From a virus: a stretch of 44,528 nt of DNA. The first letter of the stretch is position 1, and each line of letters opens with the position of its first letter. The stretch is from positions 1 to 44,528 of IMG/VR virus record IMGVR_UViG_3300038441_002034. One strand, 5' to 3'. This document shows, piece after piece, positions 1-44,528 of the stretch. The translations under genes and the position numbers were made by a program. The notes beneath the pieces were generated by a model that was not told the origin of the DNA, ran no database searches, and was given only the letters and a program-made list of their open reading frames with translations.

Positions 1-69
1 GCCTTCCGAATCGTCTTCCGAATCGTCTTCGTCATCCAGATCGTCTTCGTCGTCTTCGTCTTCCAGTTC
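1..69. repeat. Low-complexity TCTTCGTC-type repeat encoding Asp/Glu tract
   Basis: Short irregular repeats of TCTTCG and TCGTCT on the plus strand encode the Asp/Glu-rich tail of the minus-strand gene. Similar DNA occurs at 31786-31941 and 42174-42323. Confidence 0.7.
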
Positions 70-1014
70 GAAGCTAGGGTCGAAGCCGTGGTTGTCCCAG
101 TCGCTGGCCGGGCCGACGTAAACTTCCAGTTCCAGAACGATATCAGAACCGACAGTCAGACGGCCCAAATCTGCGAGTTCGAAAATGGAGTCGCGCAGCG
201 ATTCGATGATTACGCCTTGCGATTCGAAAATGGTCGGAATCATTTTCGGCGCAGGCAGTGCCGGAATGTTTTCGCACGCTTCGACAAACGCGTTGTTCAT
301 TTTCAGTTGTTCGTAGTTGCCGTAGTCGATTACGGCGCGACCGAGTTGCACGATTTCGTCGCGGTTGAAAAACTTGTCGAGCGACAGAAACTCGGGGACG
401 TAAACAGCGCGAACATTTTCGTCGGCGTTTTCGTCCGGGTGCGGCGTGTACACGCCAGCGATTGCGGTCAGTACCGGCGAATCGGTGCCAGTGAACCGGC
501 GAATGGCATTCAGGTTTTGCGCAACTACCGACAGCGATTCGGCTGGCAAAATGTTTACAACTTCGCCGTCCACCTTGAGGCGCACCAACTGGATTTCACC
601 GTCGTAACCATCCGGCTCGAAAGTGCCTTTTTCCAGATCGTCGCGCAGAACGGAATACAGAATGCCGGATTCGTCTTCGTCCTGTTCGAATTCGCCCGCT
701 TCTTCGAGGTCTTCACGCAGGTTTTCGACCAGCGATTCGTCGGCGTCCGGAACCAGTTGCGCAGCGTCGAAGTATGCAACAAACATGACGGCTTCGTCAT
801 TGTTGTTTAGGGTCGCGATCATGTATTCGTTTTCGCCACCCGGAGCGTCGGCACCGTCACCGAAATTCGGATTCAGTTGCGCACGGCTGCCGACAACTGC
901 GGCGTATTTGTAGAGCACGCCGTCTTTTGGCAGTTCGTCACCGAGCGCAGTACCGAGGGCGCTGTTTGCAGAAACGAGGACGGAAACGCGACGGCCAGTT
1001 TGGAATTGTTGCAT
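1..1014 (-). CDS. Unknown phage protein with acidic C-terminal tract (3' end outside window)
   Basis: The reading frame is open from an ATG at 1014 to the window edge, giving 338 visible residues (starting MQQFQTGRRV) with no stop, so the carboxyl end is missing. An AGGAG-type ribosome-binding site lies just upstream. The protein is acidic; a loop around residues 100-120 is rich in Asp and Glu, and the last visible ~25 residues are almost pure Asp/Glu/Ser. There is no signal peptide or membrane segment, and I recognise no domain. It is the second gene after the promoter-like element at 2146-2259, 62 bp downstream of the 338-aa gene, so the two are probably cotranscribed. The acidic tail resembles tracts in the proteins at 30862 and 41919. 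Function unknown. Confidence 0.85.
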   Translation of the reverse strand, partial: MQQFQTGRRVSVLVSANSALGTALGDELPKDGVLYKYAAVVGSRAQLNPNFGDGADAPGGENEYMIATLNNNDEAVMFVAYFDAAQLVPDADESLVENLREDLEEAGEFEQDEDESGILYSVLRDDLEKGTFEPDGYDGEIQLVRLKVDGEVVNILPAESLSVVAQNLNAIRRFTGTDSPVLTAIAGVYTPHPDENADENVRAVYVPEFLSLDKFFNRDEIVQLGRAVIDYGNYEQLKMNNAFVEACENIPALPAPKMIPTIFESQGVIIESLRDSIFELADLGRLTVGSDIVLELEVYVGPASDWDNHGFDPSFELEDEDDEDDLDDEDDSEDDSEG

Positions 1015-1076
1015 GGTGCTTCTCCTAATGAAATTGTTTGTAGCGGTGCGCCCCGGTTAAGAGGCGCGGTAGTTGT

Positions 1077-2093
1077 TTACAGTTTGAATTGCGGCAGGCT
1101 CAATTGAACCAACGCAGCTTCAACCTTTTTCGGTTTGTGCTTCGCGAGAATGGCGTCGGCCATTTCCTTTTTGGTCGGGGCCGGTGCGCCGAGTGCGACA
1201 CGCTTGGTTTTTGGAACCACGTTGAAGTGCGCGCAGAGCGTATTCAGTTGCGTGGCTTTCAGGTTCGAAACCAAAACGTCGGCGGGCGTTTGCGCTTTCG
1301 GGGCAGAGTGGTTTTCGTCATCGGCATTTACGAAATCACCGCCTTCTTTGAGGTGGTCGTTTTCAGTGATCCAAACATCCAACACCGGAATCGGAAGCTC
1401 AGCCGCCAAACAACGCGCCAGTTTTTGTTTGTGTTCTTGCAGGCGCTCATAGTCTTCGTCGCCGATTGCGTCGCTGGCCTTCACCAGTTTGGCGAGCACC
1501 GGAATGTTCATAGCCTCCGAAGTTTCTTCGGCAAACAGATTCAAATAGAACAGCGGGAATTCCATGAGTTCTTCGAACAGGTCGTCTTCGACGTTCGGTT
1601 CATCGTCGTCTTCGAAGGACTCGACTTCTTCGCCGTTGTACTCCAACCACGCTTGCAACTTCACGGCCGGAACTTGGTCGAGCAATTTGCTGACCAGCTT
1701 ACGAGCAAACTTTTTCTCCTTTTTCGGAGTGTCGCTGTTGAGGAAACGCTCAACTTTTTTCTCGTTGAACGGAACCGCTTGATCGGTGGCGAGTGCTGCC
1801 AACATCCCAATCGGGTAGTCCAGCAAAGCGTCAAACAGTTTGGCGCGAAGGGCGCGAGCGTTTGGTGCGATGCCTTCGGAGCACGGTTCGATTTCGACCG
1901 AACCGTTAACAATGTGGTCGATCAGAATTTTCAGGCGGGCGCCTTCATGATTGGCAACCATGCTGAAAGTCGAAACAATGCCCAATTCACCGAGGGCGCT
2001 GGCCGCGTTATCCAGTGCGATGCGGCAATCGCTCAGCGCTTGCTTACGAACGGATTCGATAGCGGTTTGGATTTTGCATTTTTCGTTAGTCAT
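1077..2093 (-). CDS. Unknown 338-aa phage protein
   Basis: The start ATG at 2093 follows an AAGGA ribosome-binding site. The product is mostly alpha-helical in composition and charged. An acidic patch (ESFEDDDEPNVEDDLFEE) sits near residues 155-175. The C-terminal part (roughly residues 265-325) has the pattern of a short SAP-like or helix-extended-helix segment: ADVLVSNLKATQLNTLCAHF, then a basic stretch and KKEMADAILAKHKPKK. That could bind nucleic acid, but this is a weak pattern match. It is the first gene downstream of the promoter-like element at 2146-2259. No family assigned. Confidence 0.8.
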   Translation of the reverse strand: MTNEKCKIQTAIESVRKQALSDCRIALDNAASALGELGIVSTFSMVANHEGARLKILIDHIVNGSVEIEPCSEGIAPNARALRAKLFDALLDYPIGMLAALATDQAVPFNEKKVERFLNSDTPKKEKKFARKLVSKLLDQVPAVKLQAWLEYNGEEVESFEDDDEPNVEDDLFEELMEFPLFYLNLFAEETSEAMNIPVLAKLVKASDAIGDEDYERLQEHKQKLARCLAAELPIPVLDVWITENDHLKEGGDFVNADDENHSAPKAQTPADVLVSNLKATQLNTLCAHFNVVPKTKRVALGAPAPTKKEMADAILAKHKPKKVEAALVQLSLPQFKL

Positions 2094-2145
2094 TGCGTTG
2101 TTCCTTTCCGAAATGTTTGCAACATGAGCGGGCTGGGTTGCCCTT

Positions 2146-2259
2146 AACTTCCGCTAAGTCGTAAGTGGGAATCGCTGGGGTGCGGAACCCCCAGCATATA
2201 CATGATAGCAAACCCCACCGTTGTTGGAAACCCCTTAGCCTTACGACCTACAGGAAGTT
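2146..2259 (-). promoter_or_regulatory. Inverted-repeat promoter-like element A
   Basis: This 114-bp intergenic element is bounded by 20-bp inverted repeats (2146-2165 and 2240-2259) that match at 17 of 20 positions. On the minus strand it contains a candidate -35 TTTCCA (2225-2230), a 17-bp spacer and a candidate -10 TATCAT (2202-2207). A perfect hairpin GCTGGGG/CCCCAGC (2174-2180 with 2189-2195) would lie at or near the transcript 5' end. A related element sits at 6598-6712 with the same layout. It would drive the genes at 1077-2093 and 1-1014. The conservation of ends, spacing and core is seen directly; promoter activity is inferred. Confidence 0.55.
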
Positions 2260-3178
2260 ACCCGTTTTCGCTTTCCCGTTTCAGTTCCTCAAGGCGGCGC
2301 AGTTCGCGTGCCATTTGCGGGCGAATCGTTTTGGTGCCGATCAGGGACAGGCCGCATTCAACGCGGCGGATTTTTTGCGCAGTGGTGCCGATCAGCGCAG
2401 CCAGTTGTTCACGTTTCAGGTTGAGCGCTTTGCGGCGTGCGGCAAGTGCGGCACCTTTCCGCAATTCCTCTTGCCGTCGTACCAACCACTTCGGGGCGTC
2501 TGCCTGCGCTTGCGAACGCAAAACGTTTGGAGCTTTGCGCTTTTCCAAACGACGACGGGCCGCTTCGCGACCGGCTGCAACATCCGATTCCATTTCTGGA
2601 TCAGGGTGACGATCCTGCCGGTCGAATTCCGAAACGTCCAAGTTTTCGAATTCGGTCGGATCGTATGGCGTGTCGCCGGGGCTTTCCGAAATGTAGTGGC
2701 GCAGCTTATCCAGAATACGCGGATCAACGCCGTCGAGTTTGTCGGTCAACGGCAGAATATCGCGAGCCAGAAATTCATTGCGTGCGGTGATTTGTCGGTG
2801 CAGGTTGTACGCGTCTTTCGAAACGGTCGGATCAGTCGCAACCTGCACGTTCCACTGAATCAGATTCTGCACAGTGATTTCGGCGTCGTTTGGATCGAAC
2901 GGCAGATGGGCAATCACGCAAAGATTTTGGACTACCTCGGCAAACGGCTTTTGCTTTTTCAACACCTCCAGTTGCGCCCGCATTGCGCGAGCATTCAGAA
3001 ATTCTATGCTTTCTCTAGAGTTTACGTCGGCCCAATTGTTTACCGGAGTTTCGGCCGGAGTGTAGGAGCGGTATTGGGCACCCAATCCCTCCAAACAATT
3101 TGAGACGTAGGACAGCGGCCCTTTCACCGAAACGATTTCACCATTTGCCAATACAACGCGATAGATATAATCGCTCAT
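2258..3178 (-). CDS. XRE-type helix-turn-helix protein
   Basis: The 306-aa product starts at the ATG at 3178, which overlaps the upstream stop as ATGA. Residues 245-300 read like an XRE/Cro-type HTH: LKREQLAALIGTTAQKIRRV followed by a glutamate/glycine turn and a basic tail, a good match to the family's helix 2-turn-helix 3 pattern. Residues 1-240 have no recognised domain and are charged, with a very basic Arg/Lys segment before the HTH. It is the last gene of a run beginning at the element at 6598-6712, and its stop lies inside the inverted repeat of the element at 2146-2259, so it is a candidate regulator of both elements. DNA binding is inferred from the HTH alone. Confidence 0.8.
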   Translation of the reverse strand: MSDYIYRVVLANGEIVSVKGPLSYVSNCLEGLGAQYRSYTPAETPVNNWADVNSRESIEFLNARAMRAQLEVLKKQKPFAEVVQNLCVIAHLPFDPNDAEITVQNLIQWNVQVATDPTVSKDAYNLHRQITARNEFLARDILPLTDKLDGVDPRILDKLRHYISESPGDTPYDPTEFENLDVSEFDRQDRHPDPEMESDVAAGREAARRRLEKRKAPNVLRSQAQADAPKWLVRRQEELRKGAALAARRKALNLKREQLAALIGTTAQKIRRVECGLSLIGTKTIRPQMARELRRLEELKRESENG

Positions 3179-3519
3179 TCCAGTTCACCTTTCTTTTTGC
3201 AAGTTTTTCGGGGTTGGGGAGTAATGGGTTCTCCGCGCTTATCCCACTTTTCGTTTTCGTCCAGCACTTTAGCCAAACGGTTTGCTGCACGGTAATCGCG
3301 AGCCGTGTCTAGTCGGGCACGCATCCGCAAGTCAGCTTGTTCGGCAAGCTTGGTGTCATCCAATTCCTTTTGCAGTGCGTCACGCTCTTTGCGGACAGCG
3401 CGCAGTTCTTTGGAAGCGCTGCGCCATTTGCACGCAAACAAAATCAAAGCAAGGGACAACATCGGGGCCGTGCCGATTGTGATTGCTCGGGCGATTTCTA
3501 CAACTTTCGACCATTCCAT
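3175..3519 (-). CDS. Small membrane-anchored coiled-coil protein (spanin-like candidate)
   Basis: The 114-aa product has one hydrophobic segment (about residues 12-29), then a charged heptad-like stretch (about 33-65, KELRAVRKERDALQKELDDT) and a basic C-terminus. This N-terminal anchor plus periplasmic coiled coil is the architecture of Rz-type inner-membrane spanins, which act in lysis of Gram-negative hosts, but many unrelated phage proteins share it. It overlaps the upstream gene by one base (TAATG) and the downstream HTH gene by four, so translation is probably coupled. The next gene upstream has the same architecture. Role as a spanin is a guess. Confidence 0.75.
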   Translation of the reverse strand: MEWSKVVEIARAITIGTAPMLSLALILFACKWRSASKELRAVRKERDALQKELDDTKLAEQADLRMRARLDTARDYRAANRLAKVLDENEKWDKRGEPITPQPRKTCKKKGELE

Positions 3520-3782
3520 TATCCATTCAACCTGTCCAGTTTGTCGGAGATTAGTCGCATTTCCTGTTTGGTCCGTTCGATGTTTACGAGGGACTCAAGC
3601 AGCGCCGCATTCATTTCGGCCTTTTCTACAATCAGTTTTTGATTGGCATCGCGCAGCATTTTGATATGCTGATCTTTAATCTCCATCATCTTTTGGTGAT
3701 GGCGGGTTTTAGTCACGATGGTCAAAACCAACGACAGCACCAACACGACCTGCAAAATGGTTACGATAGTTTGAGGCAGCAT
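3519..3782 (-). CDS. Small membrane-anchored coiled-coil protein
   Basis: The 87-aa product has a strong hydrophobic N-terminus (residues 5-24, Val/Leu/Ile rich) and then about 60 residues of charged, probably coiled-coil helix. It has the same layout as the following 114-aa protein, so the two may work together in the envelope. It starts two bases after the preceding stop and ends in a TAATG overlap with the next start. No specific family recognised; lysis accessory or superinfection roles are possible. Confidence 0.75.
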   Translation of the reverse strand: MLPQTIVTILQVVLVLSLVLTIVTKTRHHQKMMEIKDQHIKMLRDANQKLIVEKAEMNAALLESLVNIERTKQEMRLISDKLDRLNG

Positions 3783-3784
3783 TA

Positions 3785-4228
3785 TTAGACTTCCTTGAGT
3801 AGTTTGCGCTTGTGCGAGGCGAATGCCGACGACAGCTTTTCGATTTCACAGGCGCGCAGATGATAGGCGATGTTGCCGTTTTCGAGGAACTGGGTTTCAA
3901 CATCGACCGGGTGAAGTTGGTCGGCCAGCCAATCCAAACATTCTTGAATCTCGGATTGACGGCGGCTCAGCATGAATTGGTGATCGACAACCGAACGCTG
4001 GTCAAGGGTTTGGTTAAACATGATAACCAGCGTTACGTCGGTCGAATGGATTTCTTCGTCAGAGATTTTCCAGATGAAGCGGCGCATGCGACCAGCCGGT
4101 TGCGAACACTCGGCCATTTCCACGTTGCCTTTGAATTTCATGCCGTTGAATTGCGGGTTGTGTTTTACCGCAAACAGGAAATCTTCGTTGGACATTTGCG
4201 CGTCCACCAGCGCGGCGATAAAGATCAT
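3785..4228 (-). CDS. Unknown 147-aa phage protein
   Basis: ATG at 4228 follows a GGAGG ribosome-binding site about 7 bases upstream. The product is soluble, with mixed alpha/beta composition. It contains a stretch of Phe/Lys/Gly (FNGMKFKGNVEMAECSQPAG) and a helical C-terminal half. No motif recognised. It sits in the unidirectional run between elements B and A. Confidence 0.75.
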   Translation of the reverse strand: MIFIAALVDAQMSNEDFLFAVKHNPQFNGMKFKGNVEMAECSQPAGRMRRFIWKISDEEIHSTDVTLVIMFNQTLDQRSVVDHQFMLSRRQSEIQECLDWLADQLHPVDVETQFLENGNIAYHLRACEIEKLSSAFASHKRKLLKEV

Positions 4229-4320
4229 TTACAGATTCCTCCAAACAGTTTTGAATGTCCAATGGCTGACAGTTCAACCAGACTGGCGACTTTCACAAAT
4301 CGCCAGACGGGTTTATCTGT
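4229..4320 (-). other. Intergenic leader with hairpin
   Basis: This 92-bp gap carries a perfect 7-bp inverted repeat CTGGCGA/TCGCCAG (4283-4289 with 4300-4306) between the 401-aa gene and the 147-aa gene. No T-tract follows, so a rho-independent terminator is unlikely. It may be an mRNA processing or stabilising structure. Confidence 0.45.
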
Positions 4321-5526
4321 TTACTTCGGCATCACCGGGCGAATTGTTTTGCCCAGCTTGCTCATGATTTGCACCGGAATATGTTTGCCGGTTCCGCGCA
4401 CGCAACCATTTTCGTTCACGGTCATCGGTGCGGGGCTGGTGTAGATGCAGCAATTGTTTGGCAGCGTGTCCATGTTGTTTGGCATGGCGGTAATTGCCTG
4501 TTCAATTGTTTTGCCAGTGCCCCAGTAGTGGTTTGTGTCGTCCAGAATCAACAGGTATTCATGCACCGGCAAAACAAGCGAACCCGCATCCGTCAACTTT
4601 CCGAATCGGTCGGGTTCGGCCAAAACGTTGAGTTGTTTGTCAACGGCGCTGCCTCCCCACATCCAGCCAAACTCAAACGACCCGGCGCGGGTGCCGTTCA
4701 TGTTTCGGAAAACAAGGGCGGTCGGATGTTCTGACAGTTCGGTCGGCGTGGCTTCGTCCACCGCTTCCATTTCGACAGCGCTTTGCGTTCCCGGCTGCGC
4801 AACTGTTTGCGTTTCTTCACCGTAGGCCACCAGCGCAAACGCTTCGCGCACGGTCATGATTTTGTTGTCGTTACCATCGGTGAAATACGGCGGCACGCTG
4901 GCGCAATCATCAAGGAACGAAATCACGCTGTACGGCGCCCAGCGGGAAACACGCCCGTCACTGCAAACAACTCGGTGACGGAATCCGGAATCGTTCCAAC
5001 CGGCTTCAACTTCGGTCGTTTCGATTTTGTATTTCAGGTCGGCAGTCGAGCCACCTTGGACTGGGGATTCGTCAGGCAGCGAATCTACAAACTCGACGCC
5101 GTGCGCGATCAACTCGACCGGGCGAATGCCATTGATCGAAGCGTTTTCGCCAATGTAGACCCGCAGGTTTTGCGCAGGGTGACGCGCTTCGTGTTCCGGG
5201 TCAATATGCGCGTAAACAAACGTGCGACCAGTTTTGCGAATCTCGACGCCGTGTTCTTTAAGCGAAATGTTTGCGAGTGCGATGTTTGTGGTCACGGGTT
5301 CTTTTCCTGTTTTGATCGAAGCGAATTGTTCGCCGTACAGCACCAGTTCTTCGACGGTCAGGTCGGCGGTCTTTTTGCCGTGCGCGTATTCGCGAACAGC
5401 TTTGTCTTGTTCCAGAATGTGCGGGTCCATGTGATGGAAAACAAAACCACGGCCACGCGGGACAATTTCAACGCGGTGTTTGGCACGCAGGATATCGTTT
5501 GCAGCGACGATGCTTTTAGTGGACAT
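4321..5526 (-). CDS. Unknown 401-aa protein with internal N-terminal duplication
   Basis: ATG at 5526 follows an AAGGAG site. The first ~150 residues contain two related units: residues ~8-68 (NDILRAKHRVEI, GRGFVFHHMDPH) and ~85-145 (NISLKEHGVEI, GRTFVYAHIDPE), each about 60 residues. A C-terminal part with Trp/Gly-rich segments (FEFGWMWGGSAV, HYWGTGKTIEQAI) follows. No signal peptide. I do not recognise the family and do not know its function. It follows the small membrane protein gene at 5561. Confidence 0.8.
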   Translation of the reverse strand: MSTKSIVAANDILRAKHRVEIVPRGRGFVFHHMDPHILEQDKAVREYAHGKKTADLTVEELVLYGEQFASIKTGKEPVTTNIALANISLKEHGVEIRKTGRTFVYAHIDPEHEARHPAQNLRVYIGENASINGIRPVELIAHGVEFVDSLPDESPVQGGSTADLKYKIETTEVEAGWNDSGFRHRVVCSDGRVSRWAPYSVISFLDDCASVPPYFTDGNDNKIMTVREAFALVAYGEETQTVAQPGTQSAVEMEAVDEATPTELSEHPTALVFRNMNGTRAGSFEFGWMWGGSAVDKQLNVLAEPDRFGKLTDAGSLVLPVHEYLLILDDTNHYWGTGKTIEQAITAMPNNMDTLPNNCCIYTSPAPMTVNENGCVRGTGKHIPVQIMSKLGKTIRPVMPK

Positions 5527-5560
5527 TGTGTGGCTCCTTGTCGAATCGAAATGTTTGCAG

Positions 5561-5809
5561 TTAGCGGAATTTAGTTGGGCGAGTCATCCAGCCTGCCGCA
5601 ATCGGCAACCAGCAAATGACGCCGTACCACACGGCCAACAAAACAGCGGCCCCACGCATTTTCCAACTGGCATTTTTCAACCAGTCGAATTGGTACTCGA
5701 CGCTTTCACGCTCGGTCTTGTACCAGAACCAAACAGCGAGGCTGACAACAGCGCAGCCCAGCAACAGGTAAACAATAACGGCCCAAAGGAGGATGGTCAG
5801 AATAATCAT
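5561..5809 (-). CDS. Small two-helix membrane protein (holin-like candidate)
   Basis: The 82-aa product has two clear hydrophobic helices (residues ~2-29 and ~53-74) joined by a charged loop, and a short basic C-terminus. Class II holins have this size and topology, and an endolysin candidate lies about 1.5 kb upstream in the same direction. Small two-helix phage proteins are common, so this is only a candidate. Its initiation region is an exact copy of that of the next gene upstream (25-bp repeat). Confidence 0.7.
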   Translation of the reverse strand: MIILTILLWAVIVYLLLGCAVVSLAVWFWYKTERESVEYQFDWLKNASWKMRGAAVLLAVWYGVICWLPIAAGWMTRPTKFR

Positions 5810-5831
5810 GGTCAGTTTTCCAAACAGTTAG
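5807..5831 (-). repeat. 25-bp direct repeat over a stop/start junction, copy 1
   Basis: The sequence covering the stop of one gene, the GGAAAA ribosome-binding region and the ATG of the next is identical to 6050-6074 over 25 bp. Both copies lie in the same orientation and at equivalent positions relative to their genes. Confidence 0.85.
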
Positions 5832-6052
5832 TCGCGAACAATCGGGGTGACGTACTGGCCCTTAAACGCTTTGGCGCCGTCGATACGAGCGCGACCCAAA
5901 GCATCACCGTTTTCGTTGTACCACACGTAAACACCTTGGCCGGGGAATTCTTCTTCCAGCAATTCACCGTTAACGCACATTCCGTCGTAACGTGGATCAT
6001 CGCAGTGGTAAATGTGCGTGCTGAATGGGCAGGTCGGTTTTTGGTCAGGCAT
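5828..6052 (-). CDS. Small unknown 74-aa protein
   Basis: The product has three cysteines (C9, C17, C26) and a histidine in its first half (PTCPFSTHIYHCDDPRYDGM), which could bind a metal, followed by a beta-rich segment containing VYVWYNENGDALGRARIDG. That second part resembles a short WXG/MORN-like strand pair, but I do not assign a family. The gene lies between two other very small genes and shares its initiation region with the gene at 5561-5809. Confidence 0.7.
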   Translation of the reverse strand: MPDQKPTCPFSTHIYHCDDPRYDGMCVNGELLEEEFPGQGVYVWYNENGDALGRARIDGAKAFKGQYVTPIVRD

Positions 6053-6074
6053 GGTCAGTTTTCCAAACAGTTAG
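6050..6074 (-). repeat. 25-bp direct repeat over a stop/start junction, copy 2
   Basis: Identical to 5807-5831. It covers the stop codon of the 47-aa gene and the start of the 74-aa gene. Confidence 0.85.
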
Positions 6075-6214
6075 CGGGTGATTGCGTTGCGGAAACGGCG
6101 CTGGGCATCCTGCACTTTTTTCTGGTGCGCAGAATCAGCCTGCACAAACACAGCGTCCCATTCCCACGATTTTGTTGCAGCGACTTTCTTGGTTTTTACT
6201 TGAGTGGCGTACAT
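6071..6214 (-). CDS. Very small basic protein, 47 aa
   Basis: An ATG at 6214 opens a frame of 47 residues (MYATQVKTKKVAATKSWEWD start, RRFRNAITR end) that closes at 6071. A GGAA box lies upstream. Support comes from its fit between neighbours: the stop is part of the same stop/start junction repeat used by the next pair of genes. Lysine/arginine rich with a Trp pair in the middle. Function unknown. Confidence 0.6.
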   Translation of the reverse strand: MYATQVKTKKVAATKSWEWDAVFVQADSAHQKKVQDAQRRFRNAITR

Positions 6215-6289
6215 GATATGAGTTCCGAAAAATCTGAATTGTTTGCAGTTTACGAGTTTGAGTCGGGGCCGAAGCCCCGTGGCGAATGT

Positions 6290-6592
6290 TTACCCGCCGA
6301 AGTATGCAGCGATTGCGCGGCGTTCGATTGTGCGCTGTGACGGTTGCGCGCAGTGGAAGAACCCGCTGTTGATTCGGTATTGCGCGGTCAGCGTGCCGGT
6401 TGTGTCGTGCGCGCTTTCCCAAAGTTTCGACCATTCCCACGCGGCATCAACTAGCGCTGCGCTTCTCGGACAGAACCCGTCTTCAACCAGCGATTCGATC
6501 AGGTCCGAAACGCGGTAGGTTAAATCGTCGGCGCAATCTACAAACAATTCGTCGGCGGTGTGGTCAATGTAAACGCTCGGCTTCTTGCTCAT
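6290..6592 (-). CDS. Unknown 100-aa protein
   Basis: I chose the ATG at 6592 rather than the in-frame TTG at 6598 because GAGGAAG (6600-6606) sits 7 bases before it. The product is acidic with a Trp-containing helix (DAAWEWSKLWESAHDTTG) and four scattered Cys. It is the first gene downstream of promoter-like element B, whose inverted repeat supplies the ribosome-binding site. First genes after such promoters in phages are often host-takeover factors, but nothing here identifies one. Confidence 0.75.
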   Translation of the reverse strand: MSKKPSVYIDHTADELFVDCADDLTYRVSDLIESLVEDGFCPRSAALVDAAWEWSKLWESAHDTTGTLTAQYRINSGFFHCAQPSQRTIERRAIAAYFGG

Positions 6593-6597
6593 GCTCA

Positions 6598-6712
6598 AAC
6601 TTCCTCTAACTCGTAAGTGTAATGTTCCGGGCTAGGCTTCTCCCCAGTATTGACATTATCCCATAGCCGTCTTCGGTTTGAAATGACTTACCCTTACGGA
6701 CTAAGGGAGGTT
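6598..6712 (-). promoter_or_regulatory. Inverted-repeat promoter-like element B
   Basis: This 115-bp element is homologous to 2146-2259. The proximal repeats of the two copies (6598-6617 and 2146-2165) match at 18 of 20 positions. Its own ends (6598-6617 and 6693-6712) are inverted at about 14 of 20. The minus strand carries a candidate -35 TTTCAA (6678-6683), a 17-bp spacer and a candidate -10 GATAAT (6655-6660). A 5-bp hairpin follows (6627-6631 with 6642-6646), at the same place as in element A but with a different sequence. It would transcribe 6592 down to 2258. Activity is inferred. Confidence 0.6.
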
Positions 6713-6735
6713 TCCCGACGCGTTTTTCCAGAATC

Positions 6736-6773
6736 CAGAAACGAAGAAAGGGCGGCACTAGGGCCACCCTTTC
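6736..6773 (-). terminator. Rho-independent terminator
   Basis: In the RNA, GAAAGGGUGGC pairs with GCCGCCCUUUC, followed by a U-rich tail (UUCUUCGUUUC). It follows the stop of the gene at 6783 and precedes element B. The loop contains CCTAGTGC (plus strand GCACTAGG), as in the terminators at 11686 and 33217. Confidence 0.8.
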
Positions 6774-6782
6774 GGTTCTTCG

Positions 6783-7262
6783 TCAGCCTTTCGGCATTTC
6801 CAGCAACAGCTTCGGGGTCAACCGCCGCAAAACCCGAACCACGTTTGCGCAGAGCAAAGACAGTTCGTGAGTGTGTTGCGATTCAACCGTGTAACGTTCT
6901 TTCAACGCTTCACGAATGATTGGCACCACGGTATGCGATTGTTTGCCCGTTGGTATCTTGAGCAGAATCAACAAATGCGTAAACAGTTCGAAAACTGAAT
7001 CCGACTTCTTTCCGGAACGCACTGCCAGTTGCGCCAGTGCGTTTAGGTCCGGGTCAATGGCGAGTAGGCCGACCGGGTTCTTGATTCGAAAACCGATAGG
7101 CTTTTCGTCGCTGCGATCCGGTCCCCAAACAGCATCGGTGAATACTTGGCGATCCTGCAAATGTTTGCAAGTGTCTTCGTCGGACAAAAGCCCCACGTCG
7201 GTCCCGCAAACAGAAACGGATTTGTAATGCCATTCCGCAACGTGCGCCGGAAGTTTGAGCAT
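6783..7262 (-). CDS. Unknown 159-aa protein
   Basis: ATG at 7262 follows an AAGGG site, four bases after the endolysin-like gene. It is a soluble helical protein with a long hydrophobic-rich helix in the middle (VFELFTHLLILLKIPTGK) and a basic Leu-rich C-terminus. It is the last gene before a terminator. Because it follows the endolysin candidate it could be a lysis partner or inhibitor, but there is no sequence evidence for that. Confidence 0.75.
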   Translation of the reverse strand: MLKLPAHVAEWHYKSVSVCGTDVGLLSDEDTCKHLQDRQVFTDAVWGPDRSDEKPIGFRIKNPVGLLAIDPDLNALAQLAVRSGKKSDSVFELFTHLLILLKIPTGKQSHTVVPIIREALKERYTVESQHTHELSLLCANVVRVLRRLTPKLLLEMPKG

Positions 7263-7266
7263 GGTG

Positions 7267-7980
7267 TTACCCTTTCAGGAAGGCCAGCAAAACGGCCTGT
7301 TCGTTTTGGCAGCGATCTTCGACCGACTTCTGAACCGCAATGCTGCTTTTCTTGAAGTAGGTGGGAACGCTGCGCTTTTTGAATTGCTGCGCTTTGATAA
7401 TCAGTTGTTCGTCGGTATCAGACGGAAGCCAAGAACAATTCAGCAGAACCGAAGTGTTTGGACCGTACTGCACTGCCGTCGAGTAAACCATTTCGCGAAC
7501 GGCTTGGTGGCGTTTACCGAGATTCCACCCGGCCTTTTCAAGCGTTGCGGCTTGGGGCTCGTAATGGGTTTTCCGAATGAACGCCGCTTGTGCTGCCGCG
7601 AATTCATCAGCGCGTTTGCTGGCAACGCTTTTGTAAACCGCGTTGAAAGCAGTGGTGCCCGGAGTGTAACCATTGAACTCGGTAAACGGTTTCCCGAATT
7701 CCGATTTCAAGAACGCAGCCATGGTGCCAGCGTTGGTGCTCAGTTGGTGCTTCCCGTAGGAAACGCCGCCGTTGTCACCTTTGCCGGTGCTCACCGTGGA
7801 AACGCCGCGACCGCCCGATTCAAACTTTTCGCTAACGAAGCCGGTCACGATGATTGGAGTAGGCATTTCGATTTCCTCAGATTTTTCTTCCGTAACCGGC
7901 GCAGGTTCGGGAGCAGGAACCGGGGTTGGTTCTGGTGCTTTCCGAAACAGAGACAGGATCAGGTCGATGATAGAACGCAT
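7267..7980 (-). CDS. Lysozyme-like peptidoglycan hydrolase, endolysin candidate
   Basis: The 237-aa product begins with a short hydrophobic amphipathic segment (residues 3-12), then a Pro/Glu linker (16-40), then a catalytic-type domain (about 48-237). That domain opens KFESGGRG, then STGKGDNGGVSYGKHQL, with E54 the likely acid, and contains VREMVYSTAVQYG. The same domain lies inside the tape-measure protein (18555-21839), and resembles the lysozyme/chitosanase-like domain often annotated in VgrG-related proteins. I chose ATG 7980 because GAGG lies 8 bases upstream; ATG 8007 and a TTG at 8019 are in-frame alternatives. The start lies under a hairpin. Murein cleavage is inferred from the domain and context. 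Confidence 0.75.
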   Translation of the reverse strand: MRSIIDLILSLFRKAPEPTPVPAPEPAPVTEEKSEEIEMPTPIIVTGFVSEKFESGGRGVSTVSTGKGDNGGVSYGKHQLSTNAGTMAAFLKSEFGKPFTEFNGYTPGTTAFNAVYKSVASKRADEFAAAQAAFIRKTHYEPQAATLEKAGWNLGKRHQAVREMVYSTAVQYGPNTSVLLNCSWLPSDTDEQLIIKAQQFKKRSVPTYFKKSSIAVQKSVEDRCQNEQAVLLAFLKG

Positions 7981-8005
7981 GGTAGTGGCCTCTTGTGTCA
8001 CTACC
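7981..8005 (-). promoter_or_regulatory. Hairpin presenting the endolysin ribosome-binding site
   Basis: GGTAGTG (7999-8005 side of the RNA) pairs perfectly with CACTACC next to the ATG at 7980, with an 11-base loop containing GAGG. The start codon directly abuts the stem, so folding should change initiation. A second in-frame ATG (8007) begins at the 5' edge of the stem. Confidence 0.5.
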
Positions 8006-8040
8006 ATTAAATTCTTCAAATCAGAGGAAATCGAACGTTT

Positions 8041-8541
8041 TTACTCGGTGGCTTTCAGGGCGTTGTACCCAGCGCTGATTTCTTTTCCAAAACTTTTCAA
8101 CTGGACTCGGCCCAGTATGGCACCGGCTGGTGGCATCCACTGCAACAGCGGGCGAGCCATGCCGTTGTTGATTCGCTCAGCGTAACCGGCTGCGGTTTCA
8201 GCTTCCAAACCAAACGGAACAAACATCGAATAGATTACGACACGCGCAGGGTCATCGTTGACAAACAGATTTCCCGCAACGCAATGGCGGCGTTCGCCTT
8301 TGACTTTGCACACGCCAACTTGACCGGTCCACGCCACGTACTTCAAACCGTCGGCGGTGATTTCGTAAATGCCGAAAACGTGATTCAGCGCCACCAGTTC
8401 GGTTTGGAATTCGCGGTCGAAATCTTTGTTGACGACCGATTTCGAAAGACTGGCTTTGCGGCCGGAAATGGTCAACCAGCGAACGCGCTTACCGGTTGGT
8501 TCGCCCGTGAGAGTGCGACGGCTTTTATAGCGTTTACTCAT
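8041..8541 (-). CDS. Unknown basic 166-aa protein
   Basis: The start is ATG 8541 (MSKRYKSRRTL), which overlaps the upstream stop as ATGA and has a TGGAG site 8-12 bases before it; the open frame extends further upstream but only as shadow. The N-terminus is strongly basic, and the rest looks like a mixed alpha/beta globular domain (FGIYEITADGLKYVAWTGQV, then a CV-G-LFVND segment). No family recognised. Confidence 0.75.
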   Translation of the reverse strand: MSKRYKSRRTLTGEPTGKRVRWLTISGRKASLSKSVVNKDFDREFQTELVALNHVFGIYEITADGLKYVAWTGQVGVCKVKGERRHCVAGNLFVNDDPARVVIYSMFVPFGLEAETAAGYAERINNGMARPLLQWMPPAGAILGRVQLKSFGKEISAGYNALKATE

Positions 8542-9560
8542 TTTGGAACTCCAGCGTGGGTGATGTTGAGTGGAATGTTTACGTCTTTGCGTTCCAGTGG
8601 ATTCAGGAAAGCAAGATTGGCCGCAATCGCACAGGCGTCTTTCATCTGTTGCATGCGGCGGACTTCGATGCTGTGGTTGAAAACACGGACGTAGCGCTGA
8701 CCGGTCTGTTCGTCCATCCACGAACCGAAGGTGTCGTAACCGAATACGTTTTCGATCAGCGTGTTGGCATCACCGAAAATAATCAGGTCGAAACTTTCCA
8801 TGTTGCAGTTGAAACAGGCGACCATGGTGCCGACCTGAATCAGAACGCCACCCGGACTAATTGTGTATTCGAAAGAAAGCGTGTCCGGATCGGCGGCAAG
8901 TTCTTCTGCCGTTGCTGTACGGGTGTAGACCAGCGTGGGGTGCCTGTTTAGCGAAACATTTGCGTTCACGCCGAATGGCAGAAAGCCCCGCGCTTTCAAA
9001 TTGTGAACCATCGAATCCAGATGGTGGAAAACGTGATGCAACGCCACCTTATTACCGTCTGGCGCAAGTGCGTCGAGGTTGTTGGCAAGGCTCGGATTGT
9101 GGTCAGCGAAATTGAAAATCTCCGACAACAATGAAGCAAACACAGTAAGTTCTGGAACTGTGATATGCGTTCCGAAAAGTTCGCGCCCTTGCATTAATGG
9201 GCCACGGCCGGGATAGTTGGTAATGCAGTTGATGCGATTGCTGATTAGCGTATCACGGGTTGCTATGGCCAGATTTGCAAACCGGTACGGCAGATTCAGA
9301 GTGCGCCAGAAGTTTGGAAGGTGCTCGCTGTAAACGAGATTGAAGTGATCCGTCAGCAAACCCGGAATGACTTCTTTCGGATCGCGGTACACGTCTTCTT
9401 TAACGAATGGTGTAGCGTCGGCGTAAATGTAGTAGCACAGCGGTTTCAGCTTTTCCAAATCCAGTTCCTTGATCGGGCCGTCAAGGAGGATTGGTTTCGG
9501 CGTCAGCATTGTGAATGGGGCACGCTTGGTCAGTTGTGCATCAGGATTTATGAGAGTCAT
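8538..9560 (-). CDS. Unknown 340-aa protein
   Basis: ATG 9560 follows AAAGGA and overlaps the upstream stop as ATGA. The sequence is rich in aromatic residues and histidines (KVALHHVFHHLDSMVHNLKA near residues 175-195). It has a C-terminal beta-rich half (SFEYTISPGGVLIQVGTMVA). It may be an enzyme or a structural protein; no known motif is convincing. It is coupled on both sides to small genes. Confidence 0.8.
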   Translation of the reverse strand: MTLINPDAQLTKRAPFTMLTPKPILLDGPIKELDLEKLKPLCYYIYADATPFVKEDVYRDPKEVIPGLLTDHFNLVYSEHLPNFWRTLNLPYRFANLAIATRDTLISNRINCITNYPGRGPLMQGRELFGTHITVPELTVFASLLSEIFNFADHNPSLANNLDALAPDGNKVALHHVFHHLDSMVHNLKARGFLPFGVNANVSLNRHPTLVYTRTATAEELAADPDTLSFEYTISPGGVLIQVGTMVACFNCNMESFDLIIFGDANTLIENVFGYDTFGSWMDEQTGQRYVRVFNHSIEVRRMQQMKDACAIAANLAFLNPLERKDVNIPLNITHAGVPK

Positions 9561-9715
9561 TTACGTGGTCCTTTATCGGCGCGGAATTCACGCGGATTAT
9601 AAGTTACGGACTTCGAATCGAATTCTAGATCGACTTTGCCGCCTTTGATACCGCGCAGCGGGGTGCCTTGAATTCCCTGTTCGCCTTTAGCGTCGGATAC
9701 AATACCTTTTGGCAT
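9557..9715 (-). CDS. Small 52-aa protein with Gly-X-Y stretch
   Basis: ATG 9715 (MPKGIVSDAKGEQGIQGTPL) gives 52 residues. It overlaps the end of the 159-aa gene by 29 bp and the next start by four bases. The glycine spacing (GEQGIQGTPLRGIKGG) resembles a short collagen-like segment. No good ribosome-binding site is visible, so it may depend on translational coupling. Upstream in-frame starts exist at larger overlap. Function unknown. Confidence 0.5.
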   Translation of the reverse strand: MPKGIVSDAKGEQGIQGTPLRGIKGGKVDLEFDSKSVTYNPREFRADKGPRK

Positions 9716-10166
9716 CGTTTGCAAAGTTGCGCGCAACAAGGTCCATCTGTGAACCAACCTTTGCCAAAAAGTGGGCTTCACGATCTTCGGGACGAATCCA
9801 CCGGTGCGCTTTATCGTCATAACCAACGGCCTCAAAGAATTCCAGCATGTTGTCGTGTTTGATCCAGTCCGGCTCATTCGGAATTGGCTGATTGTGTTTG
9901 AGAAGACAGTCGATCAAATGCTGCCGATCCCAATCCCAATCATCTTTATCTTTTACAGACGCACGAATCGGTGGCGGAATGTACACGCCTCCCGGTTTAT
10001 GTGCGGCCAGTGTGCGCTTGTACAAATCAGTGTTGTTGCGTTTGCGGAAAGTTTCCCAGCGGGCGCCCCAGCGATAAAAGTTTGGTTCGCCGAAGGAAGG
10101 AATCGGAATCAGGTGTTCGTCAACGGGCACGTCGTCGTACCACATTGTTACAGTATAGAGTCGCAT
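9687..10166 (-). CDS. Unknown 159-aa protein
   Basis: ATG 10166 follows GGAG. The product is aromatic- and proline-rich near its N-terminus (TMWYDDVPVDEHLIPIPSFG), then basic and charged, with DKDDWDWDRQHLIDCLLKHN in the middle. The pattern suggests a small globular protein with nucleic-acid or protein-binding surfaces. No family assigned. Confidence 0.75.
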   Translation of the reverse strand: MRLYTVTMWYDDVPVDEHLIPIPSFGEPNFYRWGARWETFRKRNNTDLYKRTLAAHKPGGVYIPPPIRASVKDKDDWDWDRQHLIDCLLKHNQPIPNEPDWIKHDNMLEFFEAVGYDDKAHRWIRPEDREAHFLAKVGSQMDLVARNFANDAKRYCIRR

Positions 10167-10184
10167 CGTGCCCGTCTCCGATTA

Positions 10185-10346
10185 CTACTGGCGACCTTCT
10201 AAGTCGCGCCACGTTTGGTCGAGTTTGTCGAGGTGCTTATCCAGACGCTTCCGATTCTTGTCGGATTTGTCGTGATAGATTTCCCACGCTTCCGAACCTT
10301 TCATGATTCGAATATTTTTCTTTGGGTAGAAAACTGATTCGGCCAT
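10185..10346 (-). CDS. Small charged 53-aa protein
   Basis: ATG 10346 shares one base with the stop of the HD-hydrolase gene (TAATG), and the frame closes at 10185. The product (MAESVFYPKKNIRIMKGSEA start) has a highly charged helical C-terminus (KSDKNRKRLDKHLDKLDQTW). Its tight coupling to the hydrolase gene suggests a shared role, but no function can be named. Confidence 0.65.
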   Translation of the reverse strand: MAESVFYPKKNIRIMKGSEAWEIYHDKSDKNRKRLDKHLDKLDQTWRDLEGRQ

Positions 10347-11125
10347 TACTCGTTATGATCCTCTTGCGAATTGGCGTAGGCTTCCAGCAAGTCCAGCGAC
10401 AGCGGCGCCACGGCGTCAAACATTGCGCGACCGGCTTCGGTGTAGAAGGTCGCAGCCTTGAGGAACGAACGTTGCTGTTTTACGAAATCGACCGGGGTGA
10501 TGTTGGTGCCGGTCTTCTTCATGATTTCGCAACGCAGGCTTTCCAGAATGTACAGCGTGTCAGCACTGGCAGACGCATACAGCAGGTCGGCGTCACGAAT
10601 GATTTGCTGCACAATGTTTTTCGGTTCGTGTATGAACGGAAACTCTGTTACACGAATTGCTTCTTCGGCGATTGGAAACACTTTGTCGAAGTTAACCCAC
10701 TCGACAACATTTTTCTGGCGCAGCATGGCCTTGTATTCGTGCAGGCCGGAAACAGCCGCTTCGATGTTGTGCGAATCTGGAACTTGTTGATTACCACCGG
10801 TGTGATGGAAATCGTGGAACAGGGCACCCAGTACCAGACCAGCAAATTGGGGATCGTTTAGGGTTTCGGTTGCCGCAATTTCAACAGCGTAATGAGCAAC
10901 GCCAATGCAATGTTGTGTATTGTGATACAGGTTGCCCGCACCGACGTTGTAGGTTTTCAGGTAGTCGAGTGCTTCGGGGTGGCCGATGGCTTTGAGCAGG
11001 ATACGCAAGCGCGCTTCTTTTTGCAGACGGGCAATGGCTAGGACTTGCGGGAAGTGGTGAATCTTTTTGGTATTGCCGTGCGCGTCAGTAACGGTGCCGC
11101 TGAAATTGCCAATCATCGGTCTCAT
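10346..11125 (-). CDS. HD-domain phosphohydrolase with class I cyclic-nucleotide phosphodiesterase signatures
   Basis: The 259-aa product carries the ordered metal motifs of class I cyclic-nucleotide phosphodiesterases: YHN-x2-H (residues 67-72, YHNTQHCIGVAHYA), then HD-x-HH-x-GGNQ (104-113, ALFHDFHHTGGNQ), a helix with HN (119-120), and RDAD (177-180). Classical enzymes read YHNxxHxxxV and HDxxHxGxNN, so the match is close in order and spacing. The family hydrolyses 3',5'-cyclic nucleotides at a two-metal site; here the substrate is unknown. It overlaps the NADAR gene by four bases and the 53-aa gene by one. Other HD families (nucleotidases, HDIG) are possible but lack the YHN signature. A role in degrading signalling nucleotides is inferred. 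Confidence 0.8.
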   Translation of the reverse strand: MRPMIGNFSGTVTDAHGNTKKIHHFPQVLAIARLQKEARLRILLKAIGHPEALDYLKTYNVGAGNLYHNTQHCIGVAHYAVEIAATETLNDPQFAGLVLGALFHDFHHTGGNQQVPDSHNIEAAVSGLHEYKAMLRQKNVVEWVNFDKVFPIAEEAIRVTEFPFIHEPKNIVQQIIRDADLLYASASADTLYILESLRCEIMKKTGTNITPVDFVKQQRSFLKAATFYTEAGRAMFDAVAPLSLDLLEAYANSQEDHNE

Positions 11126-11676
11126 TTGTCGTCACTCCCTTCGTAAAATTTCAAATCATCGAGGTTTGCGTTGATGCGGTACTTCGCCAGTTCCTCGTTG
11201 GTCATGCTGCGGACCTTTGCGAGAATCTTGGTGAGTTTGCGTTTACCTTTTCCGTCGCGCCCGGTTCCCCAGTATTCATCCCACGTCGCGTCTTCGGTCA
11301 ACGTAGCTTCGCCGGTATCGCGCAGCAACCGAAGCAAGATTGGGTTTTGTGCAAACTTGTGCGCCACGGCATTCAGCATGATGCTGTCTTTCTTTTCGTT
11401 GAACGCAGGGTCGAGTGGCGCCCCGCCTTTCTCGGAACCGAAATACTTGGCCTTCGACCAGTCAAACGCGTTGATGATCTTGGCGCGGAAGGTTTTGTTT
11501 TTCGTCTTGTGCGCTTGGTAGTAGTGCTCAGCGCTTTTAAACAAAACTGGCTTGCCGCCAAACATGGCGATGAACGCAGCCGGGAACGGGTTCGACAGAA
11601 ACGCGTACTTGATGGTCCGGCTAGTGAACGTGATTTCCTTTTGCTTTTTCTTCATCGGAGGAAGTCCTAAACCCAT
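11122..11676 (-). CDS. NADAR-domain protein (YbiA-like)
   Basis: The 184-aa product matches NADAR proteins: FLSN (26-29), SAEHYYQAHK (48-57), FRAKI (63-67), a helix IMLNAVAHKFAQNP (99-112), a DTGEATLTE segment (120-128) and WGTGRDGKG (136-144). The family includes YbiA, which cleaves N-glycosidic bonds, and NADAR antitoxins that remove ADP-ribose from DNA guanine in DarT1 systems. The canonical Asn-Leu-Gly near the C-terminal motif is Lys-Leu-Thr here. I start at ATG 11676 because GAGG lies 5 bases upstream; a GTG is 6 bases further up. It lies directly after a terminator and overlaps the HD hydrolase. Substrate unknown. Confidence 0.85.
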   Translation of the reverse strand: MGLGLPPMKKKQKEITFTSRTIKYAFLSNPFPAAFIAMFGGKPVLFKSAEHYYQAHKTKNKTFRAKIINAFDWSKAKYFGSEKGGAPLDPAFNEKKDSIMLNAVAHKFAQNPILLRLLRDTGEATLTEDATWDEYWGTGRDGKGKRKLTKILAKVRSMTNEELAKYRINANLDDLKFYEGSDDK

Positions 11677-11685
11677 ACGCACCTC

Positions 11686-11717
11686 AAACAGAAACGGGCA
11701 GCACTAGGCCACCCGTT
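11686..11717 (-). terminator. Rho-independent terminator
   Basis: RNA AACGGGUGGC pairs with GCUGCCCGUU (two G-U pairs) and is followed by UCUGUUU. It lies between the dUTPase-like gene and the NADAR gene, whose ribosome-binding site is at its downstream edge. The loop is CUAGU, sharing GCACTAGG (plus strand) with the terminators at 6736 and 33217. Confidence 0.7.
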
Positions 11718-11725
11718 CGCGATTG

Positions 11726-12619
11726 TTACTGTTCGATGCGCTGGTACGCTTCGATGGTTTTCGCGTAACGTTCGGTCAGCGCGGTCATGATTTTTGCGTT
11801 GTCGATTTCACCGCCAGCCAGCAGCATACCTTCCAGAATGTCGGCCAGATGTTCGGTGTCTTCGCGGTCGTCGGCCCACACTTTCACGTAGGTCGCCGGG
11901 TTTTCGAGGAACTGGGTTTTGTTGTAGGCGAGGCCGTGTTCTTTCGCGCCGTTCGCGGTACGGAAACGATTCAGAACCGACTTCGACAGGTATTCGGTCA
12001 GCAGGTTTTGAACGGTAAAATCCGGATCGACGATGAACAGAGCGGAGAAAAGATTTTCCCACGCGCCGCACAGATCGAAAGTGCTGTAGGTCACTTGGGT
12101 TGCGATGTGGCGACCATACAGGTTGGAAACCAGACGCTCCAGATGTTGCACTGCGTGTTCCGAAGTTTCTTTTTCGGTTTCTGCGAACAGGTCGTTGTAC
12201 TTGCTGCCGTAGGCGTGTTCGGCGTTTACCCAACCTTCGCGCATTGCGTCGAGAGGCGTGTAAACTTTTTGAACAGCCGACATTTGACCAGCCCAGTAGT
12301 ACGGCTTGGAACTACGCTGCACAACGTGGGTGAACGAAAGCAGGAAGTGCGCGGCGTCGATCAGTTCCATGCGGAATTGCGGACGGTTGAAATCGACTTT
12401 CGCCCACCACTTGTACGGAGTGAACGCGATTGCTTCCGCGACTTCCAGTTTGATTGCGCGGCGATACGCGAAACCGTGGTCGTTTTCCAGAGTTGCGTTG
12501 CGCCATTGCACGCCGCCCATCAGGTCGTTCAGGTCAGCCTGCACGCCGAGAATGGTATTGAAAACGGCAGTGTGTTCTGGCATTTCGTGGCCGAGGTAGC
12601 GAGCCGGGAATCGAGACAT
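11726..12619 (-). CDS. All-alpha NTP pyrophosphatase, dimeric dUTPase-like
   Basis: The 297-aa product has the metal-binding pattern of all-alpha NTP pyrophosphatases: E59-x2-E62 in a helix (KLEVAEAIAF), a WW pair at 71-72, then E86-x2-D89 followed by HF (91-92, ELIDAAHFLLSF). The dimeric dUTPase family uses this arrangement to hydrolyse dUTP to dUMP, limiting uracil in DNA; MazG-type enzymes share it. The length suits a single-chain dUTPase with a long C-terminal helical part. It lies in the nucleotide block with a dCMP deaminase about 1.2 kb upstream, which would together raise dUMP for dTMP synthesis. Catalytic residues are complete; substrate specificity is inferred. Confidence 0.8.
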   Translation of the reverse strand: MSRFPARYLGHEMPEHTAVFNTILGVQADLNDLMGGVQWRNATLENDHGFAYRRAIKLEVAEAIAFTPYKWWAKVDFNRPQFRMELIDAAHFLLSFTHVVQRSSKPYYWAGQMSAVQKVYTPLDAMREGWVNAEHAYGSKYNDLFAETEKETSEHAVQHLERLVSNLYGRHIATQVTYSTFDLCGAWENLFSALFIVDPDFTVQNLLTEYLSKSVLNRFRTANGAKEHGLAYNKTQFLENPATYVKVWADDREDTEHLADILEGMLLAGGEIDNAKIMTALTERYAKTIEAYQRIEQ

Positions 12620-12658
12620 TTCAGTTTTCCAGTTTGGGTGATTGGTGATGAATCTAGT

Positions 12659-12847
12659 TTACAGTTTTTCGCCACGCAGTTTGGCCGCGATGCTTGGGCG
12701 GATACGCGGTTTGCGGGTCAGGAATTGGGGAGCTTGGCGCGCTTCGATTCGAGCCTGTTGCTGTTCGGGGTTGCCCGGCGACATTACCATATCGCGCATT
12801 ACAGTAGAGGCACCTTCACTGGTTTTCACTTGTTTAACTTCGGTCAT
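12659..12847 (-). CDS. Small basic 62-aa protein
   Basis: ATG 12847 (MTEVKQVKTSEG) opens 62 residues ending in PRIRPSIAAKLRGEKL. It is bounded upstream by a terminator and downstream by the dUTPase-like gene. The composition (Gln/Arg/Pro rich, no hydrophobic core) suggests a short disordered or peptide-like protein. Function unknown. Confidence 0.65.
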   Translation of the reverse strand: MTEVKQVKTSEGASTVMRDMVMSPGNPEQQQARIEARQAPQFLTRKPRIRPSIAAKLRGEKL

Positions 12848-12860
12848 TGTTTTGGCTCCA

Positions 12861-12906
12861 GAAATGAAAAACCGTACTCACCCTTTACAGTTTAGGTGAG
12901 CACGGC
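12861..12906 (-). terminator. Rho-independent terminator
   Basis: The RNA stem GCCGUGCUCACC pairs with GGUGAGUACGG (12895-12906 with 12871-12882) and is followed by UUUUUCAUUUC. It lies just after the stop of the 308-aa gene at 12913. Confidence 0.85.
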
Positions 12907-12912
12907 TCTTGG

Positions 12913-13839
12913 TCACGGCTGTTCGACGAATTCGGAAATGTCGGCCAACACTTCGACGGAAACGACGGCAGTGCTGCCTTTCCATTTCGGAGTGGCTTTC
13001 AGTTCCAGAACATAGGAACCGAGTGGCGCACCGGCAGCGTTGTATTTGACGTTTTGCAGATACGGCTTGATGAAACCAAAGTCGTAACGCTGAATTGTTT
13101 GGACAGCGTAACCGCCTTCGCTCATGGTGCCATCGGTAATGACGGTATGGCCGGAAGCCGCATTGCTCCAGACGTAAGCTTTACGCAATTCGTCAAAGAT
13201 CAATTTCCATTTCACTGGATTGGCTTCGCCACCGGAAGGGTCGGTATCCAGAATCAGTTCCACGTCATACATATCGCAGACGTTTGGAACATCCGGATTC
13301 AGCGAGCCGACAGTGACTGCGAAAGTCCACAGTTCGTCAGGCTTGAGCGCAATGTCGTAACTGCCGCCCGCTTCGTAATTGGTTTGGTCGCCACGTTTGC
13401 GCACGGCGAGGCCAAGTTCAATCAGCGAGTTTTTCGAAATGGTGAAATCGTCAGCCGGATTGCCAATACCAGCCAGCATGTATTTCTTGCCGTTGATGGT
13501 TTTGGTAAAACCGGTTTCAGCAACAGCCGGGGCGCTGCCTGCCGCGTAGGTCAGACCGGCAACGAAATCAGGGTCGCCCGGATGACGACAAACCAAAACG
13601 CCGCCAAGGTAAAACGAAATGTAATCGCCTTGGCGGTCGGTGATGATGTTGTCGATAATCAGCGTCGAGGAATCACCGTAGTATTTCGAAACCGTGGTGG
13701 TGAAGGCGCCGGAGTCTTGCACTTCTTTCATTTCGGCCGGAGTCAAAACGATTCGACGTACTTCGTTGGGATGCTCGCCAGCTTCGGCAATCTTGGCAAC
13801 GAGTTGATCGACTACGCCACCATAAGTTTGAACTTCCAT
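12913..13839 (-). CDS. Unknown 308-aa protein, probable virion or tail-associated
   Basis: ATG 13839 follows GAGGAT. The product is beta-rich with frequent Thr/Gly/Asp and no cysteine-rich or catalytic motif. The middle includes DNIITDRQGDYISFYLGGVL and a segment AAGSAPAVAETGFTKTING, and the C-terminus contains repeated beta strands. This composition is typical of phage structural proteins. Its place downstream of the tail block (after the dCMP deaminase) leaves other roles open. Confidence 0.75.
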   Translation of the reverse strand: MEVQTYGGVVDQLVAKIAEAGEHPNEVRRIVLTPAEMKEVQDSGAFTTTVSKYYGDSSTLIIDNIITDRQGDYISFYLGGVLVCRHPGDPDFVAGLTYAAGSAPAVAETGFTKTINGKKYMLAGIGNPADDFTISKNSLIELGLAVRKRGDQTNYEAGGSYDIALKPDELWTFAVTVGSLNPDVPNVCDMYDVELILDTDPSGGEANPVKWKLIFDELRKAYVWSNAASGHTVITDGTMSEGGYAVQTIQRYDFGFIKPYLQNVKYNAAGAPLGSYVLELKATPKWKGSTAVVSVEVLADISEFVEQP

Positions 13840-13848
13840 TGGAAATCC

Positions 13849-14610
13849 TCAATTCAGAAAATTTGGAACCCCGTAATGCGCTTGCAAACCGAGGATGATG
13901 TTTTCCTTTGGTGCGATCTTGATTGGCATTGCCGTTTCGGAAAGCTTCACGGTAATGGTACAGTCGAGTTCGTTCCATTCGGTGATTGGTTCTTCCTTTC
14001 CGAAAACGCCCGAGCGGTTTACAATCGCGCAGGCAAACGCTTCGGCCATGCCAGCGGAAAGGTGGATAAACGTTGGAATCAGTTTGGCGATACGGTCGAG
14101 GCCGCGTTCGTTCTTTGTGAGTTCCAGCAGGTAGTTGGATTGTTCACCAACACTGAGCGAACGCAAAACCACGTTGTGATAAGGTTCGCACATAATGCCA
14201 GCTTGGAAAAAGTCGATCAACGAATTCGAACCCGGATACGGCACGTCGTAATAGACGGCGCCCAGTTTCGCTTCGATGATTTTCGCACTGCACAAATCGC
14301 AAGGCTGCGCAGTCGCATACATTTCGGCACCAACAATGTCGATGCCCATACGTTTTGCAAAGTCGATTGCATTGGCTTCGGCGTGGTCGCATTCACACAT
14401 ATGCAAGCCGCCACCACTGGGCACACCATAAATCAGACGTTCGCATTTGTCCGGATGTGGTACTTTTGGTTTCACACCGTTGAAGCCCGCCGAAATCTGA
14501 CGATTGCCGCGAGAGATTACGCAACCGACTTTACGACCCGAAGCGCAGGTCACTTGGTTGGCGTACATATACGCAATGTCGATGAAAAACTTTGCCCAGT
14601 GTTGACGCAT
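13849..14610 (-). CDS. dCMP deaminase with C-terminal extension
   Basis: The 253-aa product starts at ATG 14610 (GGAG upstream); frames extending to 14694 have no support. The zinc site of cytidine/dCMP deaminases is present: HAE at 76-78 (CECDHAEANAID) and PC-x2-C at 103-107 (AQPCDLC), with additional Cys at 22, 30, 56, 72 and 74 of the type that builds a second zinc site in T4-type enzymes. The enzyme would convert dCMP to dUMP, feeding thymidylate. Typical family members have about 150-190 residues, so roughly residues 150-253 are an extension of unknown function, with a beta-rich tail. It pairs logically with the dUTPase-like gene. Confidence 0.85.
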   Translation of the reverse strand: MRQHWAKFFIDIAYMYANQVTCASGRKVGCVISRGNRQISAGFNGVKPKVPHPDKCERLIYGVPSGGGLHMCECDHAEANAIDFAKRMGIDIVGAEMYATAQPCDLCSAKIIEAKLGAVYYDVPYPGSNSLIDFFQAGIMCEPYHNVVLRSLSVGEQSNYLLELTKNERGLDRIAKLIPTFIHLSAGMAEAFACAIVNRSGVFGKEEPITEWNELDCTITVKLSETAMPIKIAPKENIILGLQAHYGVPNFLN

Positions 14611-14651
14611 TTTATTCTCCAACGGGGCGTATTGGTTTGCGCCCCATACAG

Positions 14652-14939
14652 TTAGCGGATTTTGGTTGTGGCGATATGGATTCCGTCTTCCCACGTTAAC
14701 CGTGAATGGAACAGAATCACGTCGTTTGGCATGCCGTAGAGATTGATGCAGACCATACCTTCAACCTGTTCAATCTCCACGTCGAGAAGCAAATCTTTGC
14801 GGGCAATCTCCAAAGCGGATTGAAGCGCCCCGTCTTTAGTCTGCCACATATCGACATAGATTTCTTTTTTGATTTTACCGGGATCGGGTTCTTGTATGTG
14901 ATTGACCCGATTGTCGCCCAGTATTTCCCATGAGTGCAT
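14652..14939 (-). CDS. Unknown 95-aa protein
   Basis: ATG 14939 has an AAGGAAA-type site 8-10 bases upstream. The product is a small mixed alpha/beta protein (KEIYVDMWQTKDGALQSALE, then VEIEQVEGMVCINLYGMPND). No motif recognised. It sits between the hub gene and the dCMP deaminase. Confidence 0.7.
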   Translation of the reverse strand: MHSWEILGDNRVNHIQEPDPGKIKKEIYVDMWQTKDGALQSALEIARKDLLLDVEIEQVEGMVCINLYGMPNDVILFHSRLTWEDGIHIATTKIR

Positions 14940-14975
14940 GTTGGTTTCCTTTACTATCTGAGGAAGGTTTACAGT

Positions 14976-17441
14976 TTACCCACCAAAGTAGCGCGTTGCG
15001 TTGCTGGAATACGAATTCGACAAACCAGCAGTTGTATCCGTTTCGGTTGCGAGTGACGGGAACACCGGCGCCTCCCACTGTCCGGCTTTGTTGGTAACGT
15101 CTTTGCCCATTGAGTAAAGGCGCGCCCATGTGGTGGCTTGCTTTGTTGTCTCGACGTTTTGATAACCGCCGTAGTCGTAAACTTTTTCTACCGAGTTTAG
15201 CAATGGCGTTGCGCCCTTGCCGCCAAACGAGAAGATTGTTTCGCGACCTGCGTAGATCAGTGCTTTGTTGGTTCGGGCGTCGTCGGAAAGATATTCGTTT
15301 TGTCCGTACTGCGACATTACCTTGGCCGAGATTACCGAAAGTTCTTGCAGACTCGAAGCGGCATCGGTTGGCGTTACGTTGCCAAACGTTTTGATGTAAG
15401 AATCTGCACCTTGGGTCAGCAGCAACTGTTGTGGGTTTGTGGAATTTGCAAACGCGTTTACGGCGCGTGCGGTTTTGTGCGGGTTGATTGTGATGTTGTC
15501 CGGCCCGATTCCGAAACCGGTCGTATCCATCAGGAAATTTGTCGTTACTTTACCAGCCGCCGTATCCACAAACGGCAACGTGAACGGAAGGTCAAGTTGG
15601 CCCGCTCCCATGCCGCCTGTTGCAAGGTCCGCCGCCCATATTCCACCACCGAGAACTTCACCGACGATAGCGCCTTTGTTGAGGCGTCCACCAGTGGCAG
15701 CACTGACGATATTATTAACCCGGAAACCAGTAACATCGCCAAAAGCGCCACTAACGCGGCCAATAGCAGCCGCTTTAAAACTTGTAGAATTGCTTCGCGC
15801 ATAATCAATGTCCGATGCAATACGGTTTATGTTGAAACCATCGGTCAAATTCGAAAGCATATCGCCGCCGAATGCTGTGACGCGCTGGAAGTATGAGGTG
15901 TCGGCCGGAATAACGTTTGCAGCTTTGATACTTGCGCCCAGTGGCCCACCGATGTTGTCGAGTGCTGCCGTACTGGAACGCACGCCATCCATAGCACTTC
16001 GCATTTGTGCATTCGGTGCCAAGTTTGTTGCAATGCTCGGAACTGCCGGGAACGCGCTGTTGAACGCATCCAGCGATTTCATGCTGTCCATTGCAGCCGT
16101 TGTCGCCGGAACTGGAATGCCGCCACCTTCACCCGCAACCAATTGCGAAGAAAGGTTGGTGGCCGTGTTTGCATTTGTTTGCGTTGCGGCTGCCGCGATT
16201 GGTCCGGAACTGGAAGCGCTGGCGTTTTGCGCAACCGGAGCCTGTCCAGAATCTTGACCTTTCTTTGCAGGCGTCGAAAGGAATGGTCGATACAGATAAT
16301 GCGCTTCGGCAAACCGCAAACCGTTTTTAATCAGAATGGATTTACCGCCCAGCACATACTGGCTCGACACGTCGGCGCTGACAGTTGGCGTACCGTTCTG
16401 CTTATCGTTTTTCAGCAGGTAGGCAACCGGGTCAAACGATTTCGAATCGGTGCATTGGTCATTCAGCAAAACAAGGCGTTCGCTAAACAACGACAGGAAG
16501 CGCAGGTTTTGGTAATACGCGTTTTCGTAAAACTGGTGAACCGCGTCGTCCGCAGTTGGCGCTGTGCCCGGATCGAAACCAGAATAGGAAACGCGAGAAC
16601 CGCGCTCTTTGAGTTTCTGCAACACGTCGTCATTCAATGGCAAACCGGTGCCGAGAAGCGGCGCGGTCAATGTCAGAATTTCTTCGTCAATGCCATTGCC
16701 TTCGTGTTGGTAATGCTTTTGCCCGTAGTTGACGTGGTGTGCGCCCATGCCCGAAACAGAAGCGTCCCGAGATTCGCGAACAGAAACCACAACGCCTTCG
16801 GTGCCTGCGCCCGTGGTGTCATGCACGAAAGTGAATTTCGGTTTATCGGACAGCACGTCAAACAGGTTTTTGTAGCGCAGGGTTTTGTCCATGGTCACGA
16901 TACGCGCCATGCACGATTGTTCGGAAGTGTAACCACGCATGGCTACGTCTTCGGTAAACGACAAACGAGTTGTGTTTAAATTCAACCACGTCATCAGGTC
17001 GTCGGTGTTTTGTGCTGGACCGTCATAGGTCAAACCGCAAAGGCTGGCAATCTGCGCCATCAGGTCGCTGGAACTGACACGGAACGCTTCGCAAAAAGCG
17101 CCCGCGCCGAATTCCGGAACGTCAAGCAAACCAACAATTTCCAAACGCGGTCCGGAAGTGGAACGCGAACGGCGCCACCCGAAAACACGAAACGGACATT
17201 CCTTGATATTCTTGGTGTCGCGGCCCATGCGAATCACAATGCGCGAGCCGTCGGCAATCGCGAGTTCTTTGGACAGCGACTCTTTTTCGTCGTTGAGGAT
17301 CAGTTGCAGAACGGGCAGACCCATTCCGAAACCTTCCATAATCAAAATGCTACTCAGCATGTTCATCGACGGAGGAACCGAAGAACCTTCAATGTCGATT
17401 GAGCAATACGCCAAGCCCTCAATATTCAGAGTCGCTTGCAT
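14976..17441 (-). CDS. Baseplate hub / VgrG-gp27-like tail protein
   Basis: The 821-aa product follows the LysM-type gene with the start immediately after its stop. Residues 1-400 have the beta-rich layout of gp27/VgrG hub domains: a starting strand MQATLNIEGLAYCSIDIEGS, a GxxxRPRLEIVGLLD-like segment, and later ERLVLLNDQCT and RFAEAHYLYRPFLS. Residues ~405-460 are an Ala/Ser/Thr/Asn linker. Residues ~560-660 are Gly/Ala-rich with hydrophobic patches (GAIVGEVLGGGIWAADLATG), unusual for a plain hub, possibly a membrane-interacting part. The position after tape measure and LysM protein in a myovirus tail block supports a hub. It could also be a spike-hub fusion; no clear spike repeat is seen. 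Confidence 0.6.
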   Translation of the reverse strand: MQATLNIEGLAYCSIDIEGSSVPPSMNMLSSILIMEGFGMGLPVLQLILNDEKESLSKELAIADGSRIVIRMGRDTKNIKECPFRVFGWRRSRSTSGPRLEIVGLLDVPEFGAGAFCEAFRVSSSDLMAQIASLCGLTYDGPAQNTDDLMTWLNLNTTRLSFTEDVAMRGYTSEQSCMARIVTMDKTLRYKNLFDVLSDKPKFTFVHDTTGAGTEGVVVSVRESRDASVSGMGAHHVNYGQKHYQHEGNGIDEEILTLTAPLLGTGLPLNDDVLQKLKERGSRVSYSGFDPGTAPTADDAVHQFYENAYYQNLRFLSLFSERLVLLNDQCTDSKSFDPVAYLLKNDKQNGTPTVSADVSSQYVLGGKSILIKNGLRFAEAHYLYRPFLSTPAKKGQDSGQAPVAQNASASSSGPIAAAATQTNANTATNLSSQLVAGEGGGIPVPATTAAMDSMKSLDAFNSAFPAVPSIATNLAPNAQMRSAMDGVRSSTAALDNIGGPLGASIKAANVIPADTSYFQRVTAFGGDMLSNLTDGFNINRIASDIDYARSNSTSFKAAAIGRVSGAFGDVTGFRVNNIVSAATGGRLNKGAIVGEVLGGGIWAADLATGGMGAGQLDLPFTLPFVDTAAGKVTTNFLMDTTGFGIGPDNITINPHKTARAVNAFANSTNPQQLLLTQGADSYIKTFGNVTPTDAASSLQELSVISAKVMSQYGQNEYLSDDARTNKALIYAGRETIFSFGGKGATPLLNSVEKVYDYGGYQNVETTKQATTWARLYSMGKDVTNKAGQWEAPVFPSLATETDTTAGLSNSYSSNATRYFGG

Positions 17442-17774
17442 TTAGATACTCACTGTTTTGTTGGAATTGGTCGGCTTCATTGCGGCAGTTAGACGCGTGA
17501 CCATTTCGTTCATATCAGGGATTTTGATTTGCATACCGGTTTTGACTTCAAACATATCGTCGAGTCCGTTGTAGACTTGGATATGCCACCAGAATTTTTC
17601 GTTCCGGTACACGTTGTAGGCGAGCAACGGCGTGTTGTGCTGTTCACTCGACTTCACGGTGTAGAATTCAAAACCTCTCGTTTCCATGATTGCGTCAATG
17701 GCTTTGTCCCGCAAAGGATCAATGCCCAGTTCGTCAATCACCAAAAACGTGGAATGGTCGCCGAGGTCAGCCAT
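17442..17774 (-). CDS. LysM-type baseplate wedge protein (gp53-like)
   Basis: The 110-aa product contains a LysM-like unit (about residues 50-88: YNVYRNEKFWWHIQVYNGLD, then a turn and TGMQIKIPD). T4 gp53 and phage gpX-type tail proteins have such a module in the baseplate or tail-tip wedge. ATG 17774 lies one base past the preceding stop; GTG 17783 and TTG 17786 are upstream alternatives that would overlap it. Placement between the tail protein at 17776 and the hub fits a baseplate part. The assignment rests on the LysM-like pattern and location. Confidence 0.6.
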   Translation of the reverse strand: MADLGDHSTFLVIDELGIDPLRDKAIDAIMETRGFEFYTVKSSEQHNTPLLAYNVYRNEKFWWHIQVYNGLDDMFEVKTGMQIKIPDMNEMVTRLTAAMKPTNSNKTVSI

Positions 17775-17775
17775 G

Positions 17776-18555
17776 TTATCCACCAATCAGTTTTGCGAGA
17801 TTGAGAACGCCCCAGCCTGTGCCAGACTTCGCACCGGTGCCCGCAGTGATACTGCTTTGGAAAGCTTTAATCAAATCTTCCTGCGTCGTGGTGAAGAACG
17901 TTTCAATACTCACGTTTACCGAAACACCCATTGGCGTTCCGTTTTGATCCAGCACTGTGTCAAACGTCGGAGTTACGTCGGTGATGATGCACGGACTCAA
18001 CGTCATGAATCTTCCGAGGTTTACAGTAATCAGATCGCCGCCCATTTGCAAAGGGTTGCCTTGTTGCGAAAAGTTGCCTTCCATAATCGCATCAAGGTTT
18101 GCCACGGTCGGACCGGGCGCACGAAGCGTCCCGCCCAAACCGTCTTCGCTTGGAGCCGCGAGTGACATTAATTGAATCAGCTTATCCATCACGTCCATTT
18201 TTGCATCGGTGTACGCATGCAAAAGGAAGGGCAACGAAATTTGCAAATACGAACCGCCCGACCAAACGGCACCAGACAAAAACTTCATCTTGGTTGTTTG
18301 GCCGGTGATTGCAGTTGCACCAGCTTTCACCAAACTGTTTGCTGCGATGCCGCCACCTTGGTTCAGGTTGGAAAGCGGCTGATCGAGCGGACGGTCAAAG
18401 TGGCTGGTCAAACCAAACGAAAAACTTTCAGGCAACGGGGTACTGATATTCAGATAATCCGCGTTGTCCCGTTTTACGTTTAGCGTTGCCATGTAAATAT
18501 CGGACGTGTACGGTTTGGCCGCTGGGGTTGCTGCGTTTGGAGTTGCAGTAGCCAT
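17776..18555 (-). CDS. Tail/baseplate structural protein
   Basis: The 259-aa product begins with an Ala/Thr/Pro-rich segment (MATATPNAATPAAKPY), then beta-rich stretches (TATLNVKRDNADYLNISTPL; FSFGLTSHFDRPLD) and a hydrophobic segment GGSYLQISLPFLLHAYTD. It ends with FQSSITAGTGAKSG. It has the composition and position of myovirus tube-cap or baseplate proteins directly after the tape measure. It overlaps the tape-measure stop by one base (TAATG). I do not recognise a specific family. Confidence 0.55.
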   Translation of the reverse strand: MATATPNAATPAAKPYTSDIYMATLNVKRDNADYLNISTPLPESFSFGLTSHFDRPLDQPLSNLNQGGGIAANSLVKAGATAITGQTTKMKFLSGAVWSGGSYLQISLPFLLHAYTDAKMDVMDKLIQLMSLAAPSEDGLGGTLRAPGPTVANLDAIMEGNFSQQGNPLQMGGDLITVNLGRFMTLSPCIITDVTPTFDTVLDQNGTPMGVSVNVSIETFFTTTQEDLIKAFQSSITAGTGAKSGTGWGVLNLAKLIGG

Positions 18556-21500
18556 TACAGAAGTCCCGAGTTTACAAACACCAATCCGAAATCGCTAATC
18601 AGCGCGGGGATTTCATCGAGCGTCGGTTTATCCGAACCCGAACCACCTCCGCCACCTTTTGCTGCGCCGCCTCCACCGCCTGCCGATGGTGCAGGTGCAG
18701 CCGGAGCCGGTGCTGGCGCTTGTGTCGCCATGCGAATATTCGAAATGTTGTCTATTGGTTGAGGTGCTGCCGATTCGCGTGCTGGCATTGCTGCAACCGG
18801 AGTAGGCGCAGCGCTGACCACTGGTGCGGCCATTTGCGGACGTTGCGAAATTGCAGGTTCCGATTTGTAGAATTGCGGACTCGCAGGCGAGAACGGATTC
18901 AGTTTTTCAAACAGAGAAGCGCCAACTGGTTTTGCTTCAACCGATTGCATTCCAGCAGGTGCAGCGCCCGGCATTCCCGGTTTTGTGGGATCACCTTTTC
19001 CGTCTTTGACGCCACCAGCCCCGGCCATTTTTGCAGCGGAATCAGCAAGCGATTGTGCAGCGGTTGCTAACCGGTCAACGTTTGAGGAAAGCCCATCGGA
19101 GCCAGCGCTTACCGGAGTTGCAGAAACGTTTGTTGCAATGGACGGAGTGTTTGGAACGACTGCCGGTTGCTGGAAAGGTTTGATTTCCGAATAGGTTGGA
19201 GCCGTAACCGATGGCGGCGCAGCTTCCTGTTTCGGCATATCAAAAGTTTTGGTCGGTGCTTGCGCAGGCGCCTGTACTGGTGCCGGAGTTTCGCTTTTCG
19301 GTGCAGCCGCTTGATACGTTGCAGCTTTACCAATTTGCGTTTCCGGATTGCTTGGCGTCAACACTTCTGCCGGTTTATCTTTTGCAGCAAGATCGCGTGC
19401 AGCTTTGTGGAACGACGGCGCGTTTGGAGCGACTGGAACTGTCATCGCTTTCCAAGTTGCCATTTCATCCGGGGTTGGATTCCAGCCCGGAGTCGAAGAT
19501 GCGGCAACCGAAGGGGCGAGCGTTTCCGCAACAGATTTACCATCCATTTTTTGCGCTGGCGGAATTACCGGCGTAGCGTCCGCAGGTTTTGCAGGTGCGG
19601 CCAATGCAGCGGTTTGGATTTCAGTTGGCGCTTTTGGTGGCACCGTCATCAAATCTTTTACCGAAGGCAATGCAACCGGCGCCGTTGGCAAAGTCGAATG
19701 TTCGCCTTGCAGCAACGGAGAATTGACATACATTTTCGATGCGGCTTTTGCTTCACGTTCTTCGGGAGTTCCCATAACGTAATTGACGCCAGCCTTCACA
19801 CCTTCTTCGCCAACTATTGCGCCACCAATGGAACCAATGACGCCGCCGACCGCAGTACCCGCAACAGGAACAACGGAACCCATTGTTGCACCGATTGCAC
19901 CGCCAGCAACAGCGCCAGCCATGGAACCACCAATGCCTGCGAGTTCAGTTTCCTTTTTCGCACTCGACATTTTGTCATCGTTGATAACTTCCGCAGCGCG
20001 GTAGCCGTCCATTGCAACACTAACGCCGGGACCGAGCATCTTGCCACCGACTTTTGCTGCGCCTTTCAGCGTAGCTTTTTCACCGGAAGAAATCATGGCT
20101 TTGGTTGCGGTTGCGGCTTTGGTGCCATCGGCCCCAGCTTTTGCAATACCAGCCCCGGCCAATGCCATACCAGCCCCATCGACCGCAGTAACGCCGCCAG
20201 TGGATTGTTGCACGGTTACAAATTGTTCGCCGTCTTCACTGGTGCCCAACGCTTCATCCGCTTTTACGTCTTGCGGTTGCATTGGCATAATGCCGACACT
20301 TTGTTGCTGCGCTTTGGCAACAGAATCCGCTGGAAGCGATTTCGGATCAGTTTTGCCTTGGACAACTTCGGCCGCAGTGTTTCCGTCTACGCCTTTTTTG
20401 TCTTCGCCTTTCATTACACCTTGCGGATTCTTGCGTTCATCATCAAGAATCTGGCGCAGCATGGCTTTTTCTCTTTCCGCCCGCGCAGCCACACCCGCTT
20501 GTTGTTTTGCACTCGACGACTTGAAGTGCGTCCCAACGTTGTCGCGTTTGTAGTTTTGCACTGCGTCAATAATGTCTTCGTCGCTCATGCTATTGGCATC
20601 ACGGCCAGCAAGTGCTTTCGCCATTACCGAGGAACCGCCGCCGTATTGCGTGGAAGTGGAATAAACCATTTCCTGAACCGCACGGCTGCGACCGGAAACA
20701 TCAAGGCCGGTGTCTTTTGCCAGCTTGCGTGCTGCCGGATCATAGTGCGTGGCTTTGATAAAGTTGGATTGCGCTTTATCGAAACCTTCACCGTCGCGTG
20801 CAACAATCTCTTTGTACTTCTGGTTGAACGCTGCGCTACCCGGTTGCAGACCTGCGAATTCCTGAGCGTATGCAGAACCGGATTCAGAACGCAAAAACGC
20901 ATTCATGGTTCCGGATTTGGAACTCAACTGGTGAGCACCATACGAAACGCCGCCGTGGTCGCCTTTACCGGTACTGATTGTGCCGACGCCACCTTTGCCC
21001 GATTCAAAGTGCGCACTTACCGCACCGAGGCCGCCGAGCGATTCTAAACCTTTGTAACCAACAGCAGCCGCACCCGCAGCCATTGCACCTTTTGCAAGTT
21101 TACCGCGCCAGCCACCGCCGCCACCGCCGCCGCTGAAAATGCCTTTTGCGCCTTGCATAACCCGCGAACCCAAACCGCCTTCCGCAGCTTCGGCACCGAG
21201 GCCAAGCAAAGAACCGCCCGCGTTTTTCATTGCTCCCCAAGCGCGGCCAAACTTCCCTTTGATGCCGCCACCGGTTTTCTGAATCTTTGGTTTTTTCTTC
21301 CCTTTGCCTTTTCCGTCACCACCGCCCATCATATCCATGATGCTTCCGGCCAGATCAGCAAAGCTATTTGTCTGTCCGTTTTGGTCAGGTTGCATACCGG
21401 AGAAATCAGGCTGCAACATAGGCTGTGGAGTGTTTTGGTATTTCGGACTGAGTTTCGTATGCTCGCGATAAAGCAAAGCGTACAGCTTGTCCATTGTGAT

Positions 21501-21839
21501 GTTGAGGTCGTCCAGCTTGCCGGACTGCGCCTTCATCAAACCAGTTTGTTCATTCAGCGTTTGGGATTGCTGCGTGATTGCTTTGGTTTGGATTTCAACA
21601 TCGTCCGACTGCGCCTGATTGTAGACGTTTTCGGTTTTGTTGTTTACCGTGGTGCTGGACGCCTTGGCCTTGGCGTTGGAACTCGAAGACGTTTTCGGAC
21701 CACCGCGACCTTTTTTGCCGTCGCCGAAGTGATCCTTAACGTCAATCTTTTCATTGCGGCTTTGTGGAATGTCTTGCATGAGGTCATGCTTCGACTGGTA
21801 GCGGCCCGCCACCTTTTCCATTTCAATGAGTTCGGCCAT
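18555..21839 (-). CDS. Tape measure protein with lysozyme-like domain
   Basis: This is the longest gene (1094 aa), just downstream of the tube and hub-assembly genes as tape measures are. Residues 75-130 form a probable coiled coil. Gly/Ser/Lys-rich linkers run 140-250, and a hydrophobic Ala/Gly segment spans 250-272. Residues 275-470 form the same lysozyme-like domain as the endolysin candidate at 7267 (HFESGKGGVG, STGKGDHGGVSYGAHQL, E279 the likely acid). A glycine-zipper stretch follows at about 645-700 (GSMAGAVAGGAIGATMGSVV), then a long Pro/Ala-rich region. At 1.5 Å per residue the chain could span about 160 nm. The domain would help cross the cell wall at infection. Confidence 0.7.
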   Translation of the reverse strand: MAELIEMEKVAGRYQSKHDLMQDIPQSRNEKIDVKDHFGDGKKGRGGPKTSSSSNAKAKASSTTVNNKTENVYNQAQSDDVEIQTKAITQQSQTLNEQTGLMKAQSGKLDDLNITMDKLYALLYREHTKLSPKYQNTPQPMLQPDFSGMQPDQNGQTNSFADLAGSIMDMMGGGDGKGKGKKKPKIQKTGGGIKGKFGRAWGAMKNAGGSLLGLGAEAAEGGLGSRVMQGAKGIFSGGGGGGGWRGKLAKGAMAAGAAAVGYKGLESLGGLGAVSAHFESGKGGVGTISTGKGDHGGVSYGAHQLSSKSGTMNAFLRSESGSAYAQEFAGLQPGSAAFNQKYKEIVARDGEGFDKAQSNFIKATHYDPAARKLAKDTGLDVSGRSRAVQEMVYSTSTQYGGGSSVMAKALAGRDANSMSDEDIIDAVQNYKRDNVGTHFKSSSAKQQAGVAARAEREKAMLRQILDDERKNPQGVMKGEDKKGVDGNTAAEVVQGKTDPKSLPADSVAKAQQQSVGIMPMQPQDVKADEALGTSEDGEQFVTVQQSTGGVTAVDGAGMALAGAGIAKAGADGTKAATATKAMISSGEKATLKGAAKVGGKMLGPGVSVAMDGYRAAEVINDDKMSSAKKETELAGIGGSMAGAVAGGAIGATMGSVVPVAGTAVGGVIGSIGGAIVGEEGVKAGVNYVMGTPEEREAKAASKMYVNSPLLQGEHSTLPTAPVALPSVKDLMTVPPKAPTEIQTAALAAPAKPADATPVIPPAQKMDGKSVAETLAPSVAASSTPGWNPTPDEMATWKAMTVPVAPNAPSFHKAARDLAAKDKPAEVLTPSNPETQIGKAATYQAAAPKSETPAPVQAPAQAPTKTFDMPKQEAAPPSVTAPTYSEIKPFQQPAVVPNTPSIATNVSATPVSAGSDGLSSNVDRLATAAQSLADSAAKMAGAGGVKDGKGDPTKPGMPGAAPAGMQSVEAKPVGASLFEKLNPFSPASPQFYKSEPAISQRPQMAAPVVSAAPTPVAAMPARESAAPQPIDNISNIRMATQAPAPAPAAPAPSAGGGGGAAKGGGGGSGSDKPTLDEIPALISDFGLVFVNSGLL

Positions 21840-21842
21840 TGC

Positions 21843-22784
21843 TTACCCCAGTGCCTTGACCCCTTTTTCACGCAACTCTTTTTCTTTCATCGCTTTCGCC
21901 ATGGTCGAGTGGTGATAGAGGAAAATTTTGGCTGGCATGTTCATATCCGGCTGCATCCCGAAAGTCGAGAGCAGGTTGTAACTGATATTGAAAATGTCAG
22001 TCTCGCTGTTATCGGCAAAGAACTGCAACAGGCGCGGACTGCTTTCGTGCATGAACGTGTGGTCACACATTTTGCAGTTGAGGCGCATGCGTTCCGAAAT
22101 GCCGTGGTGATACTTGTTGCGGATTTCGAAAATGCGTTCGTACAGTTCGTTGTCCGGCTGGTTCAACAAGGTCGTGAGCTTCGCCTTGAAGGTTTTGCCT
22201 GCTTTGATCCACCGGGCACATTCGGCCATGTGGAGCATCCATTTGTTTTCCTCAACGTAATCGTTGAAATCCGAAAGCGTTGCCACTCGCGGGAAATCAA
22301 GATCGTCATGCGGAATGGATTGCTGCGCGGCTTCCAACGTGTGAACCAAAGGCAGCACGTTGGTAATGATTTCTACGTTGCTGTGGTTGCACAATTCACG
22401 TTTGTATCCTTTGAGTTCCGCTTCTTTCGCGGTCATCTTCGGATCGCCAAGATGGTTGTCTTCTTTGTGCGCCCAAACGTTTTGCTGACAGCGCCACGAA
22501 ACTTGCAATGGCACTTTCGGGAATGAGTGCTTGCGCAGCCACGCCATCAGATATTCAAAATCTCCGTCGGTCAAAACGGAAACGTCCACACTGGTCGCCA
22601 ATTGCACGGCGCGGATAATGTGGAAATACGGACGGTCGTTGCTGTGCATAGCATGGTGCAGCAATTGCAATTCAGCAACCGTGAAATGCCGCACCATCAT
22701 GTGGTCGAAATCATAAGGGGCGTATTCCGTTGGAAGGCCCCCTATGTCCTGAAACCGACTATCCAGATAATATTGGTCGTTCAT
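21843..22784 (-). CDS. Baseplate hub assembly / tape-measure chaperone-like protein, paralogue 1
   Basis: The 313-aa product is mainly helical and is clearly related to the preceding 259-aa protein. They share LDFPRV, a WxxxGKTxKxK segment and a C-x2-C near the end of the shared part (CKMCDHTF here, CAVCGSKHYF there), likely a zinc ribbon half. Location between tube and tape measure is that of hub-assembly or tape-measure chaperones. The T4 gp26/gp51 type is a possible relation, but I cannot verify it. ATGA overlap with the preceding gene. Confidence 0.6.
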   Translation of the reverse strand: MNDQYYLDSRFQDIGGLPTEYAPYDFDHMMVRHFTVAELQLLHHAMHSNDRPYFHIIRAVQLATSVDVSVLTDGDFEYLMAWLRKHSFPKVPLQVSWRCQQNVWAHKEDNHLGDPKMTAKEAELKGYKRELCNHSNVEIITNVLPLVHTLEAAQQSIPHDDLDFPRVATLSDFNDYVEENKWMLHMAECARWIKAGKTFKAKLTTLLNQPDNELYERIFEIRNKYHHGISERMRLNCKMCDHTFMHESSPRLLQFFADNSETDIFNISYNLLSTFGMQPDMNMPAKIFLYHHSTMAKAMKEKELREKGVKALG

Positions 22785-23560
22785 ACGAAGAAGGACGCAG
22801 GTTCAATGGAAGTGGTGAAGTAATGTTTGCTTCCGCAAACGGCGCAGTCACGCGAAACTTGACGACCGATACCATGGGCAATCGACGCGTTCGCTTCCGC
22901 TGCCGCTTCCATCAGCGACATATCTTCTTGTGCAAACAGGATTTCGATTTTGTCTTTCAGCGTTTTGCCTTCCGCAACCCAACGGGCCGGGCCGACAATG
23001 CGGTGATAGAGCGGATCGTTTACCAGTTCGTCATACTCGACCATGTTGCGCACGCGTGGAAAATCGAGGCGCGGGTCGAGCGTAACTTCTGGCAGGAAAA
23101 CGGTTGTGAAATCGGAAAACTGCAACTGTTCAATGTTGTTGGCGCCGCAATATTGCAGGTCGAGCAACAGGTCAGCCGGGTTTTCCAATTGTTCTTGTGC
23201 TGGTGTACCTTCCGCAGCGTTCCACATTTCGGTCATGTAGACAATGCGTTGCGCTTTGTAAATCTCGCCGGTTCCTTGGCGAATGAATTTCGTTCCCTCA
23301 CATTCCCACGGTGCGACCACTGGGCGTTTCAACGAATTGAAACGCTGCCAGCCCAGCAGGAAATAATAGTCGCCCGGTGTCATCAGGTTTACGTCGAAGT
23401 CACACACTTCCTGCATTGCGTCAATCGCAGGCGCCATGCTTTCCAGAAAGATTGCCTTGCTGAGAAGTGCCAATTGTTTTGGGCGGAACGGATTCACATG
23501 AACCTGTTTCACCTGATATGGCACGGTGCGCGAAGGAAGTGTATTGCTATCAAAGATCAT
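22781..23560 (-). CDS. Baseplate hub assembly / tape-measure chaperone-like protein, paralogue 2
   Basis: The 259-aa product starts at ATG 23560 (MIFDSNTLPS) with GGAG 7-10 bases upstream, inside the end of the tube-like gene (11-bp overlap). The open frame continues upstream to 23626 but only as shadow of the previous gene. Residues ~60-90 (FDVNLMTPGDYYFLLGWQRF) and ~185-250 align with paralogue 1, including LDFPRV and the Cys pair CAVCG. It is probably a non-virion assembly factor; T4 gp26/gp51-like is my best guess. Confidence 0.6.
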   Translation of the reverse strand: MIFDSNTLPSRTVPYQVKQVHVNPFRPKQLALLSKAIFLESMAPAIDAMQEVCDFDVNLMTPGDYYFLLGWQRFNSLKRPVVAPWECEGTKFIRQGTGEIYKAQRIVYMTEMWNAAEGTPAQEQLENPADLLLDLQYCGANNIEQLQFSDFTTVFLPEVTLDPRLDFPRVRNMVEYDELVNDPLYHRIVGPARWVAEGKTLKDKIEILFAQEDMSLMEAAAEANASIAHGIGRQVSRDCAVCGSKHYFTTSIEPASFFV

Positions 23561-24056
23561 CGAGATACTCCATTCCATCAGTTGAGAAGTTTTGCTGAAT
23601 AGTGAGTCGTTCGTTTGCGGAACCAAGTTCCCAGTTGCCCGACGTGGTAGGCCAGCAATTCTTCATTTTGACACGCATCACAGGCTGACCTTGAGTATTC
23701 AACAACTCAAAAATCAAATCCCGCTTGTAGTTGCCCGGCAGATAGTAAAAACCTTCGACCGGATGCCGAATCTTTTCTTGCCACTGTTTCAGCCAACGTT
23801 TGGAACTGGCTTTCGAATCCTCGTAAAACGTAATGTCAAACGCGGAGACTTCGAGGAAGCCCGGATAGTTGGTATAGCGGCCACCTTCGAAAACGGGTTT
23901 CACGTTTAGCGAAGGGAACGGCAACGAAACAGTTTCGACGTAAGTTGTATCGTGGTCGAACGGCAAGGACACGCAATGCCATTTGAATGCGAGCAGCGGA
24001 CTGCCGCTTTCAGACGACGTGCGTTCTGCAAAATCCTTGAGAGTCAAGATTGCCAT
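23550..24056 (-). CDS. Tail-tube-like protein (second tube-type gene)
   Basis: The 168-aa product follows the tail tube gene and has similar size and beta-rich make-up (VETVSLPFPSLNVKPVFEGG, FLEVSAFDITFYEDSKASSK). Proteins of this type next to gp19-like tube genes include tube initiators and tube-like baseplate parts such as gp54 or gp48 relatives. The start is ATG 24056 with GAGG upstream. Relationship to the tube is inferred from size, pattern and position rather than from a strong alignment. Confidence 0.5.
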   Translation of the reverse strand: MAILTLKDFAERTSSESGSPLLAFKWHCVSLPFDHDTTYVETVSLPFPSLNVKPVFEGGRYTNYPGFLEVSAFDITFYEDSKASSKRWLKQWQEKIRHPVEGFYYLPGNYKRDLIFELLNTQGQPVMRVKMKNCWPTTSGNWELGSANERLTIQQNFSTDGMEYLDDL

Positions 24057-24070
24057 TTCAAACCTCGGAA

Positions 24071-24108
24071 ACTAAAAAAGCCCACGGCCCGTAGGCAATG
24101 GGCTTTTC
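24071..24108 (-). terminator. Rho-independent terminator
   Basis: The RNA AAGCCCA/UGGGCUU stem (24099-24105 with 24078-24084) has a GC-rich loop and ends in UUUUUUAG. It follows the tail tube gene, so tube mRNA can end here while some transcription reads on into the tail block. Confidence 0.85.
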
Positions 24109-24114
24109 GCCGAT

Positions 24115-24624
24115 TTAGGCGCGCTCGTAGTAGTCGTAAGCGAATTCTACGTCCACCTGAATCACGCTGCCGCCTGCACCATCGAACGAGTAATCCGGAA
24201 CTTGCGTCGGCCACACGTTGTAGATGTTGTAGGTCAACGAAACCGCACCGGTCTGGTCGAAAATGTTGAGAACGGCGGTAGTCGCGTAATCCCGTTTGAA
24301 GGAACCCGACTGGGTGTCGGTGCCGCGAATCATTTCGGCCCAAGCTTCCAGACCTTGAGTGATTCGGCCTTCGTAAGATTCCACGAAACCAACCGACATA
24401 CTGCCCGAGAAAACTTTGCGAGCAGCGTGTTTTACTTTGTGACCAAACAGTTCGATTTCAACTTCTTGAATCGACATGCCCGGCTTCACACCCGAACGGC
24501 ATTGCAGGCGCATCTGGCGACCGTCAGCGCCGCCGCCCGGAACTTTGGTGAAAGTGAGTTCGAAGTTGTCGTTCAACATCGGATCGTTGATGCCGAGAAC
24601 TTCTGTCAGCGTTACCTTCGACAT
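24115..24624 (-). CDS. Tail tube protein (gp19-like)
   Basis: The 169-aa product lies directly after the sheath gene, as tail tube genes do. It has the pattern of T4 gp19-type tube proteins: N-terminal LTEVLGINDPMLNDNFELTF, a central strand VEIELFGHKVKHAARKVFSG, then a loop with FVESYEG and a C-terminal strand VIQVDVEFAYDYYERA. Tube proteins stack as hexameric rings for DNA passage. A related N-terminus (LTLEEVLKLPDPLLNDNFDL) appears in the protein at 34893. A terminator follows, consistent with high-level expression. Confidence 0.8.
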   Translation of the reverse strand: MSKVTLTEVLGINDPMLNDNFELTFTKVPGGGADGRQMRLQCRSGVKPGMSIQEVEIELFGHKVKHAARKVFSGSMSVGFVESYEGRITQGLEAWAEMIRGTDTQSGSFKRDYATTAVLNIFDQTGAVSLTYNIYNVWPTQVPDYSFDGAGGSVIQVDVEFAYDYYERA

Positions 24625-24636
24625 AATGTCTACCTT

Positions 24637-26235
24637 TTAAGCAGTGGCCGCTACAACTTCAACGGCGGTGGAAATTTGCCCGGTCTTCGCAACGGAAGTG
24701 GTAAACAGAATTCGTTTACCGTAACGAGTTGGCTGGATGTAGTACACCAGCGCCACGTCACCGTTAGCAATTTGTTCTGGCGGGTTGGTTTCCTCGTCGC
24801 ATTTCACTTTGTAGGCATACAGACCGCGACCCGCTTTGATCGGACCGAGAATGTCTTCCACGATTTGCTTGAGGGTTTGCCAGAGGAACGGATCGTTTGG
24901 CTCAAACAGCCCGACCATCGTTTCGTATTTCGCGCGTTTCTCAACCAAGTTGATAAGACGGCGAACCGGAACGTCGGAAAGTGCGGAACTGAAAGCTTGA
25001 AGCGTTTGTGCGCCCCACACGCAGAAACCGTAACCGGCCAATACGTGAACGAAGTTGACTTGGTTTTGGTCCATCATGTTTCGGTCGCCCAGTTTGTAAC
25101 GCTGGGTAACTTCGCTCACTTCGGAATCCAACGCACCGCGAGTAACGCCCGCTGGCGCAAACCATTCGGCAGTTTGCGAATCGCTGTAAGCAAACACACC
25201 AGCCACCACGCCAGAAGGCGGGCAGTTGACGGACTGGCCGTCATCGGTCATGACTACAACGTCCGGCGTGTACAAACCACCAAACGAAGTATTTGCATTC
25301 AGCACGTTGCGACGGAAGTTGGAAGCGGCTTGCGACGTTTGCTGATCGGAAGGCACGTCGAGAATTGCAAAACAATCCCGGCGAGCGATTGCGATTTCCA
25401 GCATGCGTTGCTGAATGCTGATATCGGTGTAACCCGCGTTAATCAGCAAAGTCACTTCGACTTCTTCAACTTCTTCGAAAGTGTCCCAACCTTCGATAAT
25501 GTCGGAAACCGTTACCGGATCGCCGTCGTTACCGAATGCCAGATCGCCGCTGATTACGGCGTTGATCGCTTGGAAGGCGCCTTCGGTTTCTACAAACTTC
25601 GGAGCGTCTTCGTTTACGATTGCACGCAGGCGCGATTTCTTGGCAACGAGTTGGTCAACAATGTTCAATTGGCGACCGTAACCATCCACCTTGTCGCGCA
25701 GTGTGGCACGATAAACTTCATCGGCAACAGTCAGCGAGTTTTCGTAAACTTCCAGAACAAACATTTCGTTTTCCATATCGTTCACGTCTGGATACATGAC
25801 GACACGGATTTTGTTGTTCCACTCGCCGGGGTCGGCGGCGTAGAGGAAAAGAACTTCCTCGGGAACTTGAGTGCGTTGAGTCGGGTCAGCATAACCCTGA
25901 TCGGCGGCTTTGATTTGCGCATAGCCATCAACCAGACGAACACTGATCGAACCGTATTCAGCATTCACCGCAACGCGAGTGAAGTAAAGCTGGTTCGAGT
26001 ATTTCAGGAATTGCTCAGCGCAGAAGTGAGCGAACGTGAGAGACGCATCGCGACGACCGAATTTCGCACGAAAATCGTTTACGTCAACGGTCAGCGTTGG
26101 AACGCCGACTACACCGCGTTTGGACGGACCAACAATCGCGCCAATGCTGGGCGCTGTTTGCCGTGCGGTTTGCGAATTGTCTTGTTCACCCCCGTAAACA
26201 CCGGCGCTTGTGCTGCTACCGTTGTACAATGGCAT
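24637..26235 (-). CDS. Tail sheath protein
   Basis: The 532-aa product shows the sheath pattern: N-terminal APSIGAIVGPSKRGVVGVPT and DVNDFRAKFG, a middle domain, then ILDVPSDQQT, DVVVMTDDGQSVNCPPSGVV and the C-terminal part MVGLFEPNDPFLWQTLKQIV followed by RYGKRILFTTSVAKTGQIST. The P-S-G-x2-A-G loop and the C-terminal domain for inter-subunit strands are typical of contractile sheaths. The gene precedes the tube gene. This identifies the phage as a myovirus. Confidence 0.9.
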   Translation of the reverse strand: MPLYNGSSTSAGVYGGEQDNSQTARQTAPSIGAIVGPSKRGVVGVPTLTVDVNDFRAKFGRRDASLTFAHFCAEQFLKYSNQLYFTRVAVNAEYGSISVRLVDGYAQIKAADQGYADPTQRTQVPEEVLFLYAADPGEWNNKIRVVMYPDVNDMENEMFVLEVYENSLTVADEVYRATLRDKVDGYGRQLNIVDQLVAKKSRLRAIVNEDAPKFVETEGAFQAINAVISGDLAFGNDGDPVTVSDIIEGWDTFEEVEEVEVTLLINAGYTDISIQQRMLEIAIARRDCFAILDVPSDQQTSQAASNFRRNVLNANTSFGGLYTPDVVVMTDDGQSVNCPPSGVVAGVFAYSDSQTAEWFAPAGVTRGALDSEVSEVTQRYKLGDRNMMDQNQVNFVHVLAGYGFCVWGAQTLQAFSSALSDVPVRRLINLVEKRAKYETMVGLFEPNDPFLWQTLKQIVEDILGPIKAGRGLYAYKVKCDEETNPPEQIANGDVALVYYIQPTRYGKRILFTTSVAKTGQISTAVEVVAATA

Positions 26236-26247
26236 GTTGTTTCTCCA

Positions 26248-26277
26248 ATAAAAATCCCGAAAGACGATTGGGATTAC
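26248..26277 (-). terminator. Weak rho-independent terminator / attenuator
   Basis: RNA AAUCCC pairs with GGGAUU (26270-26275 with 26253-26258), followed by UUUUAUU, between the Ig-like protein gene and the sheath gene. The stem is short, so it may be a partial terminator. Confidence 0.5.
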
Positions 26278-26291
26278 TTTTAAATTATCCG

Positions 26292-27710
26292 TTACGCCTT
26301 AATGAGAGTGCAGCGCACGTCATTTTCGTCGAGTGAATAAAGCTTCAACGAACCAGCAAACGAACCATTCAGGATAAACAGCCCGTTAACCACCAATTGC
26401 ACCGGTTTCGAAATTCCGGTATCAACAGGTTCGGGAGTTTCTTCTGGAACAGGGTCAACGTGTTCGACGTGGCTGGCGATAACGGTTTGTGCAGTCAGCA
26501 CTTCGGTCCCGCTTTCGTCATAATCCGAATACGTTATTTCCAGAGTGTCACCGGGCAACCCGAATTCAGGCCCCAGTTCTACAGCACTCCGGAAGACGCT
26601 CATTCCCGGCCAGACTTCCGCAAGCAGAACTGGTTTGGAAATGTTTGTACGAGTGTTGGTGACATACACTTCAACTTCGGTCGTGAAAAGGTCAAAGTCA
26701 GAAACTTCGATTTCCAGATTGCCGTAGATTTTGGTAGTCGCCGCCACTTTGATTTCGCCCAACACAGTTCCGGGGTCTTTCACCGTTGCTGTGCTGGTCA
26801 CTGTTTGGAAAAGGCCGGTTGCGTCATGGCCGTTTGCATAAGTGATTGTCAGGGAATCGTTGCTCGAAACTCCCAATTCATCGCCAGTGTCCATCGTGCC
26901 CAGCAAGATACTACCGACAAGAATGGTTGGATCATTTACGTCTGGCTCAAGCGCGCCGTCCATTGCGGTTCCGGACGCGTTGTTTAAAACGGTGAAACTT
27001 TGAAACGGTGCATCGCTGCCGTCGTAAATGGCAACGCGCAAACGCTCACCAGAAATGACGTAACGCTGAATCATCATTTCGGTGGCTTTCACCGGGCTGA
27101 CAACTGCCACGTCTTGGGTCAGGTCTTGCGACAGGCCGGATTCATTGTGCGGATCGGTAAACGTGAAACGCAGAATGTCGTTGTGTTTGCAGTACATGGT
27201 GCCGTCGAAGTTTACACCGGCAGTCGCGCTATTCAGGGACTGGATGAAACCGCGATATTCGTTTTTGCGAACGCAATGCAGCGTGATGTATTCTGTCTCG
27301 CCGCTATTGACGTTGAAGCATTCCACTTGCACGGACGCGCCGAAAAGATCGGGATCGAAAACCGCGACGTTGATAAACTGGCCCGCGAGTACCGGTTCGA
27401 TTTCCATTTTTGCAGTGGTGAACTGGCTCGGTTCTACACGTTCGGGCACTGGTGGAATTTCACCAAACGCCACCAGTTCAAGGCCGATAGGAGACGGCGT
27501 GAAAATGGAAAGGTATTGGCGAACGTCGCGCAGCGTGTACGGTTTGTCAGGTCCGATTACGATATCGGTTTGTGTCAAAGCTGCATCCAAAACTTCGGTT
27601 GCAACATCCTGCATGCCAGTGCTGCGGCGGCGAACGGCGTCCACCGTGGTTTGGCGAACTTGCGTGACAATCGTTTTTGCGGTCGGCTTGTATTGATCGC
27701 TTCTACGCAT
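26292..27710 (-). CDS. Virion protein with three Ig-like repeats
   Basis: The 472-aa product has an N-terminal ~95-residue segment and three related units (residues ~100-205, 210-312, 320-412). Each has the pattern of a hydrophobic strand with DP/D-L-F or DGS, then VxVxxxNxxSG, xFRG or similar, and TYxDxxxxxGxxxTxxxTV. This is the bacterial Ig-like repeat type found in large surface proteins. It ends in a Pro/Glu hinge and a C-terminal strand block. It sits between the tail-completion-type gene and the sheath, so it could be a neck, collar or decorating protein; which of these is unknown. Confidence 0.65.
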   Translation of the reverse strand: MRRSDQYKPTAKTIVTQVRQTTVDAVRRRSTGMQDVATEVLDAALTQTDIVIGPDKPYTLRDVRQYLSIFTPSPIGLELVAFGEIPPVPERVEPSQFTTAKMEIEPVLAGQFINVAVFDPDLFGASVQVECFNVNSGETEYITLHCVRKNEYRGFIQSLNSATAGVNFDGTMYCKHNDILRFTFTDPHNESGLSQDLTQDVAVVSPVKATEMMIQRYVISGERLRVAIYDGSDAPFQSFTVLNNASGTAMDGALEPDVNDPTILVGSILLGTMDTGDELGVSSNDSLTITYANGHDATGLFQTVTSTATVKDPGTVLGEIKVAATTKIYGNLEIEVSDFDLFTTEVEVYVTNTRTNISKPVLLAEVWPGMSVFRSAVELGPEFGLPGDTLEITYSDYDESGTEVLTAQTVIASHVEHVDPVPEETPEPVDTGISKPVQLVVNGLFILNGSFAGSLKLYSLDENDVRCTLIKA

Positions 27711-28449
27711 CTTCTAATCCTTCGTCATCGAAAATGACGTTGCCGCCGATTTGGATTTTGCCGCTGTTGATTTCTTGCATTGCGTTTGGACCCGTTGCAA
27801 GTCCGACACGTCGATCCACGCGGCCTTCGTTGTTGATCTTTGGAACTTCTTTCATCACGCCCGACCACAGCCGCACGGAAATGGAACAAACCATATCGAA
27901 TGCTTCTGGATCAGCTTCGTTGTCTTTGTCAGTGCGCGGGAATGCAATCGACGGCGAGTCGCCTTTCACGACAACCTTCCACGCAAAGTTATCATCCTCA
28001 ACATCGAAGTTGAGTGTGCCGGTATTGAGCAGCGTCAGACTTTTCAAACCGAATTTCACGGCGTCGAAAATGTCGTTGGTGACGAAGTGCAATTCCAGCG
28101 AAACAACCATCGGGAATCCGTAGAACTTCACGACGGTAGAATTGGTCCCGTTGTCCGCATAACCTTGGCCGTGTCGGCGTGCAGTACGTGGAGCTTGTTC
28201 GTCCACAATCATTTCGAAGTTGTTTATCGAAATGTATGCGTAGGGGTAATGATCGCCACTATTGTCGTCAACAGAAACTTGCTGGCGCAAAACAGCTTTC
28301 ACGTTGTTGGATTGAATGATTGGAAGCGGAATCTTTTGGAAACCGAAAAACCGTTTGATAGCCGCGTGTGCTCCGAGCAGCCCGGTAAAGAACGGCGTGT
28401 TCTTGTCGATCTTTTTCCCGAGCAGATCAAACTTATCAAAATTTGGCAT
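27703..28449 (-). CDS. Neck / tail-completion-type structural protein
   Basis: The 248-aa product is beta-rich with an N-terminal segment FDKFDLLGKKIDKNTPFFTG, a hydrophobic patch KRFFGFQKIPLPIIQ, and later strands LTLLNTGTLNFDVEDDNFAW. Myovirus gene order (capsid, then neck/completion proteins, then sheath) places it among tail terminator or sheath-stabiliser proteins. No specific family recognised. It overlaps the next start by eight bases. Confidence 0.5.
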   Translation of the reverse strand: MPNFDKFDLLGKKIDKNTPFFTGLLGAHAAIKRFFGFQKIPLPIIQSNNVKAVLRQQVSVDDNSGDHYPYAYISINNFEMIVDEQAPRTARRHGQGYADNGTNSTVVKFYGFPMVVSLELHFVTNDIFDAVKFGLKSLTLLNTGTLNFDVEDDNFAWKVVVKGDSPSIAFPRTDKDNEADPEAFDMVCSISVRLWSGVMKEVPKINNEGRVDRRVGLATGPNAMQEINSGKIQIGGNVIFDDEGLEDA

Positions 28450-28473
28450 GTTGTGATCCGTCCAGAAACGACA

Positions 28474-28513
28474 AAAGGCCGCAACGAGTAAACCCCGCGA
28501 CGGCCTTTTTTCG
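28474..28513 (-). terminator. Rho-independent terminator
   Basis: AAAAGGCCG and CGGCCUUUU pair around a long loop, with A/U-rich flanks on both sides, so it could act in either direction. It lies after the stop of the 144-aa gene at 28516. Confidence 0.8.
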
Positions 28514-28515
28514 TG

Positions 28516-28950
28516 TTACAGTTGGATTGTGACGCGACCAGATTTGGCCGTAGCTTCCGGGGCGCTATTGCTAGCGACGGAAACCAATTCATCATCGTCA
28601 TGTGATCCCGAATCGTCGGCATAGGCCAATGCCTCGGCAGACGGATTGAACTCAAGGAAATCACCGTCATCCATTCGCGTATTGTGCGCGTAAACGCTCG
28701 CAGCGATGGCAACAGCTTTTTCCAAAGAGACATTCGGCCCAGCGCCGTGAAGCGAAGGGGCGATTGTGTTTTCACCTTTCGGAGCACCGCCGACAAGTTG
28801 GCTGCCCATTGGGCGGCGCACAAGTTCGGAAACGTAACTTTCGAAACCTTCCAGCGTGGTCGCTTGCGCAATCACGTTATTGGCGAGTTCCAATTGTCCG
28901 TTACGATGATGAAATGCCGCAATTGCCAACATGGTTTGAATGTCGCTCAT
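28516..28950 (-). CDS. Unknown 144-aa protein after the capsid gene
   Basis: ATG 28950 follows AAAGGAG. The first ~45 residues are helical (MLAIAAFHHRNGQLELANNV). Residues ~95-125 are rich in Asp/Ser (DDSGSHDDDELVSV). It is the first gene after the major capsid gene, with a strong hairpin between. It may be a head completion or minor head protein; no family recognised. Confidence 0.65.
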   Translation of the reverse strand: MSDIQTMLAIAAFHHRNGQLELANNVIAQATTLEGFESYVSELVRRPMGSQLVGGAPKGENTIAPSLHGAGPNVSLEKAVAIAASVYAHNTRMDDGDFLEFNPSAEALAYADDSGSHDDDELVSVASNSAPEATAKSGRVTIQL

Positions 28951-28969
28951 GTTCGCACTCCTTTTAACT

Positions 28970-28995
28970 GCGCAGCGGGGGCGCTCCCGCTACGC
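28970..28995 (-). other. Strong hairpin between capsid and next gene
   Basis: GCGUAGCGGG pairs with CCCGCUGCGC (28986-28995 with 28970-28979; one mismatch) around a short loop. The minus-strand continuation is AGUUAAAAGGAG, not a U-run, so classic termination is not expected. It could stabilise the 3' end of the capsid mRNA or mark an RNase site. Confidence 0.5.
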
Positions 28996-29013
28996 AATCT
29001 TTTCAGAGCCGAA

Positions 29014-30108
29014 TTAAGCTACACGCTTACCTTTGGCGACCGAACGGCTGTTGGCCAGAACGAACGAGAAAGGCTCGCTCATCAGCCAGCCGCGAGAGGT
29101 CGAACCTTCCCAGCTATTGGAAGCCGGTTCGGAACGAACACCGCCACGAGTCGAGTAGGCAGCGTGGTTTTCTTTCGAAGCCACGACGTAGATTTCGCCA
29201 GCTTCCAGAACTTTCTGGTTCGGTTGACGGAAGGCGTCGGTAATCAGGGTCATGCCGACCAGAGTACCGAGTTGACCATTCAGGGCCAGATCGTATTTGG
29301 TGATCGGGTCGAGGAAGGTTGCGAAATCGTTCGAACCGATAATGTCGGTCCAGAAGTCGTTCGCGATCAGGCAGTGTGCAACTGGCAGGTTCCATTTTGC
29401 AACTGCTTGACGCAGACGGCCGAGGTTTTTGGTGGTCAGTTCGCCCGCGATGTATTCCATCGGGTTCATGACGCCAACGGTCAGGTCGGCGGCAGTTTTC
29501 CAGATGCGGTCTTCTGCAACCATGATGCTTTGCAGACCGTCATTGTAGGCGTGTTCCAGCAGGTCGCCGTTCACTTGTTCCAGATCGAGAGTGTTTACGC
29601 GAACGTTCGCGATAATCTCGAATTCTTCCGGAGTGAATACGCGCTGGCGAATTTGTTGGTAGCCAACACCGGTAGCCGAAGTTGCAACAACGGCGCTGGT
29701 GTCGTGAGCAGGCATTGGAACGCGCTGCACTTCGCCTTGACGCAGAGTGTTGCCGACAGCCAGTTTCCGCACGAAACCTTCACGATCAGTTTGATCGTAA
29801 ATTTGTTGAGCGATGGAGGCGCCCAGTGCGTTCCACTTTTCAGGGGATTGGCGAGCTTCGGCCAGCATTTCGCGGCGGTCGGAAGCGGTAGCAACCAGAT
29901 CGCTTTGCGGTTGTGTGTGAACGATTTGGCCGGTAGCCACTGCCTGCATCAGACCCGACAGGGAATTCAGCAGGTCTTTTTTGTCGTAGGCGTTGAATTC
30001 GCCAGTTCCGGAACTCAGAGCCAGTTCGCGGCTTTTGCCGAAACGCAGTTCTTCGATTGGGTTGCCATTCGCCAGCATCAGCTTGGCACCACGCAGTTGA
30101 CCGTGCAT
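29014..30108 (-). CDS. Major capsid protein (HK97-fold)
   Basis: I start at ATG 30108 (MHGQLRGAKLM), 8 bases after GGAG; the open frame's TTG at 30132 lacks that support. The 364-aa product has the layout of HK97-type capsid proteins: an N-arm and E-loop region, a long spine helix (VNGDLLEHAYNDGLQSIMVA), then FGM-like LVGMTLITDAFRQPNQKVLE and the terminal GRGWL/SFVLANSRSVAKG-type strand. It lies after the scaffold-like and decoration-like genes, as expected. Abundant product of this region by position; a strong hairpin follows. Confidence 0.75.
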   Translation of the reverse strand: MHGQLRGAKLMLANGNPIEELRFGKSRELALSSGTGEFNAYDKKDLLNSLSGLMQAVATGQIVHTQPQSDLVATASDRREMLAEARQSPEKWNALGASIAQQIYDQTDREGFVRKLAVGNTLRQGEVQRVPMPAHDTSAVVATSATGVGYQQIRQRVFTPEEFEIIANVRVNTLDLEQVNGDLLEHAYNDGLQSIMVAEDRIWKTAADLTVGVMNPMEYIAGELTTKNLGRLRQAVAKWNLPVAHCLIANDFWTDIIGSNDFATFLDPITKYDLALNGQLGTLVGMTLITDAFRQPNQKVLEAGEIYVVASKENHAAYSTRGGVRSEPASNSWEGSTSRGWLMSEPFSFVLANSRSVAKGKRVA

Positions 30109-30138
30109 ATTTGTTTCTCCAGAAAATGCCAAGTAGAC

Positions 30139-30837
30139 TTAGGCGGAAATGCGAACTTGCAGAGCACCGTAGGAACCGGCGTCAGTGGAAGGGGCAGCCA
30201 GAACGGTGACGTTTTCCAGTTTCTTACCGGAACCGCCAACAGTCAGGCGACCATCAACGCCGAGATTCGGGTTGATTACGCCGGTCCAATCGACCGAAGC
30301 GTCGTACATGGTGGTGCCGATTTGGCCGTGCAGTGCAACACCGATGATACCTTGGTAGTGAGCAGGCAGACCGCCAATCGGCATATCGCCGAGAATGGTG
30401 CGCGCTTCGGCCAGCGAAGGTTCGTAGATGAATTGCACGTACAGCGATTTCTTGCCTTCACCGGCGAAGAAAATCAGTTCTTTGCCCGACAGTTGAACTT
30501 CGGTTGCGTCGGCAGGAGCGCCAGCGACAACTTCCAGTTTCGCGCCAGCGACTTTGACCAGAACTTGGCCGGTCAGCGGAACGCGAGGCAGTTCGACAAC
30601 CAGCGATTCCGGAACGGTGGATTCGAAAGCGTGCGGAACGTAGGAAGGTGGGCTGTTGCGACCGTGCAGGCTGAAACCGGCGAAGATTTCGTTGGCGGCG
30701 CCGGTCGAAGGACGAACAACGGTTTGGCCGTTTTCAGAAACGAAAACCAGCGCGGTGCCTTCTTCTTCGATGATGACGCCGGTTTGAACCGGCAGGTGTT
30801 CGGTGCGGAACAGACGAGTCAGTTTTTGAACGTTCAT
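30139..30837 (-). CDS. Probable head decoration protein
   Basis: The 232-aa product is beta-rich, low in Cys, and placed just upstream of the major capsid gene. The C-terminal half ends with a strand GALQVRISA; a mid segment VPESLVVELPRVPLTGQVLV and PIGGLPAHYQGIIGVALHGQ look like exposed structural loops. Capsid decoration or cement proteins are often next to the capsid gene. No family is recognised, so the call rests on position and composition. Confidence 0.5.
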   Translation of the reverse strand: MNVQKLTRLFRTEHLPVQTGVIIEEEGTALVFVSENGQTVVRPSTGAANEIFAGFSLHGRNSPPSYVPHAFESTVPESLVVELPRVPLTGQVLVKVAGAKLEVVAGAPADATEVQLSGKELIFFAGEGKKSLYVQFIYEPSLAEARTILGDMPIGGLPAHYQGIIGVALHGQIGTTMYDASVDWTGVINPNLGVDGRLTVGGSGKKLENVTVLAAPSTDAGSYGALQVRISA

Positions 30838-30861
30838 TTTTCTCTCCAGAGAATGTAAGGC

Positions 30862-32724
30862 TTAACGGCGGCCGAGTTTCAGACCGGCGAGGCGTTGAGC
30901 GAAATCGTCACCATGTTGCGAAGCGGCGGTTGCAGTTTCGCGAGTTTCTTGTTGCAGACCAACGTGGGTCAGACCGCCGACAGGGCGACCGACAGGCAGC
31001 GACGATGCAACGGCAGTTTCGCTACCAGTTTGCGGATTCTGGTGATCCGCAACGGCTTGCGCCATTTGGTTTTGAACTTGCAGATCGTACTGCATGATTT
31101 GGCTTGCTTTCGCAACGAGCGCTTTGTGATACGCATCGCCATGGCGAGCGAAACATTGCGCGGCCAGTGCTGCGCCGCCGGTAATGCCAGCTTCTTCCAG
31201 AGCACCAGCCAGAGCGGTGATGATCGGGTTCGGCGTTTCGCCTTTGTAGAAACCGGAGTTGATACCTTGGCTTGCAGTAGCGATTGCGGCGAGGAAGCGC
31301 GAATTGAATTCGGCAGCATCGCGGCTGGAAGCTTCTGCGATTTGCGCAACGCGAGATTCGACTTGCGAAGTGACTTCGCTTTCGACGAATTTCTCGACGT
31401 TGATTTCTGGCTTGATTTCGGTGAAACCGAGTTCAGCCATGGCAGTCGCTACACCGTGTTCGGCGGCGATTGCTTTGAAAGTGCGACCGAACGTATCGGT
31501 AGCGAAACTTTCGATTTTCGATTGCGAGGCCACTGCTTGCGCGAATGGAACGCCGTCGTGGAAAGCGTACCAGCGGCTGTCACCGGCAACGTTTGCGGCA
31601 TAAGCCACGTCAACGTTTTCAGGTTTCATATCGCCGCTCGACAGAGCAACGAAACTTGCGGCAACGGAAACCAGAGATTCAGCAGCGGCAGGCTGTTCGG
31701 TTTGCGCAGCGGCAGAAGTGGCGGTAGCTTTTTCTTTTTTGCGGACGCCGGACGGTTTGGCAGAGGAAACGGAAAGCGTGATTGCTTCGTCTTCGTCTTC
31801 TTCGTCGTCTTCGAAGTCTTCATCCTCGTCGGATTCGTCTTCGTCTTCTTCGTCGGATTCGTCTTCGTCTTCTTCGTCGTCTTCCGACTCGTCGTCGTTC
31901 AGATCGTCTTCGTCGTAATCTTCGTCATCGTCTTCGTCGTCGGAAGCGGTGGCGATATCGGCGGGGTCGATCAGACCGGCACTGCAACCGGGGCAGAACA
32001 GCGGCGATTCGTCGCTGGCTACAACGTGAGTACCGCACGATTTCGAAACGCACATGAAATGGTGCGCCGGAACGTTTTTCTGTTCGCCTTCGGCACTGGA
32101 TGCAAAAGCGGTCATGCTGACCGGCGCTTCCTGAGAGCCAATGGCTTCAACACCTTGGTAGATGTTGAATTTCATTTCGCTGGCGCAAGCGACAACAACG
32201 TCGTCACACTGGAAAGTGTGCGGTTGTACTTCGCCGTTTACCATCGCAACGAATTGTTGGCTGGCTTCTTCGAAAGAGCCAGCATAGGCAAGCAGCGATT
32301 CACGCTTTTCGCCCGGTGCAGCGTTTTGGTTTTCGTTCACGTTGGAATTTCCCAAGTCGGGCAGGTCAGAGGCACATGCCGGACATTTGTGCAAAAGTTC
32401 GGTATCGTCCGACATTACATACGAGTTGCAACCCGCAGTGCATTGAACGAATTGGGCTTCGACACTTTGTCCCACAGCCGACGCCAGACTTTCGATAACG
32501 ACCTGTTGATCGTCAACGGAAACGAGTTCCTCACCGGAAAGCGGATCGAGGATTTGAATGCCGGAAACCTCTGCACTTGCGGTAGCGATTTGCACGTCAC
32601 CGTCAGCGTTTTGGAATACCGAAACATTCTCACCTTTTGCCACAGCGGTGAAAAAGCCTGTTGCCTGCTCCAGAGTGTCACCCACTACAACGATACCGCG
32701 ACGCTGCGCTTTATCTTTGGTCAT
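30862..32724 (-). CDS. Scaffold-like protein with tandem zinc-ribbon repeats and long acidic tract
   Basis: The 620-aa product contains two related ~110-residue units (about 10-118 and 143-250). Each ends in a four-cysteine zinc ribbon: C95, C99, C114, C117 in the first and C225, C230, C244, C247 in the second. An Asp/Glu/Ser tract spans about 262-313. A third partial copy without cysteines lies at about 352-430 (LVSVAASFVALSSGD). The C-terminal ~180 residues are helical and charged. Located before the decoration and capsid genes, it fits a scaffold or core protein, but the zinc ribbons are atypical for that. The start is ATG 32724 with SD GGAG inside a hairpin. Confidence 0.7.
   Translation of the reverse strand: MTKDKAQRRGIVVVGDTLEQATGFFTAVAKGENVSVFQNADGDVQIATASAEVSGIQILDPLSGEELVSVDDQQVVIESLASAVGQSVEAQFVQCTAGCNSYVMSDDTELLHKCPACASDLPDLGNSNVNENQNAAPGEKRESLLAYAGSFEEASQQFVAMVNGEVQPHTFQCDDVVVACASEMKFNIYQGVEAIGSQEAPVSMTAFASSAEGEQKNVPAHHFMCVSKSCGTHVVASDESPLFCPGCSAGLIDPADIATASDDEDDDEDYDEDDLNDDESEDDEEDEDESDEEDEDESDEDEDFEDDEEDEDEAITLSVSSAKPSGVRKKEKATATSAAAQTEQPAAAESLVSVAASFVALSSGDMKPENVDVAYAANVAGDSRWYAFHDGVPFAQAVASQSKIESFATDTFGRTFKAIAAEHGVATAMAELGFTEIKPEINVEKFVESEVTSQVESRVAQIAEASSRDAAEFNSRFLAAIATASQGINSGFYKGETPNPIITALAGALEEAGITGGAALAAQCFARHGDAYHKALVAKASQIMQYDLQVQNQMAQAVADHQNPQTGSETAVASSLPVGRPVGGLTHVGLQQETRETATAASQHGDDFAQRLAGLKLGRR
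31786..31941. repeat. Low-complexity TCTTCGTC-type repeat encoding Asp/Glu tract
   Basis: Irregular hexamer repeats encode residues ~262-313 of the 620-aa protein. Slippage could change tract length. Confidence 0.75.
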
Positions 32725-32729
32725 GGTGG

Positions 32730-32771
32730 CTCCTAAACTGGATTGGTTTAGAGGTTAGGAATGCGATTCCT
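32730..32771 (-). promoter_or_regulatory. Paired hairpins over the scaffold gene ribosome-binding site
   Basis: CUAAAC/GUUUAG (32746-32751 with 32733-32738) forms a stem extended by neighbouring pairs that contain the SD GGAG (32730-32733). A second perfect 6-bp hairpin AGGAAU/AUUCCU lies just upstream (32757-32771). The SD is in the closing stem, so folding would reduce initiation at ATG 32724. Confidence 0.5.
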
Positions 32772-32774
32772 GTT

Positions 32775-32786
32775 TTAAAAATTAGC
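32775..32786 (-). promoter_or_regulatory. 12-bp AT-rich motif, copy 1 (late-promoter candidate)
   Basis: Minus strand GCTAATTTTTAA, identical to 33189-33200. It lies about 50 bases upstream of the scaffold-like gene start, overlapping the end of the gap after the 125-aa gene. Promoter function is inferred from recurrence upstream of head genes. Confidence 0.45.
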
Positions 32787-32790
32787 GACT

Positions 32791-33168
32791 TCAATTTTCT
32801 AGCATGATTCGAATCATGCCATTCACTTTCCGTACAAGGGCCTGTTTGCTGTCATGCGAACCGGTTCCCTCAAACGTTCTGGTCGAGCCATTCGAATTCA
32901 GTTGCGCTTTGTAAGCCCAACCGTCATCAGCCATCGACAATTCCATTACTGCATCGCAATGGTCAGCGGTTAATTCGATACGGCAAGTTTCGCTTCCGTT
33001 ATCCCCAAGCGAGTCATAATCGACTTTCAAGCCGACTAAACCTTGCTTTACGGCGGGGATTCGTTCCAGATGATAGTCGAGGTGTTTTTCGTCCGTCGTT
33101 CCGGAAGCGTGGAAGTCATGCAATGGTGCGGCCCGTGCAACCGCTTTTAATGGAATGGTAACTTTCAT
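32791..33168 (-). CDS. Unknown 125-aa protein
   Basis: I start at ATG 33168, 3 bases after GGAGGA; an in-frame ATG at 33186 has no ribosome-binding site. The product is a small mixed alpha/beta protein with an Asp/Gly/Ser-rich centre (LDYHLERIPAVKQGLVGLKV), a metal-like HC (TADHCDAVMELS) and a basic/helical tail (QALVRKVNGMIRIMLEN). Function unknown. It is flanked by AT-rich motifs and follows a terminator, so it forms its own short unit. Confidence 0.7.
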   Translation of the reverse strand: MKVTIPLKAVARAAPLHDFHASGTTDEKHLDYHLERIPAVKQGLVGLKVDYDSLGDNGSETCRIELTADHCDAVMELSMADDGWAYKAQLNSNGSTRTFEGTGSHDSKQALVRKVNGMIRIMLEN

Positions 33169-33188
33169 TGTGTCCTCCAGTTCCATGA

Positions 33189-33200
33189 TTAAAAATTAGC
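33189..33200 (-). promoter_or_regulatory. 12-bp AT-rich motif, copy 2 (late-promoter candidate)
   Basis: Minus strand GCTAATTTTTAA, the same as 32775-32786. It lies after the terminator at 33217-33260 and about 20 bases before the ATG of the 125-aa gene, which is promoter-like placement. Confidence 0.5.
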
Positions 33201-33216
33201 TCAAACAATTTTTAAG

Positions 33217-33260
33217 CAACAAAAAACCCGCACAATGCACTAGGCAAAGGCGGGTTCTTT
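33217..33260 (-). terminator. Rho-independent terminator
   Basis: AACCCGC pairs with GCGGGUU (33250-33256 with 33225-33231), followed by UUUUUUG. It follows the P-loop kinase gene. The loop contains CCTAGTGC, as in two other terminators in the window. Confidence 0.9.
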
Positions 33261-33281
33261 TTGGAGCTTTTTCGGGAGTTT

Positions 33282-34289
33282 TTAGCTGAGCTTTTTCGGG
33301 AGTTCTTCGATACTTGGCATGTATTGGCCTTTCGGCATGCAGTACGAAATGCAGCCTTTTTGGGATGCACAACCGTTTACGAAATCAACCCATTTCGCGT
33401 CCATTAGATCAATGAAAGCTTGCGGGCTTCCACGATCACGGTAACGTTGCAGGTATTCTTCTTTGCAATTCAATGCAGGGTAAACGATACCGAATGGAAT
33501 GTTGTTTTCCACCAGTGCATTGCGTACCACGTCGTGAGTCGATGCGAGAATAATGTAACCTTCTGCAATCTTCTCTTTGATGTGCGCAATGTAGTTTTGC
33601 GGGAATTCGGCTTTATCGAACGTACTGCTATCCGAATCCAGAATCTTGAGGTCGCCGCGATTCCGGAAAAGCGTCGATTTGCCGACACCGGGGAAACCAC
33701 AGATTACGTTGGGCATTGTTGTTTGTTCGCCCGCAAGGCTGAGCATTACTTTCATTTGTTTGTGATCCCGGTGGGAGACAGCTTGCGAAAGAGTAACCGA
33801 TTCAATCGGAATGTTTAATTCGGTTGCGCACTCACTGATTAACGCGGAATCTTTCAGGCGCTCGATCAATCTGTCTTGCCCGACGAGTTCCGCGTATACT
33901 TTGCAGTTTTCTTTAAACAGCTTGTCGGCAGCCGCTCGCTGGTTAAAGTCGCCCCGCGCATCCGCAAGTAGAAAAAGACCACGAACGTTATTGTGCGGAA
34001 GCGGGTCGTATGCGGTTTCGTAAACTTGTCTCGCCATGAGTTTTCCAAGGTCTTCCCACGATTTATCTGGATCAGGGAATTCCATTTTCGGCGGCGGATT
34101 CAAACATTCGTTTCCGTCAACCTCCGGAAAAAGGTGGCGCATTCTATGATCGACCAGCTTTTGGCCGAGCACTGTAGAAACCGAAGGGCCACTAAATTGC
34201 GCCAGTTTTTTAACCGCATCCTGCAACGCTTTCGTTGCTGCCCAGCCGGAAATATTTTCACTTCCCGGCTTGTTTCCCGAAATGCTCAT
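33282..34289 (-). CDS. P-loop nucleotide/polynucleotide kinase-like protein
   Basis: The 335-aa product has a Walker A GFPGVGKST at 198-206 (preceded by MPNVICGFPGVG), then DSD (218-220) and a helix/strand set resembling small-molecule or nucleotide kinases. The P-loop domain occupies about 192-335. Residues 1-190 have no recognised domain and are helical with a Pro/Gly-rich start. A metal-binding second kinase motif cannot be defined by eye, so the substrate (nucleoside, polynucleotide 5' end, other) is unknown. It lies between head genes, an odd place for an enzyme. Confidence 0.65.
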   Translation of the reverse strand: MSISGNKPGSENISGWAATKALQDAVKKLAQFSGPSVSTVLGQKLVDHRMRHLFPEVDGNECLNPPPKMEFPDPDKSWEDLGKLMARQVYETAYDPLPHNNVRGLFLLADARGDFNQRAAADKLFKENCKVYAELVGQDRLIERLKDSALISECATELNIPIESVTLSQAVSHRDHKQMKVMLSLAGEQTTMPNVICGFPGVGKSTLFRNRGDLKILDSDSSTFDKAEFPQNYIAHIKEKIAEGYIILASTHDVVRNALVENNIPFGIVYPALNCKEEYLQRYRDRGSPQAFIDLMDAKWVDFVNGCASQKGCISYCMPKGQYMPSIEELPKKLS

Positions 34290-34301
34290 GCAGTGCTCCC
34301 G

Positions 34302-34409
34302 TTATTCTTCGCAGCCGATGCTTTCGCCGAAACCTACTTCCAGAACACCGATGTTGCGCTGTGCCCATAGCCGAATTGCCATTTGATTGCGTTTGATTGC
34401 GTCAGCCAT
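34302..34409 (-). CDS. Very small 35-aa protein
   Basis: ATG 34409 follows AAGGATAAT; the stop is at 34302. It overlaps the stop of the 164-aa gene by eight bases and ends 12 bases before the kinase-like gene. The product (MADAIKRNQMAIRLWAQRNI start) is a short basic then acidic helix. Coupled position supports it; function unknown. Confidence 0.5.
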   Translation of the reverse strand: MADAIKRNQMAIRLWAQRNIGVLEVGFGESIGCEE

Positions 34410-34896
34410 TTTGATTATCCTTCCCGTAGAATTTGTTTTTCGCTGCGTCAGCACCGAGGCGCAGGTGAATGTTGCTTTCGCTGCCCCAACGCATCAGCAC
34501 TTCTTTCGAAGCCCAGCGCCAGATCAGTTTGCCCGGACGGTGATGATCGAATTCGCTTTTCGTCGAACGTTCCATTACCAAAACCGGTTTGTGCAGTTGG
34601 AACTGCGCATAGATTTTGGCACCTTCCGGAGTCGCATCGGGATTCGGATAGAACCCACGCGCGTCACTCAACGTTTTAACGGAAGTGAGTTTCTTGCCGT
34701 TTACCTCAAGCCAGAACTTGTAACCGTCCTCGGATTGAGTTTGCATGAGCGCTTCTTCGGCGGTGATTTCTTCAAACAGCTTGTGAATCTTTTCGTCGTA
34801 CTCGGCCATTACCTTTTCTTTCTCTTTGTTGAGTTCCCGGTAACGGCGGTTGAGGAATTCGAGTTTGTTTGAGGCCAGCGCTACTTCGACTTTCAT
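34402..34896 (-). CDS. Unknown 164-aa protein with N-terminal coiled coil
   Basis: The first ~55 residues form a charged heptad helix (LNRRYRELNKEKEKVMAEYD). The rest is a mixed domain with Trp-rich end segments (GYKFWLEVNGKKL; LIWRWASKEVLMRWG). It overlaps the tube-like gene upstream by four bases. No family recognised; perhaps a head assembly or completion factor. Confidence 0.7.
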   Translation of the reverse strand: MKVEVALASNKLEFLNRRYRELNKEKEKVMAEYDEKIHKLFEEITAEEALMQTQSEDGYKFWLEVNGKKLTSVKTLSDARGFYPNPDATPEGAKIYAQFQLHKPVLVMERSTKSEFDHHRPGKLIWRWASKEVLMRWGSESNIHLRLGADAAKNKFYGKDNQNG

Positions 34897-35363
34897 TTGG
34901 TAGGTTTCTTCTGCTTGGGAATATGGAGTTCCTGCATGGAATCGAATTCAAACGTTGCGAAACGTTCAACGACTGTACCGCCACCAGCGTCATACGCAAT
35001 CACGGTTTTCTGGAATTCGACTTCGGAGAAAATAACGTGGCGGGTAGGCTCGCCGTCGAAGTCGTAATGCTGAATGGTCAGCGTGCCGAAATTGTCATTG
35101 AGCGCAGCAAACGCATCAAGGAATTCCTGCGAGCCGGTCTGGTCGAAAAAGCCCAGTGTGACCCGGCCCTTTTTACCTTTCGGCATTTGCACTTGATCGA
35201 CACGAACCAACGCAGTACGCACGAGTTCGAAAGTGTTGGTACACTCGATAAACGCGCTTGGCAGCGGAAACTTTTTGGAACCGCCGACGGCATGCAGATC
35301 GAAGTTGTCGTTCAGCAACGGATCGGGCAGTTTGAGGACTTCTTCAAGCGTGAGTTTCGGCAT
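34893..35363 (-). CDS. Tail-tube-related paralogue among head genes
   Basis: The 156-aa product shares its N-terminal pattern with the tail tube at 24115 (LTLEEVLKLPDPLLNDNFDL here, LTEVLGINDPMLNDNFELTF there) and has the same size class and beta-rich build. It could be a tube-like terminator, distal tube protein or adaptor. Its placement between the protease-like gene and a coiled-coil gene, ~10 kb away from the tail block, is unusual. Confidence 0.65.
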   Translation of the reverse strand: MPKLTLEEVLKLPDPLLNDNFDLHAVGGSKKFPLPSAFIECTNTFELVRTALVRVDQVQMPKGKKGRVTLGFFDQTGSQEFLDAFAALNDNFGTLTIQHYDFDGEPTRHVIFSEVEFQKTVIAYDAGGGTVVERFATFEFDSMQELHIPKQKKPTK

Positions 35364-35373
35364 TTCGGTTTCC

Positions 35374-36222
35374 TTATTTCAAAAGGAGGCTGCGCGGGTC
35401 CATCAGATGATCGCCGATTGCAGAAACATATGACGGATCGCCATAACCTTCGGTGTAACCATCGGCGCCGCTGCGTTTGCCTTTGTTGGTCAGCAGGCTC
35501 AATTCGAACCCGGTGATATCGTGGCAAATGCGATAAACCAAACGGCCATTTTGCAGTTGGTACGTCGGCTGTTGTGGGCGAGTATGCGAACACGGTTTGC
35601 CAATGCCGCGACCCGCTTTGTTTCCGCAAACAGAACAGGTGTAGGAACTGAAATACATACCCATCGAATAAGTGTTCAGTTCTTTGTCGATCACGCGTTG
35701 AATCAACGGTGCATCGCGAGTGCGGTCGAGTGCCGCGAGTTTCACCAGTTTGACGTGGTTGGGCAAACCGGGAATTGGGCGCAGGAAAGTATCAAGAATG
35801 ATACCGCGAATCCATTCCGGTTTGTGACGGTGTTCGACGTACATGGGTTTTCCCACCCACGTCTTGTACGCGAGTTGACCTTGCTCGGTGTTGAACTTGG
35901 TCAAGTCTTTCAGGTTTACAGAATCGCCGTTGGTGTTTGGAATGCCGGAAATCATCGACGGCACTGGCACCAGAATGTAGTCGCGAATGTCGGAACTCAA
36001 ACCGTATTCTTTTGCCGCTTGGCCCAGCCAGATATTGGCGTCGAGAATGCGACCAGCACCGCCCGAATCACCAACCTGTTGCGCGGTAACGTGAACGGTG
36101 CCGTTTTTGTTTACTTCGACTTTGTGCATTTCGGTAACTTGCTCACCGATCAATGCACCGTCCGCCAACTGGGCGCCAACCGGCGTGCCCAGCGAGAACG
36201 AAAGGGATAGCTCTCTTTTCAT
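35374..36222 (-). CDS. Prohead protease-like protein with zinc ribbon
   Basis: The 282-aa product has the pattern of phage head maturation proteases: NTNGDSV (97-102), W-x2-KPMYVEH with H131, a G-x-I-L segment (140-143), a hydrophobic strand VKLVKLAALDR, and a serine in SMG (S186). H131 and S186 are likely the catalytic pair. A four-ligand zinc ribbon follows (C196, C199, C211, H213). The family cleaves scaffold and capsid N-arms during head assembly. It lies upstream of scaffold-like and capsid genes, as in other myoviruses. No third catalytic residue could be assigned. Confidence 0.6.
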   Translation of the reverse strand: MKRELSLSFSLGTPVGAQLADGALIGEQVTEMHKVEVNKNGTVHVTAQQVGDSGGAGRILDANIWLGQAAKEYGLSSDIRDYILVPVPSMISGIPNTNGDSVNLKDLTKFNTEQGQLAYKTWVGKPMYVEHRHKPEWIRGIILDTFLRPIPGLPNHVKLVKLAALDRTRDAPLIQRVIDKELNTYSMGMYFSSYTCSVCGNKAGRGIGKPCSHTRPQQPTYQLQNGRLVYRICHDITGFELSLLTNKGKRSGADGYTEGYGDPSYVSAIGDHLMDPRSLLLK

Positions 36223-36572
36223 TTCGGAAAACCTGCGTCATAGTTTTTGCGAACCCACTGCCGCGCAGTAGACATATCCATCTTTTTCGGGTTCACCAAC
36301 ATGGAGAAACCGGATTCGTCCATTTCGACGTGCGGTTCCGATTCGTGCGGTTCGTCGTGATGATCGAATGGGCTGAAATGGGAATGCAGCAAACGCGCTT
36401 TCCAGATTGCCAACCCTTGATTGCGATCACTGCTTACTTCCGAATCCATTTTCGATCCGCTTTCAGCAGCAATCATTCCAATCTTTTTGTCACCGTCGAG
36501 AACCCACAGTACGGAACGCTGAGCCATTGGCAGATGGCGTTCATCCGGATCACAGCGGAACGTCAAAGCCAT
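36219..36572 (-). CDS. Unknown 117-aa protein
   Basis: It overlaps the protease-like gene start by four bases. Contains a histidine-rich centre (LLHSHFSPFDHHDEPHESEP), which could bind metals, and a helical basic C-terminus. No family recognised. By position it may be a head-assembly partner. Confidence 0.7.
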   Translation of the reverse strand: MALTFRCDPDERHLPMAQRSVLWVLDGDKKIGMIAAESGSKMDSEVSSDRNQGLAIWKARLLHSHFSPFDHHDEPHESEPHVEMDESGFSMLVNPKKMDMSTARQWVRKNYDAGFPK

Positions 36573-36575
36573 TTC

Positions 36576-38192
36576 TCACACCTCTGTAATAACGAATTGG
36601 ATATTGTCGGAATCTTCCACCACGCCCAACGTGACAAGGCCACGCGGTGTTTCGAAGTGGAATACCTTTTGCCCTTCGTCGATTTCCACTTCTGGCTCGA
36701 CGTTGCACAGACGTTCGGTGATTTCTGCGAGTTCGTCAATGTTGACGCGGAACACGCCTTTCAACATTCGACCCGGCACGCCTTGCAAACGGGTATCTGC
36801 AAGTTTGACGACCGCGTTGTAAACGTCTTCGTACAGGCTGTCCGATTGCGAATTGGCGCCAGCAAACAACTGCTTGCCGAGGTCTTTAACTTCGTCAACG
36901 TCTTGATATTTCAAAACGTCGGTCAGTTGGTCGATCACCGTGTTGATTGTAGCGTGGTGCTGATCGGAAAGTTCGAAAGGTTCATTGCTGGAAGCCGTGG
37001 TGAATTCGGCGTCTTCCGATTCTTCCTCGGTCCAGTGCTTTTGTTTCTTCGGTTTACGCGGTTTGGCTTCTTTGCCACCAGTGCCGCTGCCTTTCGCTTT
37101 CTTGCGACCTTCCTCCGCGAATTCTTCTGCGCTGATTTGTTTTGGTTCGGCGTCAGGCTGAATCCAACCTTGTTCGTCGTTCCATTCAAACCCTTGCTTG
37201 CGCATTGATTCTTGGTGCTGCTTGTTGCCAAGCTGGTCGTTTCCGATCAACGCCTTTTTACCAACCTTTGGATTGGCGCCGGGCGTCACGTCTTTTTCTT
37301 CACGCTCTTTCTGCGCGTCTTCTTTTTTGCGTTTCTCTTTGTCGTGCATCCACACGTCCCAAAGAATACGCGCACTAACAACAGCAAGCGGTGCAGCGCC
37401 CATGGTCAGTGCCAAAACAGAAGTGCCGAGAAGTGCTGTCATCGCAATCTGCGTGAGAACACGTTTCCCGGCTTGAGCGTCTTTCGGTTTCAGCTTTCGC
37501 GCACCTTGGAAAACTTTGTCCATCGCAGTCAAACCACGATTGAAAAGCTTTGGATGTTCCTGCACACGTTCGGCAATACCGTTGATGATTTGCTCACGGT
37601 TGTTGTCGATATCGCGGCTGGCTACTGCCAATTGGTGCGGTTTGATTTTCTGCAAAGCTTTGATGGAGTGCGGATTGATTACCGCAGACCCATCTTTGTT
37701 TAGCTCCGCGATTTCGTTTTTGACCTGTTCGTGTTCCTGCACACGAATGGCACGCACTTCCTTTTCCGAAGGCGTGTTTGGATTGAAAACGGAAACCGAT
37801 TTGCCGCCGATGTTGTGACGGATCAGGGTGGGATAATTCTCACCCTTTTTCTTTTGTTCCCGATCTTCTTTCCGTTGAATCACCGCAGGAAGTTGATCGG
37901 CCTTGGCTTCCTTTTCGGAATCCGGTTTGTCGGAATACTTCTTGCGCGGTTCAACCGTCAGGTGTTTGTCTGCACCTTTCGGTTCTTCCTTTGGTTTGCT
38001 TTCCGACTTTTTGGCAGAAGGTTTGTCATCCTTCTTTTTCAGGTTGCTCCCCGCTTTCTCCAGCAGGAACCGGTGACTCGATTTCGGGAACTGTTCCAGA
38101 TAGGAGTGTTGCCCCTTCTTCGACAGAGCCAGAAATTCCTTTTTGCTCAACTTCTTGTTCTTGGCCGGAGCCAGCGCTAGTGCGACGAACAT
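36576..38192 (-). CDS. Basic coiled structural-type protein, 538 aa
   Basis: ATG 38192 follows AGGTGG. The N-terminus has a KKEFLALSKKGQHSYLEQFP segment of a kind seen near the start of several phage head or internal proteins. Lys/Glu-rich linkers run ~50-130. A hydrophobic segment at about 248-278 (TQIAMTALLGTSVLALTMGA) could be membrane-embedded or buried, followed by a very charged linker (278-310) and a C-terminal globular domain (~425-538). It may be an internal head or ejected protein. It overlaps the glycosyltransferase gene by 167 bp in another frame. Confidence 0.7.
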   Translation of the reverse strand: MFVALALAPAKNKKLSKKEFLALSKKGQHSYLEQFPKSSHRFLLEKAGSNLKKKDDKPSAKKSESKPKEEPKGADKHLTVEPRKKYSDKPDSEKEAKADQLPAVIQRKEDREQKKKGENYPTLIRHNIGGKSVSVFNPNTPSEKEVRAIRVQEHEQVKNEIAELNKDGSAVINPHSIKALQKIKPHQLAVASRDIDNNREQIINGIAERVQEHPKLFNRGLTAMDKVFQGARKLKPKDAQAGKRVLTQIAMTALLGTSVLALTMGAAPLAVVSARILWDVWMHDKEKRKKEDAQKEREEKDVTPGANPKVGKKALIGNDQLGNKQHQESMRKQGFEWNDEQGWIQPDAEPKQISAEEFAEEGRKKAKGSGTGGKEAKPRKPKKQKHWTEEESEDAEFTTASSNEPFELSDQHHATINTVIDQLTDVLKYQDVDEVKDLGKQLFAGANSQSDSLYEDVYNAVVKLADTRLQGVPGRMLKGVFRVNIDELAEITERLCNVEPEVEIDEGQKVFHFETPRGLVTLGVVEDSDNIQFVITEV

Positions 38193-39252
38193 GCAAGCCC
38201 ACCTTTAATACGTCTTGGAGAAGTGCGTCCGGCAATTCGCCGTTGCATTGCTGTACAGCAAGTTGCAGATTTTCTTCGCCGGTCTTGTTTAGGCCCATGC
38301 GCATGTAGGCGACCGCGAGCAAGTGGTACGGCCAGTAACCGTAATACTCGTTTTTGAAAATCATCGGCACTTCTGGTTTTGAGGTAATGCGCAATGCGCC
38401 GCGAAGCATCCCGATGCACTGTTCGTACTCGCCCGTTTCGAAATACAGGAAGGCCAGTTCGCAATAGGGTTCGCGTGCGTCGGGGAATTCGTAAATGGCG
38501 CGGAACAACATGCGTTCGCATTTTTCAAGTTCGTTCGTTTTGCTAGCGATGCCAGCGATGAAACGGAAACTTTCGGAACGGAACTGCGGATGTTGCTCGA
38601 CTTCAACGTGCTTGAGGAAAATGTCTTGAGCAAAAGCGTTCTGCCCACAGTACATGAGTTCGCGTGCAAAGTATTGCAGAGTACGCGGATCGTTCGGGTT
38701 TTCGTTGTACCCGATACGCAACAGATTCAGATAGTGGCCGGGCGGTTTCGGCTGCGACGGCAGATGCACAACCGCGATTTGCAGATTGTGGTCAATGTCA
38801 AAACCTTCACGCGCAGGCACCAATACTTCGTGCGCCGGGTACGTCCAATAGAACGGGCGGCGTTTGTGAATTGCAAAACGAGGGTAGGAACAGGTGACGA
38901 TACCGCTGTTATCGAATGAGTAAATCAGCGTGTAGTTTGCGCCATCACCAGTAAATGAATTTAGCTGTTCACGCCAACCGGCCAGAATGACTTCATCGAA
39001 ATCAAGCGAAACGCAAAGATCGTAATCCTCGGGGATCAAATCCATGGCCGCGTTACGGGCAGAGTCAAAACGGAATTCTTTGTGTACCGGCCAGATGGAA
39101 ACGTGTGCCCCACCTTCGCGCAGAAGTTCAACCGTTCTGTCAGAACTGCCAGTGTCGAGGACAAAGATTCCGTCAGCATCTTTCACACTGGCGAGCCAGC
39201 GTTTGACGTTGTGTTCTTCGTTCTTTGCAATGGCGTAAACAGCTACTTTCAT
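38026..39252 (-). CDS. Family 2 glycosyltransferase with C-terminal helical repeats
   Basis: The 408-aa product starts with a GT-A domain: AIAKNEEHNV (7-16), VLDTGSSDRT (31-40) and a DxD-type LDFDE (83-87, D84 and D86 metal candidates). Residues ~190-340 have TPR-like helices (FLYFETGEYEQCIGMLRGAL). The last ~55 residues (Gly/Glu/Ser rich) lie in the overlap with the next gene and look less conserved. It would add a sugar to an unknown acceptor: DNA, capsid/tail protein or host target. Phage glycosyltransferases may protect DNA or modify surface proteins. Between ligase and head genes, the acceptor cannot be guessed. Confidence 0.8.
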   Translation of the reverse strand: MKVAVYAIAKNEEHNVKRWLASVKDADGIFVLDTGSSDRTVELLREGGAHVSIWPVHKEFRFDSARNAAMDLIPEDYDLCVSLDFDEVILAGWREQLNSFTGDGANYTLIYSFDNSGIVTCSYPRFAIHKRRPFYWTYPAHEVLVPAREGFDIDHNLQIAVVHLPSQPKPPGHYLNLLRIGYNENPNDPRTLQYFARELMYCGQNAFAQDIFLKHVEVEQHPQFRSESFRFIAGIASKTNELEKCERMLFRAIYEFPDAREPYCELAFLYFETGEYEQCIGMLRGALRITSKPEVPMIFKNEYYGYWPYHLLAVAYMRMGLNKTGEENLQLAVQQCNGELPDALLQDVLKVGLHVRRTSAGSGQEQEVEQKGISGSVEEGATLLSGTVPEIESPVPAGESGEQPEKEG

Positions 39253-39264
39253 TTCGTTCTCCAG

Positions 39265-39585
39265 TTACGCAGCTACAGGCGGATGTGCCTTTGCCGCGCA
39301 ATCAATAACGGCTTCGATGATGGTAAAAGCACCTTCGGGAGTTTTCGCGACCTGCATATCAGTAGGCCACTCGATCCGGTCGAAGTGTGTGTCTGCTTTT
39401 ACTTCGGTGATTTGCCAGTGTTTGCCAACGGCGCTGATCGTCACGACGACAACGTAATGGTCAAACAGCACAACGGACAAACGTTCTGCGCGTCCGTCTT
39501 TTGCTTCGTGTTCTGCTACGGTGATGTTGAGCGCGCCAGAGCGCACCCGTTCAATACTTTGCAGAAGTCGATTTACTTCGGACAT
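39265..39585 (-). CDS. Unknown 106-aa protein
   Basis: Overlaps the upstream gene by 13 bases. The product is a small alpha/beta protein (RLSVVLFDHYVVVVTISAVG). No motif recognised. The two genes at 39265 and 39573 may act together. Confidence 0.7.
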   Translation of the reverse strand: MSEVNRLLQSIERVRSGALNITVAEHEAKDGRAERLSVVLFDHYVVVVTISAVGKHWQITEVKADTHFDRIEWPTDMQVAKTPEGAFTIIEAVIDCAAKAHPPVAA

Positions 39586-39950
39586 TGATCGGCCTCGTAA
39601 ATCGCAATCGCCACGCGGGTGATAAGGTTCATCGCGTCCAGTTCGGAGCGATTGACGAAATACGGGAACGACGGGAAGCTGTTTCCGTATGCGTGGTGCG
39701 GACTGACTTGCACGGCGTAGCGTTTTGCTTTTTCAACTTCCTTCAAGCTGATCCCGACGGAACCGCGCTTGCCGAAAATCGTCACGCCAATTCGTGCGTT
39801 GCCCTCGGTGAGCGAGAGGCGCAGTTTGCCAGCGGCGAAAACAGGAGCCGCATTCAGGCGGTCTTCGAAAGAAAGAACTTGCTGATCGCTGCCGGTGTTG
39901 GTGTCGGCATCTACAGCAGGAGTTTCTTGGACGATTTGTTGATCGGACAT
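39573..39950 (-). CDS. Unknown 125-aa protein
   Basis: It starts immediately before the ligase stop. The N-terminus (~30 residues) is Gln/Asp rich and probably disordered; the rest is a small beta-rich domain (KLRLSLTEGNARIGVTIFGK). Function unknown. Confidence 0.7.
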   Translation of the reverse strand: MSDQQIVQETPAVDADTNTGSDQQVLSFEDRLNAAPVFAAGKLRLSLTEGNARIGVTIFGKRGSVGISLKEVEKAKRYAVQVSPHHAYGNSFPSFPYFVNRSELDAMNLITRVAIAIYEADQCPK

Positions 39951-41915
39951 TTACTGCACCTTGTATTTTCGCTTGAACTTCTCAAGCGTTAAGATTGGGA
40001 TCTTTTTAGTATCAGCAATTACGGTTTTGTTATTGCTGACGCCTTCTTCTTTAATGATAAGCATCGTTGCCTGATTCACAGTGGAAGCGATCTTGCCCCC
40101 TTGCTGAACAATCCACTTTTGCAACGCTGCATCACGAACAGAAGTAAACAATACCGCTTGGCCTTTCATGGCCGCGCCGACTACCGCTTCCTTCTTAGTT
40201 TCAACCAGTTCGATTCCGTTGCGCTTGAGGAACTTGACGAAATTCGGTAGGTTCTGCGCAATCTGTGCGGCCAGTTCTTTGAAGCCCCTGATGCCGCGAA
40301 TCATTATTTCCAATTCCCTTTCCGGTAAATTAACCCGGTCGAGAATATCTGGAATGGATTCTTCAACTGCCGCCAGACGCGTAGCGCCAATCTTGTCACC
40401 GAATGCGCCGGAGCCTTTTGCGACATTGCCAAACGTCATGTTTGCTTTCGCTTTTGCCAGATTCGCCACAAGTGCGGTGGCGCTGGTGCGCTGGAACCCT
40501 TCGAGTTCTAGCAGACGTGCAACTTTGACATTCAGGATTTTCTTCACGGTGTCGATTCCGGCGTCTACCAGTTTCTGTACCGTGCCTTGTTTCAAACCAT
40601 CCACTTCGATAACGGTAAAGAAGTGAGTGAGTTCTTTTACAACGCGCAGATTCGTTTTGATGCCGACAGTAACGTGCATTAAATGCACACCATCTACACG
40701 GTACGGAACGCTTGGCTTCGACGGAGTTTTTGCAGCTTTCTCCACGGCCATGATATAGGGAATCACGTCGCCCGAACGAATCACCCGAATCATCGCGCCT
40801 TTGTTGATCGGGCGCGGTTCATACGGCGGCTTTTTCTTGCCTTTGAATTCGTTTTTGTAACCGTGTTCGATAAAGAAGTTGTTGTGGCCGGTAAACCACT
40901 CGACCATCACGCCGCCGATCAAGGTTGGTTCAATCTGCACACGCGGAATCAAACGGCCGAGGCGGCTTTCTTCCCAAACAACATCTTTCACTTTCACCAA
41001 CAGCGACGATTCGAGGCTGTTGATTTTGAAAGCGTAAGCGTGCGTCGGGTTTCCGGACTGTACGACCTTGTACGGAATATCACGCTCGACAACAATGCCG
41101 TCGATATCGCGTTTTGCTTTTCCGCCTTTGCGTAGGTTGTGCAACTGCACCAGTTTTTCTTCGGAGAGCGTCGGATACGATTTCCACGGCACGACCGTGA
41201 AGCCCAGTGTTTTCAGGAAAGTAAGCTGCGCGCTTTTCTTCACGCCAGCGTTTTTGCCTTTCATCACTTCGTACACAACAAACTTGTAACGCGTGACGTG
41301 TTCGCTCGGCTGGTTGCGATTCAGCAGGCCACCGCCGTGGTTTCGGCTGGTAGCAAATTCTTCGGCGTAGTGTTTTTGGAACACCGCCTTGTCAGCAGTG
41401 AATTCACCACGAATGATGAATTCGCCTTTTTCCGAAATGCGCTGCGGAATACGCAATGCAGGCAGCACGCCGGAAACGTCTTTACCAATCTTGCCATCAC
41501 CGCGAGTAAACGCACGCTGCGGAATGCCGGAATCATAAACGATTTCGAGGCTGATACCGTCTTCTTTATCACTGACAACGTAAGGCCCACCCGCCGAAAG
41601 GAAAATCGGCAATTGGGTTACGCCGGGTTTCAGTTTGTTGAGACTGCCCATCGGAACAGGCAACACAACTTTCCCGCCACCTTTTACCGGCGCACCAATT
41701 TTTGGTTCAGCGCCCGATCCAGTCATACCGAATCGAGCGGTGTAGTTTTCGGCCATGATATCGTAGGCTTCATCGGAAACCGGCGATTCACCGTCGTCAT
41801 GATAAGCATCGTCCAACGCATTGAGGAAGTTTTTGAGCGCGGTCTTTTTCAAGCCCTTTGCGTAGGCAAGTGGATCGCGCTCAATGGTCCGCAAAATCTG
41901 CTTATCAATGTTCAT
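39951..41915 (-). CDS. NAD-dependent DNA ligase
   Basis: The 654-aa product has the LigA order: an N-terminal part with DDGESPVSDEAYD, the SLNK (91-94) motif, an adenylation site KEDG (K117), an RGEF segment (~168) and DGIVVERD (~280), the OB-fold motif RSGDVIPYI, helix-hairpin-helix repeats and a C-terminal BRCT-type part (AVLFTSVRDAALQKWIVQQG). The four-cysteine zinc finger normally between OB and HhH regions is not visible (HVTVGIKTN stands in its place). It seals nicks with NAD. Active lysine and motif order support function. Confidence 0.85.
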   Translation of the reverse strand: MNIDKQILRTIERDPLAYAKGLKKTALKNFLNALDDAYHDDGESPVSDEAYDIMAENYTARFGMTGSGAEPKIGAPVKGGGKVVLPVPMGSLNKLKPGVTQLPIFLSAGGPYVVSDKEDGISLEIVYDSGIPQRAFTRGDGKIGKDVSGVLPALRIPQRISEKGEFIIRGEFTADKAVFQKHYAEEFATSRNHGGGLLNRNQPSEHVTRYKFVVYEVMKGKNAGVKKSAQLTFLKTLGFTVVPWKSYPTLSEEKLVQLHNLRKGGKAKRDIDGIVVERDIPYKVVQSGNPTHAYAFKINSLESSLLVKVKDVVWEESRLGRLIPRVQIEPTLIGGVMVEWFTGHNNFFIEHGYKNEFKGKKKPPYEPRPINKGAMIRVIRSGDVIPYIMAVEKAAKTPSKPSVPYRVDGVHLMHVTVGIKTNLRVVKELTHFFTVIEVDGLKQGTVQKLVDAGIDTVKKILNVKVARLLELEGFQRTSATALVANLAKAKANMTFGNVAKGSGAFGDKIGATRLAAVEESIPDILDRVNLPERELEIMIRGIRGFKELAAQIAQNLPNFVKFLKRNGIELVETKKEAVVGAAMKGQAVLFTSVRDAALQKWIVQQGGKIASTVNQATMLIIKEEGVSNNKTVIADTKKIPILTLEKFKRKYKVQ

Positions 41916-41918
41916 GAG

Positions 41919-43151
41919 TTACCTGTGGAGTAGTCGAGCAACACGACGCCGGATGTTTTGCAGTTCGTCTTCTTTCGCACGGCCAACCAGTTTGGCGCCG
42001 CCCGGAAGTTTACGCACGTCCAGCCCGGAAGGGATCGGTTGTTTACGGAAGTTGCCAGTATCGGTGTCATACAGATACAGAAGATCGGAGACTTCTAATT
42101 CTTCAATCGCCGCAACGGTGAGTTTCTTGCCGTTGGCCAACTGAATAATCATGCCTTCTTCGACGAATTGCGTATCGTCATCTTCGGTATTTACAGAATC
42201 TTCCGAATCGTCGTCTTCCGATTCTTCGGTTTCTTCTTCCGAATCATCGTCTTCTTCGAATTCGTCGAAATCATCATCGTCATCTTCGAAGTCGTCTTCA
42301 TCGTCATCGTCTTCGTACTCGAAGTCAGAAACGATATCTTTGTGTTGCTGGAGGAAGTTTTTGCCGCGCTTCACTTGCTTCGCGGTTTCGTGTTCCTCGT
42401 CGTCTTCGAATTCGTCGTCATCCTCAAATTCCAACGGCTTCTCAGGTTTGACTTTGGTGATTCGCGAACGCTTCGGCAGTTGATGCGCAATGTCGGTCAG
42501 CACCACGATCCCCACTTGCTGGCGCGCACTCGGAAGAATGGTTGCGCCGCTGGTGACAGATTCGTAAGTTGTTTCGCTGATGTTTACGCGTTCCCCGCTT
42601 GGCATGATGATAAATCCACCACGCGCCGGAGTCCAGAAACGCACACCGATGATATCGCCTTTCTTGAGCGCCGTCCGGGTTTTCTTGTGGTGCATTGTCG
42701 CAATCGGAATTGGACCGTGAACCACTTCCCGCCATTGGTAGTTGGCTTTGTCGTACTGGCCTTCTTCTTTTGGCAGTTTTTCCGGTTTGTATTTCAGCGC
42801 GGTTTGCTTGTCGTGCGCGTCTGCACCTTTGACTTTCACCCGAGCATGGCGTTGACCAGTCTTTTCAGGCTTGGCCGGAATGCCGTCATACGGTTTGAAT
42901 TTCGAAAGGTGTTCTTCAACCGCTTCCTTTCTCACCGAACGGAAAATGATGTGCGGGTATTTTTCCAGTACGACCTGATACTGACCTGCGGTTGGGCCGC
43001 GTGCGGTTTTCTTCAAACCGATCAGATCGCCTTTCTGCACGTTCAATGCGTGTTGGCTGTTACCGGGCTTGAAGACGAATTCAGGCCCAGCGTTTTTGTA
43101 CCATGTGAATTCCGAGAATTCTGCGGGCGCTGCCGCGATGGCGATGTTCAT
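41919..43151 (-). CDS. Unknown 410-aa protein with acidic tract
   Basis: The product has a first part (1-85) with YHIIFRS-like strands, a basic middle (95-135), a second folded part (~140-235) and an acidic tract (277-326) of mostly Asp/Glu. The end (LANGKKLTVAAIEELEVSDL) is a small SH3-like or KOW-like strand set, as is ALKKGDIIGVRFWTPARGGF; both are weak patterns. It overlaps the Ig-like protein by four bases and ends three bases before the ligase gene. Function unknown. Confidence 0.75.
   Translation of the reverse strand: MNIAIAAAPAEFSEFTWYKNAGPEFVFKPGNSQHALNVQKGDLIGLKKTARGPTAGQYQVVLEKYPHIIFRSVRKEAVEEHLSKFKPYDGIPAKPEKTGQRHARVKVKGADAHDKQTALKYKPEKLPKEEGQYDKANYQWREVVHGPIPIATMHHKKTRTALKKGDIIGVRFWTPARGGFIIMPSGERVNISETTYESVTSGATILPSARQQVGIVVLTDIAHQLPKRSRITKVKPEKPLEFEDDDEFEDDEEHETAKQVKRGKNFLQQHKDIVSDFEYEDDDDEDDFEDDDDDFDEFEEDDDSEEETEESEDDDSEDSVNTEDDDTQFVEEGMIIQLANGKKLTVAAIEELEVSDLLYLYDTDTGNFRKQPIPSGLDVRKLPGGAKLVGRAKEDELQNIRRRVARLLHR
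42174..42323. repeat. Low-complexity TCTTCGTC-type repeat encoding Asp/Glu tract
   Basis: Irregular short repeats encode residues ~277-326 of the 410-aa protein, like those at 1-69 and 31786-31941. Confidence 0.75.
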
Positions 43152-44528
43152 ATTACCGTAATCTCTTTTGTCGAAGAAACCGTCTGCCCCTGCGCGGAAT
43201 AAACAGCCGTCAACGTGGTTACGCCCGTTGCGTATGGCCGCAAAATACCGGAGGAATCAATTGTCGCGACATTGCGATCAGACGATTGCCAAACGCCTGC
43301 AACCAGACGCTCGCCACCATCGGAGAATTTCACCGAAAGTTGGAATTGCGCTGTGTTGGTTGTGGATACCGAAGCGGGGCCGACAATGCTGGCGGACAGC
43401 GGACGCGAAATCAAATCGTTAATCGTCACGACTGCTTGCGCTTTAATCGTTACGCCAGATGCGCTGTACGTCCCTTCAACCGTTATTACACTCGCTTCCA
43501 AAACTTGCTTCGCGGTCAAAAGGCCGTCGGCAGAAATGGAGGCAATGTTTGAATTGGAAAGCGCCCACTGTGGTTTAACCCGAGCCGTGGTGCCGTCCGC
43601 ATACGTGACCGTAAACAAAAGCGTAGTCGATTCGCCAACTCGCATAGCACTCGGTGCCGTGACCAACGCACTAACTGGCAAGTTGAGCGTGGTTTTTACC
43701 AGAATGTCTTTTTCAGCATTCACGGTGCGGCCGTTTGCCGTAAACGAGGTGGAGATTTTTACCGACTTGTCAGAATCAACATCGCCCACTGCGGTAAAGA
43801 TTCCGGAGGCCGGATCAATGGAACCGAATGCAGTGCTGTTTTGCTTCCACGTCAATGCACGGGTTCCGCTAGTGCCATCGGTGAAGTAAACCAGCGCGCT
43901 GAATTGCGCTGCGCGACCTTCAATAACGAAATCGGGACCGATGATATCAATGCGGGCCGGGTAGACCGTGGTGTCGATTACCGAAATGTCTTTCTCCGCT
44001 GCAATGGTTGTACCTTCCAGCGAATACGACGCGGTGATTTTCGTTTGGCGATTTTCGGTCAGATCAGGAACTACAAACGTGCCAGTCAATTGACCGATGC
44101 GGCCAGCCGCTGGGTTTGTGTGCGCCCAATCATTTACCGCTACAACCTGTTTACGTCCGTTGATAAACGTCACTTCAAGTTTGTAGGTGCCATTGGTGTT
44201 TTCGTCCAGCGTATCGGGGCCAATGATGCGCGCCGACTGCGGATAAACCGTGGTGTCCAAAACTTCAACGTCGATAAACGCTTGCTTGGTCACACCTTTG
44301 TACGTGTACATTGCGGTGATGCGTGTTTCTTGCGAACCGATAACTTTCTTGGCAGTGAAAATACCGCCGCCAGTGATCGAACCCGCGTCTGCATTACCAA
44401 CGCGCCAGTAATCTGGAACAACTGGCGAACGACTGCCATTTGTGAAAACAGCGGTCGCAGTGTAAGTGGCGATTGCGCCTTTGTTTACGTTGGTCGGCCC
44501 CGAAACTTCCAAACTGGCGAGTATCAGA
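43148..44528 (-). CDS. Large protein with BIG_2-type Ig-like repeats (5' end outside window)
   Basis: The frame is open through the window edge, so the N-terminus is missing; the apparent start at 44512 is a TTG in mid-repeat (preceding codons read LILAS). Five related units of about 90 residues are visible. Each opens with a variant of SARIIGP, has a short GTSxx/NGS loop and a WxxxxxxxGxIxxxGxFTA-type strand pair. BIG_2-like repeats are common on phage tails, tail fibres and bacterial adhesins. As a virion protein it could bind cell-surface sugars. The total size is unknown. The protein ends in a short strand EITVI. Confidence 0.75.
   Translation of the reverse strand, partial: LILASLEVSGPTNVNKGAIATYTATAVFTNGSRSPVVPDYWRVGNADAGSITGGGIFTAKKVIGSQETRITAMYTYKGVTKQAFIDVEVLDTTVYPQSARIIGPDTLDENTNGTYKLEVTFINGRKQVVAVNDWAHTNPAAGRIGQLTGTFVVPDLTENRQTKITASYSLEGTTIAAEKDISVIDTTVYPARIDIIGPDFVIEGRAAQFSALVYFTDGTSGTRALTWKQNSTAFGSIDPASGIFTAVGDVDSDKSVKISTSFTANGRTVNAEKDILVKTTLNLPVSALVTAPSAMRVGESTTLLFTVTYADGTTARVKPQWALSNSNIASISADGLLTAKQVLEASVITVEGTYSASGVTIKAQAVVTINDLISRPLSASIVGPASVSTTNTAQFQLSVKFSDGGERLVAGVWQSSDRNVATIDSSGILRPYATGVTTLTAVYSAQGQTVSSTKEITVI

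Follow-up and report, generated by a model that had tools for sequence, protein, structure and literature searches.

An overlapping YbiA-type NADAR gene and an HD phosphohydrolase gene with class I phosphodiesterase-like motifs in a genome fragment of a large phage

For jumbo phages, at least six families of phosphodiesterases (PDEs), together with NADAR, have been proposed as counter-nucleotide defences, and the part of that text dealing with them names five: HD-GYP, HD-alarmone, DHH, calcineurin-like, and 2H (PMC7824862). A class I PDE-like family is absent from the names given in that part, and the sixth, unnamed there, could in principle be that one. The same counter-defence proposal is made for NADAR in the section of a second work that puts its frequency at 48% in medium and jumbo phages and suggests that genes of this kind could be early ones or have products packaged in the virion (PMC9503650). 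Counter-defence use is already proposed, then, for NADAR and for other PDE families of jumbo phages. As regards a class I PDE in a phage, no title or abstract describing one was found among the matches listed from the open-licence PMC literature. Phage enzymes that degrade cyclic-nucleotide signals include, in the excerpts cited, Apyc1, the anti-CBASS nucleases, and the mycobacteriophage gp48 phosphoesterase (PMC9117128, PMC12287305).

Here, we analyzed a NADAR gene and an HD-domain gene that overlap within the window, the whole of the 44,528-base virus record under study. Another record, IMGVR_UViG_3300028608_000008 (124,245 bases), carries the same genes at 100% identity, shows no difference from the window along 25,102 compared bases, and extends past window position 1. 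Thus, both records come from one virus, of which the window covers a fragment and whose genome is larger than 124 kb; from its relatives, we infer that the virus is a jumbo phage. The scored genes of the region are all on the minus strand. They encode a major head protein, a head maturation protease, a tail sheath, a tape-measure-like protein, and a baseplate-hub-like protein (a weak match), as well as a NAD-dependent DNA ligase, a dCMP deaminase-like protein, and a dUTPase_2 protein. The dCMP deaminase-like and dUTPase_2 genes suggest a dUMP-making nucleotide block within this virion-gene-rich region.

Table 1. Features around the NADAR and HD genes, in window positions
Feature	Position	Strand	Basis
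53-aa ORF, function unknown	10185..10346	-	PHROG 6391, 37.8 bits; TAATG overlap with HD stop
HD phosphohydrolase with class I PDE-like motifs and predicted fold, 259 aa	10346..11125	-	Pfam, PHROG, model, 29-protein alignment
ATGA stop/start overlap of NADAR and HD genes	11122..11125	-	Sequence
NADAR-domain protein, YbiA-type, 184 aa from ATG	11122..11676	-	Pfam PF08719
11-pair stem-loop, possible terminator	11692..11718	-	Between dUTPase stop and NADAR start
dUTPase_2 protein, upstream of NADAR gene	11726..12619	-	Pfam PF08761, 41.8 bits (cut-off 22.9)
dCMP deaminase-like protein	13849..14694		Scored gene of the region

Both reading frames are real minus-strand genes, as the sequence-only reading had proposed: one product matches the Pfam NADAR family, and the homology of the other across 29 diverse proteins makes a chance explanation untenable. 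The NADAR frame could also start at a GTG at 11682 (186 aa). The ATGA overlap is present as described. The same reading had seen in the two genes a back-to-back pair with its own upstream terminator; neither the terminator nor a self-contained pair was confirmed. The stop of the HD gene runs into the next ORF as TAATG, so the two genes are part of a longer gene run. What lies upstream of the NADAR gene is a hairpin with a fold z of -2.05 (6 of 200 shuffles were equally stable), absent from the eight sites that a terminator scan listed (shuffled sequences gave 6.2 on average). Its function as a terminator is plausible.

The NADAR protein, flanked by the HD and dUTPase_2 genes, scored 72.4 bits against Pfam PF08719 (cut-off 35.1), which places it in the NADAR superfamily. 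It gave an E-value of 1.4e-21 in a profile search of its own record and of 1.1e-12 with phmmer against the YbiA structure 2b3w, and relatives were found in 234 GenBank phage records. Alignment with relatives identified E50, K57, E128, D133, and W136, which correspond by motif spacing to E43, K50, E125, D130, and W133, the key residues given for the P. nicotianae NADAR enzyme in the portion of that study cited here (PMC11543638). In the same portion, the catalytic position is Glu in YbiA, Asp in BC4488 and DarT1-linked proteins, and His in the phage gp30.3 type. The window protein has Glu at this position (E128), followed by D133 (+5) and W136 (+8), and it belongs to the YbiA subfamily. The earlier assignment to NADAR is supported, the protein being of the YbiA (Glu) type rather than the DarT1-linked (Asp) or gp30.3 (His) type. 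Weak matches were also observed to the PADLOC candidate model PDC-M42C (39.9 bits) and to the NCBIfam model 'NADAR family anti-phage protein' (33.6 bits, cut-off 240). A study of phage defence by DarTG reportedly describes a phage NADAR acting as an anti-DarT factor, AdfN. In the results cited from another study, the NADAR of a T4-type phage was active on guanosine-ADPr in vitro, hydrolysing it, and did not rescue cells from DarT1, and YbiA likewise showed the in vitro activity and no DarT1 protection (PMC11125620).

The HD protein scored 26.0 bits against Pfam PDEase_I (cut-off 24.8), covering only residues 67-114, 23.4 bits against Pfam HD (cut-off 22), and 158.9 bits against PHROG 16069, 'phosphohydrolase'; in PADLOC, it had no match. 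Its relatives are present in 57 of 50,697 GenBank phage records, each of at least 248 kb, at 25-34% identity. IMG/VR adds 35 loci, the contigs of which measure 10 to 369 kb. Matches in plasmids were partial and weak (2 of 72,556 records). Fifteen residues are invariant in all 29 aligned family members, including Y67, H68, H72, H104, D105, H108, N120, D180, E200, and F221; the set holds the His of YHN and the putative HD metal ligands (H68, H72, H104, D105, and D180). Q218 is conserved in 25 of 29. Class I PDEs have an invariant glutamine and a clamp Phe, for which Q218 and F221 are candidate counterparts. Residues 1-25 form a two-strand extension in the model (8-13 and 19-24), of moderate model confidence and mostly gapped in aligned relatives.

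The motifs on which the class I PDE assignment had first been based, YHNTQH (67-72) and HDFHHTGGNQ (104-113), are both there. The window protein carries the strict PROSITE class I PDE signature, HD[LIVMFY]xHx[AG]xx[NQ]x[LIVMFY], present in 1 of the 29 family members, whereas HDxxH is found in 29 of 29. The NQ is a two-residue insertion, seen among the 29 aligned proteins in the window protein only, and most relatives read HD..HSGGxx-D..N at this place. None of the five other family members scanned passed the PDEase_I cut-off (best 24.2 vs. 24.8), and five of nine members matched the model at E 0.01. A profile of the whole family matched PDE10A in the PDB (E 3e-9 over 66 positions), as well as PDE8A, PDE5, and the HD hydrolase 2pq7 (E 6.7e-8). 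An attempt to match the C-terminal half with PDEs at the sequence level failed: the profile of this half found no PDE in the PDB.

Relatives were also searched for in bacteria. A pattern scan of genome contigs gave six loci from 326 pattern matches, and PycTM was found in three of the five loci scanned with Pfam (70-98 bits). The phage HD profile matched 59 of 148 genomes of Bacteroidota, the phylum of the host of the protein L061 used below as a control; in other, barely sampled phyla, one of two genomes had a partial match. Thirty-two bacterial proteins, chosen among the best matches for which a locus was recovered, had the Pfam domains HD (32), PycTM (17), YitT_membrane (2), and Guanylate_cyc (1). 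The presence of PycTM in 17 of them and of a nucleotide cyclase in one favours a cyclic-mononucleotide chemistry. In a tree of 73 rows, with no PDE included, phage and bacterial proteins fell on opposite sides of a branch with 100/100 support. Bacterial class I PDEs were considered as an outgroup and rejected: PF00233 matched in 5 of 296 Bacteroidota genomes, none over the cut-off, which left the tree without a PDE. At the loci L058 to L061, no Pfam cyclase was found in the 10 neighbouring ORFs scanned out of 16, and a role of the HD-PycTM fusions as Pycsar effectors is unproven. A DUF2652 protein adjoins HD-PycTM in both Desertivirga loci (L058:6138-6752 and L060:6178-6813). One of the 32 Bacteroidota proteins, assigned from its sequence to L085:904-2112, has an N-terminus like that of class III cyclases ahead of HD (Guanylate_cyc E 6.1e-43), and this single chain might both make and break a cyclic nucleotide.

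At the structural level, the model of the HD protein had a pLDDT of 91.4. Foldseek retrieved class I PDEs (best E 7.3e-5, TM 0.56), and VIA-align superposed the model on RhoPDE 5vyd over 226 residues (Z 19.0, rmsd 3.5). The 50 structural matches listed were all class I PDEs, with no non-PDE HD structure among them. Structure prediction was in line with the class that the motifs had suggested, but a control scored nearly as high. The model of the bacterial HD protein L061 (pLDDT 95.0), built from an alignment of four bacterial and 15 phage rows whose composition may bias the control, aligned with PDE10A (Z 18.5, rmsd 2.4, 192 aligned), with 2pq7 (17.7, rmsd 3.2, 162 aligned, tied), and with Lin1889 3b57 (17.5, rmsd 2.4, 167 aligned, level with most PDE rows). 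Since L061 aligns with PDEs and HD hydrolases alike, the fold does not fix the substrate; as modeled, it would place the HD protein in the neighbourhood of PDEs and small HD proteins, short of proving cyclic-mononucleotide hydrolysis. The motifs tip the balance toward PDEs, because the third His of HDxxH is present in 29 of 29 phage proteins vs. 2 of 32 bacterial ones at the aligned position. Membership of the HD protein in class I PDEs is unproven, with fold and motifs in line with it and the fold alone not discriminating.

The two genes had been read as a functional pair, and in the records examined they are not a conserved unit. NADAR was looked for in 48 HD-bearing records, comprising 35 from IMG/VR and 13 of the 57 from GenBank (Noxifer is in both sets). 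It was present in 5 of 35, this virus included, and in 4 of 13, and only this virus has both genes adjacent. In Lu11 (JQ768459 228686-232491, L009), they are 2.7 kb apart on one strand and in the same order, and the window's 54 ORFs had no other match in 36 kb of Lu11. Its NADAR appears from the sequence to carry the His-type catalytic position. In six other distinct records, the gap was 23-154 kb at its shortest: 23 kb in LR756501 if circular (713 kb linear), 38 kb in PaBG, 43 kb in G006, 94 kb in G029 (47 if circular), 134 kb in Saruman (129 if circular), and 154 kb in G030, whose probable duplicate G031, with the same HD protein, was excluded. Assuming uniform placement, the chance that at least one of seven records falls within 3 kb is P ~0.16; the proximity in Lu11 is intriguing and, alone, not significant. 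Including the window, at least two within 3 kb has P ~0.018, which counts the discovery case and was not relied on. In a comparison of neighbours at 37 loci, the HD cluster was found in 36 and the next commonest clusters in four, and no neighbour from the window was in the 14 largest clusters (BLASTP 1e-5, which distant neighbours could escape). A conserved NADAR-HD operon was rejected on the basis of the neighbours, the NADAR check, and the gaps in these records.

Our preferred explanation, held tentatively and with slightly less than even confidence, is that these are two separate accessory enzymes that lower host signals, a YbiA-type NADAR and an HD protein that is a probable cyclic-mononucleotide phosphodiesterase. 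They would belong to a large phage that has them in one overlapping gene run in this lineage. The NADAR would hydrolyse an N-glycosidic bond of the guanosine-ADP-ribose kind. The HD protein would be a small metal-dependent phosphodiesterase of a phage clade, in which H72, H104, D105, and D180 presumably hold the metal and the general acid would be H68 of YHN, by analogy; it would most likely open a 3',5'-cyclic mononucleotide. Both enzymes may thereby lower nucleotide or ADP-ribose signals or modifications of the host during infection, and a putative counter-defence role is reasonable. The unconserved order of the two genes counts against this explanation.

Nucleotide housekeeping would explain the locus differently, and we regard it as unlikely, though a serious competitor. 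The HD protein would then be a house-cleaning or pool enzyme (a YpgQ-like pyrophosphohydrolase or a 5'-nucleotidase) working with dUTPase_2 and the dCMP deaminase-like protein, and NADAR would control N-glycoside damage, as YbiA does in riboflavin synthesis. The presence of dUTPase_2 and dCMP deaminase-like genes close by fits this and counts against the preferred explanation, but no window neighbour recurs in the 14 largest neighbour clusters. In favour, 2pq7 and 3b57 score like PDEs in the L061 control; against it, the YH general-acid motif and HDxxH are present in every family member. HD phosphatases (YpgQ/YfbR type) conserve an Arg at -3 from the first metal His, as we read the part of a review on their motifs (PMC8177086). 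Arg is found at -3 in 0 of 29 family members and at +3 in one, which also counts against housekeeping; it is likewise absent at -3 in the 32 bacterial relatives, so it does not separate phage from bacterial proteins. The NADAR protein scored 70.9 bits against the riboflavin N-glycosidase model TIGR02464 (cut-off 73.7), and in the passage cited the PaBG authors count its NADAR as a control of riboflavin damage (PMC7412058). On the other hand, hydrolysis of cAMP and cGMP is reported in the extract cited for a YpgQ-like HD protein from a plant (PMC8431786), so the two classes are not sharply apart.

The HD protein might instead hydrolyse another signal, either (p)ppGpp or one of the cyclic di- or oligonucleotides used by CBASS or type III CRISPR, which we consider improbable. 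Members of the HD superfamily act on such molecules, as stated in the relevant part of the review (PMC8177086), and HD-GYP and HD-alarmone enzymes are among the families proposed for jumbo phages (PMC7824862, in the part cited). However, the motif given there for polynuclear HD phosphodiesterases and HD-GYP is H...HD...H...HH...D (PMC8177086), and no HH pair is invariant in the 29-protein alignment; the best-aligned folds are those of mononucleotide PDEs. A dedicated two-enzyme counter-defence module, with NADAR and HD acting on the same pathway, is very unlikely in our view. The ATGA overlap would fit it, as would Lu11, where members of both families keep strand and order as sole matches, but the gaps in the six other records and the chance probability do not. 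Neither does the frequency of NADAR in HD-bearing records (many of the 35 being fragments), which shows no enrichment over the 48% given for phages of medium and jumbo size (PMC9503650, as excerpted).

A wider scheme can be drawn from the preferred explanation, and we hold it as doubtful. In large phages, a clade of minimal class I PDE-like enzymes, so far little described, would destroy cUMP and cCMP (or cAMP and cGMP) and thereby block Pycsar-type defence, and bacteria would fuse a relative of this HD domain to the transmembrane domains of Pycsar effectors and to a nucleotide cyclase, with one fold on opposite sides. If the HD protein does cleave cyclic mononucleotides, a class I PDE-like family would join the nucleotide-degrading enzymes already suggested for jumbo phages, and one could test directly which cyclic-nucleotide defences these phages encounter. 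Its relationship with HD-PycTM and cyclase-HD proteins would also suggest a function for the bacterial HD domain.

When compared to known systems, the window NADAR shares the catalytic Glu, Glu50, and Lys57 with YbiA-type NADARs (E. coli YbiA and PaBG gp104). It is 50.3% identical to the PaBG protein and 52% identical to that of an IMG/VR contig, and the GKGKN of relatives reads GKGKR. The HD protein belongs to PHROG 16069, together with PaBG gp57, Lu11_0281, and proteins of Noxifer, Salmondvirus, Alexandravirus, and BcepSaruman, and differs from these members by its N-terminal strand pair and the NQ insertion. Known from sequence and model, it shares with class I PDEs (PDE10A, PDE5A, and RhoPDE; PF00233) the predicted fold over ~220 residues, YHN..H, HD..H, and the metal Asp, and it passes the Pfam cut-off; its C-terminal half has no sequence match to them. 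Family members are smaller, at ~200-260 aa (313-322 in Alexandravirus and Sasquatchvirus) vs. ~300-330 in the PDE chains listed, and have 10-12 residues from the His of HDxxH to the conserved Asn, whereas class I PDEs have five.

The HD domains of Bacteroidota, many with PycTM (PF18967) and one with a class III cyclase domain, match the phage profile over nearly its full length (best E 7.5e-24, positions 16-217 of 221). Both groups share H..H, HD, T, D-A-D, and E. The bacterial domains mostly have HDxGY and HE, whereas the phage family has HDxxH and N; HDxxH occurs anywhere in the protein in 5 of the 32 bacterial sequences. Apyc1 and Acb1 presumably have folds different from that of the HD protein. 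For Apyc1, the anti-CBASS nucleases, and gp48, the proposed outcome is nonetheless the same in the excerpts cited, namely the removal of host nucleotide signals (PMC9117128, PMC12287305).
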